Positions 1-36,909 of a stretch of DNA of 36,909 nucleotides are shown one piece after another. The stretch lies in contig JAISUL010000046.1 of NCBI GenBank assembly GCA_031272145.1, positions 1 through 36,909 on the forward strand, written 5' to 3'. The notes under the pieces were generated by a model that did not search any database, was not told the DNA's origin, and saw only the letters and a list, made by a program, of their open reading frames with translations. The translations under genes were made by a program, and so were the position numbers. Origin of the DNA: Synergistaceae bacterium. Its GTDB lineage: Bacteria > Synergistota > Synergistia > Synergistales > Aminobacteriaceae. Positions within the stretch are counted from its first letter, which is position 1. Each line of letters starts with the position of its first letter.

Positions 1-101
1 AGCGCCCAGTTGTAGGCGAAGCGAGCAACCCCTGCCGCCTTCGCGAAGTGCGTGCGCTGAACGTTGTTCGGCACAAGCGCTATTTTATGCGCTAGAATCA
101 T
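1..101 (-). CDS. tnpB: TnpB-like protein of an IS607-family element, N-terminus only (runs off the window)
   Basis: The reading frame starts at the ATG at 101-99 and continues past the left edge; about 33 residues are visible. They begin MILAHKIALVPNNVQRTHFA and include GVARFAYNWA, the N-terminal signature of IS605 OrfB/TnpB proteins, which are RNA-guided nucleases carried by insertion sequences. A GAGGAGG ribosome-binding site lies about 6 nt upstream. The ATG overlaps the recombinase stop codon as ATGA, so the two are translationally coupled in the usual IS607 order tnpA-tnpB. Catalytic RuvC residues lie outside the window, so integrity cannot be judged. Confidence 0.85.
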   Translation of the reverse strand, partial: MILAHKIALVPNNVQRTHFAKAAGVARFAYNWA

Positions 102-615
102 ATCGACACCTCCTCGACGGCCTTCTTCACGCTATCCAAGATTTTTTGATTCTTCCGACTCCGTGAACCATAGAGCCTCGCGCTAAACACCGTAATGATC
201 TCCGGTACATCCTTGGCGAGGTCTTCTTCAAAACTCGTGTCCTCGCCCTGGTTCAGTATACAACTTCGACGTTCTTTGCTTCGCAAATCGCGAAAACAAG
301 CTCGGCAACAAACCGCAAGAGACGATCTTTGTGCGTGATGACCAGCCTGCCAACACGTCCTGCAAGGACAGCTTTTTGACGCTCCAAGTCGTCTTTTTGG
401 TCATGACTCGATACGCGGGCATAGGCGATAGTGGTGCGCTCGGCGTCACGCATCTTACGAAAACGCTCAGGGCATATTTTTGACAAATCGTAGCGCCTAT
501 GGCCACCCGTCGTCCGTGCGGACGCGAGTCTGCCTCCACGCTCCCAACGCCGAAGTGTTGAGATGGATACCCCTAGAGTTTCCGCTGCTTCGCCGATACC
601 AACAAATCTATCCAT
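98..615 (-). pseudogene. tnpA: IS607-family serine recombinase (transposase A), frameshifted
   Basis: The first part (615 to about 256) encodes a MerR-like helix-turn-helix with VSISTLRRWERGGRL and TTGGHRRYD, then the serine-recombinase catalytic start YARVSS and THKDRLLRF. This frame hits a TGA after NVEVVY. The expected continuation, NQGEDTSFEEDLAKDV and SARLYGSRSRKNQK, follows at once in another frame down to 98. The frames differ as expected from loss of one base near 255, so the protein is split at about residue 120. A programmed -1 shift cannot be excluded, but I see no obvious slippery heptamer. IS607 elements lack terminal inverted repeats, so the exact end of the element near 620-680 cannot be placed. 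Confidence 0.85.
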
Positions 616-682
616 AATAGCTATATTAGCACAGATTTAAGCAGATGTCAAGTGGTCTGTTCGAGCCCCGCAGGCCGTGCGC

Positions 683-2404
683 CTAGGAAAACAGCTTCTT
701 CTGCGCGTCCTTGCCCTTGTCGGGGCGCGCCGACCTAACCACGTCCGGCGAGTACGGCATGTGCAGCCGCCCACCGTCCAGAATCTCCTGAGTGGTCACT
801 ATCAGTATTCTATCCATCTTTTGCCCTGTCACGGTGTTTTCGTACCTCCCGGCCGCCGACGCCGCCTGCCGCATCGCCGATGTCGGCTCGGCCAAGGTTA
901 TGAAGACCCCGAAGGCTGCCCCACGCGACTCGACCAAGCCCAGCAGGTCACGCACCATGCCTGGGTTCACCGCGCCGGACTTCACCGAGAAGAGTATCTC
1001 CTTATCCGATCCGTCGGCCTCCCTGATGAACGCCACTCCGTCAAATCCCCCATCCGCGCCTTTCTTCTCATTTTCCCCAGCGATCATGGCCTTGTTGTCG
1101 GAGTAAGTCAGCACTGCCCACTTCTCGAACTCCTTGCGCGTGCGGTCGTCCTTCTTATGGGCTAGAGCGACGGCGCTCTCCAAGTCCCTGGGTATGCCGA
1201 AGAGCTCCACTTTGTCTATGACGCCCTCGCCGTAGGAGTCCTGGAGGCGCTTGATTATAAGGGATATGCTCTGGTAGGTGATGTCGATGCCTATCCACTT
1301 GCGGTTCAGGCGCTCGGCGACGGCGACGGTGGTGCCACAGCCGCAGTAGGCGTCGAGCACCGTGTCGCCCTCGTCGCTCGAGGCGCGTATGATGCGCTCA
1401 AGCAGGGCCTCGGGCTTCTGGGTCGGGTAGCCGAGGCGCTCCTTGGCCTTGGCCGACAGTGGAAATATGTCGGTTATTACGTCTTGAATCGCCGCGCCAT
1501 CCGACGCGTTGGCGTACCTCTTGAAGCGCGGCACCTTTCCGCCTGGGGGCTGATATACAAGCCCGCCCTCGGCCAGCACGTCGAGCTTCTCGCATGTGCT
1601 CATATCGTCATATCCGTCGGGGCGCTCGAACCACTGCGGCAGTGCCTTGGCAGACGGCACTGCCCAATGCCTGTTGACGTCGCTTGGGTTAATGCCTCTC
1701 CAATCCTGTCCAGACTCTCCCTGCGTCGCGCCAGGCCCAGTCAGGGTGATCGGCTGAAAATATCCGTGCTCGTCGCTGTACGTGTAAAAATCGCGGACGT
1801 AGCTCTCGTCGTACTGCTGAAGAACCCTGTTCCACGTGTAGCTAGCGGAAGCCGTGTAGAAGAAAATAACGTCGTGTATAGGTCCCCAGCGTTTCGCTCC
1901 GCTGTGTGCATAGGTTCGCTTCCACGCTATCTCGTTCTGAAACTCCCCGCCGCCGGGCAGGAACACGCCGTCAAGCATGAGCTTAAGGTAATGGCTCATG
2001 GTAGGATCACAATGAAGGTAGAAGCTCCCCGTCGGCTTCAGAACGCGGCGAATCTCCATCACGCGCCGAGTGAGGCTGACAATATAAGCCAGCATGCTGC
2101 CCTTGCCCAGCACCGACTCAAGCCCGCGGATCAGGCGCACGGTCTGAGGCGTGTAGATCGTCGAGCCGGTCTCCTTGATCTCAACTAGGCCGTCGTTCGC
2201 CGCTGCGTTCCAAGTCCAGGTGTCCACAAACGCCTGGGCCTGGGCTTGAGAAAAGTCTTCCTGCCCGACGTTGTTGTATATCTGGTTGTAGTTCCGCGAC
2301 GAATTGAACGGCGGGTCGATGTAGCATAGGTCGATCGACTCGTTCGGGACGTATTTTCGTAGAACCTCAAGGTTGTCGCCGTAGAATATCTTGTTCTCCC
2401 GCAC
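683..2404 (-). CDS. Site-specific DNA methyltransferase (beta-class, adenine-type) with C-terminal nuclease-like domain
   Basis: A 573-residue protein. Motif IV (DPPF) is near residue 30 in CYIDPPFNSSRNY, and the SAM-binding motif LDAYCGCGTT is near residue 350. The order IV then I is that of beta-class N6-adenine/N4-cytosine methyltransferases. After about residue 420 a second domain carries GADGGFDG and ILFSVKSG, then GLVESRGAAFGVFITL; this resembles the Mrr-like PD-(D/E)XK domain often fused to such enzymes, though Ser replaces the usual Glu/Gln before the Lys. I chose the GTG at 2404 because GGAGG lies 8 nt upstream. The frame stays open to a TTG at 2521, but that would cross a TATAAT box. 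No restriction or specificity subunit is nearby. The recognition sequence is unknown. Confidence 0.8.
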   Translation of the reverse strand: MRENKIFYGDNLEVLRKYVPNESIDLCYIDPPFNSSRNYNQIYNNVGQEDFSQAQAQAFVDTWTWNAAANDGLVEIKETGSTIYTPQTVRLIRGLESVLGKGSMLAYIVSLTRRVMEIRRVLKPTGSFYLHCDPTMSHYLKLMLDGVFLPGGGEFQNEIAWKRTYAHSGAKRWGPIHDVIFFYTASASYTWNRVLQQYDESYVRDFYTYSDEHGYFQPITLTGPGATQGESGQDWRGINPSDVNRHWAVPSAKALPQWFERPDGYDDMSTCEKLDVLAEGGLVYQPPGGKVPRFKRYANASDGAAIQDVITDIFPLSAKAKERLGYPTQKPEALLERIIRASSDEGDTVLDAYCGCGTTVAVAERLNRKWIGIDITYQSISLIIKRLQDSYGEGVIDKVELFGIPRDLESAVALAHKKDDRTRKEFEKWAVLTYSDNKAMIAGENEKKGADGGFDGVAFIREADGSDKEILFSVKSGAVNPGMVRDLLGLVESRGAAFGVFITLAEPTSAMRQAASAAGRYENTVTGQKMDRILIVTTQEILDGGRLHMPYSPDVVRSARPDKGKDAQKKLFS

Positions 2405-2501
2405 CGTCGCCGCCTCCATCGCGCTAGGTATGGCATAATCAAAGGCGAGGGGAGGGTAGAGCCTCACTTCGAGCGTTAATTCCGCCTGCCCCTCGCCTAT
2501 A

Positions 2502-2507
2502 ATTATA
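2502..2507 (-). promoter_or_regulatory. -10 box of the methyltransferase gene
   Basis: TATAAT on the minus strand in the context GGGTATAATTATAGG, about 95 nt upstream of the GTG start chosen at 2404. I see no convincing -35 hexamer at 16-18 nt. Its position argues against the longer TTG-start version of the methyltransferase. Confidence 0.45.
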
Positions 2508-2524
2508 CCCGATTTTCCCAAAAT

Positions 2525-3553
2525 CTAGGGAGTAAACCCCCGGTTCTCGTTGGGGGGTAGGGGGGCTTGTTCTCCCTTGATGCCCTCGGGGAGCTTGCTT
2601 CCCTCGCTGCGCGGAGAAGATTCGCCGATCTGCCGCAGCACCTCGATCGCCACCTCTAATGCTCGGACGCCGTCGCGTATGCCGACTAGGGGCTGGCGGC
2701 CCATTCGGACGCAGTTTACGAAATGGGCTAGCTCCAGCTTCAGGGGCTCGCACTTCGGGAAGACCGGGCGCTCCAGGATTTCGCGGTTGTCCCCGCGGCG
2801 GCAGCGTATCTCCACGTCCTGAGTCTCGTAGTTGACGGTTATATGGCGCCCGCACTCCATTATGTCCAGCTGCCTCATCTTGCGCTCGGCGACGCGGCTC
2901 ACCAAGATTTGCCCCATCGTCCCGTTCTCAAACGTTATCTGGGCGCACGCAACGTCCTCATGCTCGGAGAGCACGCAACGGCCTGCCGCGGCGATGCGCG
3001 ATATTGGCGACGGCACCAGCGATAGGAAAATGTCTATGTCGTGGATCATGAGGTCGAGCACCACCCCGACGTCGGCGACGCGCGGCGTGAAGGGGCCGAC
3101 TCGGTGGGACTCAAGGAAAATAGGATCGCGAACGTTCCCCGACACGTAGCGCACGGCGCTGTTGAAGCGCTCGACGTGGCCGACCTGAAGCACCAGGCCC
3201 CGCGCGTCGGCTATGCGCAGGAGCTCCTTGGCCTCGGCTAGGGTCGTCGTGACGGGCTTCTCGACCAGCACGTGGACGCCGCGTAAGAGCGCGACGCTGG
3301 CCACGCCGTAGTGCATACTCGTGGGCACAACTATAGACAGGGCGTCGGGCTGCACCCCGTCTATCAGCGCCTCCACGGGGTTAGGCCCCGAAAAGCACGG
3401 CACGCCCAGCCCCTCGGCCACGAAATGGCCCCGTTCCTCGCATGCGTCCGCGACGCCGACCAGCTGCGCGTCAAGAAGCTCCGAGTAGACCCGCGCATGG
3501 CTCTTCCCCAAGTGCCCAACCCCAACGACGCCGACACGTAGAGCGCTGTCCAA
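2525..3553 (-). CDS. Gfo/Idh/MocA-family NAD(P)-dependent oxidoreductase
   Basis: A 342-residue protein with a Rossmann start VGVVGVGHLGKSHARVY (GxGxxG) and the family motif HVLVEKPVTTT near residue 95-105. The C-terminal half includes VGHVERFNSAVRY and DLMIHDIDIFL, typical of sugar dehydrogenases of this family. Homologues are often encoded beside lipid A genes; one characterised relative, GnnA, oxidises C3 of UDP-GlcNAc to make amide-linked lipid A. That role fits the lpx genes just upstream, but no GnnB-type aminotransferase is present, so it is only a possibility. The start is the TTG at 3553, with a GAGGGGGG ribosome-binding stretch. The last ~25 residues (after RQIGES) are low-complexity and proline-rich. 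Confidence 0.8.
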   Translation of the reverse strand: MDSALRVGVVGVGHLGKSHARVYSELLDAQLVGVADACEERGHFVAEGLGVPCFSGPNPVEALIDGVQPDALSIVVPTSMHYGVASVALLRGVHVLVEKPVTTTLAEAKELLRIADARGLVLQVGHVERFNSAVRYVSGNVRDPIFLESHRVGPFTPRVADVGVVLDLMIHDIDIFLSLVPSPISRIAAAGRCVLSEHEDVACAQITFENGTMGQILVSRVAERKMRQLDIMECGRHITVNYETQDVEIRCRRGDNREILERPVFPKCEPLKLELAHFVNCVRMGRQPLVGIRDGVRALEVAIEVLRQIGESSPRSEGSKLPEGIKGEQAPLPPNENRGFTP

Positions 3554-3559
3554 GATAAT

Positions 3560-3582
3560 CCCCCCTCGGGGGCTCAGCCCCC
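3560..3582 (-). promoter_or_regulatory. Alternative hairpins over the oxidoreductase ribosome-binding site
   Basis: On the minus strand a G-tract, a C-tract and a second G-tract follow in order (GGGGGC-TGA-GCCCCC, then GAG-GGGGG). The C-tract can pair with the first G-tract or with the second, which overlaps the ribosome-binding site of the gene starting at 3553. The two hairpins exclude each other. A regulatory role is inference. Confidence 0.3.
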
Positions 3583-3608
3583 TTGTGAAATTATCACGGC
3601 GAGGGCGG

Positions 3609-3636
3609 AAAAAAAGGCGGGGGTCTTAGACCCCCG
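3609..3636 (-). terminator. Intrinsic terminator after rpsT
   Basis: Perfect 8-bp stem CGGGGGTC / GACCCCCG with a 3-nt loop (3618-3636), followed on the minus strand by GCC and seven T (3615-3609). It lies 5 nt past the rpsT stop codon, between rpsT and the oxidoreductase gene. Confidence 0.85.
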
Positions 3637-3641
3637 GAGTC

Positions 3642-3920
3642 CTAAACACTCTGACCCTGTTCCAGCGTCTTTAGGCGGCGCGACATGAGTTTTTTGCGCC
3701 GAGCCGCCGTGTTTTTGTGCATGACGCCCTTCACCACGGCCTTGTCTATGATGCTCTGGGCGACGTTGAAGGTCGCGACCGCTGTTGAGGCGTCCTTCGA
3801 CTCCACGGCCTGAAGCACCTTCTTCACGACGTTTTTGCACCGCGTAGTCCACGACCGATTGTAGATTCGGTTGCGCTCGGACACGCGAACTCGCCTTTCG
3901 GCTGATTTTTTGTTCGGCAT
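3642..3920 (-). CDS. rpsT: 30S ribosomal protein S20
   Basis: A 92-residue, very basic protein starting MPNKKSAERRVRVSERN with VKGVMHKNTAARRKKLMSRR near the C terminus, the standard S20 pattern. S20 binds 16S rRNA in the small subunit. The ATG at 3920 follows GGAGGTGAT, a nearly perfect anti-16S match about 9 nt upstream. The gene has its own promoter, leader and terminator, so it is a separate transcript within an otherwise lipid A-related minus-strand block. The leader contains competing hairpins that could serve S20 autoregulation, which is known in Escherichia coli. Confidence 0.97.
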   Translation of the reverse strand: MPNKKSAERRVRVSERNRIYNRSWTTRCKNVVKKVLQAVESKDASTAVATFNVAQSIIDKAVVKGVMHKNTAARRKKLMSRRLKTLEQGQSV

Positions 3921-3936
3921 TTTTAAGAAATCACCT

Positions 3937-3957
3937 CCCCGCAGGGGTCAAGACCCC
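3937..3957 (-). promoter_or_regulatory. Competing hairpins in the rpsT leader
   Basis: The minus-strand leader reads GGGGTC-TT-GACCCC-TGC-GGGG directly into the GGAGGTGAT ribosome-binding site. The central CCCC can pair with the upstream GGGG or with the downstream GGGG that abuts the Shine-Dalgarno sequence. This could switch ribosome access. The layout is seen directly; the regulatory role is inferred. Confidence 0.4.
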
Positions 3958-3973
3958 GGCCTGAAATGTCGGC

Positions 3974-3979
3974 ATTATA
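3974..3979 (-). promoter_or_regulatory. rpsT promoter, extended -10
   Basis: TGCTATAAT on the minus strand gives an extended -10 element. The best -35 candidate (CTTAAA, 16-nt spacer) is weak. The box is about 55 nt upstream of the rpsT ATG and just beyond the stop codon of the gene at 4002. Confidence 0.6.
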
Positions 3980-4001
3980 GCATAAATGGCCGCTGTTTAA
4001 G

Positions 4002-5099
4002 TTACGACCCCTCGATGGCGTTGCACAGGCGCTGCGCGGCGCCAGCCTCCCCGGACATGTTCAGGAGCTCGGCGGAGACGCGGGACAGCTTGTCTGGGTC
4101 GCGGATGGCGGCGGTCACGTTCAGGGCTAGCCGGCGGGGGGACACCTCGCCCGACACCTCGTCTATGATTGCGCGTCCGGCGAGCCAGTTCGGCCATGAG
4201 AGGAAGCCGCTGCGCTGGCTCAGCTTCTTTTGGAGCGCGCGTTCTTTCAGGCGCGGGCCGAGGACTGGGAGGCGTCCGAGCAGGCCGGGGAGGCCGCTGA
4301 CTGGGATGAGGTTCAGGAAGTCCATGGGCACGGCCACGAGGCATGGGAGCCCGCAGTGCATCATCTCGAGGTTGTTCGTGCCGGGCTGGGTCAGGGCGTA
4401 GTCAGCGCTCTTCATGGCCAGGAGGGGTGTGGCTTTGACCGCGTTGAGCCCTGCGTCGCGCCACGCTGCGACCTCGGCGTCCGGCGCGAAGACCGGGAGC
4501 AGAACCATGTGCTCGACCTCCGACGCCAGGCACTTGAGGTCTCGGACTATCTCGGTGAACCATGCCATGACGCGCCCGCGGATGGCCGGCCTGCTTCCGG
4601 GGCACAGCAGAAGGCGGCGCTCACCGATTTTGGCTGGCAGGGCGTTCTGTTTTTTATCGCCGTCGAAGGCCATGCCCAGGGAGTCCTTCACGAGGTCGCC
4701 TATCACCTCGGCGCCCGGCATGGACTCGGCCATTTTGGGGTAGGCGGTGAAGACCGTTTTTGCCTTCTCCAACCCCTTTTTGGGGCCGTAGGCGTAGCTC
4801 AGCAGCGGGACGCCAGCGCTCTTGGCCAGGCGGCGTCCGAAGATCATATCCCCGCCCAGCTGGACGACGCAGTCGGTTTTCTCGGTCGAGAGGGCGGCAA
4901 GGGTCGAGGCCGCTCCGTCGGGGCCTTCCAGCTTGTCCACGCCCATGCTCGACGCGGCGGTGCGCTCGTGTCCGGACGCGAACTGACACGGCAAAAGCCA
5001 CAGGGACACGGAATGCCCGCGCCCGCGAAGCTCCGCGATGACCGGCCTAGCCCATCCCCAGAGCTCGCCAGGCCCGTTAGTTAGCAGCGACACCCTCAT
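4002..5099 (-). CDS. LpxB-like glycosyltransferase paralogue
   Basis: A 365-residue protein directly downstream of lpxB and overlapping it by 23 nt. It starts MRVSLLTNGPGELWGWARPV, where LpxB has a GExSGD motif. Its C-terminal part keeps the LpxB pattern in degenerate form: TQPGTNNLEMMHCGLPCLVA in place of SGT..LEA, and SWPNWLAGRAIIDE in place of PNxLAGRxxxPE. I read it as a divergent GT19/GT-B-fold paralogue. Its donor and acceptor are unknown; a role in lipid A or another glycolipid is inferred from position. The start is the ATG at 5099; AGGAGG lies about 12 nt upstream. Confidence 0.65.
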   Translation of the reverse strand: MRVSLLTNGPGELWGWARPVIAELRGRGHSVSLWLLPCQFASGHERTAASSMGVDKLEGPDGAASTLAALSTEKTDCVVQLGGDMIFGRRLAKSAGVPLLSYAYGPKKGLEKAKTVFTAYPKMAESMPGAEVIGDLVKDSLGMAFDGDKKQNALPAKIGERRLLLCPGSRPAIRGRVMAWFTEIVRDLKCLASEVEHMVLLPVFAPDAEVAAWRDAGLNAVKATPLLAMKSADYALTQPGTNNLEMMHCGLPCLVAVPMDFLNLIPVSGLPGLLGRLPVLGPRLKERALQKKLSQRSGFLSWPNWLAGRAIIDEVSGEVSPRRLALNVTAAIRDPDKLSRVSAELLNMSGEAGAAQRLCNAIEGS

Positions 5100-6249
5100 G
5101 ACTTCCGTGCGCCTCCTGTTGTTGTAGTTTTATAACGTTGAGTATCTCCGACGCCCAGAATTTTGACGCGCCCAATCCTCCCATAGCATCCCTTGCGGCG
5201 TCAAGCAGGGAGTCGGCCTCAGCCCTTTGGGAGGGGTCGCCAAGGTACGCGCTCACAGCACCAGCTATTTCATCGGGCGTGGCGCGCTCGTTCAAAAGCT
5301 CCGGGAAGACCTGGCGCCCGGCCAGATAGTTCGGCATAGATATAAACGGAACGCGGACGAGTGCGCGGGCTATCAGCCACGACAGGCCGTGCACCTTGTA
5401 GATGACGACCATGAAGCGGCGCAGCAGCATCGCCTCGACGGCGACGGTCCCGCTCACCCCGACGACCGCGCTTGACACGGCCATAAGGGCGCGCCCCTCC
5501 CCCTCCCAGACGTCAAATGCGGCGGCGCGGTCGCGGATCAGCGCCTTTAGGGGCTCCGAGAGGCCTGGCGCGATGGAGAAGACCGGCGTAAACCCGTCCT
5601 CGGCCAGGAGCCGGGCGGCGCCGACCAGGGCGTCGATGTGGTTGCGCACGTCGTATTGACGGCTGCCCGGCATCATCGCGATAATACTACGACTACAATC
5701 GGAGTACTGCTTGACCAGCGATGGGGGCGGGGTGAAGCCGGCCATGCCGTCGACCAGCGGGTGGGCCTTCCACTTGGAGTTCACGCCGCGCCCGAGGAGG
5801 AACTCGTGTTCAAACGAGAAGAGGGGCAGGCATAGGTCGAAGAGGGACTTGAGCCACTTGGTTCTGCCGCCGCGCCACGCCCAGACCGTTGGGGTAACCA
5901 GGAACACCGCGGCGCCCCGGTAGCCGAGGGAGCGCAGCCGTTTGACGAGCGAGATGTGGAAGTCCGGGCTGTCCACGACGACGACCGCCTCTGGCCTGCG
6001 CGCCATTATCTCCCGCGCGATGCTTTCCCTGAGGCGCAGGAGCCTCGGTATGGCTGGGATGACCTCGACTATGCCCATGAGCTTGAGCTCCTCGTAGTTC
6101 CAGACGGCGTTGCCGCCGGCGGCGACGCCGCGTGGGCCTAGCATCCCCCAGATTTCATCGTGTTCCCCGACCAGAGGCCGAAGCGCCTCTATGAGGGCGG
6201 CCGCGTGGAGGTCTCCGCTAACCTCGCCGCATCCAACGTAGATTGACAT
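5077..6249 (-). CDS. lpxB: Lipid-A-disaccharide synthase
   Basis: A 390-residue protein, close to the usual ~380. It carries CGEVSGDLHAAALIEAL near the N terminus, DSPDFHISLVKRLRSLGY, TPTVWAWRGGRTKWLK, MMPGSRQYDVRNH, SGTVAVEAMLLRRFMVV and MPNYLAGRQVFPELLNE, all LpxB landmarks. The enzyme joins UDP-2,3-diacylglucosamine and lipid X to form the tetra-acyl disaccharide of lipid A at the inner membrane. The start is the ATG at 6249, two bases after the lpxI stop codon, so the two are coupled; LpxI makes its lipid X substrate. The frame extends upstream, but that part only shadows lpxI. Confidence 0.95.
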   Translation of the reverse strand: MSIYVGCGEVSGDLHAAALIEALRPLVGEHDEIWGMLGPRGVAAGGNAVWNYEELKLMGIVEVIPAIPRLLRLRESIAREIMARRPEAVVVVDSPDFHISLVKRLRSLGYRGAAVFLVTPTVWAWRGGRTKWLKSLFDLCLPLFSFEHEFLLGRGVNSKWKAHPLVDGMAGFTPPPSLVKQYSDCSRSIIAMMPGSRQYDVRNHIDALVGAARLLAEDGFTPVFSIAPGLSEPLKALIRDRAAAFDVWEGEGRALMAVSSAVVGVSGTVAVEAMLLRRFMVVIYKVHGLSWLIARALVRVPFISMPNYLAGRQVFPELLNERATPDEIAGAVSAYLGDPSQRAEADSLLDAARDAMGGLGASKFWASEILNVIKLQQQEAHGSHEGVAAN

Positions 6250-6251
6250 GA

Positions 6252-7064
6252 TTACGCTATTCCCCAGATGGCTATGCCGTTTGCGTCGGCGAGGGAGACG
6301 GCAGGGGCGGCGTCGAGCAGGATGGTTCGCCCCGCCTCCACTGCGAGACAGGTCAGGCCGGAGCGCGCCATCGTCTCTATCGTGTGAGGGCCGACGGTTG
6401 GGAGGTCGTAGCGCTCGTCCTGGTCTACTCTCATCATTTTTACGACGGTTCCCTTTGAGCCTGATGCCCCGGCCATGAGGCTGCCGGCTCGCTCGATCAT
6501 GGCGTCCGTGCCCTCCATTGCCTCGACCGCCACGACGGAGCCGTCCGCGACCACGACCGCCTGCCCGAAGGAGCATGGCAGGGTCACGCGCAGGACGTCC
6601 ATTCCTTTCTCGACGTCGCGGCTCTCGGCGGTGGACGGGGAGCGGCAGCCTATGCGTCCGGCTGGCGCTAGGAGCTCCGGCAGAATCTGTCTGTACGGTA
6701 TGACTGGGAAGCCCAGGCTCTCGAACATGTTCACGATGGAGGCGAGCAGGGAGTGGTCGTCGCGCGCGTCGATGGAGGCTAGGAGCTTCAGGGTCATCGG
6801 ATCGAAGAGCGCCGGGAAGTAGATGAGTTTTTTCGGCACGCGCCCAGCCATCATGACGGCCTTGGCTCCGTGCCGTTTCATCTCGGAGAGCACGCGGCTG
6901 AGCGCCGGCCCTCGGAGCTTGACGAGCGGGTCGGCAAGCCCCTCAAACGCCGTCGAGTCACCCCGCAGCGTTAGGACAAGCGGAGCGTTCCCGCTCTCCG
7001 AAAGCCGCCTGGCAATCTCGACCGGCAGAGCGCCCTCCCCGGCGACCAGTGCGATTTTGGTCAT
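6252..7064 (-). CDS. lpxI: UDP-2,3-diacylglucosamine pyrophosphatase LpxI (DUF1009)
   Basis: A 270-residue protein starting MTKIALVAGEGALPVEIARR, with MAGRVPKKLIYFPALFDP in the middle and DQDERYDLPTVGPHTIE near the C terminus, matching the LpxI family D-x-R-x-DLP-x-(I/V)G signature. LpxI hydrolyses UDP-2,3-diacylglucosamine to lipid X and UMP and replaces LpxH in many non-model diderms. It is followed immediately by lpxB. The ATG at 7064 has GCGAGG about 6 nt upstream. The usual companions lpxA, lpxD and fabZ are not upstream; the neighbouring DNA is toxin-antitoxin debris instead. Confidence 0.93.
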   Translation of the reverse strand: MTKIALVAGEGALPVEIARRLSESGNAPLVLTLRGDSTAFEGLADPLVKLRGPALSRVLSEMKRHGAKAVMMAGRVPKKLIYFPALFDPMTLKLLASIDARDDHSLLASIVNMFESLGFPVIPYRQILPELLAPAGRIGCRSPSTAESRDVEKGMDVLRVTLPCSFGQAVVVADGSVVAVEAMEGTDAMIERAGSLMAGASGSKGTVVKMMRVDQDERYDLPTVGPHTIETMARSGLTCLAVEAGRTILLDAAPAVSLADANGIAIWGIA

Positions 7065-7107
7065 GGCCGCCTCGCGTTGTTAAACACCAATATGCCGTTA
7101 CTGCGCG

Positions 7108-7203
7108 TCACTCTGACTGCCCTTGTTCATAAACTCCGTCGCGCTCGGCCATGATCCGCTCTATGATGCGGACGTCCTCCTGATCGAAGATGCCGGCGTA
7201 CAC
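7108..7203 (-). pseudogene. Internally deleted antitoxin copy
   Basis: A 31-codon frame from GTG 7203. Its first three codons and upstream 91 nt are identical to those of the intact antitoxin gene (7701-7928); it then jumps to GIFDQEDVR and IERIMAER, the antitoxin C-terminal region. Relative to the intact gene exactly 132 bp (44 codons) is missing, between two copies of CGGCGTAC. The deletion is in frame, so a short peptide could still be made, but the middle of the protein is gone. It lies downstream of the toxin gene. Confidence 0.75.
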
Positions 7204-7289
7204 AAGGCACCACTCCTTTTCCACGGAAAAGATTCGGCTTCGGCGGGCAGAAAATTTCCCGCCTCCGAACCGCATTATACAGGAAAAAC
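7194..7289. repeat. 96-bp direct repeat, copy 1
   Basis: Identical over 96 bp to 7919-8014 (offset 725). It covers a minus-strand promoter (TATAAT), leader, ribosome-binding site and first codons of the antitoxin. A further stretch, 7141-7201, matches 7734-7794 with three mismatches. Confidence 0.95.
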
Positions 7290-7305
7290 GCACGATGGCC
7301 GCTCA

Positions 7306-7704
7306 CTAAGGAAGCCAGTTGGTGAGGCGGAGGTCTTTGATGAGGCCATAGTGCCTCGTGTTGTTGGAGACCAACATGCCGTTGTTGCGCATGACGATGG
7401 CCGCGATGAGAATGTCCGCGACGCCGATCGGCGCGCCGATCTTGCGCAGATCCGCGTAAACACGCGCTGCCCCTACGGCGGCTGCATCGTCGAACATAAA
7501 AATCTCGACATGCTCCAGAAGCTCCGAGAACAGCCTCTCCTTGCGCGGGCTGCCCTTGTACATGAACCCCTTGAGGACCTCGTACATGTTAACGGAGGTT
7601 ATGCATATCCGCTCGCCGGCGTCGAGGCATGCAGCCAGCCTCGCGGAGACGGCGGCGTCCTCGGCCAAGAAGTACGAGAGTATGTCCGTGTCGAGGAAGA
7701 TCAA
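7306..7704 (-). CDS. PIN-domain toxin, VapC-like ribonuclease
   Basis: A 132-residue PIN-domain protein with the acidic active-site set of the family: LDTDILSYFL (first Asp), NMYEVLKG (Glu), IGVADILIAAIV (Asp) and LVSNNTRHYGLIKDL (Asn/Asp region). VapC toxins cleave RNA, often tRNA-fMet, in the absence of antitoxin. The start is a TTG at 7704 that overlaps the antitoxin stop as TTGA, giving translational coupling in the normal antitoxin-toxin order. A purine-rich CAGGGGCAGAG stretch precedes it. Nothing looks broken in this copy. Confidence 0.85.
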   Translation of the reverse strand: MIFLDTDILSYFLAEDAAVSARLAACLDAGERICITSVNMYEVLKGFMYKGSPRKERLFSELLEHVEIFMFDDAAAVGAARVYADLRKIGAPIGVADILIAAIVMRNNGMLVSNNTRHYGLIKDLRLTNWLP

Positions 7705-7928
7705 GGCTCTGCCCCTGCCGTCTCGCCCTCTCCGCGCTCGGCCATGATCCGCTCCATGATACGGACGTCCTCTTGATCGAAGATGCCGGCGTACTTCAGA
7801 ATCTCCCTCTGCGAGTTGCCGGGCGCAGGCCGAACGAACGTGATGATGACCTCGTACTCTCCCTTCACGGGTATGCGGTCTTTGACATGAAACGCGCTCC
7901 CGTCGTATGTGCCCTTCACGGCGTACAC
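7701..7928 (-). CDS. Antitoxin partner of the PIN toxin
   Basis: A 75-residue protein starting at GTG 7928 (VYAVKGTYDGSAFHVK), with AAGGAG 9 nt upstream. It contains VKGEYEVIITFVRP, a beta-rich N-terminal part, and the charged helix FDQEDVRIMERIMAERGEGE. I do not recognise a specific antitoxin family; the role is assigned from its size, its TTGA overlap with the toxin gene and the general layout of vapBC loci. Its promoter and both ends are duplicated downstream of the toxin. Confidence 0.7.
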   Translation of the reverse strand: MYAVKGTYDGSAFHVKDRIPVKGEYEVIITFVRPAPGNSQREILKYAGIFDQEDVRIMERIMAERGEGETAGAEP

Positions 7929-8014
7929 AAGGCACCACTCCTTTTCCACGGAAAAGATTCGGCTTCGGCGGGCAGAAAATTTCCCGCCTCCGAACCGCAT
8001 TATACAGGAAAAAC
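7919..8014. repeat. 96-bp direct repeat, copy 2
   Basis: Partner of 7194-7289. This copy drives the intact antitoxin-toxin pair. Recombination between the two copies would delete 725 bp, including the whole toxin gene. Confidence 0.95.
7999..8004 (-). promoter_or_regulatory. -10 box of the antitoxin-toxin operon
   Basis: TATAAT on the minus strand in CTGTATAATGCGG, about 70 nt upstream of the antitoxin GTG. The same box is duplicated at 7274-7279. A possible divergent -10 (TACAAT, 8031-8036) faces the oxidoreductase gene on the plus strand; neither has a strong -35. Confidence 0.5.
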
Positions 8015-8047
8015 TCGCGGCGGCCTGTAGTACAATATCCCAAATTA

Positions 8048-8063
8048 CGCGCCCCAAGGCGCG
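8048..8063 (+). promoter_or_regulatory. Small hairpin in the oxidoreductase leader
   Basis: CGCGCC-CCAA-GGCGCG, a 6-bp stem just upstream of the AGGGGG ribosome-binding stretch of the gene at 8093. No T-run follows, so it is not an intrinsic terminator. Its role is unknown. Confidence 0.35.
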
Positions 8064-8092
8064 ACACCACCATATAGGGGGTAGTTAAGAAC

Positions 8093-11000
8093 ATGCCTGT
8101 CAAACATTGGAAAACTATGGACGGGAACACGGCGGCGGCTCACATCGCCTACGCGTTCACCGAGGTCGCGGCGATTTTCCCGATCACTCCTTCCTCAACC
8201 ATGCCGGAAATGATCGACGAATGGGCCGCTACCGAGCACCGCAAGAACATCTTCGGCGAAACGGTCAAGGTCACCGAAATGCAGTCCGAGGCCGGAGCAG
8301 CTGGAGCGGTTCACGGCGCGCTCTCGGCTGGGGCCCTCGCGTCAACCTTCACCGCCTCTCAGGGGCTTCTCCTGATGATACCCAACATGTACAAAATAGC
8401 GGGAGAGCTCCTCCCCGGCGTCTTCCACGTCTCGGCCCGCGCGGTCGCCGGGCACGCCCTCTCCATCTTCGGCGACCACAGCGACGTGATGTCCACCCGC
8501 ATGACCGGCTTCGCTATGCTCGCCGCTGGCAGCGTCCAGGAGACCATGGACTTGTCGCCTATCGCCCACCTCGCCGCGCTCAAGTCCAGCGTGCCGTTCG
8601 TAAGCTTCTTCGACGGCTTCCGCACCTCCCACGAGGTTCAGAAAATCGACGTCATTCAGTACGAAGACCTCGCCAAGCTCCTGGACTACGACGCGCTGGA
8701 GGCATTCCGAGCCCGCGCGCTTCGGCCTGAAGACCCGTTCCAGAAGGGCACGGCTCAGAACCCCGACATCTTCTTCCAGGCCAAGGAGGCCTCCTCCCCC
8801 TTCTACGTCGGCATACCTGACGTGGTCGAGGGCTACATGAGGGACATCGAAAAGATAACGGGGCGCGAGTACCACCCGTTCAACTACTACGGGGCGCCGG
8901 ACGCCGAGCGGGTGCTTGTCGCCATTGGCTCGGTGTGCCAGGCCGCGGAGGAGACGGTGGACTACCTCAACGCCCGCGGCGAAAGGGTCGGGGTCGTAGA
9001 GGTGCACCTCTACCGTCCGTTCTCTCCCGACTACTTCTTCCGCGTGCTCCCAGCCACGGTCAGGACTATCGCGGTGCTCGACAGGTGCAAAGAGCCGGGC
9101 TCGCTCGGAGAGCCGCTCTACGAGGACATACGCACGCTCATCTTCGACAAGAGCTGCTGCGCCCCGAAGGTCGTCGGCGGACGCTACGGCCTCGGCTCGA
9201 AGGACACGACCCCGTCGCACATCAAGGCCGTGTTCGACAACCTCAAGCTCTACGAGCCGCGCAACCACTTCACCATCAGCATCAACGACGACGTCAGCGG
9301 GACATCCCTGAGCGCCAAGGAGCACGTCATCGCGGCGCCCAGCGGCACGGTCTGCTGCAAGTTCTGGGGGCTTGGTTCCGACGGCACGGTCGGGGCCAAC
9401 AAGAACTCCATCAAGATAATCGGCGACCACACGGACATGTACGCCCAGGGCTACTTCTCCTACGACTCGAAGAAGTCCGGCGGTATCACGGTCTCCCACC
9501 TGCGCTTCGGCAAGGAGCCGATAAAGTCCACCTACCTTATAGACTCCGCTGACTTCATCGCGTGCCACAAGCAGGAGTACGTCAACTCCTACAACGTCCT
9601 GGGCGGCATAAAGAAGGGCGGCACGTTCCTGCTCAACACCCAGTGGACGACGCTTGAGGCGCTTGAGGAGCACCTTCCGCCCACGCTGAAGCGCGCTCTT
9701 GCGGAGAACGAGTGCCGTTTCTACGTGATAAACGCCGTCGACGAGGCGGAGAAGCTTGGCCTCGGCAACAGAACCAACAGCATCATGCAGGCGGCGTTCT
9801 TCAAGCTGGCGAACGTGATACCGATTGACGACGCGGTGCGCTACATGAAGGATGCCATCGCCCACAGCTACGGCAAGAAGGGCGAGCAGGTGGTCAAGGT
9901 GAACAACGACGCCGTCGACGCCGGTCTGCGCGGCCTCATCGAGATAAAGATACCGGCTGCGTGGGCAGATGCGAAGGGCGGGCCTGCCGCGAGAGAGGGG
10001 CTGCCCAGCTACGTGCCTGACTTCGTCGAGGAGGTCTGCGACGTCATCAACGCCCAGGACGGGGACAGCCTGCCGGTCAGCGCGTTTTCTGGCCGCGAGG
10101 ACGGGAGGTTTCCGTCCGGCACGTCGGCCTACGAGAAGCGCGGCGTGGCCGTCAACGTGCCGGAGTGGAGCGGGGACAAGTGCATTCAGTGCAACCAGTG
10201 CGCGATGGTGTGCCCTCACGCGGCCATACGCCCGTTCCTGCTCGACGAGGACGAACAGAAGGCTGCTCCGTCCGGCTTCGGCGCAGTCGAACCCAAGGCC
10301 AAGGCGCTGAAGGACCTGGACTACAAGTACAAGATGCAGGTTGACGTGCTCGATTGCATGGGCTGCGGCAACTGCGCCGACATATGCCCGGTTGGAGCGC
10401 TCGAAATGAAGCCCATCGCGACTCAGTCCGCGCAGATAGCGAACTGGACTCACGCCACCGAGGCAATCGATGACAAAAACGACGCAGGCGGGAAGTTCAC
10501 GGTTCAGGGGAGCCAGTTCCGCCGCCCGCTTCTGGAGTTCAGCGGGGCCTGCGCCGGCTGCGGCGAGACTCCGTACGTGAAGCTGATAACCCAGCTCTTC
10601 GGCGACCGCATGATCGTGGCCAACGCGACGGGCTGCTCGTCGATATGGGGCGGGTCTGCGCCGAGTATGCCGTACACGGTGAACGCGGAGGGGAACGGGC
10701 CTGCGTGGGCTAACTCCCTCTTCGAGGACAACGCCGAGTACGGCTACGGAATGAAGCTGACGCTCAACGTGATGGTTGGCTACATAGTGAGCGCAGCCGA
10801 GGCCCTGCTGGCGCTTGGCATACCGGAGGAGCGCAAGGCCGTGCTGCGCGAGTGGCTTGAGAGCCGAAACGACGGCGAGAAGTCCGCCTCTGCGGCGGAT
10901 AAGGTCAAGCACATGCTTGGAGAGGCCATCGACGAGGCATTGGACGGCAGCTGCGACGACGAAGCCATGAGGCACTATCTTCAGATTTACAAGTACCAGG

Positions 11001-11680
11001 ACTACCTCGTGAAGAAGTCTGTGTGGATATTCGGCGGGGACGGCTGGGGCTACGACATCGGCTACGGCGGCCTCGACCACGTGCTTGGCAGCGGCGAGGA
11101 CGTGAACGTACTGGTGCTTGACACGGAGGTTTACTCCAACACCGGAGGCCAGTCGTCGAAGTCCACTCCGACCGCGGCGATCGCGAAGTTCGCGGCGAGC
11201 GGCAAGCGCGTCCGTAAGAAGGACTTGGGCCGCATGGCCATGACCTACGGCTACGTCTACGTTGCGCAGGTTGCTATGGGCGCCGACAAGAACCAGCTTC
11301 TGAAGGCGCTTCAGGAGGCGGAGGCGCATCATGGCCCGTCGCTTGTTATCGCCTACGCCCCGTGCATCAACCACGGCATCAAGGCCGGCATGGGCAAGAC
11401 GCAGGACCAGACCAAGAAGGCGGTCGAGGCCGGCTACTGGCACATGTACCGCTACAACCCCGACCTTGCCGAGCAGGGCAAGAACCCCTTCTCCCTCGAC
11501 TCCAAGGAGCCGAAGGCCGGCCTGTTCAAGGAGTTCCTGATGTCAGAGGTGCGCTACGCAGCGCTTCAGCAGGGCTTCCCCGAGGTAGCCGGAGCGCTGT
11601 TCGAGCAGGCGGAGCGCGAGGCGCGCCAGCGTTACATGACGTACAAGGCGCTTGCAGAGGCGGGAGCGATCAAAGCCTAA
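8093..11680 (+). CDS. nifJ: Pyruvate:ferredoxin (flavodoxin) oxidoreductase, single-chain
   Basis: A 1195-residue single polypeptide, the usual length of homodimeric PFOR. Domain order: pyrimidine-binding N-terminal domain (FPITPSSTMPEMIDEW, TEMQSEAGAAGAVHGAL), transferase/linker domains, and two [4Fe-4S] ferredoxin motifs at residues 697-708 (CIQCNQCAMVCP) and about 755-766 (CMGCGNCADICP). The C-terminal thiamine-diphosphate domain has CAGCGETPYVKL and GDGWGYDIGYGGLDHVL (near residue 983). It oxidises pyruvate and CoA to acetyl-CoA, CO2 and reduced ferredoxin, central in anaerobic fermentation. It stands alone, with its own terminator just downstream. The start is ATG 8093. Confidence 0.97.
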   Translation: MPVKHWKTMDGNTAAAHIAYAFTEVAAIFPITPSSTMPEMIDEWAATEHRKNIFGETVKVTEMQSEAGAAGAVHGALSAGALASTFTASQGLLLMIPNMYKIAGELLPGVFHVSARAVAGHALSIFGDHSDVMSTRMTGFAMLAAGSVQETMDLSPIAHLAALKSSVPFVSFFDGFRTSHEVQKIDVIQYEDLAKLLDYDALEAFRARALRPEDPFQKGTAQNPDIFFQAKEASSPFYVGIPDVVEGYMRDIEKITGREYHPFNYYGAPDAERVLVAIGSVCQAAEETVDYLNARGERVGVVEVHLYRPFSPDYFFRVLPATVRTIAVLDRCKEPGSLGEPLYEDIRTLIFDKSCCAPKVVGGRYGLGSKDTTPSHIKAVFDNLKLYEPRNHFTISINDDVSGTSLSAKEHVIAAPSGTVCCKFWGLGSDGTVGANKNSIKIIGDHTDMYAQGYFSYDSKKSGGITVSHLRFGKEPIKSTYLIDSADFIACHKQEYVNSYNVLGGIKKGGTFLLNTQWTTLEALEEHLPPTLKRALAENECRFYVINAVDEAEKLGLGNRTNSIMQAAFFKLANVIPIDDAVRYMKDAIAHSYGKKGEQVVKVNNDAVDAGLRGLIEIKIPAAWADAKGGPAAREGLPSYVPDFVEEVCDVINAQDGDSLPVSAFSGREDGRFPSGTSAYEKRGVAVNVPEWSGDKCIQCNQCAMVCPHAAIRPFLLDEDEQKAAPSGFGAVEPKAKALKDLDYKYKMQVDVLDCMGCGNCADICPVGALEMKPIATQSAQIANWTHATEAIDDKNDAGGKFTVQGSQFRRPLLEFSGACAGCGETPYVKLITQLFGDRMIVANATGCSSIWGGSAPSMPYTVNAEGNGPAWANSLFEDNAEYGYGMKLTLNVMVGYIVSAAEALLALGIPEERKAVLREWLESRNDGEKSASAADKVKHMLGEAIDEALDGSCDDEAMRHYLQIYKYQDYLVKKSVWIFGGDGWGYDIGYGGLDHVLGSGEDVNVLVLDTEVYSNTGGQSSKSTPTAAIAKFAASGKRVRKKDLGRMAMTYGYVYVAQVAMGADKNQLLKALQEAEAHHGPSLVIAYAPCINHGIKAGMGKTQDQTKKAVEAGYWHMYRYNPDLAEQGKNPFSLDSKEPKAGLFKEFLMSEVRYAALQQGFPEVAGALFEQAEREARQRYMTYKALAEAGAIKA

Positions 11681-11698
11681 CGAAGCCGCAGATTCAGA

Positions 11699-11732
11699 GG
11701 CAGGGCTGCCGCTTGGCAGCCCTGCCTTTCTC
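11699..11732 (+). terminator. Intrinsic terminator of the oxidoreductase gene
   Basis: Perfect 12-bp stem GGCAGGGCTGCC / GGCAGCCCTGCC with a 4-nt loop (11699-11726), followed by TTTCTC. It lies 19 nt after the stop codon and separates this gene from the convergent membrane-protein gene. Confidence 0.85.
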
Positions 11733-13332
11733 ACGTCTTGGGGACGAATGTTCTCGTGGGGACGGCTGTCCTCTGCGACATCACCAGCCACCACACAGCC
11801 CGAAGGTAATTCCTCGGTACTCCGGCGCCAATGGCGTAGAGCCGGCTTAGCCTTCGGCAGGCGTGGGCGCTCTCGTACCCTCCGGCCTCGGCCGTCTCCA
11901 AGTACAGCGCCGCGGCCTTAGCGTTGTCCTTCGGCACCCCATCAACGGGGGCGAACGTGCTGTCGTAGGCCTCCGCAAGCATAAACGCCTCGTCCTCCGC
12001 GGTCGGCATCGCCGTTATCGACCTCACGCCGAAATATTTCGCCATGCTGTGGTTCTTCCAGTCGTTCGGGAAGGGGCGGATGTCCGAGAAAAACAGCAGC
12101 CTAGGCCTGACGGTCAACGCCGCAACAGTTATGTCCTCTTTTCCTTCGCCTTTTTGTTCATCTATGCTCAATATCCGCTGCCTCATCTCGGCGTTGTACT
12201 GAGGCGCGATTTTCAAATCTGACAGCAGCTGAACGACGTTGGGGTTCGCAAGCAGGCAAACGGCGAGAATTCCCCAGCGCCAGCGGTAGATTCCCCAACT
12301 CCTGATTCTCGATATTACGGCGTCGTTTCGGTAGAAGAACGCCCACATGGAGACCCAGCACGCCGCCATGATCCACAGGGCGAGTGACTCAGATCTGGCC
12401 GGAAGCCCCGCTCCCATCGCCCAGCCGCCGATGGCCTGCTGAAACGGGGCCAGCACTGCCGTGACCGCGACGATGTGCCACGCCCTCAGATTGGGCATGC
12501 CCAGCGGGTCTTGCTTTTGCGCTATGTCTGGCAAGAACAGCAGAGGTGCGTATACTATTGGGGATATGAAGAACTTCACGGCTGTTATCGCGCCGAAAAT
12601 AACTGCGACTCCGGCGGTCTGGAAGAAATTCTTGGCGAGGTCGCCGGATACTGCCATTCGCGCAGCCGTCCTAGGCGACAGGTACATCAGCAGGAACGCA
12701 GCCAGAGCCGCAGCGAACGCCGTCCCGACCGTCAGAGCTGAGAAAGAATCCGACACCCCAAGCGGCCGCATCCGAAAATAACGCACGGTTAGACAGAACA
12801 GCAGCAGCATCTGTATAATGCAGGTCTGCTCCAAGATAGTGCCGCCTAGGAACACGCACAGCGGCAGGACGAAAAACGCAGTCCATTTTTCGCGTCGACT
12901 CAGGGCGCGAAGCAGCAGCGCCGCGCACATAAGGGACACCGCTGCCGTCCACGTGTACGGCATGCCGCAGAGCCAGTAGAACGTCTCGTTGAGTGACGGA
13001 ACGAAGGCTAGCCACGCGGCCAAAAGAACGAGCGAGGCCGAAACCGCACCGCCGGAGTTCGGGAGGGCGCGAAGCAAAAAGAACAGCGACGCGAAGACCA
13101 GAGCGGCGTTGATAAGCGGCAACAACGGATATATGTTTTCTATGCCGGCGTAACAGGCCGCCGAGACCAAGAACGTGTTGGCCGTGCGCCCTGAAAGCCA
13201 TTGTGACGCCCCAAAACCGTTTTCGATGACATCGCTGGCAAAGGCGAAGTCGTCTGCCTGAGGGTGGGCGTAGATTCCGAGGAAGCAGAACGCCGCGACA
13301 AGCAGCGCCGAGAGCGCAGCTGCTATGCGCAT
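11731..13332 (-). CDS. Multi-spanning membrane protein (DUF6056/GtrC-like) with a C-terminal Sel1-type repeat
   Basis: A 533-residue protein with an N-terminal membrane helix, an early acidic motif HPQADDFAFASDV, and about ten further hydrophobic segments up to residue ~360. This layout resembles the DUF6056/GT-C-type putative glycosyltransferases. The soluble tail contains a Sel1-like repeat (ALYLETAEAGGYESAHACRR, LYAIGAGVPRNYLRAVWWL). Its ATG abuts the stop codon of the upstream methyltransferase with no gap, and a GtrB-like gene precedes that. I infer a membrane glycosyltransferase using a GtrB-made prenyl-linked sugar; the enzymatic role is unproven. Confidence 0.6.
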   Translation of the reverse strand: MRIAAALSALLVAAFCFLGIYAHPQADDFAFASDVIENGFGASQWLSGRTANTFLVSAACYAGIENIYPLLPLINAALVFASLFFLLRALPNSGGAVSASLVLLAAWLAFVPSLNETFYWLCGMPYTWTAAVSLMCAALLLRALSRREKWTAFFVLPLCVFLGGTILEQTCIIQMLLLFCLTVRYFRMRPLGVSDSFSALTVGTAFAAALAAFLLMYLSPRTAARMAVSGDLAKNFFQTAGVAVIFGAITAVKFFISPIVYAPLLFLPDIAQKQDPLGMPNLRAWHIVAVTAVLAPFQQAIGGWAMGAGLPARSESLALWIMAACWVSMWAFFYRNDAVISRIRSWGIYRWRWGILAVCLLANPNVVQLLSDLKIAPQYNAEMRQRILSIDEQKGEGKEDITVAALTVRPRLLFFSDIRPFPNDWKNHSMAKYFGVRSITAMPTAEDEAFMLAEAYDSTFAPVDGVPKDNAKAAALYLETAEAGGYESAHACRRLSRLYAIGAGVPRNYLRAVWWLVMSQRTAVPTRTFVPKT

Positions 13333-14034
13333 CTAAAAGTCCTCCCTAAAGTATATGTCCCCGCCGACCGGGGCGCAGTGGAACGTCCCCTCGCGCAGCG
13401 GCGCCATTTCAAACAGAAACGAGTGGACGTACGGGAAAAACCGCGCGTGAAGGTCGAACGTGTAACGATACGGGCGCTGCATCGGCACGACGATTATCAG
13501 GCGCTTGGCGGCCACGCGGCGAAGCTCCCGCACCGCCGTCTTGAAGTCCAGCACGTGCTCTAAAACGTGAGTGCATATCACGGTGTCGAACTCCCCAGGC
13601 GCGAACACCGAGGAAAAATCCGAGACGGAGGCGCGGACAAACCTAACTCCGCCCAACTCGCCCGGAGCCGCCATATCCGCCGCCGTGACGGATGGGATAA
13701 ATTCACTTAGCTTGCGAGCTAGAAATCCGCGCCCGCACCCGGCGTCCAGAGCGGACGAGCCCAGCACGTCGCCCAAAATCGCTGCGACGCATGCCCTGTT
13801 CAGGTCAGTCTCGCGCGGCATGTGGAAGCTCGCGGTCTCCTCGTAGAACGCCGCGTACTCCTCAGGCGTCATCATGGGGAGCCGCTCCTTGAAGTCCATT
13901 ATCTTCTCGGCCTTCTCGGAAAACATCATCCGCATCAGCGGACGCATAAACGCCCGGCAGTCCCGGAGCACAGGCGGAAGCAGCTGATCCAGAACGAAGT
14001 GAATCTTCAGCGTGAGGTCGCGGCTCAGTTTCAT
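13333..14034 (-). CDS. SAM-dependent class I methyltransferase in a glycan module
   Basis: A 233-residue protein with SAM-binding motif I SALDAGCGRGFLARKL, motif II-like VTAADMAA and the HVLEHVLDFKTAVRELRR segment, a Methyltransf_11/25-type fold. It sits between a GtrB-like glycosyltransferase and a membrane protein, so a sugar-modifying role is likely but inferred. I give the ATG at 14034 (TGGAG 9 nt upstream). An alternative GTG at 14103 overlaps the gtrB-like stop as GTGA, has GGGAGG 10 nt upstream, and reads in frame through the (TA)10 tract into this protein. That makes the 5' end a candidate phase-variable region, currently in frame. Confidence 0.75.
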   Translation of the reverse strand: MKLSRDLTLKIHFVLDQLLPPVLRDCRAFMRPLMRMMFSEKAEKIMDFKERLPMMTPEEYAAFYEETASFHMPRETDLNRACVAAILGDVLGSSALDAGCGRGFLARKLSEFIPSVTAADMAAPGELGGVRFVRASVSDFSSVFAPGEFDTVICTHVLEHVLDFKTAVRELRRVAAKRLIIVVPMQRPYRYTFDLHARFFPYVHSFLFEMAPLREGTFHCAPVGGDIYFREDF

Positions 14035-14059
14035 GGTGCCACGCTCCAACTGAAAACGA

Positions 14060-14080
14060 ATATATATATATATATATATA
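14060..14080. repeat. (TA)10 dinucleotide microsatellite
   Basis: An uninterrupted alternating A/T tract of 21 nt in otherwise GC-rich DNA, between the gtrB-like stop (14100) and the methyltransferase ATG (14034). From the GTG at 14103 it encodes alternating Tyr-Ile. Loss or gain of one unit shifts that frame and also changes an AT-only region that could act as a -10 element. Confidence 0.95.
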
Positions 14081-14099
14081 GGAAGCTGTTTTGTTATGC

Positions 14100-15011
14100 T
14101 CACTTCTCAAAGACCTCCCTCACGACGTACACCGGCCTGTTCTTGCTCTCGATGTACGTCCGCCCGACGTACTCGCCGAGTATCCCTATGCCGAGAAGCT
14201 GCAGGCCGCCGAAGAGCAGCGTCAGGCACAGCTGCGAGGCGTAGCCAGGGAGCTCGATTCCGAAAATCAAAGTCCTGAAGAATATGAACAGCCCGTAGGC
14301 GAAGGCGCAGGCGGATATGAAGCCGCCGACGTAAAGCCATATAGTGAGCGGCGCGGTGCTGAACGACGTGATGCCCTCGACGGCGAACTTCCAAAGCCGC
14401 CACCCGTTGAACTTGCTTTTGCCTCTAGCGCGGGCGCGGCGCGTGTAGGGCACGACGCAGGTTCTGAAGCCAGCCCACGCGAAGATGCCCTTCATAAAGC
14501 GGTTCTGCTCGCGCAGGCCTTTTATGGCCTCGACGACGCGGCGGTCCATCAGGCGGAAATCCCCGACGTCCTCTGGCAGGCCGACGCGCGAAATCCTGTC
14601 GTGGAAGCGGTAAAAGAGCCGTGCGGTCGCGCGTTTGAGGAAGCTATCGCTGGATCGGTCGGCGCGCCGCATCAGGACGACCTCGCAGCCCTCGCGCCAC
14701 TTGGCCAGCATTTTAGGGATTAGTTCTGGTGGGTCTTGCAGATCGGCGTCTATGGGGATCACCGCCTCGCCTGAGGCGTAATCGAGCGCCGCGGTCAGGG
14801 CTGCCTCTTTGCCGAAGTTGCGCGAGAGGTCTATGACCTTGATTCGCGCGTCGGCTCGCGCCCTGGTGAGTAAGGTGTCGAGCGTGGCGTCGGTGCTGCC
14901 GTCGTTGACGAAGACGATCTCAAAGGGCAGAGCAAGCCCCTCCAGGATCGACAGCGTCTCGCTCAGGAAGTCTGGGATGGCCTCCTCCTCGTTAAAGACC
15001 GGTACAAGCAT
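14100..15011 (-). CDS. GtrB/DPM1-like prenyl-phosphate glycosyltransferase (GT2)
   Basis: 303 residues from the ATG at 15011. The GT2 domain begins MLVPVFNEEEAIPDF, with FVNDGSTDAT and the DxD-type IPIDADLQDPPELI; the RGKSKFNGWRLWKFAVEGI segment and two C-terminal membrane helices (about 230-255 and 268-288) are typical of GtrB. Such enzymes load a sugar from a nucleotide donor onto undecaprenyl phosphate at the cytoplasmic face. The first beta-strand appears to begin before the ATG (AVSM in the same frame), and no good ribosome-binding site is spaced for it. A strong start lies upstream at 15145 in another frame, separated by heptamer repeats (see findings). Confidence 0.88.
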   Translation of the reverse strand: MLVPVFNEEEAIPDFLSETLSILEGLALPFEIVFVNDGSTDATLDTLLTRARADARIKVIDLSRNFGKEAALTAALDYASGEAVIPIDADLQDPPELIPKMLAKWREGCEVVLMRRADRSSDSFLKRATARLFYRFHDRISRVGLPEDVGDFRLMDRRVVEAIKGLREQNRFMKGIFAWAGFRTCVVPYTRRARARGKSKFNGWRLWKFAVEGITSFSTAPLTIWLYVGGFISACAFAYGLFIFFRTLIFGIELPGYASQLCLTLLFGGLQLLGIGILGEYVGRTYIESKNRPVYVVREVFEK

Positions 15012-15023
15012 AGAGACAGCACA

Positions 15024-15045
15024 GTGGCTCCGTGCTCCGTGCTCC
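15024..15045. repeat. GGAGCAC heptamer repeat
   Basis: On the minus strand: GGAGCAC, GGAGCAC, then GGAGCCAC (one inserted base). Seven is not a multiple of three, so unit changes alter the reading frame crossing it. Confidence 0.85.
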
Positions 15046-15049
15046 GCAC

Positions 15050-15055
15050 ATTATA
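15050..15055 (-). promoter_or_regulatory. Possible -10 box upstream of the GtrB-like gene
   Basis: TATAAT on the minus strand with ATGCCA (4 of 6 to TTGACA) at a 17-nt spacing. It lies inside the upstream reading frame, so either this promoter or the upstream start may be the functional one. Confidence 0.4.
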
Positions 15056-15292
15056 ACGGCCTCCTTTCTGGTTGGCATCCGTAAAATTACTGAATTTTTC
15101 GGCATCAGGGACGTTGGCGGCGTCCGCCGCGCTATTCGTGTTCATGTTGCTGTTTCCTCCTGCCCGAATTTTGGACGCAAAGGGTCTAAGACCCCCTTAC
15201 CCAATGACGTATTCTACCCGCCTTTCGGCGTAAACGCAAGGGGTCAGGATTTTTTTGTGCTTCTAGTCGATTTTCCGTGGTATAATCCTCTA

Positions 15293-15610
15293 TGGAGGCT
15301 CCGAGTGACATCGGGGCGTAGGGGGTAGTCACCCCCGAGGCTTAGCCCCGCAAACGAAGGGGGGTGAGGCCAATGGGTAGAAGGCACAAGAGCACCGCAG
15401 TTGTTCCGCGGACAACGCTGATTTGGATTAGTGAGAATGACCGTCATTCTTCGTCGACGACCTTGATCTATGAAAAAAGGGTTGCCCAACTTCTTGGACA
15501 ACCCTCGTCTCTAAGTTGCTGCAAGCCCTAGTCCGGCTTTTAGCTCGCTAGGGGCGTAAGTCCCGGCTGAGTTACCAGCCCGGCCGGGCAGCCCTACCTC
15601 GGAGCCTCCA
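15293..15610 (+). ncRNA. Candidate structured RNA or miniature inverted-repeat element of unknown family
   Basis: The ends are perfectly complementary over 13 nt (TGGAGGCTCCGAG at 15293-15305 and its reverse complement at 15598-15610). A TATAAT box at 15281-15286 ends 6 nt before the 5' terminus, where transcription would begin. Inside are several hairpins: GGGGG-TAGTCA-CCCCC nested in GGGGC/GCCCC, GTTGT/ACAAC, GAATGA/TCATTC, AGGGTTG-type (15478-15505), GCCCTAG/CTAGGGGC and GGCTG/CAGCC. A 52-codon frame (15373-15531, MGRRHKSTA...) with a GGGGGGTGA start signal is also present. I find none of the landmarks of RNase P, tmRNA, SRP or 6S RNA. A MITE is the main alternative; no clear target-site duplication is visible. 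Confidence 0.5.
15473..15505 (-). terminator. Minus-strand intrinsic terminator inside the structured element
   Basis: Stem of 12 pairs (15478-15489 with 15494-15505, one G-U in the minus-strand RNA) and a 4-nt GAAG loop, followed on the minus strand by a run of T (15478-15473). It would stop any leftward transcript entering from the right end of the element. Confidence 0.65.
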
Positions 15611-15685
15611 CATTTATATCACACCCCGCAGTTTTTTGCAAGGGGGTAGCTGACCCAAACGCGCGGAAAAGACCCCCCGGCCCGC

Positions 15686-15737
15686 AAAAAACCGCGGACG
15701 GGTGTTTGCTCGTGTCACGCTCACGCTCCCCGTCCGC
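15686..15737 (-). terminator. Intrinsic terminator after the exported protein gene
   Basis: Minus-strand stem GCGGACGGG / CCCGTCCGC (15729-15737 with 15694-15702) with a 26-nt loop, followed by CGG and six T (15691-15686). It lies 23 nt past the stop codon of the gene at 15760. Confidence 0.7.
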
Positions 15738-15759
15738 AGTTCCCTACTAAGCTTCCTAT

Positions 15760-16215
15760 TTAATACTCTGGCTGCGTGTCGGCTAGTCTGAAGACCGGGC
15801 TGCCCATCGAGATGGTGTTCGTGAAATACACGGCGCCGCTTATCACATCGCCCTTGTCGAGGTTATACGCCCAGCTCCTGTAGCTGCTGGGCACCTCGAG
15901 CACCACCCTCGCAAAGCCAAACGGCTTGTCGCCGCGAAGCCTGACCGTGATGTTCCCCATCGTATGCGATATGCTGTCGGCGACCCCGACCATGACGAAG
16001 ACCCCGGCCTGGCTGAAGTCAGATATGAACCTGGCCTCGTTGAGTTCAAGCCGGTGGAGAAGCTGCCCGGCGGTGAATATCTTTAGTCCCGGTCTGCCAG
16101 GCCCCGGCCCCTGCCACGGTCCCGGCCTGCCATACTCGGCCCCCATGGCCGAACCTGCCATGCCTGCGAACACGGCCAAGGCGAGCAGCAGCCTGCTTAT
16201 ACTACGAAACGACAT
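15760..16215 (-). CDS. Exported protein with OB-fold (tRNA_anti-like) features
   Basis: 151 residues. A clear signal peptide (SRLLLALAVFAGMAGSAMGA) is followed by a Gly/Pro-rich linker (GRPGPWQGPGPGRPG) and a ~110-residue domain: GQLLHRLELNEARFISDF, VFVMVGVADSISHTMG, VRLRGDKPFGFARVVLEV, LDKGDVISGAVYF. The strand pattern and the late KGD-x-I-x-G turn resemble the tRNA_anti-like OB-fold of small exported proteins; function is unknown. I chose the ATG at 16215 because GGAGG lies 8 nt upstream and the signal peptide starts there. The longer open frame upstream overlaps the toxin stub and has no support. Confidence 0.7.
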   Translation of the reverse strand: MSFRSISRLLLALAVFAGMAGSAMGAEYGRPGPWQGPGPGRPGLKIFTAGQLLHRLELNEARFISDFSQAGVFVMVGVADSISHTMGNITVRLRGDKPFGFARVVLEVPSSYRSWAYNLDKGDVISGAVYFTNTISMGSPVFRLADTQPEY

Positions 16216-16324
16216 GCGATCCCCTCCAAATACATAGCGGGCATTCGCCGCGCCCGCCTCTAAGCTATCTACCCCGCGTGAGCTTCTCTTCACGCCGCAC
16301 GCACACGATGGGTCACGGGCGACG

Positions 16325-16363
16325 TTAGCACACGGAGACGTTTGTGTCAAGCAGATACCGCAT
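16325..16363 (-). pseudogene. Truncated PIN-domain toxin stub
   Basis: Immediately after the antitoxin stop codon an ATG opens MRYLLDTNVSVC and then stops. MRYLLDTN is the characteristic first strand and catalytic Asp of PIN (VapC) toxins. The remaining ~115 codons are absent; the following DNA is the leader of the exported protein gene. The toxin has therefore been decapitated, leaving the antitoxin alone. Confidence 0.7.
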
Positions 16364-16621
16364 CTACCCCCGCTCCGCGAACTCAAGAGGCGCGTCGAAG
16401 TCGTCCGCCACCCTTATTTTCCCCCTCATGCACCCGAAGGCCGGGGTCAGCGGCGGCTTCGGCTCGCGCAGCATGGCCTCGTCGAACGGCAGGCGGTTGC
16501 CGCGCGAGGTTAGATTAACAAAAACCTCTAACGCCTGCTCGATGCTGAGGCCGTGCGACCCGAACACCGCCTCTGCCCTGGCCTTCATGTCGTCGTCGAC
16601 GCTGACTCTTATCTGCGCCAT
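16364..16621 (-). CDS. RelB/DinJ-type antitoxin, now orphan
   Basis: 85 residues beginning MAQIRVSVDDDMKARAEAVF, with LSIEQALEVFVNLTSRGNRL, the ribbon-helix-helix pattern of RelB/DinJ antitoxins. The C-terminal toxin-binding tail includes GCMRGKIRVADDFDAPLE, often seen in antitoxins paired with PIN toxins. GGAGGTGA stands about 6 nt before the ATG, preceded by an extended -10. Its toxin is reduced to a 12-codon stub directly downstream. It may persist as a repressor or anti-addiction factor against related toxins; that is speculation. Confidence 0.85.
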   Translation of the reverse strand: MAQIRVSVDDDMKARAEAVFGSHGLSIEQALEVFVNLTSRGNRLPFDEAMLREPKPPLTPAFGCMRGKIRVADDFDAPLEFAERG

Positions 16622-16643
16622 CGAACGTCACCTCCACTCCGCA

Positions 16644-16649
16644 ATTATA
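16644..16649 (-). promoter_or_regulatory. Extended -10 of the orphan antitoxin
   Basis: TGCTATAAT on the minus strand, about 25 nt upstream of the antitoxin ATG, with no clear -35. RelB-type antitoxins often repress their own promoter; I see no obvious palindrome to name as operator. Confidence 0.55.
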
Positions 16650-16769
16650 GCACCCCCCTCCGCGTGGATTTTCCTCACCGCTGCGCCGCCTATGGTGATA
16701 AAATTAAGAAGCTTTTTATCGCGCCCTTGCGGGCGCGTGGAGTGAAAGAAAAGTATAGGAGGGTCATCG

Positions 16770-17972
16770 TTGGCCAAGAAAACGGCAGTTGGCACCGCGA
16801 CTCAGGCGGGCTCACGAAAATATCTCGTGGGAGGGAAGGTCTTCACGGGGGGCTCTGACCCCTGGCTCGACGGAGCGACGGTCGTCGTGGCGGAGGGCAA
16901 GGTCGAGGCGGTCGGGGACGTGCCCGTTCCGCGCGGGGCGGAGGTCGTTGACCTGTCGGGGCTGTTCGTCACGCCGGGGCTCATCGATGCCCACACTCAC
17001 ATCGGGGTCTACAACGAGGGCTTCCCTGCCGCGATGCAGGACGCCAACGACATGGTCGAGCCGATAGCGCCGCAGCTCAGGGTCATCGACGCGATATACC
17101 CGGACGACGTGGCGTTCAACGACGCGCTCGCCGGCGGGGTGACATGCCTCCAGAGCCTGCCGGGCAGCGGAAACGTCATGGGCGGACAGGGCGTCGTAGT
17201 CAAGACCAAGCGCGACGTCGTTGAGCGGATGGCCGTCACTGCCCCGTCATGCGTGAAGGCCGCGCTCGGCGAGAACCCCGTCAGGATATACGGCGAGAAG
17301 AAGAAGTACCCCAACACCCGCATGGGCAGTGCTTGGCTGATGCGCGACGCCTTCGTGCGCGCCATGAACTACCGCGAGAAGATGGACAGCGCCGCAAAAA
17401 AGGGCGAGCCCTTCGAGAGGAACCTCATGATGGACGCCCTGCTGCCGGTGCTCAGCGGAGAGCTTGCCTTCCGCATCCACTGCCACAGGTCTGACGACAT
17501 CCAGACTGCCGTGCGCGTGGCATCGGAGTTCGGGCTGAACTTCTCCATCGAGCACTGCACCGAGGGGCACATGATAGCCGACTGGCTCGCGGAGAAGCGC
17601 GTCCGGGCCGCGGTCGGCCCGACCCTCTCGAGCCGGAGCAAGATAGAGCTCCGCAACAAGACATGGGACACGCCCAAGGTTCTGTTCGAGCACGGGGTTC
17701 ACTTCTGCATCATAACCGACCACCCGGTCGTGCCCATAGAGCACCTGGTCGTGTGCGCCTCGCTGGCCTACCGCGCCGGCCTGCCAGAGGACGAGGCTCT
17801 GAAGGCCGTCACAGTCTACGCAGCCGAGCACCTCGGACTGGATGGACGGGTCGGCTCGATAGCCGAGGGCAAGGACGCGGACCTGGCCGTGTGGAGCGGC
17901 CACCCTCTCGACTCGCGCAGCCGCGTGCTCAAGACGTTCGTGAACGGCTCGGCCGTCTACGAGCGGGATTAA
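16770..17972 (+). CDS. Metal-dependent amidohydrolase (imidazolonepropionase-like)
   Basis: 400 residues of the amidohydrolase superfamily: N-terminal beta-sandwich strand, metal site VTPGLIDAHTHIGV, GGVTCLQSLPGSGNVMGGQG, further metal ligands in FRIHCHRSDDI and SIEHCTEGH, CIITDHPVVP, and the C-terminal GSIAEGKDADLAVWSGHPLD. This places it with imidazolonepropionase-like and related cyclic-amide hydrolases; the substrate is not evident. The start is TTG 16770 with TAGGAGGG upstream. It lies 57 nt before a peptide-importer operon, so a role in processing imported peptides or amino-acid derivatives is plausible. A weak hairpin followed by a T-rich stretch lies between them (about 17985-18010). 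Confidence 0.85.
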   Translation: MAKKTAVGTATQAGSRKYLVGGKVFTGGSDPWLDGATVVVAEGKVEAVGDVPVPRGAEVVDLSGLFVTPGLIDAHTHIGVYNEGFPAAMQDANDMVEPIAPQLRVIDAIYPDDVAFNDALAGGVTCLQSLPGSGNVMGGQGVVVKTKRDVVERMAVTAPSCVKAALGENPVRIYGEKKKYPNTRMGSAWLMRDAFVRAMNYREKMDSAAKKGEPFERNLMMDALLPVLSGELAFRIHCHRSDDIQTAVRVASEFGLNFSIEHCTEGHMIADWLAEKRVRAAVGPTLSSRSKIELRNKTWDTPKVLFEHGVHFCIITDHPVVPIEHLVVCASLAYRAGLPEDEALKAVTVYAAEHLGLDGRVGSIAEGKDADLAVWSGHPLDSRSRVLKTFVNGSAVYERD

Positions 17973-18029
17973 AACAGGGACTACGCGCCGCCGCTTGGGC
18001 GCTAATTTTTATACAGGAGTGGATTCACT

Positions 18030-19532
18030 TTGAAGGGAACCAAGGGAATTTTGTTTTTAGGGGCGCTTGTGCTGGCGTTGCTGTGCCTCACTACTGCTGC
18101 CTCGGCCAAGGACACGCTGGTCGTGGCCGACCAGTATGACGCCACGACGATGGACCCCATAGCGCACAACGACGTGCCGAGCTCGCGCGCCTGCTACTCT
18201 ATCTACGACACACTTATCTTCCTCGACGGCGAGGGCAAGGTGCACCCCGGCCTCGCCGAGAAGTGGGAGTTCCTGTCCGGCACGGCCTACAAGTTCTACC
18301 TGCGCAAGGGCGTCAAGTTCCACAACGGCGAGGAACTCAAGGCCGAGGACGTGCGCTACTCCATCATGCGAGCCACGACCGACCTTGGAGCGCCTATAAC
18401 GACTTACTCCCAGAACGTCAAGGACGTCGAGGTCGTCGACGACTACACCGTGATCGTCCATCTAAAGAAGGAGGACTACTCCTTCTTCTCGTCCCTCGCG
18501 CACAGCTGGGGCTCCATCCTCAACAAGAAGTACACGGAGGAGGCTGGGCAGGGCTTCGGCATGAACCCGGTCGGCACAGGCCCGTTCCGCTTCGTCGAGT
18601 GGCAGAAGAACAACAGGTACGTGCTTGAGCGCTTCAATGACTACTGGGGGCCGAAGGTCAGGTTCGAGCGTCTGGAGGTGCGAGCCATTCCGGAGCCGAC
18701 CAACCGCACCATCGAGCTTGAGACCGGCGGCGTCGACATAGCCTACCCGATCGTGCACAACGACCTGAAGCGCGTCGCGGAGAACCCCGACCTCGTCCTC
18801 TACCGCAAGCCCCAGACGTCCGTCACTTACGTCGGCTTCAACATGACCAAGGAGCCGTTCACGGACAAGAAGGTGCGGCACGCCATCTACGCAGCGCTCG
18901 ACGTGGTGGGCATTCAGGCGGCGTCCTACAGGGGCGTGGGCAAGGTTCCCAACTCCCTCGTGCCCGAGGCGATAAAGTACTCCATCGACTCCGAGGTGCC
19001 GGTGCACGTCCAGAACCAGAAGGAGGCCGAGAAGCTCCTTAAGGAGGCGGGAGTGAAGGGGCTCAAGCTCCAGCTCTGGACGAACGAGCGCAAGGAGCGC
19101 GTGGACAGCGCCACGATAATCCAGGCCCAGCTTCAGGAGGTCGGGATAGAGTCCGAGATAAAGGTTCTGGAGTGGGGCGCGTACCTCAGCGGCCTGCAGG
19201 AGAAGACCCATGACATGTTCATCCTGGGCTGGGTCTCCACGGTGCCGGACCCGAACTTCGCCATCGCCGGCCTGCTCGAGTCGACGTCCGGCTCCAACTA
19301 CACGTTTACGAAGGACGCCAAGATCGACGAGATGCTGGCCGAGGGCCGCGGGGTTCCGGACGGCGACGCCAGGGCCAAGATATACAAGGACCTCCAGCTC
19401 TACATCAACGAGCTGCGCCCGATGATCTACCTCCACAACGACGAGTCGATCGCCGGCACCAGAAAGAACGTCAAGGGGTTCGAGCCTCGTTCCAACGAAA
19501 TTCACTCCTTCCGAGAGGTGTATTTCGAGTAA
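18030..19532 (+). CDS. ABC transporter substrate-binding protein, dipeptide/oligopeptide type
   Basis: 500 residues. An N-terminal signal peptide (GILFLGALVLALLCLTTAASA, starting after MKGTK) leads into an SBP_bac_5 protein: YDATTMDPIAHNDVPS, GLAEKWEFLSGTAYKFYLRK, VKFHNGEELKAEDVRYS and PVGTGPFRFVEWQ are standard family landmarks. It binds peptides (or a similar ligand) in the periplasm and delivers them to the permease pair encoded next. The signal sequence lacks a lipobox Cys, so it is probably free in the periplasm, as in Gram-negative DppA. The start is TTG 18030 with AGGAGT 8 nt upstream. Confidence 0.93.
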   Translation: MKGTKGILFLGALVLALLCLTTAASAKDTLVVADQYDATTMDPIAHNDVPSSRACYSIYDTLIFLDGEGKVHPGLAEKWEFLSGTAYKFYLRKGVKFHNGEELKAEDVRYSIMRATTDLGAPITTYSQNVKDVEVVDDYTVIVHLKKEDYSFFSSLAHSWGSILNKKYTEEAGQGFGMNPVGTGPFRFVEWQKNNRYVLERFNDYWGPKVRFERLEVRAIPEPTNRTIELETGGVDIAYPIVHNDLKRVAENPDLVLYRKPQTSVTYVGFNMTKEPFTDKKVRHAIYAALDVVGIQAASYRGVGKVPNSLVPEAIKYSIDSEVPVHVQNQKEAEKLLKEAGVKGLKLQLWTNERKERVDSATIIQAQLQEVGIESEIKVLEWGAYLSGLQEKTHDMFILGWVSTVPDPNFAIAGLLESTSGSNYTFTKDAKIDEMLAEGRGVPDGDARAKIYKDLQLYINELRPMIYLHNDESIAGTRKNVKGFEPRSNEIHSFREVYFE

Positions 19533-19675
19533 TTTTCGAGTAAAATAGTTTTTGCCGGGGGGCGATTGTCTTTCCCACACCCACTCCCACACTCTATGCC
19601 CACCTCCTGCCTCCCGGCCTTCACTGCCCTGCCTGTACTCCGACTCTTGCCGTCGGATTGGAGGATGAGTAATAA
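19533..19675 (+). other. Intergenic gap within the importer operon
   Basis: A 143-nt gap after the binding-protein gene with no reading frame I would support. It holds a pyrimidine-rich stretch and a hairpin TCCGAC...GTCGGA (about 19637-19655) just before the permease ribosome-binding site. Such gaps commonly lower expression of the membrane components relative to the binding protein. Confidence 0.4.
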
Positions 19676-20605
19676 ATGGTCAAGTACATCGTCCGCCGCG
19701 TTCTTTTTTTGATCCCCGTGCTCGTCGGGGTGGCCTTTTGCGTGTTCACGCTGCTGTACCTCACGCCGGGCGACCCCGCCAAGATGGTTCTGGGCGACCT
19801 GGCCACGGAGAGCGCGATACGGGACTTCAGGGAAAAAGAGGGCCTGGACAAGCCCTTTCTGGTTCAGTTCGGAAACTACCTGTACAAGGCCGTCACTCAG
19901 GGGGACATAGGGCGGTCATACGTCACGAAGCGCCCGGTCATGACCGAGATAATGGCGACCTTCCCGGCCACGCTCAAGCTCGCCACCTTCGCGATAGTCA
20001 TAGCGATAGTCCTCGGGCTGCCCTGCGGGATTCTGTCCGCGATAAAGCAGTACTCCGCCTTCGACACCGTGACGATGATCCTCGCGATGATAGGCTTGTC
20101 CATGCCGGTCTTTTGGCTTGGGCTTCTGCTTATTCTGCTTTTCTCCGTTTATCTGCGCTGGCTGCCCTCCTCCGGTTTCGACACGTTCAAGGCGATGATA
20201 CTCCCCTCTCTGGCCCTGTCGGCCCAGTCGGTCTCGATGATCACCCGCATGACGCGCTCGTCTATGCTTGAGGTCATAAGGGCCGACTACATCCGCACAG
20301 CCCGCTCCAAGGGACAGAAGGAGTCCGTCGTCATATGGGTTCACGCCCTGCACAACGCGCTTATTCCGGTTGTTACTCTCTGCGGGCTTCAGTTCGGGTC
20401 GCTTCTGGCCGGCGCGATACTCACCGAGTCCATCTTCGCCGTGCCTGGCGTCGGGCGGCTGATGGTCGAGTCCATAAAGGCGCGGGACTACCCCGTCGTG
20501 CAGGGCGGAGTGCTCTTCGTCGCGGCGGCCTTCAGCGTGGTCAACCTGCTCGTCGACCTCCTCTACGCCTACATCGACCCGCGCATCAAGGCGCAGTACA
20601 GATAG
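19676..20605 (+). CDS. Peptide ABC transporter permease, DppB/OppB type
   Basis: 309 residues with six predicted membrane helices. The N terminus MVKYIVRRVLFLIPVLVGVA, the periplasmic LTPGDPAKMVLGDLATE, and the EAA loop DYIRTARSKGQKESVVIWVH near residue 200-220 are diagnostic of the DppB/OppB family. It forms the transmembrane channel with the next gene product. Spacing to that gene is 19 nt. The start is ATG 19676, with GGAGG 12 nt upstream. Confidence 0.93.
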   Translation: MVKYIVRRVLFLIPVLVGVAFCVFTLLYLTPGDPAKMVLGDLATESAIRDFREKEGLDKPFLVQFGNYLYKAVTQGDIGRSYVTKRPVMTEIMATFPATLKLATFAIVIAIVLGLPCGILSAIKQYSAFDTVTMILAMIGLSMPVFWLGLLLILLFSVYLRWLPSSGFDTFKAMILPSLALSAQSVSMITRMTRSSMLEVIRADYIRTARSKGQKESVVIWVHALHNALIPVVTLCGLQFGSLLAGAILTESIFAVPGVGRLMVESIKARDYPVVQGGVLFVAAAFSVVNLLVDLLYAYIDPRIKAQYR

Positions 20606-20624
20606 GAGGCAAAAGAAAAGCAAA

Positions 20625-21506
20625 ATGAGCGAAACCGTCAATAATGAGCCGCGCGGGCGCATCAGGCGGGGGCCTATGGCCGAGGTTTTCTTCCGCCTGG
20701 CCAAAAGCCCTCTGGCCATGTTCGGGCTCGCGTTCATACTCCTGCTCGTGTTCGTGGCAATCTTCGCCGACGTGCTGGCGCCGTACCCGTTTCAGAAGCA
20801 GAACCTGATGCACTCGTTCGAGACTCCGTCGGCCAGCTTCCTTCTGGGCACGGACGAGTTCGGGCGCGACATACTCAGCCGCCTGATATACGGCGCGCGG
20901 GTGTCGCTTCAGGTCGGCTTCATCGCGGTCGGCATCGCGCTGGTCGTCGGGGGGATGCTCGGCGCCCTCTCAGGGTACTACGGCGGGTGGATCGACAACG
21001 CGATAATGCGCGTCATGGACGTGCTCCTGTCCATCCCTCAGACCCTGCTGGCGATAGCGATAGCTGCTGCCCTGGGGCCTGGGCTCTTCAACCTTATGAT
21101 AGCGGTCGGGATATCCGCCGTGCCCACCTACGCCCGCATAGTCCGGGGCTCCGTGCTCTCGATACGCGGCATGGAGTTCATCGAGGCGGCGAAGGCCGTT
21201 GGGTCGAGCGACACCCGCATCATCCTGCGCCACATCATCCCCAACAGCATGGCCCCGATAATAGTGCAGTCCACCCTCGGCGTGGCGTCGGCCATACTGA
21301 ACGCCGCCGGGCTGTCCTTCATAGGGCTCGGCATCCAGCCCCCCTACCCTGAGTGGGGCGCCATGCTCTCCGGAGGCCGGCAGTACATCAGGGACTACCC
21401 GCACCTCACGCTCTACCCTGGCCTGGCGATAATGCTGACCATCCTGGCGCTGAACTTCCTTGGCGACGGCCTTCGCGACGCCCTCGACCCCAAGCTGAAG
21501 CGCTAA
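20625..21506 (+). CDS. Peptide ABC transporter permease, DppC/OppC type
   Basis: 293 residues. A short cytoplasmic N-terminus precedes the first helix (FGLAFILLLVFVAIFADVLA). The DppC/OppC hallmarks are LGTDEFGRDILSRLIYGARV and the EAA loop EFIEAAKAVGSSDTRIILRH. GLGIQPPYPEWGAMLSGGRQ near the C terminus is also typical. It pairs with the DppB-like permease. AGGAGG lies 13 nt upstream of ATG 20625. Confidence 0.93.
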   Translation: MSETVNNEPRGRIRRGPMAEVFFRLAKSPLAMFGLAFILLLVFVAIFADVLAPYPFQKQNLMHSFETPSASFLLGTDEFGRDILSRLIYGARVSLQVGFIAVGIALVVGGMLGALSGYYGGWIDNAIMRVMDVLLSIPQTLLAIAIAAALGPGLFNLMIAVGISAVPTYARIVRGSVLSIRGMEFIEAAKAVGSSDTRIILRHIIPNSMAPIIVQSTLGVASAILNAAGLSFIGLGIQPPYPEWGAMLSGGRQYIRDYPHLTLYPGLAIMLTILALNFLGDGLRDALDPKLKR

Positions 21507-21517
21507 AGGGGAGTACT

Positions 21518-22516
21518 ATGACTACTGATAATAAAAGAGACCTTCTGCTTGACGTGCAGGACTTGACGATACACTACGTCACGGACAACGGGACGGTTCA
21601 CGCCGTGGAGAACCTGAACCTCCAGCTTGGGCACGGCGAGACTCTGGGCTTCGTCGGCGAGACCGGCGCTGGGAAGACCACCACCGCCCTCGGCATAATG
21701 AGGCTCATCCCGTCGCCGCCTGGGGTGATCAAGTCCGGGAAGATAATCTTCGAGGGCGAGGACCTGCTCTCGATGAGCGAGGCGGACATGCGCGGCGTCC
21801 GCGGCGGCAGGATCGCCATGATATTTCAGGACCCAATGACGAGCCTCAACCCCGTCATGACCGTGGACAAGCAGATAGCCGAGATGATCAAGCTCCACCG
21901 GAACGTCGGCGAGGCCGAGTCGCTTAAACTCGCCGGCGACATGCTGGAGCTGGTCGGGATACGCCGCGAGAGGATGAAGGACTACCCCCACCAGTTCTCC
22001 GGCGGCATGAAGCAGCGGGTCGTGATAGCCATCGCCCTTGCCTGCGACCCAGGCCTGCTGATAGCCGACGAGCCGACCACCGCCCTCGACGTCACGATCC
22101 AGGCCCAGGTGCTGGAGCTCATGAAGGACTTGAAGCGCCGCTTCGCCGCGTCTATGATACTGATAACCCACGACCTCGGCATAGTGGCCGACATATGCGA
22201 CACGGTGGCCATAATGTACGCGGGGCGAGTCGTGGAGTACGCGGACAAGCGCTCCCTCTACTCGAACCCGGCGCATCCCTACACCGTGGGTTTGTTCAAC
22301 TCCGTGCCGGACCTGGACTCGGACGTGGAGGAGCTGAACACCATACCTGGCCTGATGCCAGACCCGATGGAGCTCCCGACCGGCTGCACGTTCCACCCCC
22401 GATGCCTGAGGGCTGTGCCGGAGTGCTCCGTGTCCAAGCCCGGCATGATCGAGGTCGAGCCGGGGCATTTTGTGGCCTGCCCGCACGCGGGCAGCAAACG
22501 TGGAAGCGGGGTGTGA
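21518..22516 (+). CDS. Peptide ABC transporter ATPase, DppD/OppD type
   Basis: 332 residues. Walker A is GETGAGKTTTALG, the Q-loop MIFQDPMTSLNP, the signature HQFSGGMKQRVVIAIAL, Walker B LLIADEPTTALDV and the switch His ILITHDLGIVAD. The C-terminal oligopeptide-transporter extension has the Cys cluster GCTFHPRCLRAVPEC, which in related proteins binds an iron-sulfur cluster. The start is ATG 21518, 11 nt after the permease stop, with AAAGGGGAG upstream. Confidence 0.94.
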   Translation: MTTDNKRDLLLDVQDLTIHYVTDNGTVHAVENLNLQLGHGETLGFVGETGAGKTTTALGIMRLIPSPPGVIKSGKIIFEGEDLLSMSEADMRGVRGGRIAMIFQDPMTSLNPVMTVDKQIAEMIKLHRNVGEAESLKLAGDMLELVGIRRERMKDYPHQFSGGMKQRVVIAIALACDPGLLIADEPTTALDVTIQAQVLELMKDLKRRFAASMILITHDLGIVADICDTVAIMYAGRVVEYADKRSLYSNPAHPYTVGLFNSVPDLDSDVEELNTIPGLMPDPMELPTGCTFHPRCLRAVPECSVSKPGMIEVEPGHFVACPHAGSKRGSGV

Positions 22517-22520
22517 AGCC

Positions 22521-23483
22521 GTGAGCGACGCCTACATGAGCGTGAAAGACCTGAAGAAGTACTTCGCCACGAAGCGGGGCCTCCTGCACGCCGTCGACGG
22601 AGTCAGCTTCTCCATACGCCGCGGCGAGACCCTGGGCCTGGTTGGCGAGTCCGGCTGCGGCAAGTCCACCCTCGGGCGGTGCCTCATACGCCTGCTCGAC
22701 GCGACCTCCGGCAGCGTGGTGCTCCACGGCGAGACCGACGTCGACGTCACCAAGGCCTCCGAGTCCGCCATGAAGGAGCTGCGCAAGAAGGTGCAGATAG
22801 TGTTCCAAGACCCGTACTCGTGCCTGAACCCGCGCCTCTCAGTCTGGGAGCTCATAGCCGAGCCCCTCATCGTGAACCGCGTTTTCCCCTCCGGCGCCGC
22901 CATGAGGAAGAGGGTGCGCGAGCTGATGAGCACCGTGGGCTTGGCCGAGCGCCTGGAGAACAGCTACCCCCACGAGCTCGACGGAGGGCGCAGGCAGAGG
23001 ATAGGCATAGCGAGGTCGCTTGCCCTGTCGCCGGAGTTCATAGTCCTCGACGAGCCCGTGTCGGCGCTCGACGTGTGCATACAGGCCCAGATACTGAACC
23101 TGCTGAACTCGCTGCAGAGGGAGTTTCACTACACGTACGTTTTCATCTCGCACAACCTGAGCGTTGTGCGCCACGTGTCCGACCGCATCTCGGTGATGTA
23201 CCTCGGAAAGATCGTTGAGACCGCCGACTACGACGCGCTGTTTGCCCATCCTGCCCACCCCTACACTCAGGCGCTTCTGTCCGCTATTCCCGTGGCGAGG
23301 CTCGACGTCAAAAAGGAAAGGATACTTTTGGAGGGAGACGTGCCGTCCCCGATAGAGCCCCCGGACTGCTGCCGCTTCGCAGGGCGCTGCCGCTTCAGGG
23401 ACGACGAGTGCCTGAGGGGAACGCCGGAGCTGCGGGAAGTGGGGCCTAACCACCTCGCGGCGTGTTTCAAGGTGGGTGCTTAA
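22521..23483 (+). CDS. Peptide ABC transporter ATPase, DppF/OppF type
   Basis: 320 residues. Walker A is [14 protein letters not shown]-loop [16 protein letters not shown], Walker [14 protein letters not shown] and switch [13 protein letters not shown]. The ABC signature reads [17 protein letters not shown], with DGG instead of SGG; the Asp and Arg variant is unusual relative to LSGGQ but occurs in this subfamily. The C-terminal [15 protein letters not shown] supplies the Cys cluster. I chose the GTG at 22521, 4 nt after the previous stop; an in-frame ATG at 22536 is an alternative. It partners the DppD-like ATPase as a heterodimer. Confidence 0.92.
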
Positions 23484-23510
23484 CGAAGCCCGCCCAACTA
23501 TGGAGGTGCT

Positions 23511-24308
23511 ATGAACAACGCAAACGAGCCGAGCAGGCGCGCCTTGCTTGACGCCGCGGCCATCGAGTCCCTTGTCGACACCGCGCCGGTCAGGGACAAG
23601 GCGCTGGGCGTTTTCCCGCCGTGGCACAAGCGCGGCCATGTTCTGCCGGCGGAAGATCCGTCGATGCTGTACTCGCGCGAGTTGACGTGTCCGGCCTGCG
23701 GTTCGGCGTACAGGTGCACCATGCCGCGCGAGAGCAAGCTCGTGAAGACGGGCGAGGACTCCGACCTGCGCCAGCGCTACAAGGGCGTCGAGCCCATCTA
23801 CCACGCCGTGCCGGTGTGTCCCGACTGCCTCTTCGCCGCCCCGCTCGCGTACCACCAAAAGCCGCTCAAGCACCGGGACGAGCTGGCGGGCACCTTGGCG
23901 CACTACCGTCCGCTCGTCTCCGTGAAGGCCGACCGTGACGCGGACGACGTGTTCACGAGCTACTACTTAGCTCTGAAGTGCTCGGCGTTCTACCCCGACC
24001 GGGAGATGCTGGACGGCTGGCTGTGGCAGAGGCTGAGCCGCGTCTACGATGACTGCGGCGACTTGAACATGTCCCTCTTCGCGCTTCGGAAGGCGTACAA
24101 GGCGTATCAGACCGGCTTCTCCGTCTCCGAGCTGAGCTCCGCGCAGCTCCAGAGGACGGCCTACGCGATAGGCGACATGGCTGCGCGCCTGGGGGAGTAC
24201 GACAAGGCGCGGAGGTTCCTCTTCGAGACGAAGAAGATACGCGACGGCGCCGCGGCCATAAGGGACATGGCCGACCAAAGGCTGGAGTACGTCAACTCCA
24301 AGCTATGA
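23511..24308 (+). CDS. DUF2225-family protein (zinc-ribbon plus helical repeats)
   Basis: 265 residues. Two Cys pairs (LTCPACGSAYRC near residue 60 and VCPDCLFAAP near 103) form a probable zinc ribbon, followed by an alpha-helical, TPR-like region (LWQRLSRVYDDCGDLNMSLF, LGEYDKARRFLFETKKIR). This is the DUF2225 layout; its biochemical role is not established. It is embedded between the peptide importer and a further ABC ATPase, overlapping the latter as ATGA, so it is co-expressed with them. ATG 23511 has GGAGGTG upstream. Confidence 0.85.
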   Translation: MNNANEPSRRALLDAAAIESLVDTAPVRDKALGVFPPWHKRGHVLPAEDPSMLYSRELTCPACGSAYRCTMPRESKLVKTGEDSDLRQRYKGVEPIYHAVPVCPDCLFAAPLAYHQKPLKHRDELAGTLAHYRPLVSVKADRDADDVFTSYYLALKCSAFYPDREMLDGWLWQRLSRVYDDCGDLNMSLFALRKAYKAYQTGFSVSELSSAQLQRTAYAIGDMAARLGEYDKARRFLFETKKIRDGAAAIRDMADQRLEYVNSKL

Positions 24309-25138
24309 GAGTAGTTGTGGCAGCCGAGTCGCTCGGCGTGCAATACGGCGGATTTTGGGGCCGCAGCCCGGTCTGGGCTGTGCGAGGCGTGTCCTTCTCG
24401 CTTGCCCCAGGCGAGACCCTAGCCGTCGTCGGGGAGTCCGGCAGCGGCAAGACCACCCTTTTGCGCGCCCTGCTTGGGCTGGTCTCCACGTCGGAGGGGA
24501 GCGCGTCGTTCGACGGGGTCTCCTACTCCTCGATGACCGACGCCGAGAAGCTGGCGGCGCGGCGAAGGTGCGGCTACGCCCCCCAGGACCCTTACGCCTC
24601 GCTGCCCCCGACTCTGACCGTGTTCGGCGCTGTGGTCGAGCCTTGGAACATAGTAAAGGGCAAGGGAAGCAAGGGGAGCAAGGGGAGCAAGGAAGGGGAC
24701 GGAGCGGATAGGGCCAGGGCGCTTCTGGCCGAGATGAAGCTGCCTGAGGCGCTGTGGGGCGCAAGGGTGCGCTACGCCCTGTCGGGAGGCCAGAGGCAGA
24801 GGGTCGCGCTTGCCCGCGCCCTTGTGCTGGAGCCCGAGCTGCTTCTGTGCGACGAGCCCACCGCCATGCAGGACGCGTCCACGCGCGGCGAGGTGCTGGA
24901 CGTGCTCAAGCGGAGGGTCGCGGCCGGGGCTGCCATGATAATCGTCACCCACGACCTTCTTCTGGCACGCCGCGCCGCCGCCCGCACGATGGTCATGAAA
25001 AACGGCTCGGTGGTCGAGTCCGGCGAGTCGGAGGAAGTGTTCGAGCGCCCGAAGCACGAGTACACGAGGGCGCTGCTGGCCGCCCTGCCGAGGATAGCAT
25101 CGCAGCCTCTTCACCATGAGCGCCATCCTATGCTATAG
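24305..25138 (+). CDS. Additional ABC transporter ATPase, peptide-transporter type
   Basis: 277 residues. Walker A GESGSGKTTLLRA, Q-loop YAPQDPYASLPP, signature YALSGGQRQRVALARAL, Walker B LLLCDEPTAMQDA and switch MIIVTHDLLLARR are all present, so the ATPase should work. It lacks the Cys-rich C-terminal extension of DppD/DppF. A Lys/Gly/Ser insert (KGKGSKGSKGSKEGDG, residues ~118-134) is encoded by in-frame nonamer repeats. There is no extra permease pair nearby; it may be an alternative ATPase for the same permeases. ATG overlaps the DUF2225 stop. Confidence 0.85.
   Translation: MRVVVAAESLGVQYGGFWGRSPVWAVRGVSFSLAPGETLAVVGESGSGKTTLLRALLGLVSTSEGSASFDGVSYSSMTDAEKLAARRRCGYAPQDPYASLPPTLTVFGAVVEPWNIVKGKGSKGSKGSKEGDGADRARALLAEMKLPEALWGARVRYALSGGQRQRVALARALVLEPELLLCDEPTAMQDASTRGEVLDVLKRRVAAGAAMIIVTHDLLLARRAAARTMVMKNGSVVESGESEEVFERPKHEYTRALLAALPRIASQPLHHERHPML
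24665..24691. repeat. In-frame GGGAGCAAG nonamer repeat
   Basis: Three units of 9 nt (first GGAAGCAAG, then two GGGAGCAAG) encode Gly-Ser-Lys three times, residues 121-129 of the ABC ATPase. A change in unit number keeps the frame and alters loop length only. Confidence 0.85.
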
Positions 25139-25139
25139 T
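25131..25139 (+). promoter_or_regulatory. Extended -10 for the downstream block
   Basis: TGCTATAGT overlaps the end of the ABC ATPase gene and lies about 40 nt before the TTG start at 25179. No good -35 is visible. It could start a separate transcript for the envelope genes that follow. Confidence 0.45.
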
Positions 25140-25178
25140 TTGCCACGTGTTGTTTTATACGCTGTGGAGGTGTTTCGC

Positions 25179-26555
25179 TTGGCCGAAACGATCGAGTTCG
25201 CGCGGTGGAAGAACGTGCCAGAGGTTGCCGCCGCCGCCGCGGAAGTCGAAGACAAGTTCGTTGCGTACGTCAGTGGCCTAGCCGGTCATATAGAGTCAAT
25301 CCGGCTGAGCATGGCCGACACGTACTGGGATTTGCTCATAGAGCTCCTGCGCGCCCAGACCGAGCCGTTCCCCAAGGCTCTGAGCTTCGACGAGCAAGAG
25401 CGCATGTTCATAGACTTCGGATATATGGGGGACCGCATAACACCGCTTAATCCAAATTTCGACATGGCGCAGGTTCTTCACTCCAAGACGGAGCTGGGGG
25501 TCTTTCCGTTCATGACCTTCTCGGACTTCATAGCGGAGGGGTGGGCTGTGATAACGGGGCAGGAGCCGCCCGTGCCGGTGTGCGGCGCCTCGACGGACAT
25601 GCGGATGCGGGCTATGGAAAGGCGCCTCCGCACCCTGCTGGACGACCGCGACGAGACCCTTATGAAGCTGGCCGAGACGGTGCACGAAAAGGACATTGTC
25701 CCGGTGCTGGAGGTGCTTAACGAGTGCCTGTCGTCCGCCATGAAGGTGGAGCATAGAATGAGGGAGTTCCGCGAGGCCGACGACTCCCTGAGGCGCTACC
25801 TGCTGCGCGAGAGGACGCGCTACGTCGAGGCGGAGCGCAAGATGCGCGACATACTGGTCTCCGCGAGCCTGCCGCGCTACGCGTTCGACGAGTTCTACGC
25901 CCTGCACGAGAGCGGCAAGATAGCCGCCATAAAGCTGATATACCTCCGGCAAGAGGAGGAGAAGACCGAGAGAAGGGTGAAGCGGACGACCAACACATCC
26001 GTCCAGCTGTCCCAGGATATGATGCGCAAGGAGTTCGAGCTCTACGTTCTGTCCAAGAGGGACAGCATCTACGCGCCGACGAAGCTGGCGAGCTACGAGC
26101 GCTCGCTCCTGACGCCTAGGGACAGCGCGCCTGCCACCTACGCCGAGATGTCCCAGGCCGTCAACAGGCTGTGCGAGCCGGACATGGAGATGTTCGCCGT
26201 TGCGAAGGTGCGCATGTACGGCGTGCCCCGCGTGGTGTTCGTGCCTGGGCAGGGCCTTGGGAGCTACGACCCGGCCGAGCACGCGGTGATGATACCGGTC
26301 TTCCCCGTGACGTCCATCGAGAAGGCAGTGCTGTACGGAATGGCGTCGTTCCGCTGGTTCGGCGACGACGACAGAGTAGTGCGAGGCCCCTACGAGCTCC
26401 TGAAGGAGAACAGGGGAAAGTCGGAAGAGGTGATCGCAGCCTCGTTCCGCCGCGACTACTTCAACTGGATCGCAAAGGAAGAGAGCGGGTACAAGGTGCT
26501 GAACAGCACCGTCCGCCGCACGTTCGAGCGGGTACTCGCAAGAGGAGAGGATTAA
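25179..26555 (+). CDS. Protein of unknown function, largely helical
   Basis: 458 residues from TTG 25179, chosen because TGGAGGTG lies about 6 nt upstream. I do not recognise a family. No signal peptide or membrane helix is evident. Residues ~140-330 are charged and likely coiled-coil (RRLRTLLDDRDETLMKLAET, LRRYLLRERTRYVEAERKMR). The C-terminal third is more globular, with VRMYGVPRVVFVPGQGLGSY and MASFRWFGDDDRVVRGPYEL. It lies 13 nt upstream of the phospholipid methyltransferase-like gene, so it probably shares an operon with envelope-lipid genes. Confidence 0.75.
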   Translation: MAETIEFARWKNVPEVAAAAAEVEDKFVAYVSGLAGHIESIRLSMADTYWDLLIELLRAQTEPFPKALSFDEQERMFIDFGYMGDRITPLNPNFDMAQVLHSKTELGVFPFMTFSDFIAEGWAVITGQEPPVPVCGASTDMRMRAMERRLRTLLDDRDETLMKLAETVHEKDIVPVLEVLNECLSSAMKVEHRMREFREADDSLRRYLLRERTRYVEAERKMRDILVSASLPRYAFDEFYALHESGKIAAIKLIYLRQEEEKTERRVKRTTNTSVQLSQDMMRKEFELYVLSKRDSIYAPTKLASYERSLLTPRDSAPATYAEMSQAVNRLCEPDMEMFAVAKVRMYGVPRVVFVPGQGLGSYDPAEHAVMIPVFPVTSIEKAVLYGMASFRWFGDDDRVVRGPYELLKENRGKSEEVIAASFRRDYFNWIAKEESGYKVLNSTVRRTFERVLARGED

Positions 26556-26568
26556 ACGGAGGCCTCCG

Positions 26569-27201
26569 ATGGGAAACTACTACATGAACCTGCGGCGAAA
26601 AAGCAAGCGGCTGCTGTCGCGCATAACCGAGGGGGTCATGTTTCTGAACCGCTTCGTCGACAAGCCAAGCCGCGTGGGGAGCATAACCCCAAGTTCGTCG
26701 TACCTCGCAGGGGCAATGATGAGCAAAATAGACTGGAGCTGCGTCCACAACGCCGCGGAGCTCGGCGCTGGAACCGGCGTCTTCACCAGAACCATGCTCC
26801 GCAAGCTGAAGGGCGGGCAGCTGCTGGTGTTCGAGATAGACCCGACGCTCGCCGCGATGATCGAGCATGAACACCCAGGCCTGAAGGTCTACGGCGACGC
26901 GCGGGAGCTCCCGGCGATCATGGCCGGCATGGGCGTGGACAAGCTCGACTGCGTGGTGTCCAGCCTGCCGTTCGCGGTGCTGCCGCCGCGCGTGACCGCC
27001 GGAGTGCTGGAGGCGGTGGACAGGTGCCTCAGGCCTGGCGGGAAGTTCATAGCCTACCAGTACTCAAGGCAGATGAGGCCGCACTTCGAGAAGAGGTTCG
27101 CGGACGTCCGCATCTCCTTCGTGCTGCGCAACGTGCCGCCGGCGTTCGTCTACGAGTGCACGGCGCGAGGAGGGGAGGGTATAGGATGTACGGGCCTCTG
27201 A
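26569..27201 (+). CDS. Phospholipid N-methyltransferase-like SAM methyltransferase
   Basis: 210 residues. The N-terminal VGSITPSSSYLAGAM motif is typical of the PmtA/rRNA-dimethylase-like phospholipid methyltransferases; SAM motif I is AAELGAGTGVFTRTML, followed by LVFEIDPTLA. VVSSLPFAVLPP matches the acceptor-site motif of this group. Such enzymes methylate phosphatidylethanolamine, but related proteins with other acceptors exist, so the product is uncertain. It overlaps the next gene by 16 nt and sits in a run of membrane-lipid genes ending in cdsA. ATG 26569 follows a GGAGG site. Confidence 0.75.
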   Translation: MGNYYMNLRRKSKRLLSRITEGVMFLNRFVDKPSRVGSITPSSSYLAGAMMSKIDWSCVHNAAELGAGTGVFTRTMLRKLKGGQLLVFEIDPTLAAMIEHEHPGLKVYGDARELPAIMAGMGVDKLDCVVSSLPFAVLPPRVTAGVLEAVDRCLRPGGKFIAYQYSRQMRPHFEKRFADVRISFVLRNVPPAFVYECTARGGEGIGCTGL

Positions 27202-28121
27202 CCGACGCGGACTTCGTCCCCCTGTCGATGGACCGCCGCGACGAGTACTCCGCTTTGTTCGCCGCCTCCGCCCAAAAGGCCTCGGACTACTCCTTCGTGA
27301 ACATATGGGGCTGGTCGGAGGAGCGCCGGTACGAGTGGGCGTTCCGCGACGGTCTGTGCTGGCTGCGCCTGACCAACGTCAGCCCGCCGGAGTACTGGGC
27401 GCCGGTCGGAAACTGGGATAGGGACTGGAGCAGCGCGCTTGAGGGACTCTTCCCGAACGGCGCCGCGTTCAGCCGGGTGCCGGAGGTTCTGGCCGACATG
27501 TGGCGCGGCATACAGAGCGTGGAGCTCGAGGAGCAGCGCTCCCAGTGGGAGTACCTCTACGACCGCGACAGGCTCGTGAGCCTCTCCGGCAACCTAATGC
27601 ATAAGAAAAAGAACCTCCTGGCCCAGTTTCAGAAGCTCTACGACTACAGGTACGATCCGATCTGCCCGGCCCGGCTCGGCGACATAAGGGCGCTTCAGGC
27701 CGAGTGGCTGGCCTGGCGCGGCGGCGATGAGTCACCGGGTCTGGCCGCCGAGAACACAGCCGTGGCCCGCGTCCTGGACAAGTGGGAGGAGCTCGACGGC
27801 CTGCTCGGCGGCTGCATCTCAGTCAAAGACGAGGCGTCAGGCGAGAGAAAAATAATCGCCTACACCATAGCCGAGGACCTCGGCGACGGCTCGGTCGTCA
27901 TTCACTTCGAGAAGGGCATCGACAGCTACAAGGGCGTGTACCAGGCGATAAACCAGATGTTCCTGGCCAACGCGCCGCAGTTCACGACGGTCAACCGCGA
28001 GCAGGACATGGGCTCGGAGGGCATACGGCGTGCCAAGGAGTCCTACCACCCGACCGGATTTCTTAAAAAATACCAAGTGCGTTTCACAGGGCCAGCTGGC
28101 ACTGCGGGGGCGGCGAATTGA
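27186..28121 (+). CDS. DUF2156 protein (aminoacyl-phosphatidylglycerol synthase-like GNAT fold)
   Basis: 311 residues. QWEYLYDRDRLVSLSGNLMH and KKKNLLAQFQKLYDYRY near residues 119-158 and VNREQDMGSEGIRRAKESYH near the C terminus are DUF2156 landmarks. The family is related to the catalytic domain of MprF, which transfers amino acids from tRNA to phosphatidylglycerol; the stand-alone soluble form here has unknown substrate. It has no membrane helices. The ATG at 27186 follows GGAGGGGAGG and overlaps the methyltransferase end. The next gene (cdsA) overlaps its stop as TTGA. Confidence 0.8.
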   Translation: MYGPLTDADFVPLSMDRRDEYSALFAASAQKASDYSFVNIWGWSEERRYEWAFRDGLCWLRLTNVSPPEYWAPVGNWDRDWSSALEGLFPNGAAFSRVPEVLADMWRGIQSVELEEQRSQWEYLYDRDRLVSLSGNLMHKKKNLLAQFQKLYDYRYDPICPARLGDIRALQAEWLAWRGGDESPGLAAENTAVARVLDKWEELDGLLGGCISVKDEASGERKIIAYTIAEDLGDGSVVIHFEKGIDSYKGVYQAINQMFLANAPQFTTVNREQDMGSEGIRRAKESYHPTGFLKKYQVRFTGPAGTAGAAN

Positions 28122-28933
28122 GCAACCTGTTCATGCGGGCGCTCAGCGGCGGGGGCGTGGTGCTGTGCGTGCTCGGCGGCGTGATATGGGGCGGGCGGGT
28201 GTGGTTTGCCATCGCATGCGTGGCGGCCCTGCTCTCCCTCTCGGAGTACTACAAGCTGCTCGCGTCTCAGGCGTCGCAGGTACGGGTCTCGCGCGGCATA
28301 GGCTACGTCTCGGCCATAGCGGTCATGCTTGCCGCGTCGGGCAGGCCTAGGCCGATCTCCATAGCGATGATCCTGTCCCTGGCCGTGTTCGCCGTCTTCA
28401 TGGTCGAGATCGTCAGGCGCCAGACCTCCGGCGTGAGCCGCGCCGTGAGCAACGCCGGAGGAACCGTCTCGGGAATCCTGTTCGTCGTGGTGCCCTGGGC
28501 CTGCCTTGTGATGCTGGGCTCCCTGCCGACCGGACGGCTCGTGCTGTTCTCCCTGTTCGCCTGCACGTGGAGCTGCGACGTCGCCGCGTACCTGATCGGC
28601 GCCGCTTGGGGGCGGTACCTCCTCTGCGACAAGGTCAGCCCGAAAAAGACGTGGGAGGGCTTCATAGGCGGCGCGCTCGGCAGCATCCTGATGATCGCGC
28701 TTATCATATTCTACCGCGACCAGCCTCCGTTCCCCCTGCTGACGGTCGGCGTGATATGCGCGCTAGCAGGGCAGTTCGGCGACCTGGCCGAGTCGCTGCT
28801 CAAGCGCGAGTGCGGCGCCAAGGACTCCGGCAGGCTCATCCCAGGCCACGGCGGCATGCTCGACCGCTTCGACAGCGTCCTGGTCAACGGCCTGCTGACA
28901 TACATGGTCTTCGGGGCGGTGGGCAGCGTATGA
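28118..28933 (+). CDS. cdsA: Phosphatidate cytidylyltransferase
   Basis: 271 residues, multi-spanning. The C-terminal signature LLKRECGAKDSGRLIPGHGG followed by MLDRFDSVLVNG is the CdsA motif with its catalytic Asp residues; KVSPKKTWEGFIGG precedes it. The enzyme makes CDP-diacylglycerol from phosphatidate and CTP, the precursor of bacterial phospholipids. It starts at TTG 28118, overlapping the DUF2156 stop, and its own stop overlaps the dxr ATG. In most bacteria uppS stands directly upstream; here it does not. Confidence 0.95.
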   Translation: MSNLFMRALSGGGVVLCVLGGVIWGGRVWFAIACVAALLSLSEYYKLLASQASQVRVSRGIGYVSAIAVMLAASGRPRPISIAMILSLAVFAVFMVEIVRRQTSGVSRAVSNAGGTVSGILFVVVPWACLVMLGSLPTGRLVLFSLFACTWSCDVAAYLIGAAWGRYLLCDKVSPKKTWEGFIGGALGSILMIALIIFYRDQPPFPLLTVGVICALAGQFGDLAESLLKRECGAKDSGRLIPGHGGMLDRFDSVLVNGLLTYMVFGAVGSV

Positions 28934-30075
28934 AGCGCGTCGCCGTCATAGGCGCAACGGGCAGCGTCGGCAGCGCGGTCATGGACGTATGCCGCTCGTT
29001 CCGCGGCGAGGTCGAGGTCGTGGCCATGGCCGCCGCGGGCAACGCCGAGAAGCTTGCGTCCCTAGCGCGCGAGTTCGGAACACGAGTACTTTGCATCGCC
29101 GAAAACACCGCAGCGTTAAAGCGGCTTGTTGCTCCGGACGTGAAAATTCTGTCGGGCGGCTCCGGCCTCCGCGCAATAGCGATAGGTGAAGCAGGAGGGG
29201 CAGAACACGTCGTGTTCGCCTCCTCCGGCACAGCCGCGATAGGCGCCCTGATGGACGCGCTTTCCTCCGGCATCGAGGTGTCCCTGGCGAACAAGGAGAG
29301 CGTGGTGGTCGGAGGTCCCTGGGTGATGCCCCTTGCGCATAACGCGAGCCTGCGCCCGCTCGACAGCGAGCACAACGCCGTGTGGCAGTGCCTCCGCGGA
29401 GAGTCGGCACCTCCCAAGAAGGTGTACTTAACCGCGTCGGGCGGCCCGTTCCGCAGGATGAGCGCGGACGAGATGCGCCGCGTGACGCCCGAAATGGCGC
29501 TGAAGCACCCGGTCTGGAGCATGGGGGCGAAGATCACGGTGGACAGCGCCACTCTGATGAACAAGGGCATAGAGCTGATAGAGGCGTCGTTCCTGTTCGA
29601 TCTGGCGCCGGATCAGCTTGATGCGCTGGTGTCGCCCGGCTCGTTCGTCCACGGCATGGTCGAGTTCGAGGACGGGTTTGTAAAGATGCTCGCCGGCTCC
29701 CCCGACATGAGGCTCCCAGCAGTGTCATGCCTGTTCTGGCCAACCCGCCCGCCCCTCCCCGCCGAGTGGAACCTGACTCCAACCCTAATGAGCGTCCCCC
29801 TGGAGCCAGCCGACGAGGAGCGCTTCCCCGCCCTGCGCATAGCGAAAGAGGCCATGAGGCGCGGCGGCGCGTACCCGCCCCTGCTGGTAGGAGCCGACGA
29901 GGCGGCGGTGGCGCGGTTCCTGCGCGGCGAGATAGCCTTCACGGAGATAGCCGAGACGGTGGAGGAGACATTGGCGTCCTACTCCGGCCCAGCCCCAAGC
30001 TCGCTAGGCGACGCCCTTGATATAATGGCCTGGGCAAGGGCTCGGGCCGATGGCCATAGGAGGAGTTTTTCATGA
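28930..30075 (+). CDS. dxr: 1-deoxy-D-xylulose 5-phosphate reductoisomerase
   Basis: 381 residues, normal for Dxr. NADPH-binding VIGATGSVGSAVMDV at the N terminus; catalytic segments LANKESVVVGG, PLDSEHNAVWQCLRG, LTASGGPFRRM, and ITVDSATLMNKGIELIEA. It converts DXP to 2-C-methyl-D-erythritol 4-phosphate, the first committed step of the MEP isoprenoid pathway. The ATG overlaps the cdsA stop as ATGA. ispG lies three genes downstream, so two MEP enzymes share this block. Confidence 0.96.
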   Translation: MKRVAVIGATGSVGSAVMDVCRSFRGEVEVVAMAAAGNAEKLASLAREFGTRVLCIAENTAALKRLVAPDVKILSGGSGLRAIAIGEAGGAEHVVFASSGTAAIGALMDALSSGIEVSLANKESVVVGGPWVMPLAHNASLRPLDSEHNAVWQCLRGESAPPKKVYLTASGGPFRRMSADEMRRVTPEMALKHPVWSMGAKITVDSATLMNKGIELIEASFLFDLAPDQLDALVSPGSFVHGMVEFEDGFVKMLAGSPDMRLPAVSCLFWPTRPPLPAEWNLTPTLMSVPLEPADEERFPALRIAKEAMRRGGAYPPLLVGADEAAVARFLRGEIAFTEIAETVEETLASYSGPAPSSLGDALDIMAWARARADGHRRSFS

Positions 30076-30227
30076 TAACAGTGGACGCTGCGGTCGAAAG
30101 CGTCGGCATGGCGGCACTGCGCGAGGCGCAAGAGACCATGCGCGGCGAGGCAGAGCGCCTCGGCCTGCGAGACGAGCAGGACGTGGTGGACATGATCGGC
30201 GAGGTTCGCAGGGCAAGACGACGTTGA
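30072..30227 (+). CDS. Small protein, antitoxin-like C-terminal helix
   Basis: 51 residues (MITVDAAVESVGMAALREAQ, then ETMRGEAERLGLRDEQDVVD and a basic end RRARRR). The start has GGAGGAG 6 nt upstream and overlaps the dxr stop as ATGA, which argues for real translation. The pattern EAxxLGLxDEQDVVDMIxEVR resembles the C-terminal tail of small antitoxins paired with PIN or similar toxins, but no toxin gene follows. Family assignment is uncertain; it may be an orphan remnant or a genuine small protein of the operon. Confidence 0.55.
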   Translation: MITVDAAVESVGMAALREAQETMRGEAERLGLRDEQDVVDMIGEVRRARRR

Positions 30228-30246
30228 CGTGGCGATGGGGATTTTT

Positions 30247-30277
30247 TTGACGTCGCGGTCGAAAAACCGCGTATACT
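30247..30277 (+). promoter_or_regulatory. Promoter of rseP-ispG with a dyad in a 19-nt spacer
   Basis: TTGACG (30247-30252) and TATACT (30272-30277) are separated by 19 nt. The spacer contains an inverted repeat CGCGGT-CGAAAA-ACCGCG (30254-30271) that fills nearly all of it. Long spacers with internal dyads are typical of MerR-type regulated promoters. No MerR regulator gene other than the recombinase head is seen in this window. As RNA the repeat could also form a hairpin. Confidence 0.5.
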
Positions 30278-30329
30278 TACTCCTAATCTATTTTTAGAAA
30301 TCTTTGAAACAAGGGAGATAATTTCGTAA

Positions 30330-31385
30330 ATGATTGCTTTTCTGTGGAGCTTCGTTTCGTTCGTCGTGGTCATCGCGATATGCGTTCTGGTTCACGAGTA
30401 CGGACACTACATAACGGCGCGGCTCGTGGGCGTTCAGGTGCATGAGTTCTCGCTCGGCATGGGGCCGCTGCTCAAGCAGAAGGTTGGGCACAACGGGGAG
30501 AACCGCATGCTTTGGTCGCTGCGCGCGCTGCCGATCGGGGGCTCGTGCCGCGTGGCGGGGATGGGCGAGGACGAGGAGGGCGAGACCGTCGCGGCCGGAA
30601 GGGGATTCAACGAACAGCCGGGGTGGAAGCGCTTCCTCATCCTGCTGGACGGGTCTTTGTTCAACATCATCCTCGCCTTCCTGCTGACGGCCTTCCTCTT
30701 GGCCGGGCACGGAGCGCAGGACATGAGCGACACCCGCATAGGAACCCTCATAGACGGCTTCCCCGCAAAAGAGGCCGGACTCATGGAGGGCGACCGCATA
30801 GTCAAGGTGAACGGCGCCGCCGTCTCCGACTGGCGCGGTATGACGGCACGCATGCGTGAGGCCGCCGACAGCGTCGTCCTGACGGTCGACAGGGACGGGC
30901 GCGAGTTCGACCTGACCGTGGCGCTCCGCTTCGACAAGGAGTCCGGCAGCCAGATGCTCGGCATAACCCCGGCGATCAAGCGGCTGGCACCAGCCGACGC
31001 CCTCGGCGGAGCGCTCCGCTACGTGTGGCACGCGACGGCGCTGACCGTGCGCGCCCTGGTGAACTTCGTGTTCAGGCAGCAGGAGGTCGAGGTGACCGGC
31101 CCTGTCGGCATAGCCGCGATGTCGGGGCGGGCGATGAGCGGCGGCTTCTGGAGCTTCGTGCTGTTCCTCGCCGTGATCAACCTGAGCCTCGGAATCCTGA
31201 ACCTCATCCCCTTCCCAGCGCTGGACGGGGGCCGGATATTCTTCGTCCTGCTCGAGATGGTCTTCCGCCGCCGGCTGCCCGAAAAGGTCGAGAACTGGAT
31301 CCACACCACGGGCTTCGTCCTGCTGATCCTCATTATGCTCATCGTGACCTGGCAGGACATATCGCGCATGTTCTTCTCCGACTGA
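30330..31385 (+). CDS. rseP: Site-2 intramembrane metalloprotease RseP
   Basis: 351 residues. Zinc-binding HEYGH at residues 22-26 in the first membrane helix, a single PDZ domain (about 130-205: IGTLIDGFPAKEAGLMEGDR, IVKVNGAAVSDW) and the third zinc ligand region NLIPFPALDGGR near residue 270. RseP cleaves membrane-embedded anti-sigma factors and signal-peptide remnants. E. coli RseP has two PDZ domains; one is normal in the Gram-positive-type RasP form. Position between dxr and ispG is a conserved bacterial arrangement. Confidence 0.94.
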   Translation: MIAFLWSFVSFVVVIAICVLVHEYGHYITARLVGVQVHEFSLGMGPLLKQKVGHNGENRMLWSLRALPIGGSCRVAGMGEDEEGETVAAGRGFNEQPGWKRFLILLDGSLFNIILAFLLTAFLLAGHGAQDMSDTRIGTLIDGFPAKEAGLMEGDRIVKVNGAAVSDWRGMTARMREAADSVVLTVDRDGREFDLTVALRFDKESGSQMLGITPAIKRLAPADALGGALRYVWHATALTVRALVNFVFRQQEVEVTGPVGIAAMSGRAMSGGFWSFVLFLAVINLSLGILNLIPFPALDGGRIFFVLLEMVFRRRLPEKVENWIHTTGFVLLILIMLIVTWQDISRMFFSD

Positions 31386-31392
31386 TGCAACT

Positions 31393-32451
31393 ATGAAACG
31401 GACTGTGGCGGTAGGCGGCCTCAAGATCGGAGGCGGGGCGCCGGTTCGCGTCGAGAGCATGCTGAAGGTTCCTTTGTCGGACGAGGCCGGCTGCGCGGCG
31501 CAGTGCGAGCGGCTTCTGGCCGAGGGCTGCGAGATGGCGCGGGTCGCTCTGCCCGACGTAGCCTTGGCCGACGCTCTGGCTCGGCTGGTCAAGCGCTCCG
31601 CCCTGCCGCTCATGGCCGACGTCCACTTCGACCCGGCCATAGCCACGGCCGCGATGATGGCCGGCTGCCGCGCCGTGAGGATAAACCCCGGCAACATGCC
31701 GCCCGGCAGACTGGACGAGATGATCCGGGCAGCGAAGGACAGCGGCGTGGTCATCAGGGTCGGGGCAAACGGAGGCTCGCTGTCGCCGCGCCACAGGAGC
31801 GCCGGAGGGGACGGAGGCGTAGGCGCCGCCCTGTTCGAGGCCGTGAAGGAGCAGGCCGACCTGCTTTTGGATCGCGGCTTCGAGGACGTCATCCTCTCGG
31901 CAAAGAGCTCCTCCGTCGCCGACACGGTGAGGGCAAACGCGTTTCTGTCTCAGGCCTATCCGAGCCTGCCGTTCCACATCGGCATAACCGAGGCAGGCCC
32001 AGGCGACGCCGGCCTGGTCAAGAGCGCCGTCGGCATCTCGGCCATGCTGAGCCAAGGCATAGGGGACACCATCCGCGTGTCCCTGACGGACGAGCCAGAG
32101 CGCGAGGTGAGGGTCGGCTACGAGATACTGAAGTCGCTCGGCCTGAGGGCTCGCGGCGTCAACCTCATATCCTGCCCGACCTGCGGTCGGCGGCGCGCCG
32201 ACGTGAGGTCGCTGGTGGCCATGATCGAGCCCCTGCTGGCCGGCCTGCCCGACGGCACGACCGTGGCCGTGATGGGCTGCGAGGTGAACGGCCCGAGGGA
32301 GGCCAAGAACGCCGACTTCGGCATAGCCGGCTCGCCCGTGGGCGCGGTGCTCTTCAAGAACGGCCAGGTCGAGGGCGAGTACGACTACGACGCCCTGCCA
32401 AACGTCTTGCCGGGCTTCCTGAACACCCAGAACATAAATACGAGGACGTGA
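31393..32451 (+). CDS. ispG: 4-hydroxy-3-methylbut-2-enyl diphosphate synthase
   Basis: 352 residues. The TIM-barrel start includes VRVESMLKVPLSDE, PLMADVHFDPAIA and AVRINPGNM. The [4Fe-4S] ligands are Cys261 and Cys264 (SCPTCGRR) and Cys296 (VMGCEVNGPREAKNADFGIA). IspG reductively converts MEcPP to HMBPP in the MEP pathway, using ferredoxin or flavodoxin electrons; the PFOR in this window could supply reduced ferredoxin. ATG 31393 lies 7 nt after rseP with little visible ribosome-binding sequence, suggesting translational coupling. Confidence 0.96.
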   Translation: MKRTVAVGGLKIGGGAPVRVESMLKVPLSDEAGCAAQCERLLAEGCEMARVALPDVALADALARLVKRSALPLMADVHFDPAIATAAMMAGCRAVRINPGNMPPGRLDEMIRAAKDSGVVIRVGANGGSLSPRHRSAGGDGGVGAALFEAVKEQADLLLDRGFEDVILSAKSSSVADTVRANAFLSQAYPSLPFHIGITEAGPGDAGLVKSAVGISAMLSQGIGDTIRVSLTDEPEREVRVGYEILKSLGLRARGVNLISCPTCGRRRADVRSLVAMIEPLLAGLPDGTTVAVMGCEVNGPREAKNADFGIAGSPVGAVLFKNGQVEGEYDYDALPNVLPGFLNTQNINTRT

Positions 32452-32467
32452 TCAGCGTTGTTTGCTC

Positions 32468-32496
32468 TTGCAATTTCTAAAATGCCCCTGTACAAT
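32468..32496 (+). promoter_or_regulatory. Promoter of the UbiA glycan module
   Basis: TTGCAA (32468-32473), 17-nt spacer, TACAAT (32491-32496). The octamer tract starts at the next base, so transcription would begin inside the repeat. Confidence 0.6.
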
Positions 32497-32528
32497 GGGC
32501 AAGCGGGCAAGCGGGCAAGCGGGCAAGC
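32497..32528. repeat. GGGCAAGC octamer repeat (four units)
   Basis: Four exact tandem copies of GGGCAAGC followed by GGGG, directly downstream of the -10 box and ~55 nt before the first gene. No reading frame passes from the tract into that gene (TAA, TAG or another stop intervenes), so any effect would be on transcription start or leader RNA. Confidence 0.95.
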
Positions 32529-32582
32529 GGGGCGATAGCTGTCTCCAATTAACCTTTCCATATAACCACCCTAGCCGGGCAG

Positions 32583-33497
32583 GTGGCGCTTAGCTTGTTT
32601 ATCGCCGCCTCACCCTATCTCTCTCTGCTTCGCCCGAAGCAGTGGATCAAAAACCTGTTCGTCCTGATCCCCGCCATGTTCGTCTTCAAAAAAATGGAAG
32701 CGGGCGGCGCGTTAGCTCTATCCCTGACGCTCGCGGCCTTTTGCCTCTTCTCATCCGCCGTCTACATTATGAACGACCTCCGCGACGCCGAGAGCGACCG
32801 CCTCCATATGCGCAAACGTCGGCGCCCGATAGCGAGCGGCGAGGTCACGCCCAAACGCGCCCGCGCCCTTTGCGCGTCCCTCCTGCTCGCCGCGCTTTCG
32901 CTGTCGGCAGCCGCCGGCCTAGCGCCTGCCTCCATAGGCGCCGCCTATGTCCTGCTCAACGTCGCCTACTCCTTCCGGCTCAAGTCCATCCCAATCATCG
33001 ACGTGTTCTGCATAGCGCTGGGCTTCGTCCTGCGCGTCTACGCCGGAGGCGCGGCGATCGGCTTCCTCCCCTCCCCTTGGCTGATGCTCAACACGTTCTT
33101 CCTCTCGCTTTTCCTGGGGTTCGGGAAACGGCGCGGGGAGCTCCTGGCCGCGGCTTCGCCAGCCGAGAGCGTCCGCCCCGTGCTGGGCGAGTACAGGCCG
33201 GAGATGCTGAACTTCTTCCTGCTCACATCCTGCTCAATGACCCTCGTATGCTACGCCGTGTACACGATCGACGCGCCGACGGTCAGCTCCATAGGCTCGT
33301 CAGACCTCGTGTACACCGTGCCGGTAGCCGCGTACGGGGTTTTTCGCTACACCTTCACGCTGTTCCGGCAGGGGGAGCGCGAAGACGCCGACATAGCCGA
33401 AGCCGTCCTCTCCGACGGTGCGCTCCTGCTGGCCGTCGGATTATGGCTGCTTATGACGTTCGCCATCGTGCTTCGCGGCGGACTTTTCACACTCTGA
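32583..33497 (+). CDS. UbiA-family prenyltransferase, decaprenyl-phosphate phosphoribosyltransferase-like
   Basis: 304 residues with about eight membrane helices. SLLRPKQWIKNLFVLIPAMF near the N terminus and YIMNDLRDAESDRLHMRKRR with RRPIASGEV near residues 60-83 are the UbiA Asp-rich motif in the form seen in DPPR synthase (Rv3806c-like) proteins, which put phosphoribose on a polyprenyl phosphate. Prenyl-phosphoribose feeds arabinose or ribose glycan synthesis. The substrate here is inferred. GTG 32583 has little ribosome-binding sequence; a TTG at 32595 with AGGTGG upstream is a good alternative start. Confidence 0.8.
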   Translation: MALSLFIAASPYLSLLRPKQWIKNLFVLIPAMFVFKKMEAGGALALSLTLAAFCLFSSAVYIMNDLRDAESDRLHMRKRRRPIASGEVTPKRARALCASLLLAALSLSAAAGLAPASIGAAYVLLNVAYSFRLKSIPIIDVFCIALGFVLRVYAGGAAIGFLPSPWLMLNTFFLSLFLGFGKRRGELLAAASPAESVRPVLGEYRPEMLNFFLLTSCSMTLVCYAVYTIDAPTVSSIGSSDLVYTVPVAAYGVFRYTFTLFRQGEREDADIAEAVLSDGALLLAVGLWLLMTFAIVLRGGLFTL

Positions 33498-33511
33498 AAG
33501 GGGCTTTTCGA

Positions 33512-34546
33512 TTGAAGTATCTCATCACAGGCGGAGCTGGTTTCCTCGGCATAAACCTCATACGCTTTCTCCTGAGCAAGGGACACGAGATAACGTCGCT
33601 CGACATCGCGGACTTCGACTATCCCGAGCGCAGCGCGATACGCTCGGCCAAGGGCGACATACGCGACGCGGAGGCCGTCGAACAGTGCATGGACAGCGCG
33701 GAGGTCGTCGTGCACTGCGCGGCGGCGCTCCCGCTCTACAGCCGCGAGGACATAATCTCCACCGACGTGGACGGAACGCGCACCCTCCTCGAAAGCGCGG
33801 CGCGGCACGGCGTGCAGCGCTTCATACAAATATCCTCCACGGCGGTCTACGGAATTCCCGACCACCACCCGCTGCTAGAGACCGACAAGCTCGACGGCGT
33901 GGGCGCCTACGGCGAGGCGAAGATAGCAGCCGAGGCGCTCTGCTTCGACTTTCGCCGGCGCGGGCTTTGCGTGCCGGTCATAAGGCCAAAGTCCTTCGTC
34001 GGGCCGGAGCGGCTCGGAGTGTTCGCCCTCCTCTACGACTGGGCTGCCGACGGACACGGATTCCCGATGATCGGCAGCGGACGCAACCGCTATCAGCTCC
34101 TGGACGTCGAAGACCTCTGCGAGGCCATATACCTCTGCGCCACGCTCCCCGAGGAGAAGGCGAACGACACGTTCAACATCGGCGCCAAGGAGTTCACGAC
34201 GATGCGCGAGGACTGGCAGGCCGTTCTCGACGAGGCCGGCTTCGGCAAGAAGATACGCGGCTTCCCCGCCGCGCCGATGATATGGACTCTGCGCCTTCTG
34301 GAGGCGCTGCGCCTCTCGCCGCTCTACAAGTGGGTCTACGAGACCGCGTCTCAGGACTCGTTCGTGTCGATAGAGAAGGCGGAGCGCGTCCTGGGCTTCA
34401 GGCCCAAGCACTCCAACAAGGACGCGCTGATCCGCAACTACCGCTGGTATCTGGCGAACCGCGAGAGCTTCAAGAACGCCTCCGGCGTCTCTCACCGCGT
34501 CCCGTGGAAACAGGGCGTTTTGGCCTTGGCCAAGCGCTTCTTTTGA
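33512..34546 (+). CDS. NAD-dependent epimerase/dehydratase (extended SDR)
   Basis: 344 residues. The Rossmann motif YLITGGAGFLGINLIRF opens the protein; the catalytic Tyr-x3-Lys is in VGAYGEAKIAAEAL, with ISSTAVYG supplying the Ser/Thr. It belongs to the nucleotide-sugar epimerase/dehydratase superfamily. The start is TTG 33512 (AAAGGGG about 8 nt upstream), 14 nt after the prenyltransferase stop; the open frame further upstream is a shadow of that gene. In context it may act on a nucleotide sugar or a prenyl-linked sugar. Confidence 0.85.
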   Translation: MKYLITGGAGFLGINLIRFLLSKGHEITSLDIADFDYPERSAIRSAKGDIRDAEAVEQCMDSAEVVVHCAAALPLYSREDIISTDVDGTRTLLESAARHGVQRFIQISSTAVYGIPDHHPLLETDKLDGVGAYGEAKIAAEALCFDFRRRGLCVPVIRPKSFVGPERLGVFALLYDWAADGHGFPMIGSGRNRYQLLDVEDLCEAIYLCATLPEEKANDTFNIGAKEFTTMREDWQAVLDEAGFGKKIRGFPAAPMIWTLRLLEALRLSPLYKWVYETASQDSFVSIEKAERVLGFRPKHSNKDALIRNYRWYLANRESFKNASGVSHRVPWKQGVLALAKRFF

Positions 34547-34567
34547 TTACATAAGGAGGAGCCGCTG

Positions 34568-35314
34568 ATGCACGGCAACGAGCTTTCAAGTCTTTACAAG
34601 AACAGGTTTTCCTACCCCGACGCCACATCGCGCCGCAACGCGGTTTGGAAGGAGATAGTAGCCTGCGGCCTGCAGAGGTTCATCAAGGAAAACGACACAG
34701 TGGTCGACGTGGCCTGCGGCTACGGCGAGTTCATCAACAACGTCAGGGCAGGGCGGAAGATCGCCGTCGACCTGAACGCCGACTCCGCCGAGTACCTGGA
34801 CGGCGGCATAGAGTTCTACTGCCTCGACGCCCTCTCTATGTCGCAGTCGCAAAGCCTGCTGGGCGTGGCCGACGTAGTCTTCACCTCGAACTTCCTCGAA
34901 CACCTGCCGGACAAGTCCGCGGTGCTGCCGTTCTTGAACGAGGTTTCGGCGGTGCTGAAGCCGGGCGGCAGGTACATCACGATGGGGCCGAACATCCGCT
35001 ATTGCGCCGGCGAGTACTGGGACTACCTCGACCACAACGTGCCGCTCAGCTCCGCCTCAGTCACGGAGGCGCTGCAGATTTGCGGCTTCGCGATCGTCCA
35101 CACGACCGAGAGGTTTATCCCCTATTCGTTCAAGGGCTTCATGACAAGCAGCGCCCTCTCCTCTCCTCTCCTCTCCTCTCCTCTCCTCTCCTCTCCTCTC
35201 TCCTTCCATTATATCACTCCTCGCCAGGGTGTACTTGAAGGTGCCGCTGTTTTGGAGGTTCTTGGGGAAGCAGTTTTTGATCGTGGCGGAGAAATGCAGT
35301 GGATGATTCCTTAA
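34568..35314 (+). CDS. SAM-dependent methyltransferase with an internal CTCTC tract, C terminus currently out of frame
   Basis: 248 residues in the frame present. SAM motif I is VVDVACGYGEFINNV, followed by SNFLEHLPDKSAVLPFLNEV and LKPGGRYITMGPNI. At residue 197 it enters a CTCTC x9 tract translated as repeated LSSPL, then an unconvincing tail (FHYITPRQGV...). In the +1 frame the DNA after the tract reads LLARVYLKVPLFWRFLGKQF then LIVAEKCSG and stops at 35306, which looks like the real C terminus of this family. Ten units (or seven) would join the two. The third frame stops early at 35238. ATG 34568 has AAGGAGG upstream. Confidence 0.85.
   Translation: MHGNELSSLYKNRFSYPDATSRRNAVWKEIVACGLQRFIKENDTVVDVACGYGEFINNVRAGRKIAVDLNADSAEYLDGGIEFYCLDALSMSQSQSLLGVADVVFTSNFLEHLPDKSAVLPFLNEVSAVLKPGGRYITMGPNIRYCAGEYWDYLDHNVPLSSASVTEALQICGFAIVHTTERFIPYSFKGFMTSSALSSPLLSSPLLSSPLSFHYITPRQGVLEGAAVLEVLGEAVFDRGGEMQWMIP
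35156..35200. repeat. CTCTC pentanucleotide repeat, nine units
   Basis: Nine uninterrupted CTCTC units (45 nt, 15 codons) inside the methyltransferase gene. Five is not a multiple of three, so each slipped unit changes the downstream frame. This is the classic form of a phase-variation tract. Confidence 0.97.
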
Positions 35315-35327
35315 GGAGGAATAAGTA

Positions 35328-36554
35328 ATGGCGATTCTAAAGTCCGTGTTCCACAAGGTTGGATATGAGCTTTTCATATTCATAGTGCTGTTTATGGATC
35401 TAATGAGCAAGGTTGCTATGCCGAACGAACAAATAGATGCCTTCTTCACGCCGCCCTACCTGCTGTCGTACCGAGACGGCTTCGGGTCGCGCTTCTTCAT
35501 CGGGAGCGTCGTGTCCTTGTTCACCGACTACGCCTCCAGAAAGTTCCTGCGGATATTCATCACCGCGGCCCTGCTGTTGACGTGCGTGATGATGGCCGTG
35601 ATGGCAGGCAGGGTCATCAGGGCGGCCTCGGAGAAGACCAGGGCGTTCGTCATAGGCGTCAGCATCATCTTCTTTGTGTCGCCGGCATACGGCTATTTGT
35701 TTCCCAATTATAACTTCGGCAGGCTGGATACGTTTTTGATCCTGTTCACGCTGATTATGCTAGCCGTGGCGAGCAAGCCCGTGCTGCGCTGGACGATCCC
35801 CGTCCTGTGCCTGTGCGCCACGGCCACGCATCAGGTCTTCCTATGCACCTACGCGCCGCTCGTCATGCTTGTTCTGCTCTACGAGGCCGTGCGCTCGAAG
35901 ACCCGGTCGTCGGTCGCACTGCTGCTGGTCTCCGGCGCCGTGACGTTGGCGGCGTTCCTGTGCTTCCAGTTCATCAAGGGCGGCACAGCTTTCGCCTCAG
36001 CGCAGGCAATGGCGGACGCGCTCGCGCTCCGCACCAACGCCGAAATCAGCGTCGGCATGATCCAGTGGGAGTACTTCTCGAGCTTCCGTGAGCTCGTCCT
36101 TGGCGGTATAGGTATAGACTACACGCTACTGATCGAAAACGCGGTGATGCTCGTCCTGTTGTCGCCGCTTTTCGTGATGTTCCCCGTCTTTTGGCACCGC
36201 TGCTGGAAAAGCGGCACCGACGGACGGTGGATTTTCGTTCTGTCGGCACTCTTGCCTATTTGCACGCTGCCAACGTTCGTGTTGTGCGACTGGGGCCGGT
36301 GGACTGCGGCGATATTGATCTCGCAGTTCTGCATGGTGTATTGGTTCATATACCGGCAGGACAGCGCCGCAACCGCCGCCGCTGAACGTGTCGTCTGCAT
36401 GGTTACAAACATGGTGGTGCAGAAGCCCGCGTTTTTGCTATTCATAGCATGTCTGATAGCGTATCTGACGGCGCTGGGGAAGTTCAGCTACGCCTCGCTG
36501 CGGCTGCTCGATAACATGAGAGAGATAGTAATGCTTTCCCTCAAAGGCAGCTGA
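35328..36554 (+). CDS. Multi-spanning membrane protein, probable glycan-module glycosyltransferase (GT-C-like)
   Basis: 408 residues with about ten hydrophobic segments. Conserved-looking polar patches in loops include YRDGFGSRFFIGSV, FPNYNFGRLDTF and LCDWGRWTAA; such Arg/Asp loops are seen in polysaccharide-locus membrane proteins of GT-C or polymerase type. No specific family is recognised. AAGGAGGAATAA precedes ATG 35328. It ends the UbiA module, paralleling the membrane protein that ends the GtrB module at 11731. Confidence 0.65.
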   Translation: MAILKSVFHKVGYELFIFIVLFMDLMSKVAMPNEQIDAFFTPPYLLSYRDGFGSRFFIGSVVSLFTDYASRKFLRIFITAALLLTCVMMAVMAGRVIRAASEKTRAFVIGVSIIFFVSPAYGYLFPNYNFGRLDTFLILFTLIMLAVASKPVLRWTIPVLCLCATATHQVFLCTYAPLVMLVLLYEAVRSKTRSSVALLLVSGAVTLAAFLCFQFIKGGTAFASAQAMADALALRTNAEISVGMIQWEYFSSFRELVLGGIGIDYTLLIENAVMLVLLSPLFVMFPVFWHRCWKSGTDGRWIFVLSALLPICTLPTFVLCDWGRWTAAILISQFCMVYWFIYRQDSAATAAAERVVCMVTNMVVQKPAFLLFIACLIAYLTALGKFSYASLRLLDNMREIVMLSLKGS

Positions 36555-36572
36555 CCCGAGCGCGCGGGGAGC

Positions 36573-36650
36573 GGCCGTTGGAGAGCATGGTGCGAAGGGC
36601 TTGGGGCAGGCCTCCTGGCATGCCACTGGCCCTGCCCTTATCCCCCGGCG
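36573..36650 (-). pseudogene. Degenerate copy of the C-terminal region of the neighbouring Rpn/transposase-like gene
   Basis: 36573-36598 matches 36840-36865 at 25 of 26 positions. Translated on the minus strand the fragment gives ALRTMLSNG, against LLRTMLSSG in the intact gene, with a weakly similar stretch (KGRASGMPGGL) before it. It is a relic of a duplicated gene end. The rest of 36555-36730 holds nothing else I can support. Confidence 0.5.
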
Positions 36651-36730
36651 ATGCCCTCCACGAAGCACGCCGCCGTCCTTCATGGCGACCTCGGCGGTCT
36701 GCGATCTTCCTGCCGCTGTAGATTCAGACA

Positions 36731-36754
36731 AAAGGGAGCGTGGCCGCTCCCTTT
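36731..36754. terminator. Bidirectional intrinsic terminator
   Basis: Perfect 10-bp stem AAAGGGAGCG / CGCTCCCTTT with a 4-nt loop, flanked by ATTT on the plus strand and TTTTG on the minus strand. It can serve both the membrane-protein gene from the left and the gene entering from the right. Confidence 0.8.
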
Positions 36755-36765
36755 ATTTGCGTGCG

Positions 36766-36909
36766 TCAGGCCGTTTTCACGAGCTCCATAATCCGGTCGA
36801 CCGACATGCCCGTGTCGCGAGCCAGGGCGTCAGGGGTATGGCCGCTGGAGAGCATGGTGCGAAGGAGTTGGGCCATGCCTTCGAGCATACCCTTGGCCTC
36901 GCCCTCGGC
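36766..36909 (-). CDS. C-terminal end of an Rpn/PD-(D/E)XK transposase-family protein (truncated by window)
   Basis: The last 47 codons of a gene entering from the right edge, ending at TGA 36768-36766. The sequence AEGEAKGMLEGMAQLLRTML, then SSGHTPDALARDTGMSVDRI, has the Glu/Gly/Lys-rich helix followed by a small helix-turn-helix-like tail that ends many Rpn family recombination-promoting nucleases (PD-(D/E)XK putative transposases). The catalytic domain is outside the window, so the assignment rests on the tail alone. Confidence 0.55.
   Translation of the reverse strand, partial: AEGEAKGMLEGMAQLLRTMLSSGHTPDALARDTGMSVDRIMELVKTA

Follow-up and report, generated by a model that had tools for sequence, protein, structure and literature searches.

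A likely repeat-mediated translational switch before a GtrB-type glycosyltransferase gene in Synergistaceae

Phase variation of glycan genes driven by repeats is well established. The lic genes of H. influenzae, for example, have two starts in different frames, as does the locus described here. In the same species, heptamers located about 100 bp upstream of hmw1A and hmw2A modulate expression, and two alternative transcription starts have been suggested (PMC2651432). AGAT repeats are found in the 5' UTR of uspA2 (PMC4679880). Frame transitions have been sorted into phase variation and translational coupling (PMC3711429). No phase variation in Synergistota or Fretibacterium was found in the literature searched; most subscription papers lay outside the scope of this search, and the result is not proof of absence. 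The combination of phase variation, translational coupling, and a repeat tract gave no match in the literature searched, and a term search of PMC11868660 was also without a match. Repeat-mediated translational phase variation is itself known. What is probably new, judged without repeat-number or expression data, is its occurrence in Synergistota and the layout of the cassette.

The window (the whole stretch of DNA that was analysed, 36,909 nucleotides) is contig C2 of a Synergistaceae genome of 2.05 Mb in 107 contigs. It is likely to contain a simple-sequence-repeat contingency locus by which a GtrB-type glycosyltransferase is switched during translation; slippage, translation of the leader, and the on/off effect are inferred.

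Anatomy and reading frames of the locus

The features of the locus are listed below from upstream to downstream.

15211-15239, minus strand: candidate upstream promoter P1, inferred from the consensus only (TTGCGT at 15239-15234, 17-nt spacer, TAGAAT at 15216-15211)
15161-15156, minus strand: Shine-Dalgarno AGGAGG of leader start A, 10 nt upstream of the ATG
15145-14963, minus strand: leader frame A from ATG 15145, 60 aa, crossing the array and currently out of the enzyme frame
15071-15086, minus strand: conserved module core TTTTACGGATGCCAAC, recognized by its recurrence across the genome
15050-15078, minus strand: embedded promoter-like element P2 (ATGCCA at 15078-15073, 17-nt spacer, TATAAT at 15055-15050)
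15060-15067, minus strand: Shine-Dalgarno AAAGGAGG of start B
15049-15051, minus strand: start B, an ATG 8 nt downstream of AAAGGAGG
15046-15027, minus strand: heptamer array of 20 bp, 2.9 perfect GGAGCAC copies (CGGAGCACGGAGCACGGAGC), the third copy continuing as GGAGCCAC
14100-15026, minus strand: frame of the GtrB-like polyprenyl-phosphate glycosyltransferase, taken from the array edge (HCAVSMLVPVFNEE...), with ATG 15011 as the first start in frame
13333-14034, minus strand: SAM methyltransferase, gene 2 of a likely operon (Pfam Methyltransf_11, 1.4e-11)
11731-13332, minus strand: DUF6056 membrane protein, gene 3 of the likely operon (Pfam DUF6056, 6.2e-17)

The glycosyltransferase matches Pfam Glycos_transf_2 (5.6e-31), and its top PDB matches are GtrB structures with 44-47% identity over the whole length. 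Naming the enzyme GtrB is correct, as it is a GT2 domain with the GtrB fold and sequence. An (AT)10.5 tract at 14060-14080 separates its stop from the methyltransferase ATG 14034. A terminator-like hairpin with a T run lies at about 15480-15510 on the minus strand (within 15280-15510), and TGGTATAAT is found on the plus strand near 15285. No match was obtained in an Rfam search of the window.

An earlier reading, made from the sequence alone, had stated that ATG 15145, preceded by AGGAGG, opens a frame which crosses the heptamers out of the enzyme frame, that the enzyme frame is open back through the repeat, and that one added heptamer joins the two. All of this holds. The exact stop upstream of the enzyme frame is TAA 15053-15051, and the distance from 15145 to 15011 is 134 nt, which becomes 141 with one more unit. 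The same reading gave ATG 15011 no well-placed ribosome-binding site, and indeed there is no Shine-Dalgarno match. No ATG, GTG, or TTG exists in the enzyme frame between ATG 15011 and the TAA. The observation itself (repeat, starts, and frame relations) is thus confirmed. What had been overlooked is start B (ATG 15051), the adjoining TATAAT, and the recurrence of the module elsewhere in the genome. By frame arithmetic, removing one unit or adding two brings start B into the enzyme frame, a rule opposite to that of start A, for which one unit has to be gained. With the present three units, neither leader start is in frame with the enzyme.

ATG 15011 is probably not the native start, as judged from the N termini of homologues and from the modelled first strand. 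Among 80 fetched homologues, the position of M15011 is occupied by Leu in 50, Ile in 25, Val in 3, and Met in 2. In every one of the 80, a start codon in frame lies further upstream. The Synergistaceae homologues (L031-L037) start three codons earlier (MIS-I/L...). It had also been suggested that the first strand begins upstream of ATG 15011, which holds in the AlphaFold2 model (mean pLDDT 82.5): with numbering from the array edge, strand beta-1 comprises residues 4-10 and M15011 is number 6. A start at M15011 removes two residues of this strand. Because most of the strand is kept, it remains possible that a working enzyme is made from ATG 15011.

Rumen-type GtrB orthologues (L032-L036) have arrays 42-54 nt upstream of the start. 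These arrays are built from five different units, each 7 or 8 bp long, and vary in length. In the four orthologues that could be assessed, the array begins 0-2 nt from TAAAAT, with TTGACA upstream. No array is found in L031 (F. fastidiosum) or L037. Homologues starting at the equivalent of 15011, or a fixed repeat, would have refuted the sequence-only reading. Neither is the case, given the earlier starts of the Synergistaceae homologues and the varying unit and length of the orthologue arrays, which are differences at the species level only.

Other repeats are present in the window and in the genome. (CCTCT)9.2 is located at window positions 35155-35200, inside a methyltransferase ORF (34568-35314). 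Because a plausible methyltransferase C-terminus (LARVYLKVPLFWRFLGKQFLIVAEKCSG) exists in another frame past this array, this gene may also be phase-variable. (GGGCAAGC)4.4 at 32497-32531 directly follows TACAAT, with TTGCAA 17 nt upstream, and precedes a UbiA-family prenyltransferase whose start is ill-defined. The lipoprotein genes L152 and L195 (on C13 and C46) are paralogues. In both, TTGACA-16-TATACT is followed by one and the same octamer, repeated 2.4 and 4.1 times. These lipoproteins have glycine-rich stretches near their N termini.

Recurrence of the module, the arrays, and the -10 hexamers

The 50 bp upstream of the window array are 94% identical at C31, where they stand directly before (GGTCAGC)5 and another GT2 enzyme. 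Copies of the module core were located by pattern searches and classed as having at most two mismatches or three mismatches. The first class comprises eight distinct places. An array lies within 75 nt at seven of these (C2, C31, C68, C38, C105, C16, and C59 near 1396), and only C59 near 7163 is without one. Only one of the 27 places with three mismatches has an array (C29; Fisher 9e-6). In seven of the eight best copies, a 4-, 7- or 8-bp array is followed by a glycosyltransferase or methyltransferase. At C31, C68, C38, C105, and C59 (near 1396) the enzyme frame begins at the array, no credible start exists between the array and the conserved domain, and a possible leader start is found upstream of the array. 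At six loci (C68, C38, C59 twice, C29, and C16), a leader start with a Shine-Dalgarno match lies at -42 or -43 nt relative to the array. Only C105 among the six fusion-type loci is currently in frame, from an ATG without a Shine-Dalgarno sequence. Frame A has no standard start at C31, and leader A is therefore not conserved there. When the leader peptide was searched for in this genome and 38 relatives, only two weak hits (E 0.11 and 0.14) were found beyond the window and C31, one of which is a different protein. The TATAAT of P2 ends 3 nt upstream of the heptamer array in the window; its -35 is weak there and likewise at C31 and C68.

The array excess in this genome is not due to chance. Period-7 arrays of this stringency are observed 9 times in 585,329 sampled bases, compared with 0.25 in Markov-3 copies. 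Perfect arrays tallied in 826,694 bases comprise 26 of period 4, 5, 7, 8, or 10, which fall in 20 places, and 60 of period 6 or 9. A TATAAT-like hexamer adjoins 14 of the 26 arrays with non-triplet periods and none of the 60 others, leaving 12 non-triplet arrays of this genome without an adjacent -10. When arrays were shifted as a control, -10 adjacency had a mean of 0.87 and a maximum of 5 in 400 trials. In two rumen-type genomes, 6/15 and 10/15 arrays have an adjacent -10 (shifted means of 1.39 and 1.67), and TTGACA is usually located 16-18 nt upstream of it. Non-triplet arrays are nearly absent from Fretibacterium fastidiosum (G005), which has a GtrB of 69% identity: only five are present in 400,000 sampled bases. 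As for arrays of period 6 or 9, samples of about 400,000 bases from two related rumen genomes contain just 3 and 2, compared with the 60 in this genome.

Three criteria for a translational simple-sequence-repeat contingency locus, all judged from sequence, are fulfilled. A perfect array, beyond chance and with a unit not divisible by three, exists between start and ORF. By frame arithmetic, a change in unit number shifts the gene in or out of frame with a start bearing a Shine-Dalgarno sequence. Association with surface-structure genes is also found: these encode GT2, GT4-like, FkbM, and UbiA enzymes, plus enzymes named by eye from their translations.

A parallel cassette is found in a related genus, in the order upstream -10, AAAGGA, leader start, embedded TTGACA/TATAAT, and array. 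The predictive pattern AAAGGA-N1-5-TTGACA-N16-18-TATAAT, built without any repeat content, matched 29 of 81 family genomes (28 in one genus and 1 in another). The reversed pattern has no match in the 81 family genomes, and the forward pattern has none in the window's genome. An array exists immediately downstream at 25 of 30 readable pattern sites (18 heptamers and 7 pentamers), compared with 2 of 86 other TATAAT in the same loci (p = 3e-18). Note that the 25/30 include five loci from assemblies already met (L298, L308, L310, L316, and L321), without which the count is 20/25, and that one site at a locus edge was left out. A start codon is open to the -10 at 28/30 pattern sites. A Shine-Dalgarno sequence and a start open through the -10 are found at 11/16 array sites vs 2/43 array-less promoter-like sites (p = 1e-6). 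A second TATAAT occurs 40-105 nt upstream at 15/25, and none occurs in the three bins further upstream.

In eleven genes of the related genus, the gene's own frame extends back to the array without a stop. The first in-frame start is 28 to 82 codons past the array in seven of them and 11 to 19 in the other four, and two (L306 and L320) are in frame with the AAAGGA-preceded leader start. That fusion-type genes always have a decayed -35 was considered and rejected; this is true for the window's genome only, and the related genus keeps TTGACA. A 37-bp leader/promoter stretch is common to L310 and L322, from different genomes. In one it precedes a pentamer array of CCACA, in the other a heptamer array of ATCGCCT. 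Possibly the array can be swapped while the cassette persists.

For genes with their own start, translational coupling is possible. In the first set of loci, the post-array frame stops at the gene's own start in 19 of 22 cases, with 7.3 expected. Some gene starts in this set were chosen by hand, and L259 and L275:12879 (start unclear, later fusion type), C46 (paralogous to C13), and C5 (gene truncated at the contig end) were left out. In new loci, from which the five already-met loci named above were left out, the count is 9/19 vs 5.7 expected (p = 0.07). A uniform test of 'coupling or fusion' (29/34 vs 181/226) is not significant. Being weak in the replicate and not significant in the uniform test, coupling was dropped as a common rule. 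At the present repeat number, the leader ends near the gene start at 7/20 own-start loci, four of them with a Shine-Dalgarno match. L035 was rejected as a coupled locus, as its leader is out of phase.

Proposed switch and alternative explanations

In the proposed switch, transcripts from the upstream promoter would carry the leader. Ribosomes would start upstream of the array, at ATG 15145 or ATG 15051, and translate through the heptamers. Slippage would alter the unit number, and the enzyme would be reached in only one of three phases: start A would be in register at four units and start B at two (or five). A glycan phenotype is inferred to follow from the switching of the enzyme. Because neither leader is in frame, and because ATG 15011 has no ribosome-binding site and trims the strand, the assembled three-unit state is inferred from the sequence to be off or low, which is likely. 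The locus would belong to a set of cassettes before surface-sugar genes, having a leader start, a promoter-like element touching the array, and an array of period 4, 5, 7, or 8. The enzyme gene after the array would be either without its own start (fusion type) or with its own start near the stop of the post-array frame (possible coupling type).

The anatomy, recurrence, frames, and statistics are shown by sequence. The earlier interpretation as a translational switch is supported mainly by loci outside the window, and slippage is undemonstrated. No strain, read, or expression data stand behind the switch model. The window array, with 2.9 copies, is shorter than most here and may slip rarely. 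Moreover, transcripts from the embedded promoter would begin within the array, past the leader start, which is not explained by the switch model. With a promoter-like element adjoining the array, a transcriptional contribution may exist and is not excluded. A bolder reading is conceivable, in which the translated leader spans an embedded -35/-10 and the DNA melted at this promoter coincides with the beginning of the array. Transcription initiation would then drive slippage, and the new frame would decide between fusion into the surface-sugar gene and a stop at its start.

An unlikely explanation is that the repeat tunes transcription or the 5' UTR. Positions 15078-15050 would be a working promoter, transcription would start in the array, the enzyme would be made from ATG 15011, and the repeat number would change the 5' end (length, structure, stability, or promoter escape). 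In its favour, arrays adjoin -10 hexamers much more often than chance would give, both in this genome and in two relatives; in the relatives, most of these hexamers have TTGACA 16-18 nt upstream. Some leaders encode Tyr-Asn with the hexamer, and at other sites it is read in different frames, implying that it is conserved as DNA. There are also precedents in hmw1A/hmw2A (PMC2651432) and in the AGAT repeats of the uspA2 5' UTR (PMC4679880). However, enzymes without a start past the array would be untranslatable from such transcripts, no period among the -10-adjacent arrays is divisible by three, the conserved upstream Shine-Dalgarno sequence and start are left unexplained, and the -35 in the window is weak.

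It is also possible, although not the favoured outcome, that both layers operate. P1 transcripts would carry the leader and the frame switch, and P2 would give a second, leaderless output or act on the array. This overlaps the translational switch, and the two could hold at once. In the related genus, an array-proximal promoter does occur together with a distal -10, and TTGCGT-17-TAGAAT and ATGCCA-17-TATAAT are both present in the window, but these promoters are consensus matches only. An ordinary chance repeat before a gene normally started at 15011, or a decayed start, is very unlikely. Consistent with it are the shortness of the array, an enzyme that is intact when read from 15011, and Met at that place in 2/80 homologues. 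Against this, the module recurs with other arrays before other enzymes, arrays are in excess, and the homologues (80/80) start further upstream.

Relation to known systems

If the translational switch is true, Synergistota, a little-studied phylum of rumen and mouth, would have a large set of independent surface-sugar switches. Their geometry of leader, promoter-like element, and array is fixed and unusual. The embedded promoter raises a testable question, that is, whether transcription initiation sets the rate of repeat slippage. Enzymes without their own start codon would be mis-annotated by gene finders.

The window enzyme resembles GtrB of PDB 9nyc and 5ekp in fold and in sequence (44-47% identity over the whole length). 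Unlike those, it has genes for a methyltransferase and a DUF6056 protein downstream. The TAACTGA arrays of Beggiatoaceae are likewise numerous intergenic heptamer arrays upstream of starts, but they have one constant stop-containing unit and no evident pattern of gene function (PMC4679880). The uspA1 and uspA2 genes of Moraxella catarrhalis are likewise surface genes with transcribed repeats in front of them, in the stretch from promoter to start codon; the relevant sections of PMC4679880 report neither a leader nor a dependence on frame. As in hmw1A and hmw2A, heptamers occur here upstream of a surface gene. While those genes have essentially one unit and a described effect on transcription, the cassettes considered here have many units, a leader start, and frame dependence. 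Another likeness is to the simple-sequence-repeat switches of H. influenzae LPS, Campylobacter, and Neisseria, in which non-triplet units exist between the start and a surface-glycan enzyme. Unlike those systems, the present one belongs to the phylum Synergistota and has 5-, 7-, and 8-bp units of many sequences in a dispersed leader cassette, promoter-like hexamers that touch the array, and several enzymes without their own start codon.

Follow-up and report, generated by a model that had tools for sequence, protein, structure and literature searches.

The window, meaning the whole stretch of 36,909 nt analysed here (contig JAISUL010000046.1 of a Synergistaceae bacterium, assembly GCA_031272145.1), contains at 15270-15670 a repeated unit in which two convergent promoters face each other. 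The plus-strand promoter precedes the leader of a small-peptide mRNA, and the minus-strand promoter precedes a putative antisense RNA that ends at an intrinsic terminator. The features of the unit are collected in Table 1.

Table 1. Features of the repeated unit, in window coordinates
Feature	Position	Strand	Remarks
Whole repeated unit, with two convergent promoters, peptide mRNA on plus and antisense RNA on minus	15270..15670	.	Limits set by similarity to the genome's six other loci
Extended -10 TGGTATAAT, promoter of the peptide mRNA	15278..15286	+	Kept in copies C107, C87 and C88; -10-like hexamer here in 38/38 family loci
Left inverted-repeat arm, 5′ end of the peptide mRNA (GGAGGCUCCGAG)	15293..15305	+	
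5′ leader hairpin GCUCCGA-GUGACA-UCGGGGC	15298..15317	+	Read directly from the sequence
Leader hairpin GGGGG-UAGUCA-CCCCC	15321..15336	+	
Leader hairpin sequestering the Shine-Dalgarno	15339..15371	+	Predicted fold
Shine-Dalgarno (SD) GGGGGGTGAG / GGGGGGUGAG	15359..15368	+	Matches family GAAAGGGGGUGAG
ATG frame, 52 aa (MGRRHKSTAVVPRTTLIW...)	15373..15528	+	Out of frame with the conserved peptide C-terminus
Conserved peptide frame KKGCPTSWTTLVSKLLQALVRLLAR and stop, open	15474..15551	+	Lacks an SD-linked start; upstream stop 15471-15473
Intrinsic terminator of the antisense RNA, hairpin and U tract	15473..15506	-	Hairpin and T-rich tail in 6/6 copies
Putative antisense RNA, ~137 nt, 15609 to 15473, presumed antitoxin	15473..15609	-	Six copies in the genome; R1 homologues in G134 and G010
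Conserved core GGGCUGCC-hairpin-GGGACUUACGCCC	15552..15594	-	
Right inverted-repeat arm, start of the antisense RNA, identical in sequence to the start of the mRNA	15598..15610	-	
Antisense -10 TATAAA (extended: TGATATAAA)	15613..15618	-	Family has a -10 at the same place
Antisense -35 TTGCAA	15636..15641	-	17-nt spacer; conserved in copies C100, C87 and C13

An initial annotation had described the interval between the repeats as an element with perfectly complementary ends, a promoter at its left edge, many hairpins, a minus-strand terminator and a short frame with a ribosome-binding stretch, and these observations held. The arms TGGAGGCTCCGAG (15293-15305) and CTCGGAGCCTCCA (15598-15610) are complementary over 13 nt without mismatch, and the TATAAT at 15281-15286 lies 6 nt ahead of 15293 with TG in front. 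The 318-nt region is more stable than its shuffles in either strand (z -4.6 for plus, -5.1 for minus). The terminator hairpin runs from 15506 to 15477 with a U tract reaching 15473, and the SD is followed by an ATG at 15373 that opens a frame of 52 aa. The annotation had also noted, by eye, no landmarks of known large RNA families; an Rfam search of the window gave no match at gathering score, and at a loose threshold returned weak matches alone (E 0.33 to 9.4, chance level).

A perfect 13-nt inverted repeat spanning up to ~400 nt is in itself not rare, being expected ~0.2 times in 37 kb by our arithmetic with uniform bases. We consider this one real because the arrangement recurs at two other loci of the same genome with different 12-nt motifs, ACGAGGGGCAGG at C17 and TGAGAGGCAGGC at C33. 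A chance origin of the element as a whole is ruled out by its homologues and their covariation. Similarity among loci of the same genome starts at 15270 on the left and stops near 15670 on the right, so that conservation extends past the repeats by 24 nt on one side and ~60 nt on the other, and this extra sequence consists of the promoters. Since both repeats stand where transcription is expected to start, the inverted repeat would mark the 5′ sequence shared by two transcripts that converge. Short outer repeats TTTTCCGYG, near 15271 and 15670, were weighed as transposon ends; their length is too small to judge. Palindromic short motifs such as GGGGTCT-AAGACCCC recur between genes of this genome (window 15180-15200; L007 1320-1400).

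A genome-wide search for more copies had been proposed. Searching the window's genome (2.05 Mb in 107 contigs) at the DNA level found seven loci of the element, some internally deleted and one at a contig end. The copies are modular: C100, C87, C13, C88 and C35 share the right half with the window, and C107 and, in part, C13 share the left half, of which C87 has just the promoter and first bases. The antisense RNA is thus present six times in the genome, and four of these copies retain promoter, 5′ end and terminator together. Canonical members of the family described below also lie on C37 (as a tandem pair), C17 and C33. Three of the element sites adjoin methyltransferase or glycosyltransferase genes. 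The short contigs C87 and C88 (G000; L048 and L049) represent a duplicated or collapsed segment, with a methyltransferase gene fragment and the element's left flank in common. Another short repeat, distinct from the element, is CGAAAATCCCCCGGATTTTTTATGG, which occurs on several contigs (L002 ~1457-1485; C47, C46, C41, C40 and C33). Phage and plasmid records gave no match for the window copy, and a phage or plasmid origin of this copy was rejected.

All six copies of the antisense RNA have the terminator hairpin GGUUGUCC...GGGCAACC followed by a T-rich tail. Covariation among the six is slight, with one pair alone. When the minus strand is read, G-U pairs outnumber A-C pairs in these copies by 16 to 2 (six of the 16 represent one fixed pair), whereas across the whole family, with one fixed pair left out, the asymmetry vanishes (33 versus 36); choosing the strand by G-U counts therefore works within the window's genome and fails across the family. 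Breaks in pairing fall in one cell among the four copies with promoter and 5′ end, and the other four in the two promoterless copies. L004 and L005 have an 11-nt insertion, GCGGAAAAGAT, inside the antisense RNA, which is echoed at the right end of C107.

Relatives were found with two covariance models and one sequence pattern. The first model (R1), made from the six antisense RNA copies of the window's genome, detected the RNA in two further genomes of Synergistales (E 4e-12, in another family, and 3e-9); its weaker matches turned out to be bona fide family members. The relatives have in common the core GGGCUGCC-hairpin-GGACUUACGCCC. Exact 20-mer patterns matched nothing outside the window's genome, but a gapped core pattern, run against 257 Gb of genome sequence from bacteria and archaea, matched 22 loci, of which 17 were labelled Synergistaceae (by label, counting contigs), among them the complete genome of Fretibacterium fastidiosum. 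This species has two intact loci, L162 and L163. Five matches outside Synergistaceae (L105, L117, L121, L125 and L126) and the viral contig L128 have neither promoter nor hairpins and resemble chance matches. L114, labelled Prevotellaceae, has the full family anatomy and is probably misbinned.

The second model (R2) was built from the core-pattern loci and located members in 42 of 183 Synergistales genomes, representing 14 of 59 genera, often several times per genome and in tandem arrays. At E 0.01 R2 did not recover the window copy itself, which is connected to the family by the R1 matches, the common core, the C-terminus of the peptide, the SD and the anatomy. Covariation analysis of homologues, another check that had been proposed, gave strong covariation in the family-wide alignment: among 61 distinct aligned members both sides change in 14 of 16 pairs, and the covariation score is 0.393, against 0.188 for shuffled alignments and at most 0.163 when the partners are slid. 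None of the loci of ten relatives matched an Rfam family at gathering score. The tandem arrays L143, L152, L148, L164 and L159 have two to four loci at a spacing of ~230-700 bp, and members within an array differ in peptide and sometimes in 5′ motif. One full copy of the locus lies on an IMG/VR viral contig (L127 2626-3000), between a phage portal gene (780-2234) and a minor head gene (3080-4696).

In relatives, the strand opposite the antisense RNA has a promoter and a leader ending in GAAAGGGGGUGAG, directly followed by a start codon and an open frame of ~27-37 aa whose end lies immediately ahead of the core; -10-like hexamers stand at both ends of the locus in all 38 loci. The encoded peptides are cationic and amphipathic, 27-37 aa long, and of the type ...AELIRLFKA, with an AELIR-like motif in 34 of 40; that of F. 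fastidiosum, for example, reads MERITKLVRALAALARALAELIRLFKA. Their helical moment averages 0.63 versus 0.38 after shuffling, and is the higher of the two in 40/40 peptides. For eleven distinct 27-aa members pN/pS is 0.52, below the value for the five other frames. The SD is mostly paired in the predicted folds of 36 of 39 modelled mRNAs. A terminator-like hairpin of the antisense strand lies opposite, and so inside, the peptide-coding stretch at 36 of 40 loci, versus 15 in shuffles, which means that the codons of the peptide spell the antisense terminator too. Pfam, NCBIfam and PADLOC named no toxin above cut-off. A second peptide type, e.g. MKDLLDRIIELLQYISISATVLELILRVIRWLFTH, is found behind the same kind of antisense RNA at L143, L154 and L158.

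In the window the plus promoter, leader hairpins, SD and ATG are all retained, and the promoter, SD and leader hairpins are conserved in comparison with C107. The first 17 residues of the 52-aa frame are likewise common to the window and C107, and no convincing homologue of this frame turned up in 60 family genomes. The conserved peptide C-terminus, TTLVSKLLQALVRLLAR with its stop at 15549-15551, is in a different frame from the SD-linked ATG. In relative L069 a C-terminus of this type belongs to a single, intact-looking open frame behind an SD (...SGWRALILKLLKLLLRVLA, then stop). Because the C-terminus is in another frame, has a stop just upstream and lacks an SD-linked start, the peptide gene of this copy seems to be broken near 15471-15480, provided that the assembly is correct. 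No such damage is apparent in the antisense RNA, which, with the peptide frame no longer linked to the SD, is probably the one product of this copy that still works.

The repeated 5′ motif of the window, GGAGGCUCCGAG, is the same feature as the locus-specific 5′ motifs elsewhere. For the 38 loci where both promoters could be placed, the motif common to both RNA 5′ ends is GGAGAGG in many and GGGGAG, GGGGAT, GCAAGGT or CGAGG elsewhere, so that the sequence varies from locus to locus yet is matched within each. Sharing within a locus averages 6.6 nt, against 5.6 nt when the ends are permuted, and none of 20,000 permutations reached the observed value. Two identical 5′ ends cannot pair with each other, but either one can pair with the sequence opposite the start of the antisense RNA, located close to the mRNA 3′ end if the mRNA extends there. 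As both RNAs start with the same motif, the mRNA could therefore close on itself. For the window this 5′-3′ pairing is predicted with p 0.99, and p is 0.99 or higher at C17 and C33; p>0.5 was reached in only 14 of 39 loci, a count obtained with a folding program without pseudoknots, for which loci with the motif in a hairpin loop would form a pseudoknot and are unscorable. That the mRNA does extend to the antisense 5′ end, and that closure would silence it, we infer by analogy with aapA/IsoA, discussed below.

With a probability of about 0.8, by our estimate, 15270-15670 belongs to a Synergistales family of loci in which a small-peptide gene is under RNA control, with the architecture of type I toxin-antitoxin systems, and represents a diverged copy that has partly decayed. 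The promoters, terminator, core, peptide and common 5′ motif, and an SD buried in a predicted fold, are established at the level of sequence. Among the features expected of a type I system, a gene for a small (<60 aa) hydrophobic or amphipathic peptide is found in the relatives, its frame being interrupted in the window; an overlapping opposite RNA with its own promoter is indicated by the sequence; and a translation start hidden in mRNA structure is predicted. The plus strand would be transcribed from ~15293 into an mRNA whose SD is buried in a leader hairpin, and which in intact relatives would encode a cationic amphipathic helix of 27-37 aa, presumably acting on membranes. The minus strand would yield the 137-nt antisense RNA, covering the 3′ coding part and 3′ UTR of the peptide gene; by pairing with the mRNA this RNA may block or destroy it. 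The mRNA may also hold itself inactive through pairing of its 5′ motif with the stretch close to its 3′ end that is complementary to the start of the antisense RNA. In the window copy, probably just the antisense RNA is functional.

The initial annotation had offered two explanations, an undescribed structured RNA with closed ends and a miniature inverted-repeat transposable element (MITE). A single plus-strand RNA of ~318 nt, closed by a 13-bp end helix, would account for the stable plus-strand fold and the predicted pairing of its ends, and the lack of an Rfam match, the homologues and their covariation do fit an undescribed structured RNA. Yet the minus promoter, terminator and U tract are kept in copies without the left half, and homologues have two convergent promoters and a coding frame. 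The locus thus holds two convergent RNA genes and not one RNA, with the terminator and the short frame, both present as described, belonging to separate transcripts, the one ending the minus-strand RNA and the other lying in the plus-strand mRNA. The closed ends may be real as predicted 5′-3′ closure of that mRNA, but are not the ends of one RNA, and we regard the single-RNA explanation as very improbable. The MITE is no more credible. A non-autonomous element ending in inverted repeats could well give several copies, some internally deleted and one at a contig end, but conservation continues past both repeats into the promoters, so that the repeats are not the ends of the conserved unit, and the repeat sequence differs between loci while matching within each. 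Neither a transposase between the ends nor a target-site duplication was seen, and the matches included no larger transposase-bearing copy. The relative between phage portal and head genes is compatible with spread of the locus by some mobile element, and toxin-antitoxin systems may help a genome to keep mobile DNA.

Two further explanations are unlikely but carry more weight. The antisense RNA could be one of a set of small RNAs, trans-acting or orphan, with the plus strand as leftover sequence: four copies in the genome retain promoter, RNA and terminator, every copy of the window type has a peptide frame that is broken or without leader or promoter, and the core is highly conserved and not linked in cis to one type of gene. 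Conservation of the plus promoter, SD and leader hairpins between the window and C107, and the intact peptide of relatives, argue against this, which may nonetheless be true of the present state of the window's sub-lineage. We similarly doubt that the antisense-controlled peptide is a secreted, phage-related or regulatory product and not a self-toxin. A cationic amphipathic helix would suit several such roles and one copy lies in a phage head-gene cluster, but antisense overlap, a buried SD and tandem multi-copy arrays are typical of type I toxins, as is the weak, below-cut-off similarity to TisB/DinQ-like peptides described below.

Among known systems, hok/Sok has a toxin mRNA with a 5′-3′ fold-back and an antisense RNA, Sok, that overlaps the leader. 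The Synergistales loci resemble it in having a putative antisense RNA and a candidate toxin mRNA, with a fold-back predicted at some loci, and differ in the position of the antisense overlap, which here covers the 3′ coding part and 3′ UTR; no sequence relation to hok/Sok was found. TisB/DinQ-like peptides (PF13939, TIGR04459, NF041473) are also short amphipathic or hydrophobic membrane peptides and gave weak similarity (E 0.0084 to 0.25); membership was rejected, the scores being far below curated cut-offs. With par of pAD1 and the Fst/Ldr family the loci have in common convergent promoters, a small peptide and an intramolecular hairpin that buries the SD (PMC7472228). In par, a bidirectional terminator and direct repeats make the two RNAs complementary (PMC7472228), whereas here inverted repeats give them identical 5′ ends, and the terminator serves the antisense strand alone and is placed in the peptide-coding part. 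The Fst models of Pfam and NCBIfam gave no match at E up to 10.

A further likeness is to aapA/IsoA of Helicobacter, where, in the portion of the published account used here, a long-distance 5′-3′ interaction keeps the full-length toxin mRNA silent (PMC6733600). The same portion describes an mRNA for a small peptide (AapA, which is toxic), an antisense RNA overlapping in cis, several chromosomal copies and hairpins that sequester the SD (PMC6733600), all of which have counterparts here in sequence or predicted fold; a 5′-3′ interaction is predicted for the window and part of the family. Unlike aapA/IsoA, as far as that portion of the account goes, the Synergistales antisense RNA has a conserved core, and a locus-specific 5′ motif is common to both RNAs (PMC6733600). 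No search in this analysis matched the Synergistales peptides to AapA.

Before its own cyanobacterial case, a 2025 paper placed the known type I systems in Proteobacteria, Firmicutes and Tenericutes only (PMC12390103). Our search of the literature available without subscription found no paper linking type I toxin-antitoxin with Synergistetes, and the locus family, widespread in Synergistota, is apparently undescribed. We propose tentatively, at slightly less than even odds, that Synergistota have a multi-copy, partly phage-borne family of toxic peptides under RNA control, in which both RNAs of a locus start with the same tag and the 3′ part of the mRNA is bound either by its own 5′ tag or by the antisense RNA. 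The tag would then serve as the address of each locus among several, and the antisense core, which hardly varies, would form an RNA domain with a function of its own, perhaps as the binding site of a protein. If confirmed, the family would extend type I-like systems to another phylum, in about one quarter of the genomes of the order examined, and would span the cultured F. fastidiosum, tandem arrays and a viral contig. It would also add a structured RNA family to those available for annotation, along with a rule both clean and testable, that one 5′ motif is common to both RNAs of a locus.
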